Below are positions 1 through 64,000 of a stretch of 64,000 nucleotides of DNA, in pieces. The translations under genes and the position numbers were made by a program. The stretch covers positions 905,362 to 969,361 of the forward strand of contig NZ_KB913035.1 in NCBI RefSeq assembly GCF_000384255.1, in the 5' to 3' direction. Within the stretch, counting starts at the first letter, position 1. Every line of letters begins with the position of its first letter. Source of the stretch: Methylotenera mobilis 13. Lineage in GTDB: Bacteria > Pseudomonadota > Gammaproteobacteria > Burkholderiales > Methylophilaceae. Under the pieces are notes generated by a model, which did not search any database, had not been told where the DNA came from, and saw only the letters and a list, made by a program, of their open reading frames with translations.

Positions 1-1025
1 CTGTCAAGCAAGTCCAAATTGGCCGCACTGGTTCTTTTGACGATAGCGGGAGGTGAGGTGCTAATCCGTTGTTTTTTATGCAGCAGCTCTACTTGTACAT
101 AGATACGTGCACCATTATTTAACCTTAATGGAACGATTAACTTATCCGCACTCCCTGTCTGTCTTAATAGGCTTGTGAATGGAATATCAAACAATTGGTC
201 AAAATTAATTGGCGGATAAGCGCGCGCGTTGTTCGCATTAGAGGCGCCTGTATTTAAGCTGAGTTGGAATTGGCCGCTTCTATTGATTGCTACCAGTTGA
301 CCGCCTGCTGTAAAAATGGCGACACCTTCCCATAATGTGCCGATAAACTCTGGGCGAGCATGAAAATGTAGTACCACATCTCCTTGATGGCTTGCTAAAA
401 ACAGTCGATTCTCAATCATCTGCGCAGACATTTTTATCAGCGCTAAGGTATGTTGTTGAGATGTATTGGAATCGTTAGAGACATCCAATGTGGCAATCAG
501 TTGATTCTCAGCGCCAAAAATGGGGACGGCAGAACAGCTTAATGAGTGATGGTATGCCATAAAGTGCTCTGCACCCTGTACTGTGAGCGCTGATTGTTCA
601 ATCAGTACCGTACCAATCGCATTTGTGCCTCTATGGTCCTCATGCCAAGATGCGCCAGCAGATAAAGCAACGCGTTGGTCTTCATTCATAAAATGATGCC
701 CGCCAAGGCTATGCAGAATTACGCCTTCATCGTCCGTTAATATCACCACGTTACGCGTATGTGCGATTTGCTCGTTGAGCGTTTCCATCTCAGGTTGTGC
801 AAGTTTAAGCAGTTGCTGATTTTGCTCACGTTTTAGTGCAAGCTCTTGCGCGGTAACAACTTCCAAACTTGGAGGTGAGTTTGTGTCGATACCATTTGCC
901 AGACAACGCCTCCATGAGCGCTCAATCGCTTCAGCAATCGCCCCTTGTTCTACATTGCCATTGCTCAAAAACTCTTTTCTGGCTTGCAGTATGGTTGGGG
1001 TTTTATCTGTTGTGGCATTGCTCAT
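1..1025 (-). CDS. Sigma-54-dependent transcriptional activator, AcoR-like (3' end outside window)
   Basis: Reading leftwards from the ATG at 1025 the frame is open to the window edge, giving about 341 N-terminal residues. The start (MSNATTDKTPTIL) leads into an E-R-S-W-R-R-C segment and a GAF-like region with residues such as H-E-D-H-R-G-T-N-A-I-G-T, the pattern of the sensory half of AcoR/DhaR-type regulators that control alcohol, acetoin or aldehyde genes. The AAA+ sigma-54 domain (GAFTGA) and the Fis-type helix-turn-helix should lie beyond position 1, so the class is inferred from the N-terminus. It diverges from xoxF, and the shared intergenic region carries a dyad and a sigma-54 promoter, so it probably controls xoxF. 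The ligand is unknown. Confidence 0.8.
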   Translation of the reverse strand, partial: MSNATTDKTPTILQARKEFLSNGNVEQGAIAEAIERSWRRCLANGIDTNSPPSLEVVTAQELALKREQNQQLLKLAQPEMETLNEQIAHTRNVVILTDDEGVILHSLGGHHFMNEDQRVALSAGASWHEDHRGTNAIGTVLIEQSALTVQGAEHFMAYHHSLSCSAVPIFGAENQLIATLDVSNDSNTSQQHTLALIKMSAQMIENRLFLASHQGDVVLHFHARPEFIGTLWEGVAIFTAGGQLVAINRSGQFQLSLNTGASNANNARAYPPINFDQLFDIPFTSLLRQTGSADKLIVPLRLNNGARIYVQVELLHKKQRISTSPPAIVKRTSAANLDLLD

Positions 1026-1050
1026 ATTGTTGGCTACTTACCTTAAATGA

Positions 1051-1080
1051 TTGAACACCTGTCACGTGACAGATGTTCAA
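1051..1080. promoter_or_regulatory. 30-bp inverted repeat, candidate activator-binding site
   Basis: Arms TTGAACAcCTGTCAC and GTGACAGaTGTTCAA pair at 14 of 15 positions with no spacer. A related, imperfect copy (TTGACACAGTGTTCAA) follows directly at 1082-1097. The dyad lies about 130 bp upstream of the -24/-12 element before xoxF, the usual place for an enhancer bound by a sigma-54 activator, and 26 bp from the start of the divergent AcoR-like gene, so it could also mediate autoregulation. Binding by that protein is inferred. Confidence 0.7.
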
Positions 1081-1210
1081 TTTTGACACAGTGTTCAAAG
1101 TTAAATGCATTCAGCATGGAAGCAATATCTATTTCCATGAGATTTTTAGTTTATTGATTTTAAATAATTTTTTTATGAAAATTTATTTAAATAGTGGCTT
1201 TTTATTGTGT

Positions 1211-1226
1211 TGGCATGCCCATTGCA
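1211..1226 (+). promoter_or_regulatory. Sigma-54 (-24/-12) promoter of xoxF
   Basis: TTGGCATGCCCATTGCAA (1210-1227) has GG at 1212-1213 and GC at 1224-1225, ten bases apart, as sigma-54 requires, and differs little from consensus TGGCACG-N4-TTGCA. Transcription would start near 1237, leaving a leader of about 75 nt before the xoxF ATG. An AcoR-like activator gene next door and an upstream dyad support the call. Confidence 0.8.
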
Positions 1227-1311
1227 ATATTAGCACTGTTACCAATGTCGTTTCAATGCATGAAATTAGTAATACGTAACTTAAATAATTTTTATAATTT
1301 GGGGATGCAAA

Positions 1312-3198
1312 ATGAATCATCAATTTAAACGTAGACTTGGCTTGAGCATCGCTTTAAGCGCTGGTCTATTTGGCATGTTAAGCACACCAGCTTTTGCTGC
1401 AGATGAATTATCAACACTCATGAATGATGATAATCAGTGGGCACATCCACGTAAGGATTTTAGCAATACTGGTTATAGCCGTCTAAGCCAAATCAATAAA
1501 GGCAATGTGAAAAACATGAAACTTGCCTGGTCATTTGCAACAGGTGTTAATCGTGGTCATGAAGGTGCGCCATTGGTGATCAATGGTGTGATGTATATCC
1601 ATACCGCGTTTCCTAACAACATCTACGCACTAGATTTAAATAATAATCAAAAAATTCTTTGGTCTTATTTTCCTAAACAAGATCCATCAGTACAGGCTTT
1701 ACTCTGTTGCGATAACGTAAACCGTGGCTTGGGTTACGGAGATGGCAAGATTTTCTTGCAACAAAATGATGGTCTTTTAGTCGCGTTAGATGCTAAAACT
1801 GGTAAAAAAATATGGGATACGCAAGTTACCAATACTAAAGAAGGCGCATCAAATACCAATGCACCACATGTGATTAAAGACAAAGTGATTACAGGCTGTT
1901 CAGGTGGCGAGTATGGGGTGCGTTGTTATATCACGGCATATAACATTAAAGACGGTGCTTTGGTATGGCGTGCATACAGCACAGGCTCTGACCAAGATGT
2001 ATTGATTGGTGATGATTTTAATAAAGATAACCCGCACTACAGCGCCTTATCACTTTATCAAGACGTTAACGGCGGCAATAAAATTGGCGGTTCATTCCAA
2101 GCTTTACCTAAAGACCAATTGAAATTCCCAGAGAAAGATCTTGGTATTAAAACGTGGCTCAAACCACAAGCAAGAAAAGATGGCTGGCAGAATGGTGGCG
2201 GCCCTACTTGGGGTTGGTACTCATATGACACGAAATTGAACTTGATGTACTACGGTACAGGTAACCCAAGTACATGGAACCCAGATGTACGCCCTGGCGA
2301 TAACAAATGGTCGATGACGATTTTTGCACGCGATGTAGATACAGGTATGGCAAAATGGGGTTATCAAATGACCCCTCATGATGAGTGGGATTACGACGGT
2401 ATGAATGAAATCATCCTGTGGGATTCTAAAGGTAAAAAACTTGCTAGCCACTTCGATCGTAACGGTTTTGGTTACACGTTTGACCGTACCAATGGTTCAT
2501 TGCTAGTTGCTAATAAAATGCATCCGTTTGTTAACTGGGCATCAAGTGTTGACCTTAAAACTGGTACACCAATAAAAGATCCTAAATTTTCAACTCACCA
2601 AGATTACAACGCACTAGGAATTTGTCCTTCAGCGTTAGGTGTAAAAGATCAGCAACCTGCGGCATTCTCACCAAAAACTGGGATGTTCTACGTACCGCTT
2701 AACCATGTTTGTATGACTTACGAGCCAGTTGAGTCTAAATACGTTGCTGGGCAGCCTTGGGTAGGTTCAACCTTAACCATGTTCCCTGGACCAGATGGCG
2801 TAATGGGTGGATTTATGGCTTGGGATGGCTTAAAAGGTAAATCAGCTTGGTACAAAAAAGAGCAGTTCTCAGCTTGGGGTGGCGCACTCGTTACCTCTAC
2901 TAACTTAGTGTTCTACGGCACATTAGATCGTTGGTTTAAAGCGGTTGATGCTAACTCAGGTAAAGAGTTATGGAAGTTCCAAGTAGGTTCTGGTGTTGTT
3001 GGTAATGCCATCACTTACGGCCATAAAGGTAAGCAGTACGTAGGTGTATTGTCTGGCATTGGTGGCTGGGCTGGTGTGGCGATGAACCTAGGGTTAACTA
3101 ATGCTACTGATGGCTTGGGTGCTGCTGGTGGTTATAAAGATCTCGTTAAGTACAACGCTGCACCTGGTGGTGGTGCAATGAACGTATTTAGCCTATAA
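1312..3198 (+). CDS. xoxF: XoxF-type PQQ-dependent methanol dehydrogenase, lanthanide form
   Basis: Periplasmic quinoprotein that oxidises methanol to formaldehyde (or further) with PQQ and a lanthanide. A Sec signal peptide ends near A-F-A at residues 27-29. The vicinal disulfide pair Cys132-Cys133 that sits over PQQ is present. The active-site segment H-D-E-W-D-Y-D-G has the catalytic Asp360 and, two residues on, Asp362; this second Asp is the marker of lanthanide XoxF enzymes, where calcium MxaF has Ala. Tryptophan-docking repeats (for example A-W-D-G-L-K-G) occur to the C-terminus. Length (628) fits the family; GGGG before the ATG is a good ribosome site. A cytochrome c follows 23 bp on. 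No mxaI or mxaJ is present. Sigma-54 control is suggested by the promoter upstream. Confidence 0.95.
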   Translation: MNHQFKRRLGLSIALSAGLFGMLSTPAFAADELSTLMNDDNQWAHPRKDFSNTGYSRLSQINKGNVKNMKLAWSFATGVNRGHEGAPLVINGVMYIHTAFPNNIYALDLNNNQKILWSYFPKQDPSVQALLCCDNVNRGLGYGDGKIFLQQNDGLLVALDAKTGKKIWDTQVTNTKEGASNTNAPHVIKDKVITGCSGGEYGVRCYITAYNIKDGALVWRAYSTGSDQDVLIGDDFNKDNPHYSALSLYQDVNGGNKIGGSFQALPKDQLKFPEKDLGIKTWLKPQARKDGWQNGGGPTWGWYSYDTKLNLMYYGTGNPSTWNPDVRPGDNKWSMTIFARDVDTGMAKWGYQMTPHDEWDYDGMNEIILWDSKGKKLASHFDRNGFGYTFDRTNGSLLVANKMHPFVNWASSVDLKTGTPIKDPKFSTHQDYNALGICPSALGVKDQQPAAFSPKTGMFYVPLNHVCMTYEPVESKYVAGQPWVGSTLTMFPGPDGVMGGFMAWDGLKGKSAWYKKEQFSAWGGALVTSTNLVFYGTLDRWFKAVDANSGKELWKFQVGSGVVGNAITYGHKGKQYVGVLSGIGGWAGVAMNLGLTNATDGLGAAGGYKDLVKYNAAPGGGAMNVFSL

Positions 3199-3221
3199 CA
3201 TTTAGTCATAAGGATACCATT

Positions 3222-3548
3222 ATGTATAAATTATTAAATAAAGCAGTATTGTTGAGCGCCTTAATATTGAGTGCTCAAACGGCAAGTGCGGCGGATCCAG
3301 CAGAAAAGCTTGCACAAAAAAGTGGCTGCCTCATGTGTCACGGCATACAAAATGCCATCATTGGGCCAGCGTACAAAGATATTGCGACGAAGTACAAAGG
3401 TGATGCATCTGCTGAGGCTAAATTGATTGCCAAAGTAAAAGCTGGCGGGGGAGGCGTTTGGGGCAAAATGGCAATGCCGCCTAATAGTCCTCAAGTCAAA
3501 GATGATGACATCAAAACGATTGTGAAGTGGATTCTTACACAGGCCTAG
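3222..3548 (+). CDS. Periplasmic c-type cytochrome, probable XoxF electron acceptor
   Basis: A small class I cytochrome c of 108 residues. It has a signal peptide cut near A-S-A (21-23), a single haem site C36-L-M-C39-H40, and a distal A-M-P-P-N segment where Met85 is the likely sixth ligand, as in cytochromes of the c551/c5 type. An AAGGAT ribosome site precedes the ATG. It lies 23 bp behind xoxF and ends just before a strong terminator, so the two genes form one unit and the protein probably takes electrons from the dehydrogenase. It is much shorter than the XoxG of Methylorubrum, so I do not assign that symbol. Confidence 0.88.
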   Translation: MYKLLNKAVLLSALILSAQTASAADPAEKLAQKSGCLMCHGIQNAIIGPAYKDIATKYKGDASAEAKLIAKVKAGGGGVWGKMAMPPNSPQVKDDDIKTIVKWILTQA

Positions 3549-3570
3549 CTGTTAAGTATCCGTCATAAGT

Positions 3571-3604
3571 AAAAGGGCTAACCATTAGGTTAGCCCTTTT
3601 TTTA
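3571..3604 (+). terminator. Rho-independent terminator of xoxF-cytochrome operon
   Basis: A 13-bp perfect stem (AAAAGGGCTAACC / GGTTAGCCCTTTT) with a four-base loop runs into a T tract, 22 bp after the cytochrome stop. Confidence 0.92.
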
Positions 3605-3713
3605 TCATCAACCATCAATCATTAATATGGTTATGCTGCTTCGTTACCTCAGACACCACGCGTTGTTAGCTTCATCTGAATAGATAGCAGCATGCATGAC
3701 AAACTATTGCTGA

Positions 3714-5549
3714 CTATTCAATATTGGTTACGGGTTGTTCTGCACCAATCACACGGTTTCTGCCGGATTGTTTTGCTAAATAAAGCGCTGCATCAGCACG
3801 CGGTAAAACACTATCTACTGATTCCCCATACAAACGCTCTGCAACCCCTGCACTAAAGGTAATCAGTACGCGCTCGTTGTTGTGCAAGAAAAAGTTTTTG
3901 GTTAAATCGCGTTGTAAGCCAGAAACAACCGTCACAGCATCTTTCTGGTTTGATCCCGGTAGTAAAATAACAAACTCTTCGCCACCGTAGCGAGCCAGTA
4001 CATCAGTGCTACGTAAGATACTTTTAACCACTTTAGATAAATGAGCGAGCGCCTTATCACCAGTGGAGTGGCCCATGGTGTCATTAATTTTCTTAAAGTG
4101 GTCAACATCCAACATTGCAAGCGAAAGTGGTGTGCCGTGCCTGTCAGAGCGTTCAAATTCACGAATAAGAGCCTCATCCATACCGCGTCTGTTTAATGCC
4201 CCAGTTAAGAAGTCTTCGTGCGCTGCCTCGCTAATATAATCAAGCTTAAGTGTGAGTTCGTTGATTTTCTTTTCAGCTTCTTCTGCCTTTTTCTGTGACT
4301 CTAATAGGGTGACATGATTGGCTTTTGCTTCATTGTTCATTTCGCCAATATCACCCACTAAACTTTCCAATATAGTGTTGAGCTCAGAAATGTCTTCTAC
4401 TGCATTGATTTGGGCATGGTATTGCTGAATCTTGTTTTGGTAGTTGCCTGTAGAGGTGGTAATGTCAGCTAGTCGGCTAACAAATGTGCTCACCATGCTT
4501 CTGAGCGTTTCTTTGGCTTCAATCAGACCTGGTTTAATCTGAGATTGCTTGAAAATAAGCTCTTTCAGGCTACTTTCAGCGTTGTAAACAGTATCAATTT
4601 TGAGTGGTTTGGAAACAATTTCTTTAACAATGACAATTTGAGCATGTAACCATTGATCTTCAATCGTTAAATCAGCCATGCTGGCAACAAGTAAGCGCAG
4701 TATTTCAATCAGCGCCTCCTGCATCCTACGTTGTGCATCTGTTTGCATTTCTGCTCGAAGCAGGGTTGACCGTAAAGCACCATTGAGTTGGTTAATTTGC
4801 TCAAGTGTGTGTGCGGTTTCAGCTTCTTTAATTAACTCCTCAACACGATTTGTTGCGCTTGGTGAATCTGTAAATTTTGGCAGTACAAGAATTCTAATGG
4901 TTCTGATCAATATATCGCGCCAAGCTGTTGCGACATCTGCATGATTGACATCGCTTTTATCAGTGAGGGGATCAATGGATGCAGATACATCATTATTTTT
5001 AGATGATTGGCCATTGTGGATTGGTTTTGCCGTGCTGTTAGCAGATATTTCAATATCAGCAGCTTTTCCTTCACCCCAAGACGTAATGAGTGTCTGAACT
5101 TTTTCTGCCAGTTGAGATGAATCATTTGCAAAATTCGAGATAACACGATTCAGGCTATCTTTTTTAGATGCTGCGGTTATTCCTGTGTGATTTAAGTCTA
5201 GTTGTTTGAGTAAGTAGCGTAGGAGTGTGCCCCACTGTATGTTACTTTCGTTTTCAGCATCGCTAGAGATAAGTGCACGAAGTTGTTTATCTAAATTAAC
5301 AGCATCATGTTTGTCGATTAGACTTGAAATTCTTTTTGCAACTGTTGCGTATTTAGCGTTTTCTTTACTTTTTTCTAGCAATACCTTGTTGAGCGTATTG
5401 TCTAAAATTGCTTTGCTATTGGCAGAAGCCACGCCAGCAATTTCGTCATAAACTAGTCTGTAGTTCTCGGGAGTAGGCGGTCTTTGGCTTTTTGACAGCT
5501 GAATTAAAGTCTGACGAGCGATTTCAAGAGATGTGAGTTTTTGTTCCAT
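3714..5549 (-). CDS. Diguanylate cyclase with long helical N-terminal region
   Basis: Makes cyclic di-GMP from two GTP. Residues about 435-605 form a GGDEF domain with active-site motif G-G-E-E-F at 522-526 and an R-S-T-D inhibitory site at 513-516, five residues before it, so product feedback is expected. The first 430 residues contain no membrane segment and look mostly helical, with a coiled-coil stretch before the cyclase (about 400-435); I do not recognise a named sensor domain, though this architecture recurs in betaproteobacterial cyclases. The start M-E-Q-K-L-T-S-L-E-I is the first ATG of the frame. It stands alone, convergent with the xoxF unit. Confidence 0.88.
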   Translation of the reverse strand: MEQKLTSLEIARQTLIQLSKSQRPPTPENYRLVYDEIAGVASANSKAILDNTLNKVLLEKSKENAKYATVAKRISSLIDKHDAVNLDKQLRALISSDAENESNIQWGTLLRYLLKQLDLNHTGITAASKKDSLNRVISNFANDSSQLAEKVQTLITSWGEGKAADIEISANSTAKPIHNGQSSKNNDVSASIDPLTDKSDVNHADVATAWRDILIRTIRILVLPKFTDSPSATNRVEELIKEAETAHTLEQINQLNGALRSTLLRAEMQTDAQRRMQEALIEILRLLVASMADLTIEDQWLHAQIVIVKEIVSKPLKIDTVYNAESSLKELIFKQSQIKPGLIEAKETLRSMVSTFVSRLADITTSTGNYQNKIQQYHAQINAVEDISELNTILESLVGDIGEMNNEAKANHVTLLESQKKAEEAEKKINELTLKLDYISEAAHEDFLTGALNRRGMDEALIREFERSDRHGTPLSLAMLDVDHFKKINDTMGHSTGDKALAHLSKVVKSILRSTDVLARYGGEEFVILLPGSNQKDAVTVVSGLQRDLTKNFFLHNNERVLITFSAGVAERLYGESVDSVLPRADAALYLAKQSGRNRVIGAEQPVTNIE

Positions 5550-5703
5550 AAGATCCGCGCTGATTAATCCTTTTGGGTGATTGTTACATGTTGTTTAACT
5601 TGTAACAAGCTGTCATCTTACTATGGTGTCAATTTAACCACAATTATTTAGCTTAACTATGATAGTTCGCCACTCAGCGCCAAGAATTAGCAAAAATATA
5701 GAC

Positions 5704-5733
5704 AAAAAAAATGACCCGATAAAGGGTCATTTT
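5704..5733 (-). terminator. Terminator of the cold-shock gene
   Basis: Stem 5708-5717 (AAAATGACCC) pairs fully with 5724-5733; on the minus strand it is followed by seven T residues (5704-5710). It lies 18 bp past the csp stop. Confidence 0.9.
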
Positions 5734-5751
5734 AAATGGATTCTTTAAGTA

Positions 5752-5955
5752 CTAAACCTTCTGAATGTTAGAAGCTTGTTTACCTTTTGGTCCGTCAGTC
5801 ACGTCGAAAGATACGCGATCGTTTTCTTTCAAACTTTTGTAGCCGCTATCGTTGATAGCTGAGAAATGTGCGAATAAATCGTCACCACCTGCGTCAGGAG
5901 TAATGAAACCAAAACCTTTAGAGTCATTAAACCATTTTACTAAACCTGTTGCCAT
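5752..5955 (-). CDS. Cold-shock protein, CspA family
   Basis: A 67-residue single-strand RNA/DNA-binding OB-fold protein that acts as an RNA chaperone. RNP1 appears as K-G-F-G-F-I and RNP2 as D-L-F-A-H-F; the length is standard for the family. It is monocistronic, with its own terminator, and is read from a promoter at 6065-6093 through a leader of about 100 nt, a form common for cold-inducible csp mRNAs. Whether it is cold-induced or constitutive cannot be told from sequence. Confidence 0.95.
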
Positions 5956-6064
5956 ATCTTATTCCATACTTTTTAAAAAAGGGAGGCACCCTGAAAGTTC
6001 GGGTTTTTAAATACTATCAATCCACGAAAGACCAAAAAATTAAAAATTCAAACGCCTACATTGC

Positions 6065-6093
6065 TTTTTACGGACAATTTGGGAACCTGTCAA
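6065..6093 (-). promoter_or_regulatory. Sigma-70 promoter of the cold-shock gene
   Basis: On the minus strand TTGACA (6088-6093) and TAAAAA (6065-6070) are 17 bp apart, predicting a start near 6058 and a roughly 100-nt leader before the csp ATG. The rest of the 368-bp gap (5956-6323) up to infA shows no gene. It has an AT-rich stretch with GTATA...TATAC symmetry at about 6221-6237, probably in the infA promoter region, but I cannot assign -35/-10 boxes there with confidence. Confidence 0.65.
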
Positions 6094-6323
6094 GCACATT
6101 TTGAAATATATTTATAGGGTAAAGCTTGATAGTGATAAAAATCAGGCACTTATTTAACTGTTTAGCTTGCTAAATTAAGCTTGTAGGGCTATAGTGCGCG
6201 TGCGTTAAGTAGTGCTTGCGTATACAATTTTTATACACACTATTCCCAATGTTTTACGATTGCATCAACTTTTGATTAGCTTGTTGCTTTAACACGGGTC
6301 TTACATGATTTTGGAGCAAAGCA

Positions 6324-6581
6324 ATGGCAAAAGAAGAGTTAATTGAAATGAGTGGCGTGGTGATGGAAATATTGCCGGACTCACGTTATCGCGTGACCTT
6401 AGATAATGGTCACACCTTGGTTGCCTACACGGGTGGCAAAATGAAAAAGAATCATATTCGTATTTTAGCAGGCGATAAAGTCACGCTTGAGTTGTCTCCA
6501 TATGATGTTAACAATGGACGCATCACATTTAGACATATTGATAGCCACCATACTTATACCCCTAGAAAAAAAACGTATTAA
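6324..6581 (+). CDS. infA: Translation initiation factor IF-1
   Basis: An 85-residue S1/OB-fold protein that binds the ribosomal A site during initiation. The family core [13 protein letters not shown], then [20 protein letters not shown] and a final G-R-I-T-F-R-H are all present. It is slightly longer than the 72-residue E. coli protein because of a tail of about 13 residues ([12 protein letters not shown]), as in the extended IF-1 paralogues of betaproteobacteria. TTGGAGC precedes the ATG. It is unlinked to ribosomal protein genes, so it may be a second copy. Confidence 0.93.
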
Positions 6582-6627
6582 ATACAATTCGTTTGTCATC
6601 ATCCCTGATAGCTGATACATTTATCTT

Positions 6628-7014
6628 ATGCTAAGAGGTTTAAATAAAAAGCTGTTGTGGATAGTGGTGGTTTGGTTTGCAATTCTGCAAGCATTTACCC
6701 CTTTTATTCATGCCCATGTTCAGGCAGACACCTATGCCTACGGACATGGTTTGCATATGCATGATGACGGTTTGCTTGAGCTTCACGATACTGTACACAC
6801 CCTTAAAAATGTCAGCGACATAGAGACTATTGGGGTGGATAAGGCTTTGATTAAAAATATTGAGGTATTGCCTGCCCCTTTGTTTTTAATGCTTTTTATC
6901 ATTCCTCTGTTAGTTTTCTCTGTACGATCCTACCGATATGAGCGCACAGCTCATGCCTGCATTCCCCCTTATTTAAAGTCTGTCGCTGGGCCACGTGCCC
7001 CACCTCTATTCTAA
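6628..7014 (+). CDS. Small His-rich membrane protein at head of metal-efflux operon
   Basis: A 128-residue protein with a hydrophobic N-terminus (about 9-26), a short periplasmic stretch rich in His (H-A-H-V, Y-G-H-G-L-H-M-H-D-D, L-H-D) and a second membrane span (about 84-101). The C-terminus ends R-A-P-P-L-F, resembling small proteins found beside heavy-metal RND pumps (DUF2946- or CzcI-like); I cannot place it firmly in a family. It starts 63 bp upstream of the TolC-like gene on the same strand. A metal-binding or regulatory role for the pump is inferred from the histidines and context. Confidence 0.6.
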   Translation: MLRGLNKKLLWIVVVWFAILQAFTPFIHAHVQADTYAYGHGLHMHDDGLLELHDTVHTLKNVSDIETIGVDKALIKNIEVLPAPLFLMLFIIPLLVFSVRSYRYERTAHACIPPYLKSVAGPRAPPLF

Positions 7015-7077
7015 AAAAACTTGAGTATTAACATTCGTGTTAATCACGAATGATTTTCTGTTTTTTAGGAGTATGTC

Positions 7078-8376
7078 ATGCCTATTTTTTGCCGATACTG
7101 GCTAGCGATAGCATTCTCTGTCGCTAATTTCAATATATCGCATGCTGAGCCAATACGTATGGAAGGTCAGTCTGCGCCTATCTCTTCAGGTTCAGATAAT
7201 CTTGAGATTCGTCACCTTGATACGCTGAGTGTGAATCAAAGCTTAAGCTTATCTGAGGTGTTAGAGAAGACTTTTTTGCGTAACCCCATGCAGTCTACTT
7301 TACAGTCCAGGGACGCTTGGGTGACTTCTAAGCAAACGCTAGCGCATGCCATGCTGCCCTCAGCACCTGCGATGAGTGTAATGCATCAAAATGATGCTTT
7401 AGGCGGTAGTCGTGGTGAGCGTGAGTGGCAAGCGGAGTTGGAGTTGCCAGTGTGGATGCCAACTCAGCGTGATAAGCGTTTAAAAGTTGCTGATATGAGT
7501 GGTAGCACGTTGACGGCTAGTCGTGAAAGTTTGAAGCTACAGGTGGCTGGTTTGCTGCGTGATACGCTTTGGACGCTGGCTTTGAATGAGAGCCATTTAG
7601 TGCTTGCAAGGAGTAAGTTGGAGGTTGCTCATCAACTTCAGCAAGATGTGCAAAAAAGATTCTCAGCCGGTGAGGTACCTAAAACTGATGTGATGTTGAC
7701 GCAACAAGAGTCATTGCGTGCAGAACAGGAGCACTTACGTGCTGAGGCTGAGGTGATGCATGCACGTCATCGTTATTATGTACTGACTGGATTGCGCGAG
7801 ATTCCCGCCGATTTTGTAGAGCAACAATCTACGTTAAGTGACTATCAGCAATCCCCAATCTGGCTTGAAGCTCAATCTAAACTGAGTTTGGCACAAACTG
7901 AACGAGAGCTTGCACAAGTTGAGGGGCGTGAAAATCTACAGGTGCTGTTGAATATGCGTAGCATTAAGGGGGCCTTTGATGTGGCCGCTAATGAAAGTGT
8001 TGGGGTCAAATTGCGTATACCATTTGGCGGTGATGCGAGAGCTGCACCGATTAAGGCTGCGGCAGAGCAGGGCGTTGGAAATGCCTTAAGTGAGCAGGCG
8101 GCGCTTCAATACACATTAGAAACAGCGATGCATGAAGCTGAGCATAATCTAGAGGTCAGTCGTGCTGAATTAGCATTGGCGAGCAAGCAATATGTGATTG
8201 CTGATGAGAGCTTGAGGCTTGCACGCAAAGCGTTTCAATTGGGTGAGACAGATTTGGTGAGTCTGCTGAGAGTTCAAGCGCGCACTTTTGAGGCCGAGCG
8301 AATATTGACCAGTCAGAAAATACAAGTGCAGTGGGATGTTGCCCGTTATAACCAAACAGTAGGAGTGTTCCCATGA
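7078..8376 (+). CDS. Outer-membrane channel protein of heavy-metal efflux pump (CzcC/CusC-like, TolC family)
   Basis: A 432-residue TolC-family outer-membrane factor. It has an N-terminal signal sequence to about residue 23 (S-H-A) and two long heptad-rich helical hairpins, with the typical duplicated features near L-S-L-S-E-V-L-E-K-T-F and L-R-L-A-R-K-A-F-Q-L-G-E-T-D-L. AGGAG lies at proper distance from the ATG. Its stop overlaps the start of the adaptor gene by four bases, which implies translational coupling. It provides the outer-membrane duct for metal ions expelled by the downstream RND pump. Confidence 0.85.
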   Translation: MPIFCRYWLAIAFSVANFNISHAEPIRMEGQSAPISSGSDNLEIRHLDTLSVNQSLSLSEVLEKTFLRNPMQSTLQSRDAWVTSKQTLAHAMLPSAPAMSVMHQNDALGGSRGEREWQAELELPVWMPTQRDKRLKVADMSGSTLTASRESLKLQVAGLLRDTLWTLALNESHLVLARSKLEVAHQLQQDVQKRFSAGEVPKTDVMLTQQESLRAEQEHLRAEAEVMHARHRYYVLTGLREIPADFVEQQSTLSDYQQSPIWLEAQSKLSLAQTERELAQVEGRENLQVLLNMRSIKGAFDVAANESVGVKLRIPFGGDARAAPIKAAAEQGVGNALSEQAALQYTLETAMHEAEHNLEVSRAELALASKQYVIADESLRLARKAFQLGETDLVSLLRVQARTFEAERILTSQKIQVQWDVARYNQTVGVFP

Positions 8377-9461
8377 ACTATTTTTTATCATTAATCAGCA
8401 TGTTTGTAATTTTCATTGGCAATGTAAACGCTGCCGATGTGTTGATGAGTTTGGCGCAGCAGAAGAGTTTAGGTGTGGTGGTTGCACCTGTCGGTAAAAA
8501 TAACCTATTAAGTAGCCGTCGCTTTCCCGCTGAGATTGTAATTCCTGTTGGCCAAGAGCGCATAGTGAGTGCCCCGCAGTCAGGATTGTTAGATCAGATG
8601 CACGTTGCTGCTGGACAGACCGTTAAGAAGGGGCAGGTAATTGCACATTTAATTAGCCCGGATTTGTTAGGTTTGCAGCGTGATTATTTACAAGCGTTAA
8701 CACAAAAAAGACTCGCTACCAAAGCTTTAGCGCGCGACACGGAGTTGTTGAAGGATGGGATTATCGCCCAACGTCGACATCTAGAAACCGAAAGTGCGCA
8801 TGATGAAGCTAGCGCTAATTTAGCTCAACGTAAGCAAGCGTTAAAGTTGGCTGGTATGAGTGATGGAGCTATCTCAAAGTTAAGCCCATCAGCAGGTATG
8901 ATGAGTGGACTGAGTTTAGTGGCACCAATTTCTGGCCAAGTATTAGAGCAAATGGTGACAACGGGGCAACGTGTTGATATGGCGATGCCGATATATCGGA
9001 TTGCCAAAATGTCGCCGTTGTGGCTTGAAATTCACGCCCCACTGGAAGGGTTACCGTTTGTAAAAGAAGGGATGCAAGTACAGGTGCCTAAATTGCAAGC
9101 GAGTGGACATTTGATCGCAGTGATTCGTAGTGTTAACAAAGCAGATCAGACACTGCATTTACGTGCTGAAATTACAAAAGGTGCGGAAAAGTTATCCCCG
9201 GGGCAGTTTGTTGAAGCTGAAATTAACCTAGGCGGTCAATCGCAATATTTTAGTGTGCCAAAATCAGCGCTTGCAAGACAAGGAGCGAGTGCTTTGGTCT
9301 TTGCACAGACTCAAGCCGGTTTCAAACCAATTAAAGTGACGATTATTTCTGAGCAAGGAGATGATGCTGTTGTCGATGCGCCCTTTGTTGGTACAGAGAA
9401 AATTGCAGTGAGCGGTATCGCTGCAATTAAAGGTACTTGGTTGGGATTAGGGGGTGAATGA
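8373..9461 (+). CDS. Periplasmic adaptor of heavy-metal RND pump (CusB/CzcB-like)
   Basis: A 362-residue membrane-fusion protein. After a signal sequence (about 1-20) come a biotinyl-lipoyl-like half (R-I-V-S-A-P-Q-S-G-L-L-D-Q-M and G-Q-T-V-K-K-G-Q-V-I-A-H-L), a helical hairpin, the returning lipoyl half (L-V-A-P-I-S-G-Q-V-L-E) and beta-barrel domains. It links the inner-membrane pump to the outer-membrane channel. It overlaps both neighbours by four bases (ATGA). The N-terminal methionine cluster of E. coli CusB and the His-rich tails of CzcB are absent, so the metal is not predicted. Confidence 0.87.
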   Translation: MNYFLSLISMFVIFIGNVNAADVLMSLAQQKSLGVVVAPVGKNNLLSSRRFPAEIVIPVGQERIVSAPQSGLLDQMHVAAGQTVKKGQVIAHLISPDLLGLQRDYLQALTQKRLATKALARDTELLKDGIIAQRRHLETESAHDEASANLAQRKQALKLAGMSDGAISKLSPSAGMMSGLSLVAPISGQVLEQMVTTGQRVDMAMPIYRIAKMSPLWLEIHAPLEGLPFVKEGMQVQVPKLQASGHLIAVIRSVNKADQTLHLRAEITKGAEKLSPGQFVEAEINLGGQSQYFSVPKSALARQGASALVFAQTQAGFKPIKVTIISEQGDDAVVDAPFVGTEKIAVSGIAAIKGTWLGLGGE

Positions 9462-12400
9462 TGTTAGCTAAGCTGATTCAGTTTGCGCTGACGCAACGTT
9501 TGTTAATGATGATAGCTACAGTTGGTTTAGCCGCTGCAGGGGTGTTTGCTTATCAGTCATTACCAATTGATGCGTTTCCTGACGTTTCTTCGACACAAGT
9601 TAAAGTGATTGTTAAAGCACCTGGTATGACACCAGAGGAAGTAGAAGCGAGAATTACCGCACCCATAGAAGTTGAGATGTTAGGAGTTCCACACCAAGTA
9701 GGGCTTCGCTCAGTCGCTAAGTATGCGCTCACTGACATTACGGTAGACTTTGAGGACGGAACCGACATCTATTGGGCTCGGCAACAGGTTTCAGAGCGTT
9801 TAAGCGCAGTCTGGGCGAATTTACCTGACAACGCCTCTGGCGGTATGGCACCAATGACAACGCCTTTAGGTGAGATGTTCATGTTCACTGTGGAAAGTGA
9901 TGAACTGAGTTTGCAAGAGCGTCGTAGCTTGTTGGACTGGGTGATTCGCCCACAGTTGCGCACCGTGGCGGGTGTGGCTGATGTAAACGCTTTGGGTGGA
10001 TTGGTTCGTAGTTTTGAAATCGTACCAGACAACGCACGGATGTACGCACGAGGTGTGGCGATAGATCGCTTACAAGAAGTGCTTCAGACAAATAACCGAA
10101 ACGGTGGTGCAGGACGTTTGAACGATGGCGAGGGTTCTTTGCTAGTGCGCTCAGAAGGTGGTTTTAAAACTATTGAGGATGTTGAAAATACTATCGTACG
10201 CACAGATCAGGGCATGTCAGTTAAAGTAGCAGACGTTGCTACTGTCCGTATTGGCTCTATTACAAGGTATGGTGCTGTCACCAGTAATGGTCATAGTGAG
10301 TCTGTTCAAGGCTTGGTATTGGGCTTGCGTGGCGCAAACGCACAAAAAGTGGTTGAAGGGGTAAAGGCCAAGTTGGCCGAAATTGCACCGCAGTTGCCTA
10401 AAAGCGTCAAGATTAATGTATTTTATGACCGAGGTAGCTTGGTTGAGCGTGCCGTTAATACGGTAACGAAAGCATTACTAGAAGCAGTTGTACTGGTGCT
10501 GATTTTGTTAGTGTTATTTTTAGGTAATTTTAGAGCTGCACTGACCATTGCTTTTATTTTGCCACTTTCTGCGTTGTTTACTTTTCTATTGATGCGTAGT
10601 TTCGGCATGTCTGCTAATTTAATGAGTTTGGGTGGGCTCGCAATTGCAATTGGCATGCTGGTAGATGCCGCCGTCGTGGTGGTAGAAAACATCGTCTCTC
10701 ATTTGGCAGATAAAAAACAGGCAGGCGCTTTACCGCGCATGCATATTATTTATCGTGCGGTGCGAGAGGTCAGTGTGCCTGTTACCGCAGGTGTGCTGAT
10801 TATTATTACTGTATTTTTACCACTACTCACATTGCAGGGATTAGAGGGTAAGCTATTTACACCAGTCGCGCTGACAATTATGTTCGCTCTAGCTGGCTCG
10901 CTTGTATTGTCATTGACGGTAATTCCTGTACTTTCTTCCTTTTTGTTAAAAGAAGTCAGCCATGATAATCCTTGGTTGGTGCGTAAGGCATTAGCCATTT
11001 ATGAGCCAGTGTTGATTTGGTGTTTGGCACATGCAAAGGTGATTGTGATTGCTGCGCTGGTGATGCTTGCATTCAGTGGTGTCGTGTATACCCAAATAGG
11101 TAAAACTTTTATGCCTGTGATGGATGAAGGTGACATTATTATTGGGGTGGAGAAGTTGCCTTCTATCAACCTTCATCAAACCATCATCACCGATATGAAT
11201 GTTCAGCGTGCAATTTTAAGCCAAGTGCCTGAGGTGAAAGGCGTGTATTCCCGTGTAGGTTCTGATGATTTGGGACTGGATCCAATGGGGCTAAATCAAA
11301 CAGATAATTTCCTGGTACTAAAACCGATGAGTGAATGGCGCATGACAACAAAAGACGCGCTGATTGATGAGTTGCGTAAAGTGATGAACCAGTTACCTGG
11401 TTTGGCTTTTAGTTTTACCCAGCCTATTGATATGCGTGTGAACGAAATGATTTTAGGTGTGCGCGGTGATTTGGCGATTAAGATTTTTGGGCCAGACTTA
11501 CCTATGCTTGATGCTAAAGCACAGCAGATTGTTAACATCTTATCTTCTATTCCGGGTAGTCAGGATGTATACACGCCGCAAAATAGTGGTGTGCAATATT
11601 TACAAATTAAAATTGATCGAATGGCTGCAGGTCGTCTAGGTTTGAGTGTGACTGAGATTGAATCGATATTGCTGGCGCAGCTTGAAGGTAAGCAGTTGGG
11701 TGTGGTGCAAGAGGGGCAAAGGAGAACGCCAGTGTTGATTCGCGGTAGCCAAGACTTGCGTGCATCGCCCACAGATTTTGGTAATTTAATGCTGACGCTA
11801 GCTAATGGTACGAATATACCGCTCTCGGCGGTGGCTAGAATTGAGCGCGAGGAAGGGCCTGTAAAAGTAGATAGAGAGCACGGTGCGCGCCTAGTGGTAG
11901 TGACAGCCAATGTACGCAACCGTGATTTGGTGAGCTTTGTAGAAGAAGCTAAGCAGCGTGTGCAAGCTGAGGTGAAGTTTGATGAAGGCTACGGGGTGAA
12001 GTTTGGCGGGCAGTTTGAGAATCAACAAAGAGCTTCTGCACGCTTAGCGATTGTCGTCCCAGTGGCGATTGGGTTGATATTCCTATTGTTGTTTGCAACG
12101 TTTGGGTCAGTCAAGCAGGCACTACTAATTTTATCCAATATTCCATTTGCGATGATTGGAGGCGTACTCTCGTTGTGGCTTTCAGGTGAATATTTATCCG
12201 TCCCAGCATCGGTAGGTTTTATTGCTTTATTGGGGATTGCGGTTCTTAATGGTGTTGTGATGGTTAGTTATTTTAATCAGCTACAAGCGCAAGGGATGGC
12301 AATGGTAACGATTGTGGTGGAGGGCGCAAAGCGTAGATTAAGACCTGTATTGATGACTGCGAGTATTGCTGCCTTTGGGTTGGTTCCTTTGCTGTTTGCA

Positions 12401-12532
12401 ACAGGCCCTGGCTCTGAAATTCAACGACCTTTAGCGATTGTGGTGATTGGTGGGTTGGTTAGTTCAACACTACTGACTCTAGTGCTGTTGCCAATTTTTT
12501 ATCGTAGATTTTTTAATGGGGTTGCAAAATGA
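9458..12532 (+). CDS. Heavy-metal RND efflux transporter, CusA/CzcA family
   Basis: A 1024-residue proton-driven inner-membrane pump with the twelve-span RND plan: one span near the N-terminus, a large periplasmic loop, a six-span block (about 335-530), a second loop and a final block (about 860-1020). The fourth-span motif I-G-M-L-V-D-A-A-V-V-V-V-E-N, with Asp403 as likely proton-relay residue, is closer to the V-D-A-A form of monovalent-metal pumps (CusA) than to the D-F-G...V-D-G-A form of Zn/Co pumps. The key methionines of CusA are not evident, so substrate is uncertain. It is translationally coupled to the adaptor and to the DUF3240 gene. Confidence 0.9.
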   Translation: MMLAKLIQFALTQRLLMMIATVGLAAAGVFAYQSLPIDAFPDVSSTQVKVIVKAPGMTPEEVEARITAPIEVEMLGVPHQVGLRSVAKYALTDITVDFEDGTDIYWARQQVSERLSAVWANLPDNASGGMAPMTTPLGEMFMFTVESDELSLQERRSLLDWVIRPQLRTVAGVADVNALGGLVRSFEIVPDNARMYARGVAIDRLQEVLQTNNRNGGAGRLNDGEGSLLVRSEGGFKTIEDVENTIVRTDQGMSVKVADVATVRIGSITRYGAVTSNGHSESVQGLVLGLRGANAQKVVEGVKAKLAEIAPQLPKSVKINVFYDRGSLVERAVNTVTKALLEAVVLVLILLVLFLGNFRAALTIAFILPLSALFTFLLMRSFGMSANLMSLGGLAIAIGMLVDAAVVVVENIVSHLADKKQAGALPRMHIIYRAVREVSVPVTAGVLIIITVFLPLLTLQGLEGKLFTPVALTIMFALAGSLVLSLTVIPVLSSFLLKEVSHDNPWLVRKALAIYEPVLIWCLAHAKVIVIAALVMLAFSGVVYTQIGKTFMPVMDEGDIIIGVEKLPSINLHQTIITDMNVQRAILSQVPEVKGVYSRVGSDDLGLDPMGLNQTDNFLVLKPMSEWRMTTKDALIDELRKVMNQLPGLAFSFTQPIDMRVNEMILGVRGDLAIKIFGPDLPMLDAKAQQIVNILSSIPGSQDVYTPQNSGVQYLQIKIDRMAAGRLGLSVTEIESILLAQLEGKQLGVVQEGQRRTPVLIRGSQDLRASPTDFGNLMLTLANGTNIPLSAVARIEREEGPVKVDREHGARLVVVTANVRNRDLVSFVEEAKQRVQAEVKFDEGYGVKFGGQFENQQRASARLAIVVPVAIGLIFLLLFATFGSVKQALLILSNIPFAMIGGVLSLWLSGEYLSVPASVGFIALLGIAVLNGVVMVSYFNQLQAQGMAMVTIVVEGAKRRLRPVLMTASIAAFGLVPLLFATGPGSEIQRPLAIVVIGGLVSSTLLTLVLLPIFYRRFFNGVAK

Positions 12533-12855
12533 ATCTGGATACCATTCCACAAGGCCTGTTAATACTGATTGCTCCAGTGAGTTTAGAAGAAGTTTTAGTC
12601 GATTTGTTGTTACAAAAAAACGAGATATCAGGATTTACTTCGAGTAATGTAAGCGGGCATGGAAGACACCATGCTGAAAGCAGCTCGCAACTGAGTATGC
12701 TAGAGCAAGTTGCAGGTCGCCAAAAACGAGTGCAATTGATGATGCATGCTAGTATTTGTGAGTTACAAAGCTTAGTGGCCGAACTAAAGCAAACGTTTAG
12801 TGATGCTGGCATGCACTACATATTGATGCCAGTCACAGAAGCACAACCTATATGA
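12529..12855 (+). CDS. DUF3240-family protein coupled to RND pump
   Basis: A 108-residue soluble protein whose start overlaps the pump stop by four bases. The pattern (L-I-L-I-A-P-V-S-L-E-E-V-L-V-D-L-L, then H-G-R-H-H, L-S-M-L-E-Q-V-A-G-R-Q-K-R-V-Q) fits DUF3240, a family found at the end of CusCBA/CzcCBA-like operons and predicted to take a ferredoxin-like, PII-like fold. Function is unproven; a cytosolic metal-sensing or pump-modulating role is inferred from its constant partnership and its histidine cluster at about residues 41-46. Confidence 0.75.
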   Translation: MNLDTIPQGLLILIAPVSLEEVLVDLLLQKNEISGFTSSNVSGHGRHHAESSSQLSMLEQVAGRQKRVQLMMHASICELQSLVAELKQTFSDAGMHYILMPVTEAQPI

Positions 12856-13076
12856 AGTTTGATGTAAGATAGTCATGTGAATATGGTGGGTATTTTTTCT
12901 TTTTTATTGATTGGAAATTGTCTTACATAATAAATGAAGGCTAAGCCTGTCTTGCCTCTGCTCGTTGTTTTATATAAAAATATGACTAAGTTTTTATGGT
13001 GGCTAGATAGTCAGTTGCGGTATCCAGCAGTAAAATTGTGGTAATTATTTATAAAATCAACAATGTAGAGATTAAT

Positions 13077-14183
13077 ATGCTGACTGAAACAAAAGAAACC
13101 ATACTCATTGTTGATGATGTCGCAGAGAACTTGCATATATTAAGTGAGTTATTAATGCCATCGTACCGTGTGTTAGTGGCGACCTCCGGGCTAAGTGCGT
13201 TGCGTATCTCGGAAGCAGTCCCTAAGCCTGATCTGATATTGCTAGATGTCATGATGCCAGAAGTTGATGGCTATACCGTACTGAGTCGATTAAAGCAGAA
13301 TCCTGCTACCCAAGATATTCCTGTGATATTTGTCACCGCGCTATCTGAATCTGATGATGAAGAAAAAGGTTTGCGGCTTGGTGCTGTCGATTACATTGCC
13401 AAACCAATTAAGCCGGCAGTGGTATTGGCACGTGTACGCACGCAGCTAGATGTAAAGCGCGCACGTGAGTGGCTCAAGAGTGAAAATGACTTACTTGAAG
13501 CTGAAGTTGCTAAGCGCATGGCAGAAAACGACCTCACGCAACAAGTCAGTATCCGAGCACTAGCGCATCTAGCTGAAATTCGCGATCCCGAGACTGGCAA
13601 TCATATTCGCCGCACACAAAGTTATGTTCACTGCCTAGCTTCAGGCTTAAAACAACGCTCACCTTATACAGAGTTGATGACAGATCGTTATATTGATCTG
13701 CTTGCACGTTCAGCCCCTTTGCATGATATTGGCAAGGTGGGTATTCCTGATTACATTTTACTTAAACCGGGCAAGTTAACAGAAGAAGAGTTCACCATCA
13801 TGAAAACCCATGCTAAGTTGGGCAGTGATGCGATTCAGAAAGCGGAGGATGAAGTGAGCACACCCTTGCCATTTCTACTTTTTGCTAAGGAGATTGCACA
13901 TTGGCATCATGAAAAATGGGATGGTAGTGGTTATCCAGATGGTCTTGCTGGCGAAGCAATTCCTTTGTCTGCACGTATTATGGCGTTAGCCGATGTATAT
14001 GATGCTTTAACCTCAGTCCGCCCGTACAAAGTGGCGATGTCCAGTGAGGCTGCACGCGATATTATTGTGGCAGGTAAAGCTAAGCACTTTGACCCAACAC
14101 TTGTTGAAATATTTCTTGAGAATCTCGATGAGTTTGTTGCCATTGGCAACCGCTTTGCTGATGTGGATTCAGGCACAGCTTAA
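13077..14183 (+). CDS. RpfG-type response regulator with HD-GYP phosphodiesterase domain
   Basis: A receiver domain (about 8-125; phosphoacceptor Asp57 in L-L-D-V-M-M-P) is joined by a coiled linker to an HD-GYP domain (about 155-350) with metal-binding His216-Asp217 in H-D-I-G-K-V-G and G-Y-P at 285-287. This fold hydrolyses cyclic di-GMP. I chose the ATG at 13077 because M-L-T-E-T-K-E leads straight into the receiver; a GTG at 13038 would add 13 residues. The hybrid kinase begins 38 bp after its stop on the same strand and is the obvious phosphate donor, linking a multi-PAS sensor to cyclic di-GMP breakdown. Confidence 0.9.
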   Translation: MLTETKETILIVDDVAENLHILSELLMPSYRVLVATSGLSALRISEAVPKPDLILLDVMMPEVDGYTVLSRLKQNPATQDIPVIFVTALSESDDEEKGLRLGAVDYIAKPIKPAVVLARVRTQLDVKRAREWLKSENDLLEAEVAKRMAENDLTQQVSIRALAHLAEIRDPETGNHIRRTQSYVHCLASGLKQRSPYTELMTDRYIDLLARSAPLHDIGKVGIPDYILLKPGKLTEEEFTIMKTHAKLGSDAIQKAEDEVSTPLPFLLFAKEIAHWHHEKWDGSGYPDGLAGEAIPLSARIMALADVYDALTSVRPYKVAMSSEAARDIIVAGKAKHFDPTLVEIFLENLDEFVAIGNRFADVDSGTA

Positions 14184-14221
14184 AAATTAGTTGTTTTAAA
14201 ATGTCCACTAGGCACTAGGCG

Positions 14222-17200
14222 ATGAAAAATAAGAATAATCTACTCCCTACAAATTTCATCGAACATACTGTTCCTCGAATTAAAATTCTTAAACCAGTCA
14301 TCGTTTATGCGGTTCTTGCAAGTGTATGGATACTTTTTTCTGATAAAGCCTTAATGCAGCTCTTTGAGAGCTCAGATCTTGTCGAGTTGTTTAGTATGCT
14401 AAAGGGCTGGCTATTCGTTGCGGTGACTAGCATTCTGCTTTATTTAGTTCTCGACAACCTTCAAAAATACTTGCTTCAAAAAAACGCACAAACAGGTCAG
14501 CTTGAAGTTGCCCAGATAAAAAAAGCTCGCCTTGATATCCTAAAGCCGGTCTTTGTTTATGCGCTGTTATCTGGTGTTTGGATACTTTTCTCAGATAAGT
14601 TTGTGATGAGGTTGTTTACCCAGGCGGGCCAAATAGAGTTTGCAATGAGTGTTAAAGGCTGGCTTTTTGTCGCCATTACCAGTGGGCTGTTCTATTTTCT
14701 GCTGAATGTTTGGTGTGAAAAAATAGCCATGAGGGCGATTAGCTATGAACAAAAAAGAAGTTTCTCACCAGTTAATCACATGTATTCATCTTTTGCTTTA
14801 CTTACATTGATTGTTCCGTTAATTGGGATTAGTTTTTATAAATTACAAGCACCACAGCTTGAGAATGAGGCAATCAGCGATTTAAAGGTAATTGCCAACC
14901 TTAAAGCGGATCAAATTCAACATTGGATGCTAGAGCGTTCTGGTGATGTTGATATTTTATTAGCATCAGATGGTTTAATGAGACAGATTCAAAAGTTTTC
15001 ACAAAGCCAATTTGATCCACAACGCGCCAACCAGATTCAGCGTAGGTTTAATACTTATATTCAATCCTATGGGTATGACAATCTTATGTTGGTTGATCAG
15101 CACGGTAAAGTTTTAGTCAATACCAACACTGAAAATCCAACGTTACACGTTAATCAAGCATTACTTACTTTGGCTCTTAAACAACAGTCAACAAAATTTA
15201 GCAATTTGATGCTTGATACTGATGGTGAGGTGTATTTAGATTGGATCGCCCCATTGCCTGCGATGTATGTGAAAGAGCAACAACATGCGGTCGCTATTGT
15301 ATTAAGGGTTTCAGCTAAGCAATTTTTATATCCTTTAATTCAGACATGGCCTACAGCCAGCACAACAGCAGAAACCTTATTGGTACGTCAACAAGGTGAT
15401 GAGATTATTTTTCTTAATCAGTTGAGACATCGACAAAGTACTGCACTTAAGCTCAAATTTTCAACTAAAAAAGCTCCTCTACCCGCTAAATTTTCTTTAA
15501 GTAATACTGGGGCAGGTACTGTAAAAGCCAAAGATTATCGCGCCCATAATGTCATTGCAGCCTATGTGCCAGTAAAGGGAACAGATTGGCGTCTAATCGC
15601 TAAAATAGATGAAGACGAAGTTTTTGCACAACTTTGGAACAGCTTGTATTGGATTAGTTTAATTGCTTTCGCAGGCATTTTCGCCATGATGATGACGCTG
15701 GTGATGCTTTGGAGGCAGCAACAGCGCGCTCAACAGTTGGTTATGTTGGCAGAGAAAAACCAAAGTAACCAATTGCTTGCAATGCTTGCAGAGAACTCCT
15801 CCGATTCAATTTATATTAAGGACATTGAAGGACGCTACTTACTGGTGAACCCAGAAGCTGCAAAAGCGCTTGGTGGTAGTGCTGAAGATATTATTGGTAA
15901 GACTGATGCTGAAATTCTCCCAGCTGAAGTGGCCAAAAATTTTAGAGAAAACGACTTACTCACTATAGAAAACATGGTATTGCAAACCTATGAAGAAGAG
16001 TTAGTGACGCTTCATGGTGTTCGTACTTATCTGGCTTCTAAAGGCCCTATGCGTAATGCTCAAGGTGAGGTGGTGGGTTTGTTTGGTATCTCTCGCGATA
16101 TTACAGAGAGAAAAGATATTGAGGATAGTTTACGCGATAGTGAGCAATTACTAAAAGAAGCGCAAAGCATTGCTAAATTAGGTAATTGGACCTTAGATCA
16201 TCACACGGGTAGGTTGTTCTGGAGTGATCAGGTGTATGCCCTATTTGAGTTAACTCCTCAGTCTTTTGATGCTACCTATGAAGCATTCTTAGCGGCAATC
16301 CATCCTGATGATAAGGAGCATGTTGATACTGTCTATCAGCACTCCATCACTCATCAAACAGGCTATGAGATCGAGCATCGGATTTTGATGCATGATGGCC
16401 GTGTTAAGTGGGTGCAAGAGCGCTGTTTTACCTTGTTTGATGAGTTAGGTAAGCCTTTAACCTCTCATGGTACCGTGCAAGATATTACTGAGCGTATCCA
16501 GGCTGAAGCCGCTGTTTCACGCGGTCGTGATTTGTTGTTCAAAGTGATTGATACTGCGCCGGTGAGAGTCTTTTGGAAAGATCGCGATTTACGTTACCTA
16601 GGATGTAATACTTTATTTGCTAAAGATTCGGGTTTAGCACATCCACAAGACTTAATTGGTAAGGATGATTATCAAATGAGTTGGGCTACCGAAGCCGCTC
16701 TGTATCGTGCAGATGATCAGGCCGTGATGGACTCAGGGGTAGCCAAGTTGTTTTATGAAGAACAACAAACGACTAAGGATGGTAATGCGCTTTGGTTACG
16801 TACCTCTAAAGTCCCTCTTAAGGACGAGGATGATCACGTTGTCGGTATTTTGGGTGTATATGAGGACATTACTCAGCAGAAGCTAGCCGAAGCAAAAATT
16901 AAGCGTTTAACACAGCTTTATGCAGTGTTAAGTTACTGCAATCAAGCCATTGTCCGTAGTGGTCATCAAGATGAGTTGTTTGAACGTATTTGTCATGACA
17001 CCGTTGAGTTTGGCAGTTTAAAAATGGCATGGATAGGCTTGATCGATGACGAAAGTCAGCTGATTAAACCAGTCGCAATACATGGTGATTTACACCATTA
17101 CATGGCAGACGTGCATATTTCAATAGATGCTGACAGCCCGTTCGGTAAGGGGCCGACTGGTACAGCCGTACGTGAAAATCACCCAGTTTGGATTCAGGAT

Positions 17201-20200
17201 TTTATCAACGATCCACGTACCACTGCTTGGCATGAGCGTGGTGAGCATTCGGGCTGGAAAGCGTCTGCTGCATTACCCATTAGTTGTAACGGTATTACCA
17301 TAGGTGCTTTTAATATTTACGCCGGTGAGGTCAATGCGTTTGATCATGAGGTGCAATCCTTGCTCATCGAAATGGCAAACGATATTAGTTTTGCGCTAGA
17401 TGCGTTTGCCCGCGATGAAGCACGTAAAACGATTGAGCTCGCATTACAAGCATCAGAAGAGCGTTTGCAGCTGGTGTTGCGTGGCTCACGAGATGCCCCT
17501 TGGGATTGGAACCTTGCCACTAACGATTTGTATTACTCTGACCACTGGTGGTCTATGTTAGGTTATCAGCCTAATGAACTTACTGTTGGTGCAGGCTTAT
17601 GGCAACAGATTGTGCATCCTGATGATTTAGACTTGGTCAATCAGGCTTTTGATGAGGTCATAAAAGGTAGTTCTAACAGCTATGAAATTGAGTTTAGAAT
17701 GCGACACAAAGATGGACATTATGTGCCCGTGTTGTCTCGAGGCTTTATTTTGCGTGATGAACATGGCACACCATTGCGAGTATCAGGTACCAACTCAGAC
17801 CTTACTGAACGTAAACAGGCAGAAGCCGAGCGCGAGCAAGCGGCAAGCTTGCTGAAAAAAATTACGAATCGTTTGCCAGGTATGGTGTATCAATACCGAT
17901 TGCGTGCGGATGGCAGTGCATGCTTCCCATATGCAAGCGAAGGGATTCAAGAGGTTTATCGTGTGAGTGCAGAGGAGGTCATGAATGATGCATCTTCAGT
18001 GCTTTCGATCATTCATCCTGATGACTACGACGGTGTTGTCAGCTCTATTCAAGCATCAGCAAAAGCATTAACGCCATGGCGTTATGAATATCGCGTTAAA
18101 TTTAGCGATCAAACCGTGCGCTGGTTATCTGGTAATGCAATGCCTGAAAATGACCTTGATGGCAGCGTACTTTGGCATGGATTTATTGCGGACGTCACCG
18201 AACGAAAGGCCAATGAAGAGCAAATTCGCAAACTTTCACAAGCGATAGAACAAAGCCCAGAAAGCGTGGTGATTTCTAATACACAAGCTCAAATCGAGTA
18301 TGTGAATCAGGCATTTGTAGATGCTACGGGGTATAGCAGAGAAGACGTGATTGGAAAAAACTCTAATATATTGCACTCAGGACAAACGCCAAAAGCCACC
18401 TACGAAGAGATGTGGGCAAAGCTGAGCGAAGGATTGGCATGGAAAGGAGAGTTTGTTAATCGACGTAAGGATGGCTCTGAGTACTACGAGTTTGCGATTA
18501 TTACTCCGCTACGAGCTGCAGATGGCAGCGTCATCAATTATGTCGCAGTTAAAGAAGACATTACCGAGAAAAAACGTGTTGCGGTAGAGTTAGATCAACA
18601 TCGTAATCATCTAGAAGGACTCATCCAAAGTCGTACTTTTGAGCTCAGTCAGGCGCGTGAGCAGGCAGAAGCCGCTAATCACGCCAAGAGTACTTTCTTG
18701 GCAAATATGAGTCATGAGATTCGTACCCCAATGAATGCAATTATCGGGTTGACCCATTTGTTACGTCGCGCAGGGGCAACGCCGCAGCAAGTAGAGCGTT
18801 TGGATAAGATTGATGGGGCAAGCCGCCATCTACTCACGATCATTAATGACATTCTAGATCTCTCCAAAATCGAGTCTGGTAAACTGGTGCTTGAGACAAC
18901 GGACTTTTATTTATCTAGCGTGTTAGATAACATTGATTCGATTATAGGCGAGAGCGCGCGTGATAAAGGCTTGCAGGTTGAAATAGACCGTGGTGACGTT
19001 CCACCACTGTTACGTGGAGATCCTACGCGTTTGCGTCAGGCACTATTGAACTACGCAGCGAATGCAATCAAGTTTACGGATCAAGGCAAGGTGAGTTTAA
19101 GCGCTAGGCTCCTAGAGGATAACGGGAACGACTTCCTCGTTCGGTTTGAAGTGCGAGATACTGGTATAGGCATTAGTCCAGAACGTGCCAATAAGTTATT
19201 TCAAGTGTTTGAGCAGGCTGATACTTCTATTACTAGGAAATATGGTGGTACTGGCTTAGGGCTTGCCATTACGCGTAAATTAGCCAATATGATGGGTGGC
19301 GAAGTTGGTGTTGATAGTGAAGTTGGCCAAGGCAGTACATTTTGGTTTACCGCAAGACTGCAACGAGGCCAAGACTCTTCAGCCTCAACATACGGCACTT
19401 CTGTACTAAGTGATGCTGAATCACAGCTCAAGCTAAATCATTCAGGAGCCAAAATATTATTAGCAGATGATAGCGCGATTAATCGAGAAGTCGCGGTAGA
19501 AATGTTACGTAATGCCGGCTTGATATTAGATACAGTGGCCGATGGTGTAGAGGCTATTGGCAGAGTAAAACAGCAAAAATATGATTTGGTATTAATGGAT
19601 ATGTTTATGCCGAATATGGGCGGTATAGAAGCTACGCAACTAATCCGTACATTGCCTGATTATGAAAAAACACCGATTATTGCCATGACTGCGAATGCGT
19701 TTGATGAAGATCGTAGCGCCTGTTTTAACGCCGGCATGAACGACTTTATTGCGAAACCAGTTGAGCCTAAATTGTTTTACACGACCTTGTTGAAGTGGCT
19801 ACCAGTTAAGCACATAGCGAGCGGTGATGTGATTGATACAGCAGTAGATCAAGAAAGTGTAGCGACATCTGATCTATCAAGCATGGATGGTCATGTTGTG
19901 TTGCCACCTGAGCACAGTGCCGTAGCTCAGGTGGCGCTGGAGCAACTGCGCACCATGTCAGGTTTAAATATATCCAGAGTGCTTGAAGCACTGCGTGGCA
20001 ATGTTGAGAAATACCTTAGCCTATTGGCGGAGTTTATCAACTCACATGCTGACGATGCCGCGCAACTAGAGCGCTTGATTAGCCAAAGTGATTACGTTGC
20101 CGCAAGGCATTCAGCACACGCGCTAAAAGGCGCTGCCGCCACATTGGGGGCAGATAGTCTAGCTTTGTGTGCGAGTGAGCTAGAGACGTTACTGCGCGAA

Positions 20201-20530
20201 AGCCAAGGCACCACTCTGAGTTTAGAAACTGTTGTGCCTAAAATTGAATCTCTCGGTAATGAACTCATTAAAATTGCAGCAGTATTGCCAACTATGCTTC
20301 GACCACAGCAACCTGAGGGTGTTGAATTAACCGGCGTCGAGATACCTGTCACACTCTTAAAATCGCTTGATACAATGTTAGCTGAGAATGATGCGGCAGC
20401 AGTTGTATTATATGAGCAGCATGCCGATACTTTTAAAGCCGCATTAGGTGCGTCATCTTTAAAATTAGGGCGTGAGATTAAACAGTTTTCGTTTGAAAGT
20501 GCACGTGAAATTTTAAAAGAATGGCTTTGA
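14222..20530 (+). CDS. Giant hybrid sensor histidine kinase with six PAS domains, GAF, receiver and Hpt
   Basis: A 2102-residue inner-membrane sensor. Two near-copies of a two-span membrane module (about 20-80 and 104-164) open the protein. A span near 185-205, a periplasmic sensor region and another span near 475-495 follow. The cytoplasmic part has three PAS domains (about 520-890), a GAF domain (893-1065), three more PAS domains (1073-1460), HisKA with His1498 in S-H-E-I-R-T-P-M-N, HATPase (about 1580-1710), a receiver with Asp1793 and an Hpt domain with His1966 in H-A-L-K-G. It therefore carries a whole His-Asp-His relay. The upstream HD-GYP regulator is the likely final receiver. About 105 residues after the Hpt match nothing I know. 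Confidence 0.93.
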
Positions 20531-20551
20531 ATCTGGGCGAGTTAATCTTAT

Positions 20552-20770
20552 TTAAGCATTCTTTGCTTTAGTTAAAATCGCATATATCTCATCTTTAAGT
20601 TGTAACTTTTCTTTTTTCAAAGCCTCTACCGCCTCATGGCTTGCAACCTCGATAGCGGACTCAATATTTTTAATTTTTTGATCAAGTTCGTTATGGCGGT
20701 TAAATAGGGTCGTAAAATGCAAGTCGCTATGTTTTAGCGTTGAAATTAAATCGCGATATTCTGGAAACAT
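20552..20770 (-). CDS. DUF465 family small coiled-coil protein (YdcH-like)
   Basis: A 72-residue, highly helical protein (H-N-E-L-D-Q-K-I-K-N-I-E then L-K-K-E-K-L-Q-L-K-D-E-I) matching the DUF465/YdcH pattern of short proteins with a central D-x-x-I repeat. No molecular function is established for the family. It is monocistronic and convergent with the hybrid kinase, with a GAGG ribosome site before its ATG. The gap to its right (20771-21083) contains no gene, only its probable promoter DNA and the tRNA terminator. Confidence 0.8.
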   Translation of the reverse strand: MFPEYRDLISTLKHSDLHFTTLFNRHNELDQKIKNIESAIEVASHEAVEALKKEKLQLKDEIYAILTKAKNA

Positions 20771-21040
20771 GGTGAGGCTCCTTAATAAATACTAAAATCC
20801 AATATAGACAAGTTCATTGTAAATAAGGCTGTGATTAAGCTTATTGACTTATGTCATGAAATTGGTGACCTAGCGTAACAGCATAGGTAAATGAATATTT
20901 TTCTGTTAGTTGGAGGCTAACACGCGGGCTGCTCAAGTTGATTGAATATTAGAAGTGAGGGGTTTTTTGATTTAACTGTCTAACGACAGCTTAAACGGTG
21001 ACCACACAGAAAAATATGATATTTTTATGGAGCAGAAAAG

Positions 21041-21076
21041 AAAAAATCCTTATAAGTTTTCACTTATAAGGATTTT
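21041..21076 (-). terminator. Terminator of the tRNA-Val/tRNA-Asp unit
   Basis: A perfect 14-bp stem (21043-21056 with 21063-21076) and a six-base loop lie just past tRNA-Asp in the direction of transcription, followed on the minus strand by TTCTTTTC. Confidence 0.85.
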
Positions 21077-21083
21077 AAAATAT

Positions 21084-21160
21084 TGGCGGAGTGGACGGGA
21101 CTCGAACCCGCGACCCCCGGCGTGACAGGCCGGTATTCTAACCAACTGAACTACCACTCC
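21084..21160 (-). tRNA. tRNA-Asp (GTC)
   Basis: 77 nt including encoded CCA. The reverse strand folds as a standard cloverleaf: acceptor GGAGTGG/CCACTCC, D-loop with GTTGGTTAGA, anticodon loop CTGTCAC (anticodon GTC), T-loop GGTTCGAGTCC and discriminator G. Confidence 0.97.
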
Positions 21161-21222
21161 TTGAACTTAATGTATTAATACATATTTAAACTAAAGCTCA
21201 AATTTTCGTCAGTGCAAATTTT

Positions 21223-21298
21223 TGGTGGGTGCTAACGGGGTCGAACCGCTGACATTCGCCTTGTAAGGGCGACGCTCTACCAACTGAGCTAAGCACCC
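21223..21298 (-). tRNA. tRNA-Val (TAC)
   Basis: 76 nt including encoded CCA. The reverse strand has acceptor GGGTGCT/AGCACCC, a D-arm with AGCTCAGTTGGTAGAGC, anticodon loop CTTACAA (anticodon TAC), T-loop GGTTCGACCCC and discriminator A. It is transcribed before tRNA-Asp. Confidence 0.97.
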
Positions 21299-21319
21299 TG
21301 CAGCACTAACGAAGGCCGC

Positions 21320-21348
21320 ATATTACAGACAATGCGGCATGTTTTCAA
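21320..21348 (-). promoter_or_regulatory. Sigma-70 promoter of tRNA operon
   Basis: On the minus strand TTGAAA (21343-21348) and TAATAT (21320-21325) are exactly 17 bp apart, followed by a GC-rich discriminator (GCGGCC) of the kind seen at stringently controlled stable-RNA promoters. It lies 22 bp upstream of tRNA-Val. Confidence 0.8.
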
Positions 21349-21442
21349 CACATTTTTGAAATAATTTAAATAAAAAGGAGTTTTTTTGAATTGTCTCAAT
21401 TAAGTCACGTTTGGGATGTGCGTTTTGATGCTCTTTTGTCGA

Positions 21443-23152
21443 TTAATCGAAGTCGCTATCAAGTTTGATTTGATTTCGGCCAGCAGATTTTGCAACATAC
21501 ATCGCATCATCTGCACGTTTGAGTATTTCGTCCTCATTTAGCTCATGATGAATAAATACAACGACCCCAATACTAGCTGAACATAAATGTTCTATTTTAG
21601 ATTTGGTATCACCTGTATTTAACGATAGTAAATATGGTTGTAATAATGCTTTACGGATTTTTTCGGCAATACGGTTGGCCTGATGTATAGATTTCTCTTT
21701 ATTTTTGCTCAAGGTGTTGAGTAGGACAATAAACTCATCGCCACCAAAGCGTGACACTGTATCAACTTGGCGGACGCAATTTTTGATACGCACTGCAACC
21801 TCTAACAGTAATGCATCACCAAACGCATGACCATAGGTATCATTAATCGGTTTGAAGTTATCAAGATCTAAAAACATGAGCGCACAGTAGCGGCCATTGC
21901 GTTTGCTTGATGCCATGGTTTGGCCTAAACGGTCTTTAAGCAAGCGTCGATTTGGGAGCTTTGTCAGTGCATCATAAAACGCGAGTTGACGCACTTCGTC
22001 TTCTAGTTTCTTGCGGTCTGTAACATCTAAATTATGTCCCTGAAGGTATAAGAATTTGCCACTCTCATCCTCAATAGGCGTGACTCGACAATAAAAGTCC
22101 CGATAAACACCATCATTCCGTTTTAATCTAAAGTAATGGTCGTGGCCAGTTTTCTTTTCGAAATCAACTTGCCATATTTTTTGAGCCTCTGCGATATCTT
22201 CCGGATGCACAACGGAAGTCCATTTTTCTACGGTTAGGCTATCTTCTGGATTTTGGCCTGTAAAATCAAACCATTGCTTATTGGTATAGGTGAATGAGGT
22301 GCCGTCAAATGCCCACATGTGGATATTGGTGTTATTGAGCAGAATCGATAGTCTTTGTTCACTTTCTGCGAGCGCTTTACTTCGATTGGCTAGCTCAGAA
22401 GTGCGTTGTTTGATTCTCTCCTCAAGTGTCTCCTGATTGAGCAAAATTTCGTCAGTTGCACGCTTAAGCTTATTTATCACCACTTTAATGTGTTTGATAA
22501 ACGGGTTGAAAATCAGCATGGCTTCTAGTGAAAGTAATAGCAGTGTGAGAATCCATAACGCAGTCTCTGCTTTTTCGAGCTGCTTGATGGATGCTTCGCC
22601 CTCTAGCTGATATTGGTGCACGGCTTTATCCAGTGAGGAAACTAAAGTTGTTGGTGCTGTGTTGGTAATGTAGCGTAGCGCTGCGTTGTCTGGGCTTAGC
22701 TTATCGCTATCTGTTGCGAGCAATGCACGTACGGTATTGATGTAAGTTCTTACTTGTTTGTTAAGAGAGTAATCACCTTCAAAATACATGGCGCTTACCG
22801 CTGGAGACATTGAGGATGGTAGTCCCATTACTTTATTGCCATAAAGTAATCCATGATGCGAGATTGCCATTAACTCAATAGATTCTTCCAGTTTTGTGCG
22901 AATAGACGCACGCTCACTTGCATGTGCTGTCACCAATAAATTGGCGAATAGGGCTGTGCGTTGGCTTAGCATCCGTTGACGCCCACTAATATTAACGACT
23001 GCAGCGGTACTTTCTTGTTCAGAGATGACAAGTTTGAGGCTGTACCAAGCTGCAGTGGTGAGTGCGGCAACGAGAGATAGTGCAAGTACGTAGCGCCAAG
23101 TGAGGGCTTGCGCGATACCTAAGTCATCTTTGATGTGTGTTTTTGTGAACAA
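21443..23152 (-). CDS. Membrane diguanylate cyclase with PilJ-type sensor, PAS and GGDEF
   Basis: A 569-residue protein. A first span (about 20-40) is followed by a periplasmic PilJ/NarX-like four-helix sensor marked by N-I-S-G-R-Q-R-M-L-S-Q-R, a second span (about 198-216), a coiled linker with R-I-K-Q-R-T-S-E-L, a PAS domain (about 265-385) and a GGDEF domain with intact G-G-D-E-F at 470-474. The inhibitory R-Q-V-D site sits five residues before it. It should make cyclic di-GMP in response to a periplasmic cue; the same sensor type reads nitrate in NarX, but the ligand here is unknown. It is monocistronic. Confidence 0.92.
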   Translation of the reverse strand: MFTKTHIKDDLGIAQALTWRYVLALSLVAALTTAAWYSLKLVISEQESTAAVVNISGRQRMLSQRTALFANLLVTAHASERASIRTKLEESIELMAISHHGLLYGNKVMGLPSSMSPAVSAMYFEGDYSLNKQVRTYINTVRALLATDSDKLSPDNAALRYITNTAPTTLVSSLDKAVHQYQLEGEASIKQLEKAETALWILTLLLLSLEAMLIFNPFIKHIKVVINKLKRATDEILLNQETLEERIKQRTSELANRSKALAESEQRLSILLNNTNIHMWAFDGTSFTYTNKQWFDFTGQNPEDSLTVEKWTSVVHPEDIAEAQKIWQVDFEKKTGHDHYFRLKRNDGVYRDFYCRVTPIEDESGKFLYLQGHNLDVTDRKKLEDEVRQLAFYDALTKLPNRRLLKDRLGQTMASSKRNGRYCALMFLDLDNFKPINDTYGHAFGDALLLEVAVRIKNCVRQVDTVSRFGGDEFIVLLNTLSKNKEKSIHQANRIAEKIRKALLQPYLLSLNTGDTKSKIEHLCSASIGVVVFIHHELNEDEILKRADDAMYVAKSAGRNQIKLDSDFD

Positions 23153-23422
23153 GTATTTTCTCAGTTCTTGTCACTGCATATGACAATTGACTATAAGCCA
23201 AATTTGCAAGTCAAAGAGGAGATATTTGAGTATCCACCGGTGGTTTGAAATGCAGACTCTAGTACTTGGTTCAACTCTAACAAAATTGTCTATACAGGTA
23301 AAGCGACCTTATTGGGTATATGCTTGAATAAACAAAGGTTTTAGAGACATTTAGATATTAGTGCGATAGGTTTGGGTAAGTTGAGTCGAGTTTTATGTTT
23401 TCAATACTTTTTATATACTGAT

Positions 23423-23455
23423 ATGCATCAGTTAAGAGATCTGATGCATTTTTTT
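23423..23455 (+). terminator. Orphan rho-independent terminator
   Basis: A 9-bp stem (ATGCATCAG at 23423-23431 with CTGATGCAT at 23441-23449) is followed by seven T residues on the plus strand. No plus-strand gene lies upstream: 23153-23422 is the divergent upstream region of the cyclase at 21443-23152. It may end a short untranslated RNA or insulate the PepSY promoter. No convincing start for such an RNA was found. Confidence 0.6.
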
Positions 23456-23470
23456 AAATGGCACATGTAT

Positions 23471-23509
23471 TTTAAGCTTGATTTAAGCTTAGACGCATAA
23501 AGTGATACT
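23471..23509 (+). promoter_or_regulatory. PmrA-like direct repeat and promoter upstream of PepSY gene
   Basis: TTTAAG-CTTGA-TTTAAG at 23471-23487 matches the known PmrA/BasR box form (C/T)TTAA(G/T)-N5-(C/T)TTAA(G/T). A GATACT -10 candidate at 23504-23509 is 16 bp downstream of the second half-site, so the repeat takes the -35 position, as in class II activation. The same repeat type precedes the other PepSY gene. Binding by the regulator encoded at 25190-25855 is inferred. Confidence 0.65.
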
Positions 23510-23535
23510 CACCATTTAAACAAAGGAGTTATATC

Positions 23536-23856
23536 ATGAAAAAATCAATGAATACATTGGCCTTAGTGTCGGTCATTTCATTTGCTTTATTATCGCCATT
23601 AGCGTTTGCGGATGATGATGCCCAAGAAATTGAAGCAATCTCAAAAGAGTTAGGTCTAATTACATTAGAGCAGGCGAAAGCAAAGGCGCTTGCTGCAAAA
23701 CCTGGTGCAGTAGAAGATGCTGATCTAGAAAATAGAAAGTTTGGTAAAGGCTGGGATTATGAGTTTGAAATTGTTGATGCTGATGGGCGTGAGTGGGAAG
23801 TTTTAGTAGATGCTAAAACTGGCGCAGTTAGAGATGTCAGCCAAGAGTGGTTTTAA
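23536..23856 (+). CDS. Secreted PepSY-domain protein
   Basis: A 106-residue protein with a signal peptide cut near A-F-A (about 23-25) and one PepSY domain (about 40-104) with G-x-V-E-D-A-D-L-E, W-D-Y-E-F-E-I-V-D-A-D-G and V-D-A-K-T-G-A-V. PepSY proteins are periplasmic modulators that restrain peptidases or sensor kinases. AAAGGAG precedes the ATG. Its stop overlaps by four bases the stop of the convergent sensor kinase. With the PmrA-like box upstream it is probably a target of the neighbouring two-component system, and may feed back on the kinase; this is inference. Confidence 0.85.
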   Translation: MKKSMNTLALVSVISFALLSPLAFADDDAQEIEAISKELGLITLEQAKAKALAAKPGAVEDADLENRKFGKGWDYEFEIVDADGREWEVLVDAKTGAVRDVSQEWF

Positions 23857-25190
23857 GTGAATAACTTGCGTGGGGTAAATCTAATTTCAACCCGTAAGCC
23901 GCCCAGTGCGGCTGAGCGGCTGAAACTTAGGTTTGCTCCATAACTGTTGGCAATGTCATAGACAATAGCAAGCCCTAAGCCACTGCCAACAACAGATTCA
24001 TCTGCTCTAAAACCACGCTGAGTGAGTGCGTTTAACTCATGAACAGGGCAGCCTGGTCCGTCATCTTCAATCACAAAAATTGGTGCATCGCCACCCGTGA
24101 CGGTGAGTGATACATTACGTTTACACCATTTACAGGCGTTATCTAACAAGTTGCCGAGTATCTCCATTAAGTCTTCGCCATCACCATTAAACTTTGTTCC
24201 CTCGTTGACTTCCCAAGTGATATTCACAATCTTAGTTTTATAAATCATGCGCAAGGTATGCGTCAGTTGAGCAATCTCGATTTTCAAATCTATTTGCTGC
24301 ATAGGGCGGATGTCGCCCATTAAACGAGCACGTTTTAGCTCTCTCTCGATAATTTGGTCTAGCGAGTTTGTTGCTGCATAGATAGACTCACGGATTTGTG
24401 GAAGCCCTTCAATTTCTGAACGCTCTGCAGTTTGATTGAGTAGTGTTAGTTTTGTTTTGAGGGCGTGAGCCAAATTACCTAGAGACTCTCTGGAACGTTT
24501 AGATTTTTGCTGGATAGATTGAAGCAGATGATTAAGCTCTGTAATCAGTGGCGCAATCTCTACAGGGCCTTTAGAGGTGATCTGATTCGCTTCGCCACGC
24601 TCTAGTTTAGCGATGTCGCTTTGAATTATTTTTAACGGCAAGAGCGAATGCTGAATAATCAGCCGCTGTATTGCCAATAACATGATGAGACCCAGTAATG
24701 AGATTGCAGCGTATATCAACTGGAAGTGCTCAATGCTAGCTTTTAAGGGACCTAAGTTTTCAGCAACTGCAATACTAATGGCTTGTCCTTGTTTTTGATA
24801 TCCAGTGGCAACAATCAGTAGTGATTGTGCTTCAGGACCTTTGCTATATAGTAGCTTTTGTTCATCTTTTGCTAGGCTTTTAATATTGAGATCAGTATCC
24901 CATAGCGACCGTGAAATGAGGCGCTGGTTACCAGTAATTACAACATAATAGTGTCCAGAGAATGGTCGCTGGTAGATAGCACTTAAGCGTTGTGGGTCAA
25001 TTTCAAGTTGGTTGGATGCATTAAATTGGGCACTGGCGAGCAAGCTCTCACCCTCATGTTGCAAGCGTTTGCTTAATTGATCTTCGCTTAGTTTGTTGAT
25101 TGCGTAACTTACGACTAGCCATTGTAGCGAGAGTAATAACACTAGGCTAAATGTCAGGCTCCAAGATAGTCGACCTTTGAGTGAAAGCAT
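23853..25190 (-). CDS. Sensor histidine kinase of the PepSY-linked two-component system
   Basis: A 445-residue inner-membrane kinase. Span 1 lies at about 11-31, a periplasmic sensor at about 32-155, span 2 at about 158-180 and a HAMP-like linker follows. The dimerisation helix has phosphoacceptor His242 in N-L-A-H-A-L-K-T-K-L; the Pro usual after K-T is Lys here. The ATP-binding domain shows N-A-C-K-W-C, D-D-G-P-G and G-S-G-L-G-L-A. Its start overlaps the regulator stop by one base (TAATG), so they are co-translated. The layout resembles PmrB/QseC/PhoQ-type kinases that sense cations or peptides. Confidence 0.88.
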   Translation of the reverse strand: MLSLKGRLSWSLTFSLVLLLSLQWLVVSYAINKLSEDQLSKRLQHEGESLLASAQFNASNQLEIDPQRLSAIYQRPFSGHYYVVITGNQRLISRSLWDTDLNIKSLAKDEQKLLYSKGPEAQSLLIVATGYQKQGQAISIAVAENLGPLKASIEHFQLIYAAISLLGLIMLLAIQRLIIQHSLLPLKIIQSDIAKLERGEANQITSKGPVEIAPLITELNHLLQSIQQKSKRSRESLGNLAHALKTKLTLLNQTAERSEIEGLPQIRESIYAATNSLDQIIERELKRARLMGDIRPMQQIDLKIEIAQLTHTLRMIYKTKIVNITWEVNEGTKFNGDGEDLMEILGNLLDNACKWCKRNVSLTVTGGDAPIFVIEDDGPGCPVHELNALTQRGFRADESVVGSGLGLAIVYDIANSYGANLSFSRSAALGGLRVEIRFTPRKLFT

Positions 25191-25855
25191 TACGAAGCCA
25201 CTCCAAACACATAGCCTTGGCCGCGCCTGGTTTGTATTAAGTGACTACCAATTTTTTGGCGCAGACGATTGACATAGACTTCAATCACATTGCTGTCTTT
25301 ATCTTCATCATATTCATAAATATGTTCAGTTAACACTGATTTAGAAAGAATGTGTCCTGAATGCAGCATAAAGTATCTTAATAATCTAAACTCAATATTC
25401 GTCAGGTTGCATTGCTCACCGTGATTGAAGATGACTGTTTGCGTTTGTTCATTTAATTTAAAGTGTGCTGTGTGTAGCGTTTCTACCGTATTACCGGTAC
25501 TACGTTTTAATACCGCGCTGACTCGTGCAAGTAGTTCTTCGATCTGAAATGGCTTACTTATGTAATCATCTGCACCCGTGTTAAAGCCAGTCACTTTGTC
25601 TTGCCATCCGCCTCGAGCAGTAAGAATAATGACAGGCGTGGCCACTTGTGCACTGCGCCAGTTAGCTAGTATTTCTAGTCCGTTGCGTTTCGGTAAACCT
25701 AAATCTAGTATGACCAAGTCGTAAGGCTCTAATTTACCTTGTATTTCAGCCTCTATGCCATCAGTCGCTATGTCTGTTGCATACCCAGCACGCTGAAGAC
25801 CAGCTTGAAGTTGTGGACCAAGGGTTGCGTCATCTTCAACTAAAAGTAGTCGCAT
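25190..25855 (-). CDS. OmpR-family response regulator of the PepSY-linked system
   Basis: A 221-residue regulator: receiver (1-115) with acidic pocket E7-D8-D9, phosphoacceptor Asp51 in V-I-L-D-L-G-L-P and Lys in I-S-K-P-F, then a winged-helix DNA-binding domain (about 125-220) with L-T-N-I-E-F-R-L-L and V-Y-V-N-R-L-R-Q-K-I. It lies between the PepSY gene at 25859 (3-bp gap) and the kinase (1-bp overlap), a single operon. The PmrA/QseB-like subfamily agrees with the TTAAG direct repeats found before both PepSY genes. Confidence 0.9.
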   Translation of the reverse strand: MRLLLVEDDATLGPQLQAGLQRAGYATDIATDGIEAEIQGKLEPYDLVILDLGLPKRNGLEILANWRSAQVATPVIILTARGGWQDKVTGFNTGADDYISKPFQIEELLARVSAVLKRSTGNTVETLHTAHFKLNEQTQTVIFNHGEQCNLTNIEFRLLRYFMLHSGHILSKSVLTEHIYEYDEDKDSNVIEVYVNRLRQKIGSHLIQTRRGQGYVFGVAS

Positions 25856-25858
25856 CGC

Positions 25859-26188
25859 TTAATCCTCAAGCTCTAGCTTGATGAGTTTTCCAGTTTTTGC
25901 ATCAAGTTTGATTTCCCAAACTTGGCTTTGAGCATCGAGAATTTCTATCTCGTAAATGTGTGTGCCTTTTTTTTGTTCTAGTTCAGTTTCGAGCACCTCC
26001 CCAGGTTTGATGGCTTTTGCTAACTTCGTGATTTTTTCTAGAGGGAGAATTTTTCCTGCGCTTAAGAGTTGTCGTGCCGTTTGCTGATTGATATCAGCAT
26101 TTGCATCTTTGTCAGTCAATATAAGCAAGCTGGTGAACAGGCTGCCAGCTGTGATGGCTAATACAAATAGATTAAATTTTTTCATCAT
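25859..26188 (-). CDS. Secreted or membrane-anchored PepSY-domain protein
   Basis: A 109-residue protein with an N-terminal hydrophobic segment (about 6-24; cleavage unclear, so it may be an anchor) and a PepSY domain (about 45-108) with K-P-G-E-V-L-E-T-E-L-E, Y-E-I-E-I-L-D and K-L-D-A-K-T-G-K-L. It is first in the operon, three bases before the response regulator. It is the likely periplasmic partner of the kinase, paired with the second PepSY protein convergent to the operon end. Confidence 0.83.
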   Translation of the reverse strand: MMKKFNLFVLAITAGSLFTSLLILTDKDANADINQQTARQLLSAGKILPLEKITKLAKAIKPGEVLETELEQKKGTHIYEIEILDAQSQVWEIKLDAKTGKLIKLELED

Positions 26189-26271
26189 AATGTGTTGTTT
26201 GCATGAGGATATTACCCCTCATAGAAAAACTTCGACTGAAAGATAATGGTAACGTATTGTGCATTAGAAAG

Positions 26272-26288
26272 CTTAACTTAAGCTTAAA
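26272..26288 (-). promoter_or_regulatory. PmrA-like direct repeat upstream of PepSY-regulator-kinase operon
   Basis: On the minus strand TTTAAG-CTTAA-GTTAAG spans 26288 to 26272, the same repeat with N5 spacing as before the gene at 23536. It sits 84 bp before the start codon and suggests autoregulation. I could not find a clear -10 box. The remaining DNA to ftsX (26289-26419) holds nothing else I recognise. Confidence 0.6.
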
Positions 26289-26419
26289 TTGTGAACACCA
26301 TGTTAAGCATCAATCAATATAGCTACTGGAAATACCGCTAGGTACTTAAAATAAATTAACTTAGAGACATGCGATAGTTATTGCATGCCTCTTAAGGTAA
26401 CGTTTGCTGGCTGGAGGGA

Positions 26420-27340
26420 TTAATTGATTTTGTAGCTGGCAATTGCACGTGACACAGCAATATAGGAGCCTATCCAGCCAATAGAGATTGCAGAAATAAT
26501 GACTGCTAGGAATAGTTGAGTATCAAATAACGTTACGCTGAAATCATTGCTATATAAATGCGCGATTTGCGAAATGGAGAGATTAAACGCCTGAATAATA
26601 CCGATGAGCATGAGTACCGCCATTAAGCCGCCAAATAGTCCATAAAGCGCACCAGCATAAAGGAATGGCATGCGAATAAAGCTACGTGTAGCCCCGATAA
26701 GGTTGCTCACTTCGATTTCATCTTTTTGCGTTAATATCTGCATACGCACCGTATTGCCAATAATCACTAAAAGTACGATAGCTAATAAGCCAGCAATCAT
26801 CGAGATAAGTTTTTTCCCTAGGCTCAATAACGATGAAAGACGTTTCACCCACTCTGTATTGAGTAATGCAAGTTCTACACTCGGTAAGTTTTGTAGTGTA
26901 TCTTTTAGTCGAATCAAGCTATCAGGGTCTGATGATTTTGCTTGAATAAAAAATGCGTCTGGTAACGGATTTTTACCTAATTGAGACACAGCATCGCTAA
27001 TCTCTTGGTTGCTCCTTGATTTAGTTTGTAACTGCTGCCATGCCTCTTCTTTAGTGACTAAATGAAAGTTTGCAATACCCTGATTTTTTGCTAATTGGCG
27101 TTCAACTTCTTTGATTTCATCAGTATTCGCATCCACTTTTAAGAATAAGCTAATCTCGGTGTCTTTTTGCATGTGGTCAGTGAGTTTTGATAAGTTATCT
27201 ACCGCCAAATAGAACAGGCTTGGCAGGCACATGGCGACACCAATCACCAAACAAATCATGAACGTTGAGAGCATGTTGTTATGCATGCGGCTAAGCACAA
27301 GTTTAAGTGTCTGTATGTGTTGATTTAGCCAGTTGTTCAT
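26420..27340 (-). CDS. ftsX: Cell-division protein FtsX
   Basis: A 306-residue membrane subunit of the FtsEX complex, which couples ATP hydrolysis at the division ring to activation of septal murein hydrolases. A span near 21-45 is followed by a periplasmic domain (about 48-170) and three more spans (about 178-200, 228-250, 272-295), the family plan. The start overlaps the ftsE stop by four bases, giving translational coupling. It is last in the ftsY-ftsE-ftsX operon. Confidence 0.93.
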   Translation of the reverse strand: MNNWLNQHIQTLKLVLSRMHNNMLSTFMICLVIGVAMCLPSLFYLAVDNLSKLTDHMQKDTEISLFLKVDANTDEIKEVERQLAKNQGIANFHLVTKEEAWQQLQTKSRSNQEISDAVSQLGKNPLPDAFFIQAKSSDPDSLIRLKDTLQNLPSVELALLNTEWVKRLSSLLSLGKKLISMIAGLLAIVLLVIIGNTVRMQILTQKDEIEVSNLIGATRSFIRMPFLYAGALYGLFGGLMAVLMLIGIIQAFNLSISQIAHLYSNDFSVTLFDTQLFLAVIISAISIGWIGSYIAVSRAIASYKIN

Positions 27341-28050
27341 GATGTGAAGCGCTCTACGGAAGATGGTGCTTGGTCTAAGTGAGGTTCTTTAAGTAAGTGC
27401 TCAGTCAGCGAGCCTTGGTTGATATGCATGACTCTATTTTGTCTTGCGCTCATACCCAATGCATCATGTGTGGACATAATGACCGTCACCCCAACCTGAT
27501 TAAAGGCATAGAAAATCGCCATAATGTCAGCGGCATAACTAGCATCTAAATTGCCAGTAGGTTCATCTGCCAGTAGTATTGAGGGGCGACTGACTACTGC
27601 ACGTGCGATGGCTAAGCGTTGTTGCTCGCCGCCAGACAAAGTAATTGGCATCGCCTTTTCTTTATTCAATAAACCTACTTTATCCAGTGCCGCCCTCACG
27701 CGCTTGGCCGCCTCTTGTCCAGTAACACCATTGATATGTAATGGTAAAATGACATTCTCAAAACAGTTTCTGTCATACAGCAGTTTATGATCTTGAAAAA
27801 TCAACCCAAATCGACGGCGTAGAAATGGGATAGCCGATGGTTTTAGCTGGCTGACATTTTGATTTGCAATCAACACCGTACCGCTGGTAGGGCGTTCTGT
27901 TGCAGCAATCAGCTTTAACAATGTACTTTTACCAGCGCCAGAGTGCCCAGTTAGAAACACAAACTCACCAGCATCAATATTGAAACTAATGTTTTTGAGT
28001 ATCTCATCGCTACCTGGGTAGCGTTTGGTGACTTTGTCAAATTGAATCAT
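27337..28050 (-). CDS. ftsE: Cell-division ATP-binding protein FtsE
   Basis: A 237-residue ABC ATPase paired with FtsX. Walker A is G-H-S-G-A-G-K-S-T, the signature is L-S-G-G-E-Q-Q-R and Walker B is I-L-L-A-D-E-P-T-G, ending D-P-T-like with N-L-D. The order ftsY-ftsE-ftsX is the one known from E. coli and most proteobacteria. It lies 43 bp behind ftsY. Confidence 0.95.
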   Translation of the reverse strand: MIQFDKVTKRYPGSDEILKNISFNIDAGEFVFLTGHSGAGKSTLLKLIAATERPTSGTVLIANQNVSQLKPSAIPFLRRRFGLIFQDHKLLYDRNCFENVILPLHINGVTGQEAAKRVRAALDKVGLLNKEKAMPITLSGGEQQRLAIARAVVSRPSILLADEPTGNLDASYAADIMAIFYAFNQVGVTVIMSTHDALGMSARQNRVMHINQGSLTEHLLKEPHLDQAPSSVERFTS

Positions 28051-28093
28051 GCTGGTATTTTATTCTTAATATTGCAGTCTTTTGGAAATAGTT

Positions 28094-29074
28094 TTACGAC
28101 TCAATCATCGCATCAATAAATTCATTGGCATTAAATGGTCTCAGGTCATCAATGGCCTCTCCAATCCCAATGTAGCGAATTGGAATAGGTCTAGCTTGTG
28201 CGATTGCAGCAATCACACCGCCTTTTGCGGTGCCATCCAGTTTACTTAAAACCAAACCAGTCACGCCGAGCGCATCATCAAAGATTTTCACTTGAGACAC
28301 TGCATTTTGCCCAGTATTTGCATCAAGCACGAGTAACACTTCATGAGGTGCGCCAGGTAAGGCTTTGTCCATCACACGTTTAACTTTTGCAATTTCCTCC
28401 ATCAGGTGCATTTGCGTAGGCAGGCGACCTGCGGTGTCTGCCAACACGATATCAATGTTTTTTGCACGTGCGGAGTTGATGGCATCAAACATGACTGCGG
28501 CAGGGTCACCACTGGTTTGGGCAACCACATGTACATTATTGCGCTCCCCCCAAACCTGTAATTGTTCACGCGCGGCGGCTCTAAATGTATCGCCCGCGGC
28601 AATTAGCACACTTTTTCCCTCTGATTGAAACAGCTTAGCTAGCTTACCAATAGTTGTCGTTTTGCCCGCACCATTCACGCCAGCCAGCATGATGATAAAT
28701 GGTTGGTGATTGCTCGTTTCTAATGGTTTCTCTAGCGGTGAGAGTAGGTCTGATAATGATGCTTTAAGAGCAGCTTTAAGTTGCGCTGTGTCGTCTAGGC
28801 TTTGGCGTTTTACACGGCTTTTGATGTCATCAAGTAAATGTTGAGTCGCGTTAATGCCAACATCAGAAGTTAATAAGATTGTTTCAAGTTCATCATAAAC
28901 ATCAGCATCAATTTTCCCGCCACCAAAGAGACTGGCAAGCTGATTACCCAACTGACTTCTGGTTTTTGCTAAGCCTTGTTTTAAGCGCGTGGCCCAACTT
29001 TGGCTTGGCGTCGTATCAATAGGTTTGACTTCTGGCGTTGTGGTTGGCTTGTCTTTTTTTAAAAAATCGAACAT
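28094..29074 (-). CDS. ftsY: Signal recognition particle receptor FtsY
   Basis: A 326-residue SRP-GTPase that docks ribosome-SRP complexes at the membrane. The N domain (about 30-110) is followed by the G domain with G-V-N-G-A-G-K-T-T-T, D-T-F-R-A-A-A, D-T-A-G-R, and T-K-L-D-G-like S-K-L-D-G-T-A-K-G. The acidic A domain is very short (about 25 residues) compared with E. coli, as is common outside Enterobacteria. It heads the ftsYEX operon. The gap to the divergent M16 gene (29075-29358) has no gene that I can see. Confidence 0.95.
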   Translation of the reverse strand: MFDFLKKDKPTTTPEVKPIDTTPSQSWATRLKQGLAKTRSQLGNQLASLFGGGKIDADVYDELETILLTSDVGINATQHLLDDIKSRVKRQSLDDTAQLKAALKASLSDLLSPLEKPLETSNHQPFIIMLAGVNGAGKTTTIGKLAKLFQSEGKSVLIAAGDTFRAAAREQLQVWGERNNVHVVAQTSGDPAAVMFDAINSARAKNIDIVLADTAGRLPTQMHLMEEIAKVKRVMDKALPGAPHEVLLVLDANTGQNAVSQVKIFDDALGVTGLVLSKLDGTAKGGVIAAIAQARPIPIRYIGIGEAIDDLRPFNANEFIDAMIES

Positions 29075-29358
29075 AAATTTTTAACTGAGTTTAGTAACAC
29101 TATTTTAGCTTAATTTTGCTTCAGACAAACCAGTTCATTTCATGTATGTTGATGAATTATTATCACCTTTTAATCTTACACCGCTGCTGTTTACATCGCT
29201 GATTTAGAATAATGCCAGTGAATTATCGAGATACGCGCTAGGCTGAACTAACTCAATGGTATCCTTGTCACAAAAGCTTATTCTATGAGTCGTTTGAATT
29301 TATGTCAGACTTAGTGCTTGTTTAATCATACTGATAAAAATAACTGGAGATAAATCCT

Positions 29359-30720
29359 GTGCGTAAAACATGTTTTTTAATACTTTTGCTAGTCATGCCA
29401 ATCACTGTTTTTGCCAATCCATCTATTAAAGAGTTTAAGTTGGATAATGGCCTTAAGGTGATTGTGCAGGAAGATCACCGTGCACCAGTTGTGGTGTCGC
29501 AGGTTTGGTATCGAGCTGGCAGCTTAGATGAAGTAAACGGAAAAACCGGTGTCGCGCATGTGCTTGAGCATATGATGTTTAAGGGTACAAAAAAAGTACC
29601 CGCTGGCCAGTTCTCACGTTTAGTCGCTGCAGCAGGTGGTAAAGAGAATGCTTTTACCAGTACTGACTATACCTGTTACTTTCAACAACTTGAAAAATCA
29701 CACTTACCACTTTCATTCAAACTAGAAGCTGACCGCATGGTGAATTTGCAGTTGAGTGAAGAAGAGTTTGCCAAGGAAATTAAAGTCGTAATGGAAGAGC
29801 GTCGCTGGCGTACTGATGACAAACCACAGTCACAAGTGAATGAAGCGTTTCAAGGTGTTGTGTATCGCGCACATCCATACTCGCGCCCTGTTGTTGGATT
29901 CATGAATGACTTGGAAAATATGACAGTTGAAGATGCGCGTGAGTGGTATAACAATTGGTATGCACCTAATAACGCAACATTAGTGGTGGTGGGCGATGTG
30001 AAAGCGGATGAAGTGCATCAGCTAGCAAAGCAGTATTTTGGTAAATTGAAACCTAAAGTTTTGCCAGTGCGTAAACCGCAAGTAGAGCCTGTACAACTAG
30101 GCGAGCGACGCGTAGTGGTGAAAGCGCCAGCAAAGTTACCTTACTTGTTGATGGGTTATCATGTGCCGCCAGTCTCAACCCCTGAATCAGATTGGGAACC
30201 GTATGCGCTAGAGGTGCTTGCAGGGGTGTTAAGCGGTAATCCAGCAGCGCGTTTAAACCAAACATTAGTAAGAGACACACAGTTAGCCATTGATGCAAAT
30301 GCTGGTTATGATTTGTTATCGCGTGGTCGTCAAAGCTTATTTTCATTAGATGGCACGCCTAGCGAAGGCAAAACCGTGGTTGAGTTGGAACAGGCACTAT
30401 TGCAAGAAATCGAGAAGATCAAGAAAACAGGCGTTTCACAAGAAGAGTTAGATCGCGTTAAAGCAGGTGTAATTGCTGCTGACGTTTATCAGCGTGACTC
30501 TATGTTTTACCAAGGTATGCAGCTAGGTACAATAGAAACGATTGGTTTCTCATGGAGAATCATTGAAGACTATCCAAATAAGCTGCGTGCGGTGACTGCT
30601 GAGCAAGTGCAGGCTGTGGCAAAAAAATACCTACATCAAGACAATTTGACAATTGCGACTTTAGATCCTCAACCGATGGACCCTAATGCAAAACCACAAG
30701 GTAAGCCGCACGTACATTAA
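29359..30720 (+). CDS. Secreted zinc peptidase, M16 (pitrilysin) family, active subunit
   Basis: A 453-residue periplasmic peptidase with a signal sequence (about 1-19). The inverted zinc motif H-V-L-E-H (His67, Glu70, His71) and the downstream M-E-E-R region supply metal ligands and base. It starts with GTG, which is the first start in frame after CTGGAGA. The next gene, 37 bp on, encodes a paralogue without the zinc motif; in many bacteria such pairs form a heterodimer like mitochondrial processing peptidase. Substrate unknown. Confidence 0.88.
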   Translation: MRKTCFLILLLVMPITVFANPSIKEFKLDNGLKVIVQEDHRAPVVVSQVWYRAGSLDEVNGKTGVAHVLEHMMFKGTKKVPAGQFSRLVAAAGGKENAFTSTDYTCYFQQLEKSHLPLSFKLEADRMVNLQLSEEEFAKEIKVVMEERRWRTDDKPQSQVNEAFQGVVYRAHPYSRPVVGFMNDLENMTVEDAREWYNNWYAPNNATLVVVGDVKADEVHQLAKQYFGKLKPKVLPVRKPQVEPVQLGERRVVVKAPAKLPYLLMGYHVPPVSTPESDWEPYALEVLAGVLSGNPAARLNQTLVRDTQLAIDANAGYDLLSRGRQSLFSLDGTPSEGKTVVELEQALLQEIEKIKKTGVSQEELDRVKAGVIAADVYQRDSMFYQGMQLGTIETIGFSWRIIEDYPNKLRAVTAEQVQAVAKKYLHQDNLTIATLDPQPMDPNAKPQGKPHVH

Positions 30721-30757
30721 TTAAACATGACACTTTAATTTTTTAAGGTAAAAAATA

Positions 30758-32098
30758 ATGAGTTTGCAATTTATAAAAAGAATAGCCACATCCAGTCTTT
30801 TAGTGATCAGTTCGAGTGTTATGTTTGCCGTCACCAGTGCACATGCTGCGGTGAACATTCAGCAATGGCAAACTTCTACAGGTTCGGAAGTTTACTTTGT
30901 AGAAAATCATGATTTGCCTATTTTAGATATCAGTGTGAACTTCTCCGCTGGTAGTGCACGCGATACTGCAGAGAAGTCTGGTGTAGCGGGCATCACTCGC
31001 TACTTAATGACATTAGGTGCGGCAGGCATGACCGATGAAACAATCGCTAATAAATTTGCAGATGTTGGGGCAGTATTAAGCGGTAGCTTTGATGCTGATC
31101 GGGCTGCGTTATCGTTACGTACTTTAAGTAGTGAGCGCGAGCGTCTGCAGTCGCTCAATGTGTTTACACAAATTCTACAAAAGCCTGACTTTCCAGAGTC
31201 TGTACTAAGCCGTGAAAAAGCGCGCATTATCTCTGGCTTACAGGAGTCTGCGACACAGCCAGAGAGCATTTCCAATAAAGCGTTTATGTCTGCCTTGTAT
31301 GAAAATCATCCTTACAGTTTAGATGAAAGCGGTGAAATCGATACTGTAGCCAAGATTAAGCGCGACGACTTACAAGCGTTTTACCAGCAATATTATGGTG
31401 CTAAGGGTGCTGTGATTGCCATTATTGGAGACTTAACGCGAGAGCAAGCAACGCAGATTGCAGAAAGCGTTAGTGTTGGATTGCCGGCAACGCCTGCACC
31501 AGCACCGATTGCACAAGTCACAATTTCGGCCAAGTCAAAAGAGCAGCGTATTGCCCATCCTGCCTCTCAGTCACATATCTTGTTAGGACACACAGGCATT
31601 AAGCGTACTGATCCAGATTTGTTTCCGCTATATATTGGCAACTATATTTTAGGTGGTGGCGGTTTTGTTTCTAGATTAACAGAAGAGGTGCGTGAGAAGC
31701 GTGGTCTAGTTTACAGTGTGTATAGCTACTTTATGCCGATGGCTGAAGTAGGGCCGTTTCAGATTGGCTTGCAAACTAAAAAAGATCAGGCCGAAGCTGC
31801 ACTGACGTTGGTGCATGAAACATTGGAAAAGTTTATTAAAGATGGTGTTACCGAGGCAGAGCTAAAGGCAGCCAAGGCCAATATCATTGGAGGCTTCCCG
31901 ATGCGGATTGATAGTAATAAGAAAATTCTAGACTATTTAAATGTGATTGGTTTTTATAAGTTGCCGCTTAACTATTTAGACGAATACAACAAAAGAGTGG
32001 AGAAGGTGACCGTGGCACAAATTAAAGACGCTTTCAATCGCCGTCTGAAGCCTGAAAATTTTGTCACAGTGATTGTTGGTGACCCAAAAGCTCAGTAG
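30758..32098 (+). CDS. M16-family protein, catalytically inactive partner
   Basis: A 446-residue secreted protein (signal peptide to about residue 31, A-H-A). It shares the M16 two-domain fold and the C-terminal substrate-handling region (G-G-G-F-V-S-R-L-T-E-E-V-R-E-K-R-G-L-V-Y), but the segment that should hold H-x-x-E-H reads I-T-R-Y-L-M, so zinc cannot be bound. With the preceding active peptidase it probably makes a heterodimer in which this subunit helps hold the substrate. Confidence 0.87.
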   Translation: MSLQFIKRIATSSLLVISSSVMFAVTSAHAAVNIQQWQTSTGSEVYFVENHDLPILDISVNFSAGSARDTAEKSGVAGITRYLMTLGAAGMTDETIANKFADVGAVLSGSFDADRAALSLRTLSSERERLQSLNVFTQILQKPDFPESVLSREKARIISGLQESATQPESISNKAFMSALYENHPYSLDESGEIDTVAKIKRDDLQAFYQQYYGAKGAVIAIIGDLTREQATQIAESVSVGLPATPAPAPIAQVTISAKSKEQRIAHPASQSHILLGHTGIKRTDPDLFPLYIGNYILGGGGFVSRLTEEVREKRGLVYSVYSYFMPMAEVGPFQIGLQTKKDQAEAALTLVHETLEKFIKDGVTEAELKAAKANIIGGFPMRIDSNKKILDYLNVIGFYKLPLNYLDEYNKRVEKVTVAQIKDAFNRRLKPENFVTVIVGDPKAQ

Positions 32099-32253
32099 TT
32101 TTCAATTGAGTCTGGCTAGCTTAGGTATATGCAGTAGTTAAGATTCGATTCGCTAAATTTGAAGTAATTTCTGTTAACAATGACTTCAAATGAGTGCCGA
32201 TTGAAATTGGTAGTAAAATGCGATTTTATTGCAATCCGTAGCACCGCATTAAT

Positions 32254-33556
<1,303 letters not shown>

Positions 33557-33572
33557 ATACTAAGGACAGCAA

Positions 33573-33962
33573 ATGCGCATGCTACATACTATGCTTCGTG
33601 TTGGTAACATGGAGCGCTCAATCAAGTTTTATACTGAAGTGTTAGGCATGAAGCTGTTACGCCAACATGATTTTCCTGATGGTAAATTTTCACTAGCGTT
33701 TGTTGGTTATGGCGCGGAAAGTGACCATACTGTATTAGAGCTTACCTATAATTATGGTGTTGAAAGTTACGATATGGGTAAAGCCTATGGACATATTGCG
33801 ATAGAAGTGGATGACGCATACCAAGCCTGTGATGCAGTTCGCAATGCTGGCGGTAAAGTCGTGCGTGAAGCTGGCCCAATGATGCATGGCACCACGGTGA
33901 TTGCCTTTATTGAAGATCCAGACGGTTATAAAGTCGAATTTATTCAGGCGGGTACCTACTGA
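33573..33962 (+). CDS. gloA: Lactoylglutathione lyase (glyoxalase I)
   Basis: A 129-residue metal enzyme that turns the methylglyoxal-glutathione hemithioacetal into S-lactoylglutathione. M-L-H-T-M-L-R-V with ligand His, the [11 protein letters not shown] motif, and G-H-I-A-I-E-V near the second His are present, and the [11 protein letters not shown]-terminal motif holds the catalytic Glu. The length is that of the short bacterial Ni-type enzyme. It is the last gene of the rsmD-coaD-ferredoxin run; the 167 bp that follow show no feature. Confidence 0.93.
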
Positions 33963-34129
33963 GGTAAACCTTGCCCTGTGAAGAATTACGTTGATGCGTA
34001 GTGCTCAGAATGCTCATGAAATCTGCGTAGATCCGCTTCTTGTGCTCCTTGCGGTTAGTCGTTCATTCACAATCAGCAGTATTGGCCAGTTAAGTTTGTT
34101 CTGATAAACCAGTTTGAAAGGACATAAGA

Positions 34130-34393
34130 TTGACGCAAGGTGTTTGGTGTTTATACCTGCTGGAATGTAAGAACGGTGCTTACTACGCAGGGATTACCAA
34201 TGATTTGGCATCAAGATATTCTACTCATCTGGCAGGTAAGGGCGCACGTTATACTCGCGCCAATCCGCCTACCAAAATACTAGCCTCCAAGCCATACCCA
34301 GACCGCTCTACTGCAAGTATTGCCGAAGCAGAATTAAAACGATTACCCAGACATAAAAAACTCAATTTCTTTGCGGGTATGAATGATGGATAA
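34130..34393 (+). CDS. GIY-YIG domain protein (UPF0213/YhbQ-like)
   Basis: An 87-residue single GIY-YIG nuclease domain: [18 protein letters not shown], then catalytic-region Arg in [17 protein letters not shown], and a C-terminal [12 protein letters not shown]. The start is TTG with AAAGGA seven bases upstream; no ATG lies in the conserved N-terminus. Small proteins of this group may act on DNA repair intermediates, but no substrate is certain. It overlaps the next gene by 11 bp. Confidence 0.85.
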
Positions 34394-34628
34394 AGTTGCT
34401 TTACTAAAAGCTGTTCAGGCTGCACAAGCAGGAAGCTGGAGTGATTCACATCAAATTGCACAAGACTACAGTGATGCTACTGCCAACTGGTTGCATGCGG
34501 TGCTGCATAAAATTGAAGGCGATGAATGGAATAGTAAGTACTGGTATGCGCGTAGTGCTGGGCGGAGTTATGAAGACTTCGTGGATGTTTCTTCAGAGCT
34601 CTCAGCTATCTATCAAAGTTTATTGTAA
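34383..34628 (+). CDS. Small conserved-looking protein, function unknown
   Basis: An 81-residue soluble protein, acidic and aromatic-rich ([23 protein letters not shown]). The pattern E-G-D-x-x-N-x-x-Y-W-Y resembles a conserved family of short bacterial proteins of unknown function. It overlaps the GIY-YIG gene by 11 bp and so is probably translated with it. No signal or membrane segment. Confidence 0.7.
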
Positions 34629-34666
34629 AAATAGGCTAGTCAAATAGGTTCATAATTGTCGAGTAG

Positions 34667-35163
34667 TTAAATGAAATGATCCTGCGGGTTCATATAGAAC
34701 ATGCGTTTCCAGCCCTGCAATTCGGTCGTGATGTTTGTGGGGTGTGGGATTAACGACACGACACTGTAGTGCAAATGAGGTGGTTTGCCAGCAGCATTGC
34801 CAGTGTCGCCTACTTTACCTCCTCTCCTTGTGATGCCCAGCTTAAAGTTGCTGTATCTATATCTTGAAGGTGGGCGTAATAATGAAGCTGCCATTGCGGA
34901 CTGAGTACCGCCACCACCTTTCCGCCCATGTCGATATTGCCAGTAAATACGACTAATCCTCCAATACTTGAAAGCACAGGTTTACCGCGCTTTGCAAAGA
35001 TATCAATACCTTTATGAACACCAGACTTACCCCAAGGGGAATACCAAAAGCTATGGTGATTCCAATCTTGAGGTGTGGCATCCTTTACAGGGATAATGCC
35101 TTTTGGTTTTATATTACAGCCGACAATGATGGCAATAAAAAATAAGATAGATAGTTTTTTCAT
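34667..35163 (-). pseudogene. M23-family lipoprotein peptidase, frameshifted
   Basis: The 5' part (35163 to 34810) encodes a lipoprotein signal with lipobox I-V-G-C at about residue 16, then the start of a LytM/M23 domain (H-K-G-I-D-I-F zinc ligands, then H-Y-Y-A-H). The frame stops after G-E-E-V-K at 34810. The remainder, V-G-D-T-G-N-A-A-G-K-P-P-H-L-H-Y, with the essential H-x-H, lies in another frame (about 34829 to 34667) without its own start. Joining the two gives a full domain of about 165 residues. The shift falls in the purine run GGAGAGGAGG near 34823-34832. It may be a recent mutation or a sequencing error; such enzymes cut peptidoglycan peptides. Confidence 0.8.
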
Positions 35164-35256
35164 ATAGTTAACGCCTAAATGAGGTGAGTAAGAAATATCA
35201 TGTGAGTGATGACGATTGTTTGATGGAAACGTTTCATATTCACTTAAGTCTGAGTA

Positions 35257-35291
35257 GTCCAGTCCTTTGTATAATTAACGAAGGACTGGAC
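35257..35291. repeat. Inverted repeat downstream of creD
   Basis: A perfect 11-bp stem (GTCCAGTCCTT / AAGGACTGGAC) with a 13-base loop lies 7 bp past the creD stop. No T run follows on the minus strand, so it is not a classic terminator for creD, but it may stabilise the 3' end. Confidence 0.6.
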
Positions 35292-35297
35292 GTTTAT

Positions 35298-36686
35298 TTA
35301 ATTGCTATCTGGGCTACCAATTTGGTACCAATCGACTTTTCTTGTCACCACCATAGTGAGTGCTAGTAAGCCAAAGACTAAAAGTGTACCCATGAGCAGT
35401 GCGTTATCCTCTGAGGCTAATATGCCGTATAAGGCACCATATAAAGTAATAAGCATAGTGCTAAACACAAAGCCATGCATTTTGCTTTTTAGTACGTGGC
35501 TTAAGTAGTAGCCCAGTAAAATTACACATGATGTGCTTGCAGCAAGGTAAGACCAAGCAAAGCCAATATGTTCTGAAAATGAAACCAATAACAAATAAAA
35601 TAGCGCCATACTTAGGCCAACCAATGTATATTGGGCTGGGTGAATGCGTAGTCGTTTTAGGATTTCAAAAATAAAGAACCCAGCAAAAGTTAAGCCAATG
35701 AATAGCAAACCATATTTAGTTGCACGGTCGGCTTGGCTGTAAACGTTAATTGGCTCAACAAAACTAACTGAGAGTGATTCAAGGTGGTTGCCAGCATCTA
35801 CCATTGATTTATTTGCGTCAGCATCCCAGCGTTTAGTTAATGTATTGTTAAGCGTCGCTTGATTACTGCTTGAAAGTGATGATATCTCCCAATGTGCTTC
35901 AAACCCAGCAGGTGTAATCTTTTGCGTGGCAGCATTGGGTAAAAAGCTACCACTGAAATGTGGATGCCTCCAGCTTGATTGCAGCGATATCTTGTTGTTT
36001 TCTGCAATAGGAGAAAAGTTAAAGTTTTCCATGCCTCGTAAGTTAAGATTAAATTCAAATGGAATGTTCTGAGCCACCTCTGTGGTAATGATGCCAATCG
36101 TTGCGTGAATACCGTTTCCTAAAGACTCAATACTGCTACCTTGTTCAAATTTTAAAGCTTGTTTGTTCCATGTGAAATTTGGCTGACCTGTAATCCCACG
36201 TGTATCACTAATGCCTAATGCGATGTATGCAGGCTGAAAGGTAATCCTTCCATATTCGTGTGCAGGATTTATATTGAGATTGGCAGGGAGGTTGAAGTTG
36301 CCTTTTACCTTACCGCCCAGCTGATACATTAAGGCTTTGTAGATGCCTAACTTTTTATATTCATTAGAAAAACCACCTGTAAGCTCAAGGTTTTCTGGTA
36401 GGACGTAGGCAATAGAAGACGCTCGCTTACTGATAGGTTTTAATACTTTAATACCAGCGGCATTAAATTCCTCGTTGTACTCTATGTATTCCTCTGTGTA
36501 TGGCACGGCGAGTACAGGCCCAATAATGGTTTGTGTGCCAGCGGAGCTTTGCGCAATGTTCTGTTTTACACTTTCTTGCCTACTTTGACGTTCAATAATG
36601 AGCGAGTTAACGTAACTTACCGCCCACGACATAAGAACAGTCAGTAAGAAAATGCCTAATACTTTTAAAAAAAATGGTTTATTCAT
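35298..36686 (-). CDS. creD: Inner-membrane protein CreD
   Basis: A 462-residue membrane protein. An N-terminal span (about 8-28) precedes a large periplasmic region (about 30-310) with Q-T-I-I-G-P-V-L-A-V-P-Y and S-S-I-A-Y-V-L-P-E, and five or six spans fill the C-terminal 150 residues, as in E. coli CreD. The molecular function is unknown; in E. coli, Aeromonas and Pseudomonas it is the main CreBC-induced gene and affects envelope stress and colicin or beta-lactam responses. A cre-tag 68 bp upstream supports CreB control here. Confidence 0.9.
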   Translation of the reverse strand: MNKPFFLKVLGIFLLTVLMSWAVSYVNSLIIERQSRQESVKQNIAQSSAGTQTIIGPVLAVPYTEEYIEYNEEFNAAGIKVLKPISKRASSIAYVLPENLELTGGFSNEYKKLGIYKALMYQLGGKVKGNFNLPANLNINPAHEYGRITFQPAYIALGISDTRGITGQPNFTWNKQALKFEQGSSIESLGNGIHATIGIITTEVAQNIPFEFNLNLRGMENFNFSPIAENNKISLQSSWRHPHFSGSFLPNAATQKITPAGFEAHWEISSLSSSNQATLNNTLTKRWDADANKSMVDAGNHLESLSVSFVEPINVYSQADRATKYGLLFIGLTFAGFFIFEILKRLRIHPAQYTLVGLSMALFYLLLVSFSEHIGFAWSYLAASTSCVILLGYYLSHVLKSKMHGFVFSTMLITLYGALYGILASEDNALLMGTLLVFGLLALTMVVTRKVDWYQIGSPDSN

Positions 36687-36753
36687 GATGTGCTCCTGAT
36701 GTTTTCTGGAGCCTCAAGAATAGAGCGCTAACGTGAAGTGTTAATGCGCTTGT

Positions 36754-36769
36754 GTGAAGTGAATGTGAA
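36754..36769 (-). promoter_or_regulatory. cre-tag (CreB-binding direct repeat) before creD
   Basis: The minus strand reads TTCACATTCACTTCAC, an exact fit to the established CreB site TTCACNNNNNNTTCAC. A third TTCAC lies at 36733-36737. The element is in the 93-bp gap between creC and creD, so creD can be induced separately from creBC. Confidence 0.88.
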
Positions 36770-36779
36770 GTGGCTTAAG

Positions 36780-38249
36780 TTAGAGCGTAATTGTTGCTTT
36801 AACGCCACCCTCTTGGGCGTTACCAACAGTTAATGTGCCGCCATGCAGTAGTATGACTTCTTTGACAAAATTCAAACCCAAGCCAGTGCTTTTCTGACCC
36901 ACGTTGGCGGAATATTCAGGGCGTGGTAGCGAGTAAAACTTATCAAATATTTTATCAACTGCAAATTCAGGTATGCCTGATCCTTGGTCTTTAATGCTAA
37001 ACACTAGATGACTTAATGCTGGGGGACTTGGTTCTCGGTTTAATTGAATGCTGATCGTACTTTTGTTTGGGCTAAAATCCAGCGCATTTTCAAGCAAATT
37101 ATTGATTGCCTGGCCTAATAAAAAGCGGTCACCCTCAAACACACCATCATCACTTGCAAGTAATTCAAACTGAATATCACGCTTGGATGCTTTGTCTTTG
37201 AGTAGCTGTATTTGGTCTGTGATGAGGTCTTTAATGTGTAAGGCAGTGCGATGCACGAGCTGTTGCTGATGCTCAAGCGCAGCTAAACCTAAGATGTTTT
37301 GTATCATCTTTTGCAGGCGTTGCGATTGTGTTTGAATGTTGCCTAGAAAGCGTTGTTGGTCAGCCGCTGGCATATCAGGAGACATTAATTCACTTGCCGC
37401 CTGAATCGCGGTAATTGGGCTTTTAAGCTCGTGCGTGATTTGATGAATAGCATCTTGCACATGCTGTTTGCCATCTAGCTCATGGCGCATAGATTGCATC
37501 GCGTTCGCTAACTCGGCAAGTTCATCATTGCTAGAGCTAGGGTTGCTTGCTTTTTTTCCTTGAGCCACTGCAATTGCGTAGTCTCGTAGCCGATGAATAG
37601 CGCTAGTAAAGCGCCATGTGAACAGCATGCCGATAGCGAGTGATAGCACAAACAGCAATAGGCCCCAGCGCATAATTTTTAGTTGCGCACGTTCAATAAA
37701 CGGCAATAAAGTACGGTTAGGTTTAGCAACAGTGAGCGAGCCGATGATTTTTTTGCCATCTTTAATGGGCGCCGCAATGTACATGATGCTATCTCCATGT
37801 TCATCGCCAGCAATCACAGGGCTGGAGCGTACGCCATATTTTCCGCGTAACGTGAGATACACATCATTCCAGCGTGAGTAGTCATGCCCTAATGCAATAT
37901 TAGCAGAATCATAAATCACAATACCTTGTGTGTTTGTAATGTAGATACGGTAATCCGTAGAGTTTTTGTGTACGCCCCAAATGTTGGCAGTATTCGGGTT
38001 ATTTAGATATGCTTTGATCGCTTGAGAAAAATTGCCAGATTGTATTTTCCCAGTTTTAACTTCATTACTTGCAAGTGAGGCCAATACGTTAGCTGTATCT
38101 ACCAAGGTGTTTTCCATGGCTTGTCGCACCCCTGGTTTAACCTCATCAACAAAAATGGTTAGCACAAACCAAGCAGCCAAACCCACTAGTAAAAAATAGC
38201 CTAGAAATATTTTCAGGCTGATGGTCATTTTAAAAGGTAATCGCATCAT
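36780..38249 (-). CDS. creC: Sensor histidine kinase CreC
   Basis: A 489-residue inner-membrane kinase: span 1 (about 11-31), a periplasmic Cache-like sensor (about 35-190), span 2 (about 193-213), HAMP (about 214-262), HisKA with His273 in I-T-H-E-L-K-S-P-I-T, and an ATPase domain with N-L-L-E-N-A-L-D-F, D-Q-G-S-G-I and T-G-L-G-L-N-F-V. The membrane start F-L-G-Y-F-L-L-V-G-L-A-A-W-F-V is a CreC hallmark. It abuts creB by one base. Confidence 0.9.
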   Translation of the reverse strand: MMRLPFKMTISLKIFLGYFLLVGLAAWFVLTIFVDEVKPGVRQAMENTLVDTANVLASLASNEVKTGKIQSGNFSQAIKAYLNNPNTANIWGVHKNSTDYRIYITNTQGIVIYDSANIALGHDYSRWNDVYLTLRGKYGVRSSPVIAGDEHGDSIMYIAAPIKDGKKIIGSLTVAKPNRTLLPFIERAQLKIMRWGLLLFVLSLAIGMLFTWRFTSAIHRLRDYAIAVAQGKKASNPSSSNDELAELANAMQSMRHELDGKQHVQDAIHQITHELKSPITAIQAASELMSPDMPAADQQRFLGNIQTQSQRLQKMIQNILGLAALEHQQQLVHRTALHIKDLITDQIQLLKDKASKRDIQFELLASDDGVFEGDRFLLGQAINNLLENALDFSPNKSTISIQLNREPSPPALSHLVFSIKDQGSGIPEFAVDKIFDKFYSLPRPEYSANVGQKSTGLGLNFVKEVILLHGGTLTVGNAQEGGVKATITL

Positions 38250-38929
38250 TAGTTAAGCAAGCTATAACCCATGCCCCTGTGCGTGACAATCACGTCAGAC
38301 TCAGCACTCACTTCGCGTAACTTAGCACGCAAGGTTTTAATATGGGCATCTACCGTACGCTCTAACGTATTCTCTGCATTTACCCACACAATATCCATCA
38401 ACTGATTGCGAGAAAACACGCGCTGTGGCTGGTTAATCAGTGTTTTTAGTAATAAAAATTCATAACGAGTCAGATCCAAAAATCTGTCGTGATATTGAAT
38501 GCGGTTAGCTAACGCATCTACTACAAAGTGTGAGGTGTTTTTTGCTGGTTTAGCCATCTCAGCATGGTGCTCAGTCCGCCGTAAAATTGTTTTTACGCGG
38601 GTGACTACCTCACGCGGGCTGAACGGCTTAGTCACATAATCATCTGCACCAATCTCCAAGCCAACAATTCGGTCAATCTCGTGATTACGTGCTGTGAGAA
38701 ATAGCAGTGGGATTTGTGTAGTTTCACGGATTTTTTTGCAAACATCAAAGCCAGACATATCGGGTAAACCAACATCTAGCAACACAAAGTCATAGCTGTG
38801 ACGATTAAGCTCAATAAGCGCATCACCGCCAAGCGATTTATGTGTGGCTTGCATGCCGATTTCTTTAAATGCGTAAATCAGCGTTTCCGCTATAGCAGGC
38901 TCGTCTTCTATGATTAGCACGTGTGACAT
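38249..38929 (-). CDS. creB: Response regulator CreB
   Basis: A 226-residue OmpR-family regulator: receiver with E8-D9-E10, phosphoacceptor Asp52 in L-L-D-V-G-L-P-D and T-K-P-F, followed by a winged helix (about 130-225) with L-T-R-Y-E-F-L-L-L-K-T-L and D-A-H-I-K-T-L-R-A-K-L. CreB is first in the creB-creC-creD run and the TTCAC repeat before creD matches its known target. creA, which starts the E. coli operon, is not present. The 163 bp to the divergent antiporter show no clear operator. Confidence 0.9.
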   Translation of the reverse strand: MSHVLIIEDEPAIAETLIYAFKEIGMQATHKSLGGDALIELNRHSYDFVLLDVGLPDMSGFDVCKKIRETTQIPLLFLTARNHEIDRIVGLEIGADDYVTKPFSPREVVTRVKTILRRTEHHAEMAKPAKNTSHFVVDALANRIQYHDRFLDLTRYEFLLLKTLINQPQRVFSRNQLMDIVWVNAENTLERTVDAHIKTLRAKLREVSAESDVIVTHRGMGYSLLN

Positions 38930-39092
38930 ACGGCTATTTTAGATGAGAAACTTATTTTTATGTGATTTGGTTGTTTTTGTTGGTAGAATCAATCTGAGCG
39001 TACCTCATGCTTATCTTATCCTTAATCTAATCAAGAAATTATTTAATCAAACATCTAACTTAATTGTTAGTACTGTAGAGATGTAAAAGCCT

Positions 39093-40784
39093 ATGGAACA
39101 TAACGTAACCCTCATTACTACTATTGCTGCTGGATTTGGCCTTGCTTTGATTTTTGGCTTTATTGCAGAGCGCCTTAAACTATCAGCATTAGTCGGATAT
39201 CTGGTGGCTGGTATTTTGATTGGGCCAGCGACCCCGGGGTTTGTTGCTGATGCACATATTGCTTCTCAATTATCAGAAATCGGCGTGATGTTGCTTATGT
39301 TTGGCGTGGGACTTCACTTTTCAATTGAAGATTTAATGTCTGTGAAGCGTATTGCAATACCTGGAGCTATCGTGCAGATGACGATTGCTACGCTTCTCGG
39401 GATGTATGTGTCTAGTGCTTGGGGATGGACTTTTGGTGAAGGATTGGTATTTGGCCTGTCGTTGTCTTGTGCAAGTACCGTTGTGCTACTGAAGGCACTA
39501 GAGTCCAGAAATTTGATGAAAAGCATCAACGCCAAGATTACGATTGGCTGGCTAGTGGTGGAAGATTTAATTACAGTATTGGTGCTGGTGCTCTTACCAC
39601 CGCTAGCGAGCTTGCTCGGTGGCACTGCATTAGGCAACGAGTCTGTTTCCATTTGGCAAACGATAGGGTTGACTCTGCTGCAAGTCGGTGCATTTATCGT
39701 GATCATGCTAGGCATAGGTAAACGGCTATTGCCTTGGATGTTATGGCACATTGCAAAAACAGGCTCACGTGAGTTATTTACACTTGCGGTGATATCCGCT
39801 GCGATAGGCATTGCTTATGGTGCTTCTGCACTTTTCAATGTTTCGTTTGCGTTAGGCGCATTCTTTGCAGGCATGGTGATGCGTGAGTCGGAATTTAGCC
39901 ATAGGGCAGCTCAGGAGTCGCTTCCATTAAGAGATGCATTTGCAGTACTTTTCTTTGTATCAGTTGGTATGTTGTTCCAGCCTTCTATTTTGATTGATAA
40001 ACCGATGAGTGTGCTGGCAGTGGTTGCTGTGATTGTGGTTGGAAAATCTGTGGCTGCAATGGCGATTACCTTAGCGTTTCGTTACCCGCTTAATACTGCA
40101 TTGGTGGTTGCTGCGAGTCTCGCACAAATTGGCGAATTTTCATTTATATTGGCAGGGTTAGGAGCTTCTCTTGGTATTCTTCCTGCAGAAGGCATGAGTT
40201 TAATTCTAGCTGGTGCATTAATTTCAATTGCAATTAATCCGCTGATATTCTCAGCGATTAATCCATTTAAAAAGTGGCTAGTTGGGTTGTCTGGTCTAGC
40301 CAGTGATTTGGAAAAACGAGTAGACCCTTTTGCTGAGTTGCCAATGAGCACTGAACGTAAGTATTTAGAAGGTCAAGTGGTGCTCGTAGGGTACGGTCGA
40401 GTCGGGCGTAGAATCGCTCAGGAATTGACAGCGCATGACATCCCTTTTGTGGTTGCAGAGCAAAACCGTGAAGTGGTTGAAGGGTTGAGAAAAAAAGGGA
40501 TACCTGCAGTTTCGGGTAATGCATCAGAGCCTAGTGTGTTAATTCAAGCGCATATTGCCAATGCATCAATGCTAGTGGTCGCAACACCAGATACCATTGA
40601 TGTGCGTAAAATGGTGGATACAGCCAAGGCACTACGTCCTGAGATTAGGATTGTATTAAGAACTCATAATGAAGATGAGTCTGAGTTATTGCGAAAAGAT
40701 AACTTAGGTACTGTCTTTTATGGCGAAGAAGAGTTGGCGAATGGTATGTGTAAGTTCATTGTGAGCCAGTTTGCACCTAAATGA
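39093..40784 (+). CDS. Monovalent cation:proton antiporter, YbaL/Kef type (CPA2)
   Basis: A 563-residue membrane protein: about 12 spans (1-400) of the CPA2 exchanger fold, including L-V-G-Y-L-V-A-G-I-L-I-G-P and G-V-M-L-L-M-F-G-V-G-L-H-F, then a cytosolic TrkA-N (RCK) domain (about 425-545) with dinucleotide motif V-L-V-G-Y-G-R-V-G-R. The N-terminal half closely resembles E. coli YbaL. It probably exchanges K+ or Na+ for H+, gated by a nucleotide or thiol adduct. It is monocistronic, sharing a bidirectional terminator with dnaJ. Confidence 0.88.
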   Translation: MEHNVTLITTIAAGFGLALIFGFIAERLKLSALVGYLVAGILIGPATPGFVADAHIASQLSEIGVMLLMFGVGLHFSIEDLMSVKRIAIPGAIVQMTIATLLGMYVSSAWGWTFGEGLVFGLSLSCASTVVLLKALESRNLMKSINAKITIGWLVVEDLITVLVLVLLPPLASLLGGTALGNESVSIWQTIGLTLLQVGAFIVIMLGIGKRLLPWMLWHIAKTGSRELFTLAVISAAIGIAYGASALFNVSFALGAFFAGMVMRESEFSHRAAQESLPLRDAFAVLFFVSVGMLFQPSILIDKPMSVLAVVAVIVVGKSVAAMAITLAFRYPLNTALVVAASLAQIGEFSFILAGLGASLGILPAEGMSLILAGALISIAINPLIFSAINPFKKWLVGLSGLASDLEKRVDPFAELPMSTERKYLEGQVVLVGYGRVGRRIAQELTAHDIPFVVAEQNREVVEGLRKKGIPAVSGNASEPSVLIQAHIANASMLVVATPDTIDVRKMVDTAKALRPEIRIVLRTHNEDESELLRKDNLGTVFYGEEELANGMCKFIVSQFAPK

Positions 40785-40843
40785 TGATAGCTGTTGGTCT
40801 GATAGAAGGCGGCAGTGGTTGATGTGATTTCGATTAATCAAAC

Positions 40844-40872
40844 AAAAAGGCCTGCATTAGCAGGCCTTTTTA
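40844..40872. terminator. Bidirectional terminator between antiporter and dnaJ
   Basis: A perfect 12-bp stem, AAAAAGGCCTGC / GCAGGCCTTTTT, with an ATTA loop. A/T runs on both sides let it serve the plus-strand antiporter and the minus-strand dnaJ. Confidence 0.92.
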
Positions 40873-40905
40873 TTAAGCACGATAGTCTTATTTACTCAAC
40901 TTTAT

Positions 40906-42036
40906 TTAACCAAAAAAGTCTTTGGCTTTATCTACCCAGCTCTTATTTTTTGGGCTGTGCTTGCCAGCATCTGCCTGTGTGCTTTCTTCAAACTCGCGTA
41001 ATAGCTCTTTTTGGCGTGTAGTTAGTTTTACAGGTGTTTCCACCACTACATGCACCATTAAATCACCGTGGTCGCTTGAACGTAGTGGTTTAATGCCTTT
41101 GCCACGCAATCTAAATACGCCACCAGTTTGTGTTTCAGCAGGAATTTTCATCTTGGCTGAACCGTCTAGTGTAGGCACTTCAATCTCTCCACCAAGCGCT
41201 GCCGTGCTGAAGCTGATTGGCATTTCACAATGCAAATTGCCACCATCACGTTGGAAAATCTCGTGTGTTTTTAGGTGAATCACGACATACAAATCACCTG
41301 TTGGGCCACCGTTGACACCAGCTTCCCCTTCGCCACTTAAGCGAATTCTGTCGCCTTCATCCACACCTGCTGGGATTTTGACTGAGAGTGTTTTGTTTTG
41401 CTTAACGCGGCCAGCACCATGACAGCTAGGACATTTGTCTTCTTCTTTAATGACTTTACCTGTGCCGTGGCACTTAGGGCAAGTTTGTTGAACAGAGAAA
41501 AAGCCTTGTTGCATACGGACTTGACCATGCCCAGCACACGTAGGGCAAGTAACCGGTGATTTACCTGATTTTGCGCCAGTGCCGTTACATGGGTCACATT
41601 TCGCCTGTACTGGTATGCGGATTTTAGTTTCACTGCCTTTGGCTGCGTCTTCAAGCGAGATTTCCATGTTGTAGCGTAAATCTGCACCACGATACACATT
41701 GCTGCGTTGACCGCGTGCGCCACCACCAAAGATGTCGCCGAAAATGTCACCAAATGCATCGCCGAAACCAGCACCACCAAAGCCAGCTCCGCCCCCACCC
41801 ATGCTTTGGTCAACGCCAGCATGGCCGTATTGATCATACGCAGCACGTTTTTGGTCATCAGAGAGCATTTCGTAGGCTTCTTTTGCCTCTTTAAACTGAT
41901 CTTCTGCTTTTGGGTTGTCAGGGTTGCGGTCAGGATGGTACTTCATCGCAAGTTTGCGATAAGCTTTTTTAATCTCTTCTTCAGAGGCATCCTTGTTGAC
42001 ACCTAGGACTTCGTAGTAATCTTTTTTAGCTGCCAT
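40906..42036 (-). CDS. dnaJ: Chaperone protein DnaJ
   Basis: A 376-residue class I J-protein, co-chaperone that delivers substrates to DnaK and stimulates its ATPase. J domain (1-70) with H-P-D; a Gly-rich linker with repeated G-G-A-G-F-G; four C-x-x-C-x-G-x-G zinc repeats (about 135-215); and the C-terminal substrate-binding barrels. It follows dnaK by 101 bp, with a hairpin between. Confidence 0.97.
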
Positions 42037-42083
42037 AAATTTAGTCTGTAGTAGTTAGTTGGGACTTGCTTGTTAAATGGAAA

Positions 42084-42113
42084 AGTCGTTAGCATCTCTT
42101 GACGCTAACGACT
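42084..42113 (-). terminator. Hairpin between dnaK and dnaJ (partial terminator)
   Basis: A perfect 10-bp stem (AGTCGTTAGC / GCTAACGACT) with a ten-base loop; on the minus strand the stem is followed by TTTCC only. It could lower dnaJ expression relative to dnaK or protect the dnaK 3' end. Confidence 0.6.
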
Positions 42114-42137
42114 GTCGACCATAAGCTAGCGCTAAAA

Positions 42138-44060
42138 TTAGTCTTTCTTCACTTCTTCAAACTCTGCATCCACTACGTCACCATCCACAGTTTTTTCACC
42201 TTCTGGGCTTGGTTGAGCACTTTCAGTGTTAGCTTGCGCTTGTTGCTCAGCGTAAACTTTCTCGCCAAGTTTTTGTGATGCTGCAGTTAATGCTTCTGTT
42301 TTTGCCTCAATTGCTGCTTTGTCGTCTGATTTTAATGCTTCTTCAACGTCTTTAATTGCAGTTTCAATCGCTTCTTTTTCAGCAGCGTCTAACTTGTCAC
42401 CATGCTCAGTGAGTGATTTTTTCACAGAGTGAACCATGCCGTCTGCAGCATTTCTCGCATCTACAAGTTCGCGTAATTTGCGGTCTTCTTCAGCATATTT
42501 AACTGCATCTTCTTCCATCTTCTTGATTTCTTCTTCAGAAAGACCGGAGTTCGCCTTGATGGTGATTTTATTTTCTTTGCCAGTCGCTTTGTCTTTTGCA
42601 GAAACATGCAAAATACCGTTAGCATCAATATCAAACGTCACTTCAATTTGTGGCATGCCACGTGGTGCTGGTGGAATATCGCTCAAGTTAAATTGACCAA
42701 GTGATTTGTTAGCAGATGCCATTTCGCGCTCGCCTTGCAACACTTGAATTGTTACCGCATTTTGGTTGTCATCAGCGGTTGAGAACACTTGTGATGCCTT
42801 GGTAGGAATTGTCGTGTTTTTCTTGATGAGTTTAGTCATCACGCCACCTAGTGTTTCAATACCTAATGACAATGGTGTTACGTCTAGCAACAATACGTCT
42901 TTCACGTCACCTTGTAACACACCACCTTGAATTGCAGCACCTACTGCCACTGCTTCATCAGGGTTCACGTCTTTACGTGGCTCTTTACCGAAAATCTCTT
43001 TTACTTTTTCTTGCACTTTAGGCATGCGGCTTTGACCGCCTACTAAAATCACGTCAGTAATGTCATCAATTGAAACGCCAGCATCTTTAATCGCAGTTTT
43101 ACAAGGCGCCATCGTGCGCTCAATTAAGTCGTCTACTAAAGATTCTAATTTTGCACGAGTGATTTTTACAACTAAGTGTTTAGGACCAGTTGCGTCAGCA
43201 GTAATGTATGGCAAGTTCACTTCAGTTTGTTGAGCGCCTGATAGTTCAATTTTTGCTTTTTCAGCAGCTTCTTTTAAGCGTTGTTTTGCCAATAGGTCAT
43301 TGCGTAAATCTAAGCCATTTTCTTTTTTGAACTCATCAGCCAAGAAGTCGATTAAGCGGTTATCAAAGTCTTCACCACCTAAGAATGTGTCGCCGTTGGT
43401 TGAAAGCACTTCAAATTGATGTTCGCCATCAATACTTGAAATTTCAATGATAGACACGTCAAATGTACCGCCACCCAAGTCATACACAGCGATTTTACGG
43501 TCGCCTTCTTGTTTGTCTAAACCAAAAGCCAATGCTGCTGCAGTTGGTTCGTTGATGATACGTTTAACTTCTAAACCAGCGATACGGCCAGCATCTTTAG
43601 TCGCTTGACGTTGGCTGTCGTTAAAGTAAGCAGGCACAGTAATCACAGCCTCAGTGACTTCTTCACCCAAGTAATCTTCAGCAGTTTTCTTCATTTTACG
43701 TAAAACTTCAGCTGAGATTTGTGGCGGAGCCATTTTGCTACCGCGCACTTCAACCCATGCGTCGCCGTTATCAGCTTTAGCAATGGTGTAAGGCATTAAA
43801 CCGATGTCTTTTTGTACTTCTTTTTCTTCAAAACGGCGACCAATCAAACGCTTTACCGCATATAGTGTATTTTTTGGGTTAGTCACAGCCTGGCGTTTTG
43901 CAGGAGCGCCCGCTAAAATTTCGCCATCTTCTTGATACGCAATGATAGATGGTGTTGTGCGTGCGCCCTCTGCATTTTCAATCACGCGTGGCTTGCCACC
44001 TTCCATGACCGCTACGCAAGAGTTTGTTGTACCTAAGTCAATACCAATAATTTTTCCCAT
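42138..44060 (-). CDS. dnaK: Chaperone protein DnaK (Hsp70)
   Basis: A 640-residue Hsp70. The ATPase domain (1-385) begins [12 protein letters not shown] and has [10 protein letters not shown]; the [11 protein letters not shown] substrate-binding domain and a helical lid follow, with an acidic tail ending E-F-E-E-V-K-K-D. Its own sigma-32-like promoter (44140-44167) lies in the gap after grpE, so it can be transcribed apart from grpE. Confidence 0.98.
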
Positions 44061-44139
44061 GTTTATGTCCTTTTACTTTTAATTTGTTTATCTGCATTTA
44101 ATATGTATAAAAGCAGATTAATTCATAACCTTATTTGCT

Positions 44140-44167
44140 AGATGGTGATTGTTTTTTTTAATTCAAG
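44140..44167 (-). promoter_or_regulatory. Heat-shock (sigma-32) promoter of dnaK
   Basis: On the minus strand CTTGAAT (44161-44167) and CACCATCT (44140-44147) are 13 bp apart; the consensus is CTTGAAA-N11-16-CCCCATNT. Confidence 0.72.
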
Positions 44168-44222
44168 TGTTTTTCTAAACTCAAGCGTTATATTTAAAAA
44201 ATAATTATCTAGCCACCATCAA

Positions 44223-44753
44223 TTATTTAGCCACCATGACTAGCGCAGGGCGCAATACGCGGTCGTTTAATGTGTAGCCTTTTTGCAGTACGCTAGTTAC
44301 AGTGTTAGGTTCTCCACTGTTTTCTAGCATTGAAATTGCTTGATGTTTGTTTGGGTCAAACTTTTCACCCACTGGATTGATTTCAGCAATGTTAAATTTT
44401 TCAAATACGCTCGATAATTGTTTTGCAGTGAGCTCAACACCATCTTTGTAGCTTTGTACTTCTGTCGCCTCAATTGATAGCGCTGCATCTAAGCTATCTT
44501 TTACTGCCAATAGTTCACCTGAAAATTTTTCTAAGGCAAATTTACGTGCTTTATCAATATCATCAACCGCACGACGGCGAATATTCTCACCTTCAGCTTT
44601 TACATATAGCGCGCTTGCTTTGGCTTCTTCTAGTGCGGCTTCTAGTTCAGCAATTTTCGCCTCAGCGCTTTGTGCTTCATTTTCTTTCGCTTCTGTCGGT
44701 GTAACTGTAGGTTCAGTTTGCGTGCTCTGATCTTCTTGCATGTAGTTCCCCAT
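44223..44753 (-). CDS. grpE: Nucleotide exchange factor GrpE
   Basis: A 176-residue DnaK nucleotide-exchange factor: acidic, low-complexity N-terminus (about 1-30), long coiled-coil helix (about 30-90, with [10 protein letters not shown]), and a C-terminal beta-domain with H-Q-A-I-S-M and [18 protein letters not shown]. The start at 44753 (M-G-N-Y-M-Q-E) might be replaced by the ATG at 44741 (M-Q-E-D). A sigma-32 promoter precedes it. Confidence 0.95.
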
Positions 44754-44780
44754 TAATATAAGTAATTAACCTTTTTTGGA

Positions 44781-44809
44781 ATGTGGGGGATGCTACTTTT
44801 GATTTCAAG
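44781..44809 (-). promoter_or_regulatory. Heat-shock (sigma-32) promoter of grpE
   Basis: On the minus strand CTTGAAA (44803-44809, exact) is followed after 14 bp by CCCCACAT (44781-44788), one base off CCCCATNT. It lies about 30 bp before the grpE start. Confidence 0.85.
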
Positions 44810-44975
44810 TGTTTTGTTTAAATTTAAGTTCATTGTTTGTATAGGCGATAAATTAGTTTCATCTTATTTTCTAGCCAAAACAAAGGTTAATGGTGACTTT
44901 TATCAGGATATTAATATTTAGAGTTACTTCTAAAAAATTATCCTGGATTTAAAATATGATGGCTTATCCCCTATA

Positions 44976-45803
44976 ATGTCGCTTATGGAACATTCAAAAA
45001 AACTGGTCACAATTTTAGTGCCCAACTACAAAACACTAGAAATCACAAAAATTTGTATGCGTTTATTACGTAAATATACGAATTTTGATCAAGTAGAAGT
45101 GATTGCCATTGACAATAACTCGCAAGATGCCTCTGTTGAGTACTTGCGTAGTCTGCCTTGGATTAAGCTAATAGAGCGTACGCCTGAGGCTGATGATACC
45201 GTGCCTTTGTCACACTCACGGGCCTTAGATCTTGCCTTAGCGCAAGTGGCCACACCTTATGTGTTGTCTATTCACACCGATACGTTTGTGAAGCGTGCAG
45301 ATTGGCTAGAGGTACTGTTAAAGCCTTTTAAAATTAACGCTAAGTTAGCAGGCGTAGGTTCTTGGAAGTTAGAGTCTAAGAACTGCCTGCAACGTTGGGG
45401 AATTAGGTTCGAGCAAGCATGGAAAAAATGTTTGCATGATGTGTTTGGCTACCAAGGCTATAACGCAAATCGTTTAGATGAAAGTAAGTACTACTTACGC
45501 AGTCATTGCGCGATGTATCGCACGGATGTAATTCGTGATCTGAATACTAATTTTTCAGATGGTAATGTGACTGCGGGTAAAGTCATGCATGAAAAAATGG
45601 TGGCAGCAGGATACGAGATGTTGTTTTTAGATTCGCCTAGCTTAGGGATGTATGTTGACCACCTGAATCACGCTACGTTGATTTTTAACCCACAATTGGG
45701 CACTAGCAAAAAGAACATGCAAGAAGGCGCCAAACGCATCCGTAACAAGATGCGTGGGATTGATGGTGCAGCAATTTTGGCTGATGCGTCGTTAGACCTT
45801 TAG
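44976..45803 (+). CDS. Family 2 glycosyltransferase
   Basis: A 275-residue GT-A fold enzyme: V-T-I-L-V-P-N-Y-K-T-L-E-I at the nucleotide-sugar site, I-A-I-D-N-N-S-Q-D-A-S and a D-T-D-like S-I-H-T-D-T-F metal motif near 90-95. No membrane span. The start may be ATG 44976 or ATG 44985; TATAAT overlaps the first at 44972-44977, so a leaderless mRNA from the second start is possible. It heads a four-gene run (44976-49560) of surface-polysaccharide genes. Donor and acceptor sugars are unknown. Confidence 0.82.
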   Translation: MSLMEHSKKLVTILVPNYKTLEITKICMRLLRKYTNFDQVEVIAIDNNSQDASVEYLRSLPWIKLIERTPEADDTVPLSHSRALDLALAQVATPYVLSIHTDTFVKRADWLEVLLKPFKINAKLAGVGSWKLESKNCLQRWGIRFEQAWKKCLHDVFGYQGYNANRLDESKYYLRSHCAMYRTDVIRDLNTNFSDGNVTAGKVMHEKMVAAGYEMLFLDSPSLGMYVDHLNHATLIFNPQLGTSKKNMQEGAKRIRNKMRGIDGAAILADASLDL

Positions 45804-45814
45804 GTACATAGGCA

Positions 45815-46924
45815 ATGACACAAACAACTAATCTGGTTAGCTTGGCCTATTATCTGCCACAGTTTCATGAAATTGAAGAGAACAATCGCTGGTGGGGTCA
45901 AGGCTTTACTGAGTGGCAGCAATTAAATGAGGCGAGTACTTATTTTGATTGGCATCGCTTACGTAAGCCTGATACGCCATTTGGACAGTATTCCTTGCTT
46001 AATCCTGATGTGCTTGCGTGGCAAAACGATATTGCACAAGCGCATGGTGTGGATGGTTTTTTGGTGTTCGATTACTGGTTTGGCCAAGGTAAGAAGTTGC
46101 TGGAAAAACCTATACAAATGGTATTGGACCAGCACGTTCCATTTCGCTATGCATTTTGTTGGGCTAACCATACTTGGTATAACAAGCGCGAGAATATTAC
46201 GCTACAGCCGCAGCTATACTTAGGTGCTCAGGACTATACCGATTATTTCATGCAGTTATTGCCACACTTTCAGTCAGGGCAATACATAATTATTGAGAAT
46301 AAACCAGTATTCTCGATATTTAATCCGAAAGAAATTCCCGATTTAGACGTATTTTTAAACACTTTTAATGCGTTGGCTAAGCAGCATGGCTTTGCTGGAA
46401 TTTATTGGCTAGCTGACAATACAGACGATAGCAGTGTTTGGGCATCACAGTTTGATGGGTACACTAAATCTGCCACGATATTTAAATACCGTAAAAAAAA
46501 TAGATTCTGGTCATATTGTTTAGAAAAATTGACACGTAAGTTTCATCTACAAAATTTGGGCCCATTTGTTTATGACTATGAGGCACTCGCAACCCGCTAT
46601 AGCAGCTTATCTCAAGACAGCAAACAAGTGCCAGTGGTCTTCACTGGATGGGATACCAGCCCGCGCCATCTTAAACGCGGTACGATTTTAAAAGGGTTTG
46701 ATATTGACCAATTTAAAGCACATTTGGAAGCGATAAAAACCCAATTACTAACTCGCTCTCAACATAACTCGACACAGGTTGTCTTGATTAAATCATGGAA
46801 TGAATGGGCAGAAGGTAATGTGATTGAACCTGATGACCAGTTTGGATTTTCACTGCTAGAACTTTACCGTGATTTTGCTAAGTCTCTTTCACGTGACCTG
46901 AATGCTGTAGAGAAAAGAGGGTGA
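45815..46924 (+). CDS. WbsX-like (GH99-like) glycan-modifying protein
   Basis: A 369-residue protein with the WbsX/glycosyltransferase-WbsX signature: Y-L-P-Q-F-H-E-I-E-E-N-N-R-W-W-G-Q-G-F-T-E-W near the N-terminus, then H-G-V-D-G-F-L-V-F-D-Y-W-F and W-N-E-W-A-E-G-N-V-I-E-P at the C-terminus. The fold is a TIM barrel related to glycoside hydrolase family 99; such proteins occur in O-antigen and capsule loci, but the exact reaction is unresolved. It follows the GT2 gene by 11 bp and overlaps the next gene by 4 bp. Confidence 0.82.
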   Translation: MTQTTNLVSLAYYLPQFHEIEENNRWWGQGFTEWQQLNEASTYFDWHRLRKPDTPFGQYSLLNPDVLAWQNDIAQAHGVDGFLVFDYWFGQGKKLLEKPIQMVLDQHVPFRYAFCWANHTWYNKRENITLQPQLYLGAQDYTDYFMQLLPHFQSGQYIIIENKPVFSIFNPKEIPDLDVFLNTFNALAKQHGFAGIYWLADNTDDSSVWASQFDGYTKSATIFKYRKKNRFWSYCLEKLTRKFHLQNLGPFVYDYEALATRYSSLSQDSKQVPVVFTGWDTSPRHLKRGTILKGFDIDQFKAHLEAIKTQLLTRSQHNSTQVVLIKSWNEWAEGNVIEPDDQFGFSLLELYRDFAKSLSRDLNAVEKRG

Positions 46925-47994
46925 AATTGAGCGTTTATAACAAAGTCATGCACTTAATCGCTAAATTCAGACATTTAAGATATAGGCTAGTTAACCAGCC
47001 TGTTCATGAAAATGGCAAGATAAAAGTGACTTACTTATGTCCTGATGCTGTCAGAGCATCTGGCGGCACTAAAGTTATTTATGCGCATACCTCTATCATT
47101 AACACGTACTTCACAGACATTGCTGAGGCGCAGATTTTTCATGCTAAAAATCCAAAGTTTAGGTGTCATTGGCATTTTGAAAACTTAAAATTTAAAGATA
47201 ATTATATTTTTGATAATAATCATGAGCTTTATATCGTTCATGAAATGTGGGCAGTACGTGAGGCCGCCATTCTTGCCAATAAGGGAATCAACTACGGTAT
47301 TTTTGTACAAAATGGTTATTTAATTAATCGTAAAACACATTTTGAAAAAGCAAAAGTTGCCTACGAAAATGCACGTATCATTTTATGTGTGTCACAGGAT
47401 ATTTATGATTGTTTGGTTTATCTGTTTCCTCACGCCAAAGACAGAATCAAACGATTACATATCTCAGTGGATGCAGAGCTATTCAAACCTGCTATTACGA
47501 AGCAAAATGTGATTACTTATATGCCGCGTAAACTCAAAAAACATGCTGAGTTGGTTTTATTTTTCTTAGCTGCACATCTACCAAAAAATTGGCGCATAGA
47601 AGCTATTGATAAAATGGGCCCAGCAGAAGTCGCAACTAAATTAGGCGAATCAAAAATCTTTATGTCATTTAGTGAGTTAGAAGGTTTGGGTCTTCCACCA
47701 ATTGAGGCCGCATTGGCTGGAAACCTTGTTGTTGGTTACACGGGTCAAGGCGGTAAAGAATATTGGCATGCACCGTTATTTGAAGAGATTGCTAATGGCG
47801 ATATTCGAGGATTTTCGCAAGCCGTGCTTAATGCCATTCAGCGTCTAGATAATGGAGAAATTGACGTGCAGCAGTGTTCTGATGCTAGATCACGGTTGGC
47901 GCAGCAATATCATGCAGAACTTGAGCGGCAAGATTTAATGGAATTGACACAAATGCTTACGCAAGAGCTTCAATCACAAATGATTAGCCGGTAG
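46921..47994 (+). CDS. Glycosyltransferase, GT4-like
   Basis: A 357-residue protein. The N-terminal half (V-T-Y-L-C-P-D-A-V-R-A-S-G-G-T-K-V-I-Y) matches the acceptor loop of GT-B enzymes and the C-terminal half carries the E-x7-E type motif F-S-E-L-E-G-L-G-L-P-P-I-E-A. It starts with GTG, overlapping the previous stop (GTGA), after AGAGAGG-like bases. It likely adds a sugar to the same glycan as its neighbours. Assignment to family 4 is by motif only. Confidence 0.7.
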   Translation: MKLSVYNKVMHLIAKFRHLRYRLVNQPVHENGKIKVTYLCPDAVRASGGTKVIYAHTSIINTYFTDIAEAQIFHAKNPKFRCHWHFENLKFKDNYIFDNNHELYIVHEMWAVREAAILANKGINYGIFVQNGYLINRKTHFEKAKVAYENARIILCVSQDIYDCLVYLFPHAKDRIKRLHISVDAELFKPAITKQNVITYMPRKLKKHAELVLFFLAAHLPKNWRIEAIDKMGPAEVATKLGESKIFMSFSELEGLGLPPIEAALAGNLVVGYTGQGGKEYWHAPLFEEIANGDIRGFSQAVLNAIQRLDNGEIDVQQCSDARSRLAQQYHAELERQDLMELTQMLTQELQSQMISR

Positions 47995-48000
47995 CTGACG

Positions 48001-49560
48001 ATGATACTTTTAAATAGATTGCCCCAATTAATGATGCGCAACCAATTAAGTATGCTGTTAATAGGCGCTGCGGTTCTGATTGCCTCATGGATTATTTATT
48101 CGCAGCATGGCTGGGTAACATCCGACTCCATTTTATATTTCGAAATGGCACGTTTGATTACTGATGGGCAATGGCAAGCTGCTACCACTATGTTCAAATG
48201 GCCTTTCTATCCTAGCCTGATCGCCTTGGTACACATGGCGACAGGTCTATCCATACAGACTAGTGCACAATGTTTAAGCATTGTTTTTTTTACAACGAGC
48301 CTATGGGCACTGATTAAAATCGTTACCCAGCTTGGTGGTAATCAACGAGCACAAATATTGGCTGCCTTGATGGTATTCGGCTCTACCTATATCGTTGGTG
48401 ACATTATGCCTATGTCCACCCGTGACCAAGGTTATTGGGCGTTTATGTTATTGGCATTGTGGCAATTGATTGTATTTTATAAACACGGAGCCATTAAAAA
48501 TGCGCTTGCTTGGCAGGTGTTGGTTTTGGTTGCGACATTGTTTCGTATTGAAGGTGCTGTTTATATACTTGCATTACCTTTAGCGTTATTACTGTTACCT
48601 AAACCTAGAGATAACGGTAATACTATTCTTCTGTTATTTCGTGCCTATGTGTTCTTTATCTTACTGGGAATATTAGGCCTGCTCGCAGTGGTTATGTCTA
48701 ATAGCATTAATTTAGATGCATTAGGTCGCTTAAAAGAGTTGCTTACTGGTTTCTCTGATATTGAGCAGAATATTAAACAAAATTTGATTAATCGCGTGGA
48801 TATTATGCGCGATCAGGTCATTGGTGAGCCATTTAAGGAATTTGCTTGGTTTACTTTTTTACTTTCACTTTTCAGTATCAGCGTGATTAAATGTTTTTTT
48901 GTTGCGGGGTGGTCACCAGCAATTCTTGCATTATCACATACGCATCAATCACGAGATTTACTGGATAAAGACACATTCAAGGTGTTGAGCGTGTTTGCAA
49001 TGATTACCTGGGTGATTGCGTGCTTAATTATATTGAAAGTGAATATTCTGTCGGGGCGCTATGTAGTTCTATTTGGATTTGTGCTTATCGCTGTTGCGAG
49101 TGTCATTGCAGAAGCACATTTACAGCGTTGGAAGCATGCTACATTTAGTATTAAAGCAATACTGGTGGGCTGTGCCATCATGATATTGTTGGGCTTTATT
49201 AGTAATGTGTTGCCCAAGCGTGATGGATACCACTATGAAATTAACGCCGTGCAATATGTGCAGCAGTCGCTTGCCGATAGCAAACAACAGTCTGTACTTT
49301 ACACCTCAGAGAAACAGAGGTTTTATGCACAAAAGCCTTATGAAGATAGAAATTACGATGAGTGGCAATATTTAGTTGAGCGTATTGAAGATGGTCGTGT
49401 TAATGAATATGAGTTTGTGGTGATTAACCTCAACATAAAAGCGGATAGTGCAGCTAAAGAGACCTATTTGCAAACGCACTTAACTCAATTTAAACAAGAC
49501 AAAGTGTTCTATGGGTATAAAAAGAAAAAAAGAACATTTGTCTATCGTCGCATACCTTAA
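48001..49560 (+). CDS. Polytopic membrane protein, GT-C glycosyltransferase-like
   Basis: A 519-residue inner-membrane protein with about ten spans, then a soluble C-terminal region of about 110 residues. After span 1 the first periplasmic loop has S-D-S-I-L-Y-F-E, resembling the acidic loop motif of GT-C enzymes (ArnT/GT39 group), which use polyprenyl-phosphate sugars. It starts 6 bp after the previous gene and closes the run. It could equally be a polysaccharide polymerase; no decisive motif is seen. Confidence 0.6.
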   Translation: MILLNRLPQLMMRNQLSMLLIGAAVLIASWIIYSQHGWVTSDSILYFEMARLITDGQWQAATTMFKWPFYPSLIALVHMATGLSIQTSAQCLSIVFFTTSLWALIKIVTQLGGNQRAQILAALMVFGSTYIVGDIMPMSTRDQGYWAFMLLALWQLIVFYKHGAIKNALAWQVLVLVATLFRIEGAVYILALPLALLLLPKPRDNGNTILLLFRAYVFFILLGILGLLAVVMSNSINLDALGRLKELLTGFSDIEQNIKQNLINRVDIMRDQVIGEPFKEFAWFTFLLSLFSISVIKCFFVAGWSPAILALSHTHQSRDLLDKDTFKVLSVFAMITWVIACLIILKVNILSGRYVVLFGFVLIAVASVIAEAHLQRWKHATFSIKAILVGCAIMILLGFISNVLPKRDGYHYEINAVQYVQQSLADSKQQSVLYTSEKQRFYAQKPYEDRNYDEWQYLVERIEDGRVNEYEFVVINLNIKADSAAKETYLQTHLTQFKQDKVFYGYKKKKRTFVYRRIP

Positions 49561-49594
49561 CTCAATGCTAAGTTCAATCTGGCTCAGTCATTTA

Positions 49595-50317
49595 TTAATG
49601 TGGTGGATTGTCTAAAAACGTTTTCATTGTTTTCTGAAATACTAGTGCTTGTTTGCTAGTTAATTTGGCTTGTTGAATATAAGCGACGGTTAGCAATTGC
49701 CAATTTTTCTGACCAAATTGTTCGTTTAGTTTGGCATAGCGTGTCACATGGCGAAAGCTCCGCAAGCGTGTGTTAAACCATAATGCCCATGGATAAATGC
49801 ACATATCAGCAACATCAATCAATCCCATTTCTTCTTCTGGTGTTAGCACGATATTGCCTAAATGTAATGATCGAAAGTGCACGCCTGAACTGTGCAAACG
49901 TGCAATAAAAGCACCTAACTGCGCAATATGTGCGGTGCTTAACTCTTCACTCATGAGTAACTCTTTAAGTGTTTTACCAGGTAATGGCATGTATTCAACA
50001 GCGTAAGTTTGCGCGTTGTTTTTCTTTGGTTTAAATACAATAGGTGCAGGTAGTGCGCTAAAAATTGCGTCATCTGCTAATAAGTAAGTGTCAACGACAT
50101 TTACGGTGGGTATGCGCAGATGATGTAGGCGCTTAGCATTTGCACAAAAGCGTTGTGCATAGCCATACCACCTAGCAATGCTCCATTGATTACGTAGTCT
50201 GAATAATTTGAGTATATTCCCATTGGCAAGCTTTAATACTTTGAGACCTCTCGGGTCAAACTCAATAATCTTTGCACCTTCTAAAGACTTTGCTGACAAT
50301 GACGATGAGTTACGCAT
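49595..50317 (-). CDS. LPS kinase-like protein (InaA/Kdo kinase superfamily) with altered catalytic loop
   Basis: A 240-residue protein kinase-like fold. The Lys strand is F-K-P-K-K or N-I-L-K-L-F. The catalytic loop reads H-S-S-G-V-H-F-R-S-L-H-L-G-N-I-V: the usual Asp of H-x-D-L-H-x-x-N is Ser150, while the Asn and the following I-D-V-A-D (metal loop) are kept. I recall the same F-R-S-L-H-L-G-N in pseudomonad 'toluene tolerance' type proteins near core genes, so the change is probably family-wide. It may phosphorylate or only bind a core sugar. It is monocistronic, convergent with the gene at 48001-49560. Confidence 0.68.
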   Translation of the reverse strand: MRNSSSLSAKSLEGAKIIEFDPRGLKVLKLANGNILKLFRLRNQWSIARWYGYAQRFCANAKRLHHLRIPTVNVVDTYLLADDAIFSALPAPIVFKPKKNNAQTYAVEYMPLPGKTLKELLMSEELSTAHIAQLGAFIARLHSSGVHFRSLHLGNIVLTPEEEMGLIDVADMCIYPWALWFNTRLRSFRHVTRYAKLNEQFGQKNWQLLTVAYIQQAKLTSKQALVFQKTMKTFLDNPPH

Positions 50318-50474
50318 AAGTTTTAATCTGTGAGTGTCACTAACCGTGACGATGTTTAGACAATAATTGCTACATTATACAACTTGCGTTGGTTTGTTAG
50401 GTTTTAGCTGCAAACTTTAGCCTCAGCCTTAGTGTTAAGTCCTAGATTAGAAATGGTTGTAAATTAGATTGAGT

Positions 50475-51449
50475 TTAAGTTGATAGTGTTTCTAGTACTT
50501 TGAGAACCTCATCAACACTAGGAATCATATTAATGTTACCTAGGTTTATGGCGGGGGCATTGGCACCTGCCATGACGCCCGTAAGTTCAGGATTAGTATC
50601 CGTATAGATGGCAACAGTAGGTGTGCTTAAAGCTGCACTTAGGTGAGATAAGCCTGTATCTACGCCGATTGCATAGCGTGCTTTTGAAATTAGGCTGGCC
50701 AATTGTGCAATTCTGAGCTTAGGTAACACAACCACATTGGTCGCTGCACTGGCAATTCTTAGTGCGCGCGTATATTCAGCCTGGCTGGCCCAAGGTAGTA
50801 ATAGTTTTAACTGTTGTGCTTTAAGTGCAGATGCTAAATTAATCCAATGAGATTCTGGCCATAATTTACTGTCTCGGCTGGTGCCATGTAAGCCAATCAC
50901 ATAAGGGCTGTTAATCTCAATGTTTAGGGATTCGATCTCTAAAAGAGGGGCTTGAATGCCGTAGTCTGGTGCGCCGTTGGGAACAATGTAACCCAAGCTT
51001 TGTGCCACCAATGAGCGATTGCGAGTCACTGCATGCTGTTGGTATGAAATATTGTAGGTGTGTTGATAGAAATGGCTGGCAAATGATTCGCGTATAGAGT
51101 GTTTATCGTACCCATATCTTGACCCCGATGCACCGCAAGCAATGATTGCACTCTTTACCAAGCCTTGTGTATCAATAATTGCATCATAGGGTTGTGCTGA
51201 TAGTAAATGCTTACATTCGCTTATTTCATGCCAAGTGCTTTGTTTTAATAGATTCTTCCGCCAGCGCCTGATTGCCACGTGGTGAATGTTCTTCACTTTT
51301 GGGTGTAAGCGTGGAATGTCAGCAAATGCTTCTTCAACCACCCAATCAATATGCGCATCAGGGTAATGATGCAAAATATCATTGATGACAGGCAGATTGT
51401 GTATGACATCACCAAGTGATGAGGTTTTAACCAGCAAAATACGTTTCAT
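50475..51449 (-). CDS. waaC: Lipopolysaccharide heptosyltransferase I
   Basis: A 324-residue GT9 enzyme that adds the first L-glycero-D-manno-heptose to Kdo of lipid A core. It begins I-L-L-V-K-T-S-S-L-G-D-V-I-H-N-L-P-V, has H-G-T-S-R-D-S-K-L-W-P, and ends with G-V-D-T-G-L-S-H-L-S-A-A. WaaC is preferred over WaaF because of K-T-S-S-L-G-D and the length. It diverges from the waaG-waaP fusion with only 28 bp between starts, so their promoters must overlap each other or the coding regions. Confidence 0.93.
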   Translation of the reverse strand: MKRILLVKTSSLGDVIHNLPVINDILHHYPDAHIDWVVEEAFADIPRLHPKVKNIHHVAIRRWRKNLLKQSTWHEISECKHLLSAQPYDAIIDTQGLVKSAIIACGASGSRYGYDKHSIRESFASHFYQHTYNISYQQHAVTRNRSLVAQSLGYIVPNGAPDYGIQAPLLEIESLNIEINSPYVIGLHGTSRDSKLWPESHWINLASALKAQQLKLLLPWASQAEYTRALRIASAATNVVVLPKLRIAQLASLISKARYAIGVDTGLSHLSAALSTPTVAIYTDTNPELTGVMAGANAPAINLGNINMIPSVDEVLKVLETLST

Positions 51450-51477
51450 AGTGATATTTTCGCATACAATTCTATAA

Positions 51478-53481
51478 ATGAAATTCGCTTTTATTATCTT
51501 TAAATATTTTCCTTATGGTGGTGTGCAGCGCGATATGTTACGTATCGCCCAAGATTGCATTGCACTAGGTCATGAAGTCACTGTTTTTACTGGGCAATGG
51601 CAGGGTGCGAAACCAGATAATCTAAAAGTCGTGGTATGCGAGAGTAAGGGTTGGTTAAATCATCAAAAGCATGAAAATTTGATTCAAAATATTCAACAAG
51701 AAATAAACGACAGCCATGTAGATTTAATCGTAGGGTTCAATCGAATGGCTGGTTTAGATGTGTATTTTGCAGCCGACTCTTGTTTTGTAGCCAAAGCTTA
51801 TGATGAGCGGCCTTGGTGGTATCGCTACACACCTCGGTTTAAGTGGTTTCAACGGGCAGAGGATGCTATTTTTAATGTGAACGGACACTGTCATATTTTC
51901 ACGCTGACGCAGGCTGAGCAATCCTTATTCCAACGTTGGTATTACACCCCCGATTCACGTTTTCACTTAATACCACCATTTTTATCACCACTGCGTTTTG
52001 GTATGCCTCGTGATGAGTACAGTGACGTGGATATGGACAAGCGTCAAGTATTGCGCTCTGATATGCGTGCAAGTTTTGGCTTTAAGGCTGAAGATCTGGT
52101 TTTATTATTAGTTGGCTCTGGCTTTAAAACTAAAGGCGCTGACCGTGCGGTGCTGTCCGTTCATGCCTTGCCTGTTGCGTTACGTCAGCAGGTGAAGCTG
52201 TTGATTATTGGACAAGATTCAGCGCAGCATTTGAACAAGCAAATTGCAGAGTTAGGGTTAGTGTCGCAAATTAAAGTGCTGGGTGGGCGTGATGATATTC
52301 CTCAGTTAATGCAAGCGAGTGATGTGATGATACATCCTGCAAGACGTGAGTTAGCTGGCCACGTGCTGTTAGAGGCGATGGCTTGTGGTTTGCCTGTTAT
52401 TACTACCGACCAATGTGGTTATGCGTCTCATATTGAACAAGCAAAGGCTGGCGTTGTATTAAAGTCACCATTCTCACAGGATGCTCTTAACTCAGTTTTG
52501 CTTGATTTTCTGCAAGGACATCTTCAGGCTTACCAAAAGACTGGACGACGCTATGCGCAGCAACTTATGCAGCGTAATCCAGGGCAAGCGGAGGCGCGCA
52601 TACTGACTAATATTGTAGATACCATGAAAACATCACCACTTAAAGTAGCGTCGGATAAGAACAATAAAGACCTTTTGTTATGGATTGCACCTGAGCATGA
52701 TGCGCAATTAAAAGGCATGTCTTTTAATGATTTTATGGCGCTGAGTGGTTTTACGGTGCGCGCTGCTGCAAATCGTAAAACCATGCGAGTAGGTATTAAA
52801 GACCGCTCATACTTTGTTAAACAACATGGTGGCGTGGGTTGGAAAGAGCTCGTTAAAAACTATTTAAGTGCAAAGCGCCCTGTGATAGGTGCGATGACAG
52901 AAGTGCATGCGATACAAACGCTCACTACCTTAGGTATACGCACAACGCCAATGGCAGCCTATGGTGTAAGCGGACGGTGTGCAGCTACACAACAGTCATT
53001 CTTGCTCACTGAAGACTTAGGCGACATTGTTTCATTAGAAGACATATGTAAAACATGGGTGACGAACCCGCCTAGCCAAACAGAGCGCCAGACTATGTTG
53101 ATTGCTGTTGCTAAGTTAGCCAAGCGTTTTCATAGTGCAGGTTTAAGTCATCGCGATTTCTATCTGTGTCATATTGCACTTCAGCGTAATGTAATCGTGA
53201 CGGAAGATACTGAGTTTTATTTGTTAGATCTACATCGAGTGCTGCATCACCAGCCTGTTCATGGCAGTGCTGTGCGCAAAGACATTGCCGGTTTGATATT
53301 CTCATGCATGGATTACGGCTTTACTGCGCAGGACTGGGATATATTTAAGGCGCACTATTTGCCGCAGGATGCAAAGTTCTGGCAACAAGTTGATAAGCGT
53401 GCACACAAGTTATACGCCAGGTTTAACAGTGATAAGTTCCAGAAGCGAGTGAAAGCGGAGAGAGACGCTGTAGATTACTAA
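51478..53481 (+). CDS. WaaG-WaaP fusion: core glucosyltransferase joined to heptose kinase
   Basis: A 667-residue two-enzyme protein. Residues 1-380 are a GT4 enzyme like WaaG (F-K-Y-F-P-Y-G-G-V-Q-R-D-M-L-R-I-A at the start; H-P-A-R-R-E-L-A-G-H-V-L-L-E-A-M with the donor-site Glu), which adds glucose to heptose II in enteric cores. Residues about 415-660 are a WaaP-like kinase (V-G-I-K-D-R-S-Y-F-V-K-Q-H-G-G-V-G-W-K-E; catalytic H558-R-D560-F-Y-L-C-H; Y-L-L-D-L-H-R), which phosphorylates heptose I. The frame is continuous with no sign of an internal error. In enteric bacteria and Pseudomonas these are separate adjacent genes. Confidence 0.88.
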   Translation: MKFAFIIFKYFPYGGVQRDMLRIAQDCIALGHEVTVFTGQWQGAKPDNLKVVVCESKGWLNHQKHENLIQNIQQEINDSHVDLIVGFNRMAGLDVYFAADSCFVAKAYDERPWWYRYTPRFKWFQRAEDAIFNVNGHCHIFTLTQAEQSLFQRWYYTPDSRFHLIPPFLSPLRFGMPRDEYSDVDMDKRQVLRSDMRASFGFKAEDLVLLLVGSGFKTKGADRAVLSVHALPVALRQQVKLLIIGQDSAQHLNKQIAELGLVSQIKVLGGRDDIPQLMQASDVMIHPARRELAGHVLLEAMACGLPVITTDQCGYASHIEQAKAGVVLKSPFSQDALNSVLLDFLQGHLQAYQKTGRRYAQQLMQRNPGQAEARILTNIVDTMKTSPLKVASDKNNKDLLLWIAPEHDAQLKGMSFNDFMALSGFTVRAAANRKTMRVGIKDRSYFVKQHGGVGWKELVKNYLSAKRPVIGAMTEVHAIQTLTTLGIRTTPMAAYGVSGRCAATQQSFLLTEDLGDIVSLEDICKTWVTNPPSQTERQTMLIAVAKLAKRFHSAGLSHRDFYLCHIALQRNVIVTEDTEFYLLDLHRVLHHQPVHGSAVRKDIAGLIFSCMDYGFTAQDWDIFKAHYLPQDAKFWQQVDKRAHKLYARFNSDKFQKRVKAERDAVDY

Positions 53482-53489
53482 GCGGTTAC

Positions 53490-54368
53490 TTAATCTTTAG
53501 GCGCATTCAATTTCTGCATCGCATGTCGCCTTGCTTTGTAGCGGTTATATTGCCATAAATACTGTTCTGGTTTTTGGGCGACTTGGTGCTCAATTGCTTG
53601 GTTTAATAAGGTAGGCGTGGCGATTGTATCTACTTTATTAAAATAGATATGATAGCCACTTCCGTTGCTGAGTCGTTCTCCGAACACCATCATTACCTTA
53701 GCGCCAGTTTTTTCTGCTAATTTACTTGCTAAAGTCATGGTGTAGGCGGGTTTGCCAAAGAAGTCAGCCCACTCGCCTTCGCCCTCAGCGGGGATTTGGT
53801 CAGGCAGTATGCCGATTGCTTCGCCGCGTTTAAGCGCCTGCATAAGCTTGCGTACACCGTTAGCATTTGCTTCAGCAAGCGTTACGCCAGTGCGTGATCT
53901 GCCTTTTACAATCAGATCCTGTAAAAATTTTAGCTTTGGTGGTCGATAAAGTACTGTCACAGGGTGCTTAGCGCCGTAGCAAATAGAGGTTATTTCAAAG
54001 CAACCTAGGTGAGGGGTTAAAAAGATAAGACCTTTACCCAATGATAATGCGGCTTCTACATCCTCCCAGCCGACAATTCCTTTGACTAAGCTAGATAGCT
54101 CGGACTCACTTTTCCCCCATATTGCTAGGGACTCTAATAATGACTTTCCTGTTTCTGTGATATTTGCATTAATCAGTTGTTTGATTGCATCTTCATTTTT
54201 ACATAAACTACTTTGCTCAATATTACTGCGTTGTATACGTGCGCTTTTGGTGTTACAGAAATACAGTATCCAACCAAGTGCTTTTGCAATTTGGTGGATA
54301 AAAGGCAGTGGTAAAAAAGCTAAGAGTTTGCTAAAAAATATGAGCATATGGTTAATGTATTTAATCAC
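53490..54368 (-). CDS. Lipid A lauroyl/myristoyl acyltransferase, LpxL family
   Basis: A 292-residue inner-membrane late acyltransferase of lipid A. It has an N-terminal hydrophobic anchor (about 6-35), the catalytic H-x4-E as H-L-G-C-F-E, then V-L-Y-R-P-P-K and G-I-L-P-D-Q. It transfers an acyl chain from acyl carrier protein to Kdo2-lipid IVA. Whether it is LpxL or LpxM type is not decidable by eye. Convergent with the WaaG-WaaP fusion (8-bp gap). Confidence 0.87.
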   Translation of the reverse strand: MIKYINHMLIFFSKLLAFLPLPFIHQIAKALGWILYFCNTKSARIQRSNIEQSSLCKNEDAIKQLINANITETGKSLLESLAIWGKSESELSSLVKGIVGWEDVEAALSLGKGLIFLTPHLGCFEITSICYGAKHPVTVLYRPPKLKFLQDLIVKGRSRTGVTLAEANANGVRKLMQALKRGEAIGILPDQIPAEGEGEWADFFGKPAYTMTLASKLAEKTGAKVMMVFGERLSNGSGYHIYFNKVDTIATPTLLNQAIEHQVAQKPEQYLWQYNRYKARRHAMQKLNAPKD

Positions 54369-54703
54369 CGAGCAGTAGTGATGGGGTTGGGGTGGCGAAT
54401 AAAAGCTAAGCGCTATTATTACATGAAATTTGATATGATAATTTTCAACTAGAATTCATCATTCACAATTGCCATGAATAATCACATGAAAAAAGTAAAC
54501 CTAGAAGTTATAATCATAGTGATGTCATCAATTGATGTTTGTTGTTTTCTTGAGTTGTAAAGTACAAAACGACACGTGAAGACCCATAATTAAACGTTTT
54601 GATGGTAAATTGATTTCGACGTGCGCTTGGATTGTAACTAACTTGTTTTAACTACTGAATTTAACGCTAAACTCCCAAAACTATCATCATTTAAGTCACT
54701 AGC
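54369..54703. other. 335-bp AT-rich intergenic region
   Basis: Divergent promoter region between the acyltransferase and the tandem-kinase gene. I see no ORF, RNA fold or clear -35/-10 pair in it. Confidence 0.5.
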
Positions 54704-56125
54704 TTGCAGCAAATTTTACTAAATAATTCAGAGCCTATCCTTGTTGATGAGACTGTTCGAACAGTCCCGCATCAGCGCATAGTGGTGCGTGGCGTCTGGA
54801 ACGGGCAAGCAGTCTTTGCTAAAGTTTTTTATGGTGCACGTGCCAAGCAGCATTATTTACGAGACTTGTCTGGCGTTAATTATTTGGCAGCAGCAAATAT
54901 TTTAACGCCATCCCTGCTACACAAAGACGAGTCTATTGTTGATGGTGCATTGGCCTATGTATTAATTTTTACCGCGATTGCTGACGCTGTGAATACAGAG
55001 CAGTTATTAGCTACATCAAGTCATCAGGGCAGATTTGATTTGGCGGTCAAATTGGTGAAGGTCGTAGCAAGCCATCACCAAGCTAATTTGCTACAAACGG
55101 ATTTGTACCCAAAGAATTTTTTAGCTACAGCTGAGCATGTTTATACGATTGATGGAGATGGTATACGCCATTATGCAAAGTTGGATCAAAAAACTGCTTT
55201 GCAAAATCTGAGTTTATTATTATCGAAATTTGATGTTTTAGATATTGAATATTGGATCGACGATTTATTGGCTGTTTACGCACAAACTCGAGATTGGAAG
55301 ACCTTTCCGCATCGAGCCACTGTGCCGGGGTTGGTTAATGCTTATCGTCAAAAAATTGCATCGATGTATGCTGATAAGAAAGTGTTTCGCCAATGTACCG
55401 ATATCAATACTCATCAATATCGAAATAGCTTTATCGCTTGGGCTAGCGCTTATTCAAGTTTACCTATTCCTTCGGAAATCAAGCAACTCGATGCCTTAAT
55501 TGCTAAGGCTAACTTGCTTAAAGACGGCAACACGTGTACGGTAGCGTTGGCTAAAATTGATGATACGGACGTGGTCGTTAAGCGCTATAACATCAAAAAC
55601 GTGACCCATCGCTTAAGTCGAATGTTCCGCCAAACACGGGCTTCCATTTCTTGGGCAAATGCCTATCGGTTAAATTTTTTGGGGATTAATACCCCTAAAC
55701 CTATCGCGTTGATAGAGCAGCGAGATTTTTACTTAAGAGGAAAAGCTTACTTTTTAAGTGAATATGTAGAGGCGCCAGATGTAGCGACCTATTTTGCACA
55801 GGCTCAAGACCCTGCGGTGAGTGATGAGGCTGTTAAAGAGATTGTCCAGTTGTTCTATCGCCTTTATTTGCTAAAACTATCTCATGGCGATATGAAGTTC
55901 AGTAACATCAAAATGTTGGGCACCCGTCCTATGTTGATAGATTTAGACAGTATGCAACAGCATCATTGCCAATATTTTGCATCAAAAGCCCATGCAAAAG
56001 ACTTGCGGCGCTTTATGCGAAATTGGAAAGATGACACATCCCTGTATAATGCGTTCTTACAGGCTTTTAAAGTGGTTTATGTAGACCATTCACCGCTCAA
56101 AAAAGCGAAAATTTTAAGTGATTGA
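54704..56125 (+). CDS. Protein with two tandem LPS kinase-like domains
   Basis: A 473-residue cytosolic protein. Domain 1 (about 15-190): K-V-F strand and catalytic loop H-H-Q-A-N-L-L-Q-T-D133-L-Y-P-K-N138, then I-D-G-D150-152. Domain 2 (about 270-465): V-V-V-K-R-Y, catalytic loop S-H394-G-D396-M-K-F-S-N401 and I-D413-L-D. Both keep Asp, Asn and metal Asp. Domain 2 resembles Kdo/heptose kinases (WapP/WapQ/InaA group). The start is TTG: a stop lies 12 bp upstream in frame and there is no ATG before the first domain. A carbamoyltransferase follows 46 bp on. It probably phosphorylates two core positions or has one regulatory domain; inferred. Confidence 0.78.
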   Translation: MQQILLNNSEPILVDETVRTVPHQRIVVRGVWNGQAVFAKVFYGARAKQHYLRDLSGVNYLAAANILTPSLLHKDESIVDGALAYVLIFTAIADAVNTEQLLATSSHQGRFDLAVKLVKVVASHHQANLLQTDLYPKNFLATAEHVYTIDGDGIRHYAKLDQKTALQNLSLLLSKFDVLDIEYWIDDLLAVYAQTRDWKTFPHRATVPGLVNAYRQKIASMYADKKVFRQCTDINTHQYRNSFIAWASAYSSLPIPSEIKQLDALIAKANLLKDGNTCTVALAKIDDTDVVVKRYNIKNVTHRLSRMFRQTRASISWANAYRLNFLGINTPKPIALIEQRDFYLRGKAYFLSEYVEAPDVATYFAQAQDPAVSDEAVKEIVQLFYRLYLLKLSHGDMKFSNIKMLGTRPMLIDLDSMQQHHCQYFASKAHAKDLRRFMRNWKDDTSLYNAFLQAFKVVYVDHSPLKKAKILSD

Positions 56126-56171
56126 ATTTTATTTACATGAAATTCGACAATAATTTAGTAGAGTTAACTCA

Positions 56172-57890
56172 ATGATTGTATTAGGTTTATCAGGTGCATT
56201 AGGGCACGACGCTTCAGCGGCCATTTTGGTCGACGGTAAAATTATTGCAGCAGCGGAAGAAGAACGTTTTATTCGCGATAAGCATGCGAAAAATAAATTT
56301 CCGTATGAAGCTGCAAAATTTTGTATGAAGCAAGCTGGTATCAAACCAGAACAGGTTGATATCGTTGCTTTCCCCTATGCGGAAATTCCATTAAGTACGA
56401 GTGCGCGTTGGCATTACGCTAAACGTCACTGGTACGCGCCTGATCGCGCGCTTGATGCCATTTTTAACGGTAATCGTCGTTTCCGTCGTAATCGTGATAA
56501 ATCATTAAAGTTAATGGCAGACTTAGGCTTAACTAACGCTAAGTTCGTGCCAGTTGAGCACCACTTGGCGCATGCTTCAAGTGCTTATCATTTGAGCGGT
56601 TTCAAAGAGAAAACAGCGATTGTTGGTATCGATGGTAAAGGTGAGTACGCGACCACATTCTTTGGCTATGGTGAAAATGGGAAGATCCATAAAATCAAAG
56701 AATTTTATGATCCTGACTCATTAGGTGGTATGTATGGTGCAATCACCGAGTATCTTGGATTTGAGATGCTAGATGGTGAGTTTAAAGTCATGGGCATGGC
56801 GCCTTATGGCGATGCAAGTAAATATGATTTATCTAAATTGGTGACGTTTGAGAACGGTGATTTACGTGTCAATACTGAATTAGTGAACGTGGTTGGTTTA
56901 CGCCGCTATAAAGAAAATGGCAAGGGCTATTATTTCACACCTGAGTTGATTGAGTGGCTAGGTCCTAAGCGCCACGGCGATGAAATTGACGATCCTTATA
57001 TTCACTATGCAGCTTCTGTGCAAGCATTGTTAGAAGATGTAGCACTAAAAATGATTGATTATTACCTCGGTGATATTATCAAGGAAACTGGCCGTATTGC
57101 GATGGCGGGTGGCGTTGCACTTAACGTGAAATTGAACCAACGCATTATTGCGATGCCTCATGTTAAAGAGCTATTTGTTCAACCTGCATCAGGTGATAAC
57201 GGCACTTCCTTGGGAGCAGCTACCTATGCGGCGCACTTAGCTGGTGATTCAATTCAGAAAATGGAGCATGCTTACTTAGGGCCAGCTTTTACATCAGAAG
57301 AATGTGTCGCGGCATGTGAGGCACATCCGCAGAAGCCAGTCTTTACCCGCGTCGAGAATGCACCGCAAAAAGCTGCTGAATTGCTAGCGAGTGGTAACCC
57401 ATTAGCATGGCTGCAAGGCCGTATGGAGTTCGGTCCACGTTCACTTGGTTGCCGTAGTATTTTAGGCGACCCAAGTTATCCTGGAGTGGCTGATAGAATC
57501 AACGCGCAAATTAAATATCGTGAGCGCTGGCGCCCATTCTGCCCAAGTATGCTGGATCGTGTTGCGTCTGATATTTTGCAGACTGAGCATCCTGCGCCTT
57601 ATATGACGTTTACGTTTGATGTGGCGGAGCATTGGAAGTCACGCATTCCAGAAGTTGTGCATGAAGATGGTACTGCGAGAGCTCAAGTCGTTACAAGAGA
57701 AACTAACCCTCGCTACTATGAGTTGATAGAACATCTTGAGAAGTTACGTGGCGTGCCTGTGGTGCTAAACACTTCGTTAAATCGTCGTGGTGAGCCTATG
57801 ATTTGTTCACCGACTGATGCGTTGAATATGTTTTATGGTTGCGACCTAGAGTATTTGATGATGGAAGATGTTTTAGTGACTAAAAAATGA
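56172..57890 (+). CDS. Carbamoyltransferase, NodU/CmcH family
   Basis: A 572-residue O-carbamoyltransferase that uses carbamoyl phosphate and ATP. The Kae1-like half starts V-L-G-L-S-G-A-L-G-H-D-A-S-A-A-I-L and has the metal motif E-H-H-L-A-H-A-S-S-A-Y; the YrdC-like half ends with L-N-T-S-L-N-R-R-G-E-P-M. Placed among core kinase and heptosyl genes it recalls WapO of Pseudomonas aeruginosa, which carbamoylates core heptose; here the target is inferred. It follows the tandem kinase and ends before a 17-bp-stem terminator. Confidence 0.9.
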   Translation: MIVLGLSGALGHDASAAILVDGKIIAAAEEERFIRDKHAKNKFPYEAAKFCMKQAGIKPEQVDIVAFPYAEIPLSTSARWHYAKRHWYAPDRALDAIFNGNRRFRRNRDKSLKLMADLGLTNAKFVPVEHHLAHASSAYHLSGFKEKTAIVGIDGKGEYATTFFGYGENGKIHKIKEFYDPDSLGGMYGAITEYLGFEMLDGEFKVMGMAPYGDASKYDLSKLVTFENGDLRVNTELVNVVGLRRYKENGKGYYFTPELIEWLGPKRHGDEIDDPYIHYAASVQALLEDVALKMIDYYLGDIIKETGRIAMAGGVALNVKLNQRIIAMPHVKELFVQPASGDNGTSLGAATYAAHLAGDSIQKMEHAYLGPAFTSEECVAACEAHPQKPVFTRVENAPQKAAELLASGNPLAWLQGRMEFGPRSLGCRSILGDPSYPGVADRINAQIKYRERWRPFCPSMLDRVASDILQTEHPAPYMTFTFDVAEHWKSRIPEVVHEDGTARAQVVTRETNPRYYELIEHLEKLRGVPVVLNTSLNRRGEPMICSPTDALNMFYGCDLEYLMMEDVLVTKK

Positions 57891-57920
57891 TTTGATGTAA
57901 ATTAAAAGGTCTAAATTGAC

Positions 57921-57958
57921 GTCAAACAAAAGCCGCTTATTAGCGGCTTTTGTTTGAC
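57921..57958 (+). terminator. Terminator after the carbamoyltransferase
   Basis: A perfect 17-bp stem (57921-57937 with 57942-57958) and a TATT loop, 31 bp after the stop, with T-rich right arm (GGCTTTTGTTTG). Confidence 0.88.
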
Positions 57959-58072
57959 GATATGCCTTAGTTTAGCGATAATCGGGGTTGATGTTTATCT
58001 TTACTTAGTAAGTCATTTTTATTATTAAGTTCCGCTAGTTAAGTCAGTTATCTGAGTAGAGTATCTAAAATT

Positions 58073-59887
58073 ATGAAACAGTCCCATATAGAAGTTACTG
58101 AACGTATTATTGAGAAAAGCCGCCCAACGCGCACGGCCTATTTGAACCGTTTGGATGATATCGTTAATCGACCACGTGGTGCAGACCGTCTGGGTTGTGC
58201 AAACGTGGCACATGCTTTTGCTGCAATGCCAGCGAATGATAAATTGCGTGTGGTGGTAGAAAAAGCACCTAATATCGGTATTGTTACCGCCTATAACGAG
58301 ATGCTTTCCGCGCATCAGCCTTATGTTAACTATCCTGATATTATTCGTGATGAAGCACATAAATACGGTGCAACTGTTCAAGTGGCTGGTGGCGTACCAG
58401 CGATGTGTGACGGCATTACCCAAGGTGAGCCAGGCATGGAGTTGTCGCTATTTAGCCGCGATACGATTGCGATGGGTACTGCGATTGCACTTTCACATGA
58501 TGTGTTCGATGCGGCATTGTTATTAGGTATCTGCGATAAAATCGTGCCAGGTCTTTTGATTGGTGCGTTACAGTTTGGACATTTGCCTTGTGTATTTGTG
58601 CCAGCCGGTCCAATGAGCACTGGTATTGATAACACGACTAAATCTAAAGTACGTGAGCAGTATGCACAAGGTAAAGTCGGTCGTGAAGAGTTGCTTGCTT
58701 CAGAGTCGGCGGCGTATCATGGTGCTGGTACCTGTACGTTTTACGGTACTGCTAACAGCAACCAAATGTTGATGGAAGCCATGGGCTTGCATGTGCCTGG
58801 TGCTGCTTTTGTGCATCCTCACGAAGGATTGCGTGAGTTGCTCACGCGTGAATCTGTAAAAATGGTGTTAAATAACATCAAAAGTAAAAACTTCACGCCG
58901 ATTGGCCGCATGGTGGATGAGCATGTGATTGTGAACGCAATGGTTGCTTTGTTGGCTACGGGCGGTTCTACTAATCATTTGATTCACTGGGTCGCTATTG
59001 CGCGCGCAGCAGGCATTATTATTGATTGGACTGATTTCTACCATTTAGCTAAAACAACGCCACTATTAGCGAGTGTTTATCCTAATGGTAAAGCAGACGT
59101 GAATGAATTCCAGTCTGCTGGCGGTCCAGCATTTGTGATTCGTGAATTGATCGAGGCTGGTTACATGTTCCCTGACGTATTAACCGTTGCGCACGGTGGT
59201 TTACGTGAGTACGGTAAATTGCCAGTGAAAGAAGAAAATAAAGTAGTTTGGAAAGATTTGCCAAAAGAAAGCAGTGATGAAACGATCGTGCGCACAGCGG
59301 CATTCCCATTCAGTGAGTCAGGTGGCTTGCGCTTACTTAAAGGTAATTTGGGTCGTAGTGTGATTAAAATCTCAGCAGTGCCTGAAGACCGTCACATCAT
59401 TGAAGCACCAGCGATTGTATTTGATGCGCAGGAAGAGTTATTAGCCGCGTTTGACCGTGGTGAGCTCGAAAAAGACTTTATTGCAGTGGTGCGTTTCCAA
59501 GGCCCTAAAGCCAACGGTATGCCAGAACTACACAAGTTAACACCGCCGATGGCTGTGTTGCAAAACAAAGGGTTTAAAGTGGCTATTGTGACCGATGGCC
59601 GTATGAGTGGGGCATCAGGCAAGATTCCAGCAGCTATCCATTTAAGCCCTGAAGCCTCAGCAGGTGGTCCACTAGCTAAAGTGCGTGATGGCGATATTAT
59701 TCGCCTCAATGCGACTGTAGGCATGGTGAACGTGCTGGTTGATGAAGATGAATGGGCAGAGCGTGAAGTTGCCGAGCTTTCTGATAGTAAGCGTCATAGC
59801 AACTCACACGGTTTTGGTCGTGAGTTATTTGGTGGTATGCGTAAAAACGTACTATCAGCCGAAGAAGGCGCAGTCACCTGGTTATAA
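58073..59887 (+). CDS. edd: 6-phosphogluconate dehydratase
   Basis: A 604-residue IlvD/Edd-family [Fe-S] dehydratase that makes 2-keto-3-deoxy-6-phosphogluconate. It has the Edd start with R-P-T-R-T-A-Y-L-N-R, G-V-P-A-M-C-D-G-I-T-Q-G, the cluster cysteines in L-L-G-I-C-D-K-I and G-T-C-T-F-Y-G-T-A-N-S-N-Q, and the C-terminal D-G-R-M-S-G-A-S-G-K-I-P. Length matches Edd rather than IlvD. eda follows after 221 bp. In ribulose-monophosphate methylotrophs this route cleaves hexose phosphate to C3 units. Confidence 0.97.
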   Translation: MKQSHIEVTERIIEKSRPTRTAYLNRLDDIVNRPRGADRLGCANVAHAFAAMPANDKLRVVVEKAPNIGIVTAYNEMLSAHQPYVNYPDIIRDEAHKYGATVQVAGGVPAMCDGITQGEPGMELSLFSRDTIAMGTAIALSHDVFDAALLLGICDKIVPGLLIGALQFGHLPCVFVPAGPMSTGIDNTTKSKVREQYAQGKVGREELLASESAAYHGAGTCTFYGTANSNQMLMEAMGLHVPGAAFVHPHEGLRELLTRESVKMVLNNIKSKNFTPIGRMVDEHVIVNAMVALLATGGSTNHLIHWVAIARAAGIIIDWTDFYHLAKTTPLLASVYPNGKADVNEFQSAGGPAFVIRELIEAGYMFPDVLTVAHGGLREYGKLPVKEENKVVWKDLPKESSDETIVRTAAFPFSESGGLRLLKGNLGRSVIKISAVPEDRHIIEAPAIVFDAQEELLAAFDRGELEKDFIAVVRFQGPKANGMPELHKLTPPMAVLQNKGFKVAIVTDGRMSGASGKIPAAIHLSPEASAGGPLAKVRDGDIIRLNATVGMVNVLVDEDEWAEREVAELSDSKRHSNSHGFGRELFGGMRKNVLSAEEGAVTWL

Positions 59888-60048
59888 CCTTGCAAATCAA
59901 ACGATAACGTTGTTGCATCTCGCTTGCCGTACTAGTTGTACTGTCTGCGCTCATGCGCCTAGTTATCCTTTGATTATCAAAGTTTTTGAACGCGTTTGGA
60001 AATATAATTAATTTTGAAACGGTTTCTAGTTTTGCAAAACTTTAAAAC

Positions 60049-60078
60049 ACTGGATTCATGCTTGCGCATGAGTCCAGT
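60049..60078. repeat. Hairpin in the eda leader
   Basis: ACTGGATTCATGC (60049-60061) pairs with GCATGAGTCCAGT (60066-60078), twelve Watson-Crick pairs and one T-G pair, loop of four. It lies 31 bp before the eda ATG. No T run follows on the plus strand, so it is more likely a leader structure or a dispersed palindrome than a terminator. Confidence 0.55.
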
Positions 60079-60108
60079 AAAAATAAATTAACATCATAGG
60101 TAGAAAAA

Positions 60109-60735
60109 ATGAGTACATTAGATTTAGCTAATCACGGTCCAGTGATTCCAGTGATTGTGATTAACAGAGTAGAGGATGCTGTGCCAATGGCAGAAGCGCT
60201 ACTTGAAGGTGGTATCAAAGTGTTAGAAGTAACGTTGCGTACCTCATGCGCATTAGCCGGTATGGAGCAAATTGCTAAACACGTACCTGATGCAATTTTA
60301 GGTTCAGGTACAGTACGTAACCTTAAAGATGCGCAAGCTTCTAAAGATGCTGGTTGTCAGTTTGCAGTTAGCCCAGGCTATACCAGTGAACTAGGTCAAT
60401 ACGCACGTAAAATCGGTTTGCCGTTATTGCCAGGCGTTTCTACTGGCTCAGAAATCATGATGGCAAATGCTGATGATTACTACTTCTTAAAACTATTCCC
60501 AGCAGTTGCTGTGGGTGGTATTAACTTGCTAAAAGGTTTTGCTGGTCCATTCGGCGATGTGAAATTCTGTCCTACAGGCGGTGTTACTGTTGAGAGCGCA
60601 CCTCAATTCTTGGCGTTACCTAACGTAGTCGTTTGCGGCGGTACATGGTTAACGCCAGCCGATGCAGTTGCACGTGGCGATTGGGCACACATTACTAAGT
60701 TAGCCAAAGAGGCGAGTGCTATTAAAGCGGCTTAG
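60109..60735 (+). CDS. eda: KDPG/KHG aldolase
   Basis: A 208-residue class I aldolase that splits 2-keto-3-deoxy-6-phosphogluconate to pyruvate and glyceraldehyde 3-phosphate. G-G-I-K-V-L-E-V-T-L-R-T carries the catalytic Glu, L-K-L-F-P-A the Schiff-base Lys, and F-C-P-T-G-G-V and C-G-G-T-W-L the phosphate site. It follows edd, and a terminator ends it. Confidence 0.97.
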   Translation: MSTLDLANHGPVIPVIVINRVEDAVPMAEALLEGGIKVLEVTLRTSCALAGMEQIAKHVPDAILGSGTVRNLKDAQASKDAGCQFAVSPGYTSELGQYARKIGLPLLPGVSTGSEIMMANADDYYFLKLFPAVAVGGINLLKGFAGPFGDVKFCPTGGVTVESAPQFLALPNVVVCGGTWLTPADAVARGDWAHITKLAKEASAIKAA

Positions 60736-60795
60736 GTGAGCAGTCTGAAATAGTGAGCTAAATTCACTAAACAGTTATATCAGAAAGCTATCATC

Positions 60796-60832
60796 GGGCT
60801 TTGTACTAAGTTTTAGTGCAAAGCCCTTTTTC
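60796..60832 (+). terminator. Terminator of eda
   Basis: GGGCTTTG-T-ACTAA and TTAGT-G-CAAAGCCC form a stem of about 14 pairs (one G-T) around GTTT, followed by TTTTT. Confidence 0.88.
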
Positions 60833-60858
60833 ATTAAGATTCAAAGTTTGGATAGAAT

Positions 60859-61518
60859 TTGCAAATAGATATCAAAAAATATAAAACCATTGTATTTGAT
60901 TGCGATGGCGTGGTGCTCGACTCTAACATAGTTAAAACTGAAGCCTATTTTAGAACAGCAAAGAGCTTGGGTGCTACCGACGCTCAAGCGCAGGCCTTAG
61001 TTGATTATCACGTGCGATTAGGGGGCATTTCTCGCTATCATAAGTTTGATTACTATCTGCGTGAAATAACGCATCAGCCCGTTACAAAAGAAGCCATTCA
61101 GATATTATTAGATGAATTCGCTCGAGAGCTTGAAGTGGTATTGATGGAGTGTCAAATAGCTGAAGGCTTAAGTGCATTGCGACAAGCTACACCAAAAGCG
61201 AGTTGGATGATACTATCAGGCGGAGATCAGCAAGAAATTCGCACCTTGTTTGCTAAGCGTGATTTGGCAAAGTATTTTGATGGTGGCTTGTTTGGTAGCC
61301 CTGATAACAAAGATACGGTGCTGGCACGTGAGAAAGAAAACGGCCATTTGCAGTTCCCTGCTCTGTTTATTGGAGATAGCAAGTATGACTTTGAAGCAGC
61401 AACACGTGCCGGATTAGATTTTGTATTCCTAAGTGACTGGACTGAGGTGGCCGATTGGCAAGCGTACTGCCAAATGCACCGAATTCATGTGGTGAAAAAC
61501 TTATTAGCTTTAATGTAA
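60859..61518 (+). CDS. HAD-superfamily hydrolase
   Basis: A 219-residue phosphatase-like protein: nucleophile motif V-F-D-C-D-G-V-V-L-D-S (first Asp nucleophile, second Asp acid/base), cap domain (about 25-95), motif II I-L-S-G-G and motif IV F-I-G-D-S-K-Y-D. The start is TTG with GGAT upstream. Similar phosphoglycolate phosphatase-like HADs occur beside sugar-nucleotide and LPS genes; the substrate may be a sugar phosphate, but is not determined. Confidence 0.82.
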   Translation: MQIDIKKYKTIVFDCDGVVLDSNIVKTEAYFRTAKSLGATDAQAQALVDYHVRLGGISRYHKFDYYLREITHQPVTKEAIQILLDEFARELEVVLMECQIAEGLSALRQATPKASWMILSGGDQQEIRTLFAKRDLAKYFDGGLFGSPDNKDTVLAREKENGHLQFPALFIGDSKYDFEAATRAGLDFVFLSDWTEVADWQAYCQMHRIHVVKNLLALM

Positions 61519-61603
61519 GTAATTAGGCGAATCCTATTAGCTAAATCCTAATAGCCAAATCTAAGTGAGTTTAACTTACGCCTAGTCTGGCTTTGGCGCC
61601 TAC

Positions 61604-62632
61604 TCAGCTTTGGGTAATGGGAATCACTTTTTTGATGACATCATTCGGCTTGATGTTTACAAGGCAGTTTAGGTGGCCGAGAGGGCACTCACGTTTGAAG
61701 CATGGACTACATGCTAAACCTAGATATTCAACTACTGCGTTTGGGTGCATCGGCGGTGTGTGGTGAGGGTCAGACGATCCGTAGATGGCAATCAGGTGCT
61801 TGTCTAATGCTGCGGCAACGTGCATCAGACCTGAATCGTTGCTGATGATGCTGTCGCACATGGCCATCAGGTCAATCGCTTCGCCAAGTTTGGTTTTTCC
61901 GCCAAAATCAGTACAGCGGTTTTGCGTTATCTGGTTGATAGCGGAGGTGACTGGAATGTCTTTTTCTGAACCAAATAGCCATACTTGCCAACCTTGATTT
62001 AACGCTTGATTCGCGACCTCTGCGTAGTGCTCAATCGGCCAGCGTTTTGCCTCGCCGAACTCCGCACCAGGGCATAAACCTAGTATCTTGCTTGTTGGCT
62101 CAGTCAAACCAATCTTATTTAATATCGATAAAGCATTAGTTTTACTATATTTCAGCGTCGGAATAGGTATTGGTGAAGTTAGCGTTTGCGCTCTGCTTAG
62201 ACCTAAGTTTACAAAGCGCTCTACAGTTTTCTTTAGTTTGGTTTTGTCCAGAGGCCGAACATCATTAATAAGGCCATAACGCATTTCACCTAAATAACTC
62301 GTTCGCTGTTTAATATTGGCAGCCCAAGGGAGCAAGGCAGATTTGAGTGAGTTAGTTAAAACAATGGCTTGTGTGTAGCCTTGGTTTCTCAGTGATTTCC
62401 CAAATTTTATTCTATCAAAAAATGCTAGTTCACCATGCTTGAACGGTAGTGGAATCTTGCCGGAAACTTCAGGCATGCGTTCTAGTAAAGGCAGTGTCCA
62501 AGCAGGAGCTGCAACGTCGATTATGCAATCTGGGTGGTTGCTTTTTAGTACTTTAAACAAACTTTGCGCCATCACCATGTCGCCGACCCAAGCGGGGCCA
62601 AGTATTAGAATTTTGTTGGTTGTGTTTGTCAT
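61604..62632 (-). CDS. waaF: Lipopolysaccharide heptosyltransferase II
   Basis: A 342-residue GT9 enzyme that adds heptose II to heptose I of the core. I-L-I-L-G-P-A-W-V-G-D-M-V-M-A-Q-S-L, L-C-P-G-A-E-F-G-E-A-K-R-W-P and S-N-D-S-G-L-M-H-V-A-A-A are WaaF features, as is the C-terminal Cys cluster C-S-P-C-F-K-R-E-C-P-L-G. It lies 49 bp downstream of hldE on the same strand, so precursor synthesis and transfer are co-expressed. Confidence 0.95.
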   Translation of the reverse strand: MTNTTNKILILGPAWVGDMVMAQSLFKVLKSNHPDCIIDVAAPAWTLPLLERMPEVSGKIPLPFKHGELAFFDRIKFGKSLRNQGYTQAIVLTNSLKSALLPWAANIKQRTSYLGEMRYGLINDVRPLDKTKLKKTVERFVNLGLSRAQTLTSPIPIPTLKYSKTNALSILNKIGLTEPTSKILGLCPGAEFGEAKRWPIEHYAEVANQALNQGWQVWLFGSEKDIPVTSAINQITQNRCTDFGGKTKLGEAIDLMAMCDSIISNDSGLMHVAAALDKHLIAIYGSSDPHHTPPMHPNAVVEYLGLACSPCFKRECPLGHLNCLVNIKPNDVIKKVIPITQS

Positions 62633-62681
62633 TAATGCGTTAGCGTTGATGCTGGTGTTCTGGTATTTTTACAGGAGAGTA

Positions 62682-64000
62682 TTAACTATTCATTTTTTTA
62701 ATGATGTTACTGGTACTACGGCCAGCGACTAAGTCGATTAGCGCGATTTCACCACCCCAGGACTCAACCTCTTTTCCACCCACTACTTGGTCTGCTGTGT
62801 AGTCACTTCCCTTTGCAATCACATGAGGTTTAACCGCATTAATTAAACTAAGCGGCGTATCTTCATCAAATAGGATAACTGCATCGACAGATTCTAACGC
62901 TGCCAGTACGCGCGCACGATCATTTTCATGCACAACTGGGCGGGTTGGTCCTTTAATCGCACTGACTGAGCGATCGGTATTTAATCCTAAAATTAGTTTA
63001 TCGCCGCGTTTCTTTGCTGCTTCTAAATAGGTGACGTGGCCAGCATGTAACAAATCAAAGCAGCCATTGGTAAATACGATTTTTTGATTAGCTTTTTTCC
63101 AAGCATCTACTTTTTGCATAAGATGGGGTAAGTCACACACTTTATGCGCTTGCTCAGAAGATTGCTCACTGGCTAAAGCTTCAATTAAGTCATCGCGGCT
63201 AATGGGCACTGTGCCTACTTTACCTACAACAACGCCTGCAGCAATGTTGGCAAGTTGCAATGCTTCTAATGGGCTGAGTGCGTGTATGAGGCCTGCGGCA
63301 AGGGTGGCAATCACAGTGTCACCTGCGCCAGAAACATCAAACACTTGTTTGGCTGTGGCTGGTAATAAGTGGCTGCTGTCATCAATCAATGAAATACCCT
63401 CTTCACCACGTGTAACCACTAAAAAAGCTAGATCCAGCGTATTTTTGAGTGCTGTTGCTTTATCAATTAAGTTGGCATCATGGATAGAAACAGCGCAAGC
63501 CTCTGCGGTCTCTTTTTTGTTTGGTGTAAGCGCTGTGGCGCTTTTGTATTTGCTGTAATCATGCCCTTTAGGGTCAACCAGCGTGGTAATACCTTGTGCA
63601 TTACACATTTCAATAATTTTCTGGCAAACGTCGGTGCTCAGTAAACCCTTGGCATAGTCAGACAAAATGACGACCGCGGGTTCAAGTGCAATTTCTTCAG
63701 CAATCGCATGTAATAGCTGCGAATTCTCGTTTGCACTGAATGTGGTGCTGTCTTCCTGATCTAAGCGCATCATTTGTTGATGCCCGCCTAAAATGCGGGT
63801 TTTGGCGACGGTCGGGCGTTGGTTTGAGCGAATGACGTGATTGATATTAATTTTTGTATCAATCATTAAATTTAGCAGAATATTAGCTTCATTATCTGCA
63901 CCAACGCAGCCAATGATATGTGTTTTGATGCCAAGTAAGGATAAATTGGCGGCCACATTCGCGGCGCCACCAGCTCTATCTTGCTGTGACTTGATTAATA
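62682..64000 (-). CDS. hldE: Bifunctional heptose kinase/adenylyltransferase HldE (5' end outside window)
   Basis: The frame is open to the right edge and lacks its first few dozen residues. The N-terminal ribokinase-like domain starts in view with A-G-G-A-A-N-V-A-A-N-L and has D-V-S-G-A-G-D-T-V-I-A-T-L with the catalytic Asp; it phosphorylates heptose 7-phosphate at O1. The C-terminal domain, with F-T-N-G-C-F-D-L-L-H-A-G-H, adds AMP to give ADP-heptose. The order kinase then adenylyltransferase is that of HldE. waaF follows. Confidence 0.95.
   Translation of the reverse strand, partial: LIKSQQDRAGGAANVAANLSLLGIKTHIIGCVGADNEANILLNLMIDTKININHVIRSNQRPTVAKTRILGGHQQMMRLDQEDSTTFSANENSQLLHAIAEEIALEPAVVILSDYAKGLLSTDVCQKIIEMCNAQGITTLVDPKGHDYSKYKSATALTPNKKETAEACAVSIHDANLIDKATALKNTLDLAFLVVTRGEEGISLIDDSSHLLPATAKQVFDVSGAGDTVIATLAAGLIHALSPLEALQLANIAAGVVVGKVGTVPISRDDLIEALASEQSSEQAHKVCDLPHLMQKVDAWKKANQKIVFTNGCFDLLHAGHVTYLEAAKKRGDKLILGLNTDRSVSAIKGPTRPVVHENDRARVLAALESVDAVILFDEDTPLSLINAVKPHVIAKGSDYTADQVVGGKEVESWGGEIALIDLVAGRSTSNIIKKMNS

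Follow-up and report, generated by a model that had tools for sequence, protein, structure and literature searches.

A putative sigma-54 promoter and a divergent GAF-type activator at one xoxF locus of Methylotenera mobilis 13

DhaR, the dihydroxyacetone kinase regulator of E. coli, works with sigma-70 and the PTS-type partners DhaK and DhaL. In some methanotrophs MmoR, the sigma-54 activator of soluble methane monooxygenase, contains a GAF domain (PMC5874634). Alternative PQQ alcohol dehydrogenases are controlled by MxcQE, MxbDM, MxaY/MxaB and PedS2/PedR2, and the regulation of XoxF expression still needs further study, according to a 2024 review (PMC11845868). In Fig. 1 of that review, whose species include M. 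mobilis, the legend names among the genes of xox clusters one for a GAF-modulated sigma-54-specific regulator and one of GGDEF type. XoxF copies of one genome follow different expression patterns, and xoxF expression in a synthetic community depends on the nitrogen source and on oxygen and methane (PMC5723320). In situ, mmol_1770 was up 4-6-fold and msip34_0016 was up 100-fold; the M. versatilis homologue m301_1208, which is without the cytochrome, was low in all conditions, and the expression section of the same paper names no regulator for the three genes (PMC3728764).

We analysed a stretch of 64,000 nucleotides from Methylotenera mobilis 13 (the window; contig NZ_KB913035.1, positions 905,362 to 969,361), in which an xoxF gene is faced by a divergent activator gene (Table 1). 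We consider it highly likely from the sequence that the product of the activator gene is a one-component enhancer-binding protein specific to the xoxF-cytochrome unit, acting through operator dyads, DNA bending, a sigma-54 element and a small ligand. The neighbourhood itself is already known, since the legend cited above lists the regulator and the GGDEF gene in xox clusters, and the regulator of the legend is very probably the same gene in Methylotenera mobilis JLW8, because a GGDEF gene is present in both (here at 3714-5549). The legend gives a gene label only; the promoter, the operators, the clade and the paralogue specificity are not in it (PMC11845868). The sigma-54 promoter type is known, and a search of open-licence papers found no printed description of one, or of its mechanism, for an xoxF target.

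Table 1. Features of the xoxF locus (positions are those of the window)
Feature	Position	Strand	Basis or placement
Activator 5' part, 341 codons (GAF/PAS-like/AAA+/HTH_8)	1..1025	-	ORF reading, Pfam, model
Operator dyad 1, TGAACA-CC-TGTCAC, proposed activator site	1052..1065	+	centre ~178 bp before predicted start
Operator dyad 2, TGAACA-TC-TGTCAC, proposed, abuts dyad 1	1066..1079	-	centre ~164 bp before predicted start
Third, weaker putative site, TGACACAGTGTTCA	1084..1097	+	alignment; about -145
TTGATTTTAA, candidate IHF-type bend site	1154..1163	+	between operators and promoter
Sigma-54 -24/-12 element, TGGCATGCCCATTGCA (TGGCATG-CCCA-TTGCA)	1211..1226	+	consensus match, family comparison
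xoxF, 628 aa, lanthanide-type DEWDYDG motif, XoxF4-2-like	1312..3198	+	family model, structure match, motif
Small c-type cytochrome, 108 aa	3222..3548	+	ORF, Pfam
Intrinsic-terminator-like stem-loop, 13 pairs and T run, closes xoxF-cytochrome unit	3571..3600	+	scan

The xoxF product scores 645 bits against TIGR03075, and its closest solved chain is 6oc5 (XoxF). The DEWDYDG motif carries the extra metal-binding Asp, as in the XoxF lanthanide methanol dehydrogenase. The gene product is ~74% identical to that of the xoxJ-linked copy, and a small cytochrome is encoded downstream; by neighbourhood and type, the gene would fit XoxF4-2 (mmol_1770 type) as described in PMC6028718 and PMC4109929. The cytochrome gene is probably co-transcribed with xoxF, and a homologue lies downstream in 15/31 xoxF loci examined (flank up to 1.5 kb). 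The terminator-like stem-loop carries little weight by itself, because four such sites were found against 2.2 expected. Downstream of the xoxF unit and convergent to it is a 611-aa ORF (3714-5549) whose C-terminus is of the GGDEF type (read by eye as GGEEF).

The complete activator gene (G000:C1:904446-906386) continues past the left edge of the window and encodes 646 residues. Its product exceeds the Pfam cut-offs for GAF, Sigma54_activat (PF00158, 223.6 bits against a cut-off of 20.2), AAA_lid_14 and HTH_8, and contains Walker A and B motifs and a GAFTGA loop. The Walker motifs are kept in 40/40 clade members; the loop reads GAFTGA in 35 of the 40 and GAYTGA in the remaining five. The N-terminal 341 residues were modelled with a mean pLDDT of 88, and a fold search with the sensor model returned DhaR(N) at the top (4lrx, 4lry and 4lrz; E 1e-16), with IclR-type ligand domains next. 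These matches identify the modelled sensor as a GAF and PAS-like module of the type that takes small ligands. The resulting order of GAF, PAS-like, AAA+ and HTH_8, with the PAS-like part coming from the model only, is an AcoR-type architecture. The first-pass annotation had called the divergent gene AcoR-type, which stands for the architecture and for the divergent orientation from position 1025 and fails for family membership: the best 25 of 29 NCBIfam matches all lie below their cut-offs, and no AcoR model is among them. Just to the left of the window (L009:1-3455) are genes for a molybdopterin-binding aldehyde/xanthine-type oxidoreductase and for XdhC-like and MobA-like proteins, which come before the activator gene.

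The -24/-12 element places GG at 1212-1213 and GC at 1224-1225, with ten bases between, and matches 12/12 scored positions of TGGCAYG-N4-TTGCW; between the two genes, the runner-up on the same strand has a score of 8. The distance from the element to the xoxF ATG, which is preceded by a Shine-Dalgarno-like GGGGA, is 85 bases, so that both the near-consensus spacing and the position about 85 bp before the ATG that had been read from the sequence earlier are borne out. The predicted transcription start would lie at ~1236-1237. Across the 2.80-Mb single-contig genome, TGGCAYGN4TTGC has seven matches against two for a reversed-pattern control; an ORF start lies 69-101 bp downstream at five of the seven, one site is inside a reading frame and one is without a nearby start. 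Among the five ORFs, one has a pilin-like N-terminus. The whole genome has a single-copy rpoN (one Sigma54_DBD match, E 1e-67). A full sigma-54 match at L017 (G000:C1:2390717-2390731) is followed, 87 bp downstream, by an ORF whose N-terminus resembles that of type IV pilins; type IV pilin genes are a familiar kind of sigma-54 target.

Five PQQ-dehydrogenase genes are present in the genome, and the element lies within 500 bp of this xoxF only. It was not found within 500 bp of the other four, which include an mxaF-like gene (DFAG) and an xoxF at C1:608497 with an xoxJ-like binding protein gene after it. Global control of methanol oxidation by this system is rejected, because four of the five genes are without the element in that range.

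Linkage between promoter and activator was assessed across the family, with 187 genomes searched with the activator and with xoxF and loci taken from the matches listed. Sixty-two activator loci entered the script, again from the matches listed, and 46 (44 genomes) had both genes recognised and divergent. Seven loci were left out with the activator not matched in the stretch (L153, L154, L160, L163 and L166-L168), and nine with xoxF not recognised (L116, L145, L149, L156-L159, L161 and L162); the element is also carried by L116, at a contig end, and by L154, in which the activator overlap is too short. TGGCAYR-N4-TTGC lies upstream of xoxF in 46/46 linked loci (44 Methylophilaceae genomes), and was not found in the 600 bp upstream of any of 40 unlinked xoxF genes, hand-picked among the matches listed rather than drawn at random and unlinked in the sense of having no full-length activator match alongside among those matches. 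The best scores in the unlinked regions were 7-10 for 38 and 11/12 for two, both near -494. The latter (L219 in G176 and L220 in G174) share an identical GGGCATGCCTTTTGCA ~494 bp upstream of the unlinked xoxF. A match to rpoN was obtained in 176/187 family genomes, and the 11 without one include none of the 44 linked genomes. A wider genome-contig search with the activator gave at least 80 loci, and none of the matches listed had a Methylophilaceae title.

The contrast between 46/46 linked and 0/40 sampled unlinked loci makes a chance origin of the element very unlikely, and strongly favours the reading that the divergent GAF-type activator acts on a sigma-54 promoter here. For the linked loci, it also answers in the affirmative the alignment check proposed with the first-pass annotation, namely conservation of the element in other Methylophilaceae. 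That annotation had further suggested that a GAF-sensing enhancer-binding protein switches methanol dehydrogenase in this lineage; the suggestion survives for one xoxF copy, on the same counts, and gives way as a lineage-wide rule, with one of five genes carrying the element. In one genome, G056, a locus (L188, G056:C28:184000-184887) has an activator frame with one in-frame TGA, and the facing xoxF keeps promoter and operator; a second activator-xoxF pair is present at C18.

Upstream of the promoter, the two proposed operator dyads form a near-perfect 32-bp palindrome at 1050-1081 (ATTGAACACCTGTCAC/GTGACAGATGTTCAAT), which, like TTGATTTTAA, is absent from the first-pass annotation. Alignment of 47 linked intergenic regions revealed TGAACA-NN-TGT-type dyads lying 108-175 bp upstream of the -24 element, often two of them at a spacing of 14 or ~21 bp. 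In the same alignment, the left half of TGACACAGTGTTCA, in which ACA stands ~19 bp from dyad 2, is found again in other genera. TTGATTTTAA, which we take to be a candidate IHF-type site from its consensus, occurs in the same or a near form in 30/47 regions and is absent in 17/47. A fuller operator pattern, fitted to the linked set, is present in 45/47 linked and 0/40 unlinked regions; counting the ACA-NN-TGT core is a less fitted test. At 90-190 bp before the element, this core is present in 16/16 same-genus loci against 14% of shuffles and in 20/31 other linked loci against 9% of shuffles, and when loosened by one letter it is found in 27/31 out-of-genus loci against 13% of shuffles. The exact core is missing from 11/31 out-of-genus loci, and two of these loci (L125 and L126) are without even the loosened form. 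An information-content profile was kept out of the evidence, its peak being partly circular because the profile was anchored on the operator pattern itself.

Within the genome, the 14-mer TGAACANNTGTNNC occurs ten times against three for the control, with the two copies at this locus intergenic and the other eight inside reading frames. A wide regulon using the same operator in this genome is rejected on this exact-pattern search, which may overlook weaker sites, because the other eight matches fall inside reading frames. Counted from the start codon of the activator gene, the operators start 27 bp upstream, and this proximity suggests that the activator may also limit its own expression. Comparison of the loci brings out the promoter element, the operator array, the activator architecture and their joint inheritance as features of the sequence.

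From this arrangement we infer activator binding, activation, the start site and bending. The proposed sites fall within 80-200 bp upstream of the predicted start; activator dimers would bind the TGAACA-NN-TGT dyads at ~-178 and ~-164, and there is a putative further site, less strong, around -145. Bending of the DNA would carry the activator to an RNA polymerase-sigma-54 complex waiting at the -24/-12 element, where the AAA+ ATPase would open the promoter and transcription would proceed from near 1236. A small organic ligand in the N-terminal GAF/PAS-like part would set when the activator is active. An alcohol or aldehyde is our first guess for this ligand, because the nearest family relatives sit beside aldehyde dehydrogenases. 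The chain from promoter through operators to activator is supported about as well as sequence alone allows. The in situ induction of mmol_1770 and msip34_0016 and the activator-free xoxF of G177 (below) speak for the proposed mechanism; the low expression of m301_1208, the two unlinked regions scoring 11/12, the linked loci without the exact core or without TTGATTTTAA, and the G055 activator copies with no xoxF found upstream speak against it.

Conservation could reflect only the common ancestry of two neighbouring genes, with the consensus match coincidental. Most loci do come from one family, and near-identical genomes repeat the same sequence; the 46 loci nevertheless span several genera, with activators down to ~54% identity and intergenic DNA that is largely unalignable, and TGGCA and TTGC persist in all of them, whereas the looser TGGCAYRN4TTGC is found in 13/9200 Markov-1 sequences generated from a model of the intergenic regions at linked loci. 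We regard coincidence of this kind as scarcely credible. The same retention in 46/46 loci despite diverged surroundings argues against xoxF being driven from a sigma-70 promoter by a lanthanide-switch regulator of the classical kind, with the -24/-12 element minor or a relic. Such an arrangement could draw on a weak sigma-70-like match at 1260-1289 (9/12) and on the two-component control of other xox genes (PMC11845868), but sigma-70-like matches in the region number four against 7.2 expected from shuffles, fewer than chance, and we judge it very unlikely.

It is likewise improbable that the element is real and mainly serves another enhancer-binding protein, for example NtrC under nitrogen limitation, while the neighbour mainly controls something else. 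Six further strong sigma-54 activator domain matches in the genome provide candidates, and nitrogen source alters xoxF expression in the synthetic community (PMC5723320). Promoter and operators, however, go with the neighbouring activator and are missing at 40/40 sampled unlinked xoxF genes, and the remaining operator 14-mers of the genome lie inside reading frames. Nitrogen status as the signal finds no support in the activator protein itself.

A tree of 76 activators, built by a quick method and with long outgroup branches, places the xoxF-facing activators and two extra copies from G055 in one group (support 99). One activator from G177 (L247) adjoins this group (support 99), followed by nine activators that group together with support 100; of these, seven face an aldehyde dehydrogenase, as does L247, with Pfam Aldedh in all eight. 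The fork joining the xoxF-type and aldehyde-dehydrogenase groups has a support of 89 only. At HTH residue 634, 39/40 members of the xoxF group have N, 9/9 of the aldehyde-dehydrogenase group have A, and L247 has T. L247, the G177 activator most similar to that of the M. mobilis 13 locus, lies beside its aldehyde dehydrogenase with a promoter and a like operator, TGTAACACCTGTTGCA; the other aldehyde-dehydrogenase loci have, by eye, GTCTCA/TGAGAC upstream repeats instead. The xoxF at C9 of G177 (L185) has no activator within 1.5 kb upstream, yet keeps the promoter and GTAACACCTGTTCA, and is probably served in trans.

The two G055 activators (L262 and L266, G055:C1:943030-944901 and 1086062-1087933) are identical xoxF-type copies, and no xoxF was found over 1.6 kb upstream of the first or over 2.6 kb upstream of the second. 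The divergent ORF at L266 resembles, by eye, a metallophosphatase with a PEP-CTERM-like tail. PQQ dehydrogenases lie near distant activator relatives at L030 and L083. Neighbour ORFs at L157 (546 aa), L028 (885 aa) and L072 (330 aa), which were chosen mechanically and may not be genes, gave no Pfam match.

One tentative and rather doubtful account sees in the activator a re-targeted aldehyde sensor: after duplication of an aldehyde-dehydrogenase regulator within Methylophilaceae, its HTH and operator would have altered and it would have taken over a spare lanthanide methanol dehydrogenase. This XoxF would then be gated by a C1 or other small organic metabolite and not by lanthanides. Candidate metabolites would be formaldehyde, methanol or a relative. 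If this re-targeting is true, G177 would be a living intermediate, with a like operator before both an aldehyde dehydrogenase and an orphan xoxF.

A conserved, private sigma-54 switch on one xoxF copy would provide a physical basis for the expression difference between copies and opens that difference to direct genetic test; xoxF mutants exist in the genus (PMC6028718). The switch may explain the strong induction of one xoxF copy under some field conditions, and bears on why Methylophilaceae retain several XoxF copies and what activates each.

Among known systems, DhaR is the activator's best NCBIfam match (residues 22-645, 311.7 bits, cut-off 551), and the modelled sensor appears to share with it a GAF followed by a PAS-like domain; unlike DhaR, the activator falls below the family cut-off and lies beside a methanol dehydrogenase. 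AcoR-type regulators of acetoin and aldehyde dehydrogenases have the same order of GAF, PAS-like, AAA+ and HTH_8 and a divergent target, a likeness of architecture only, and the aldehyde-dehydrogenase sister clade differs in operators and in HTH residue 634. MmoR, likened here by description, is also a sigma-54 activator of a C1-oxidation operon, and differs in target and organism group. The regulators of the lanthanide switch likewise control alternative PQQ alcohol dehydrogenases and are two-component systems (PMC11845868), whereas the xoxF activator, in which the Pfam scan found no receiver domain, is of the one-component type.
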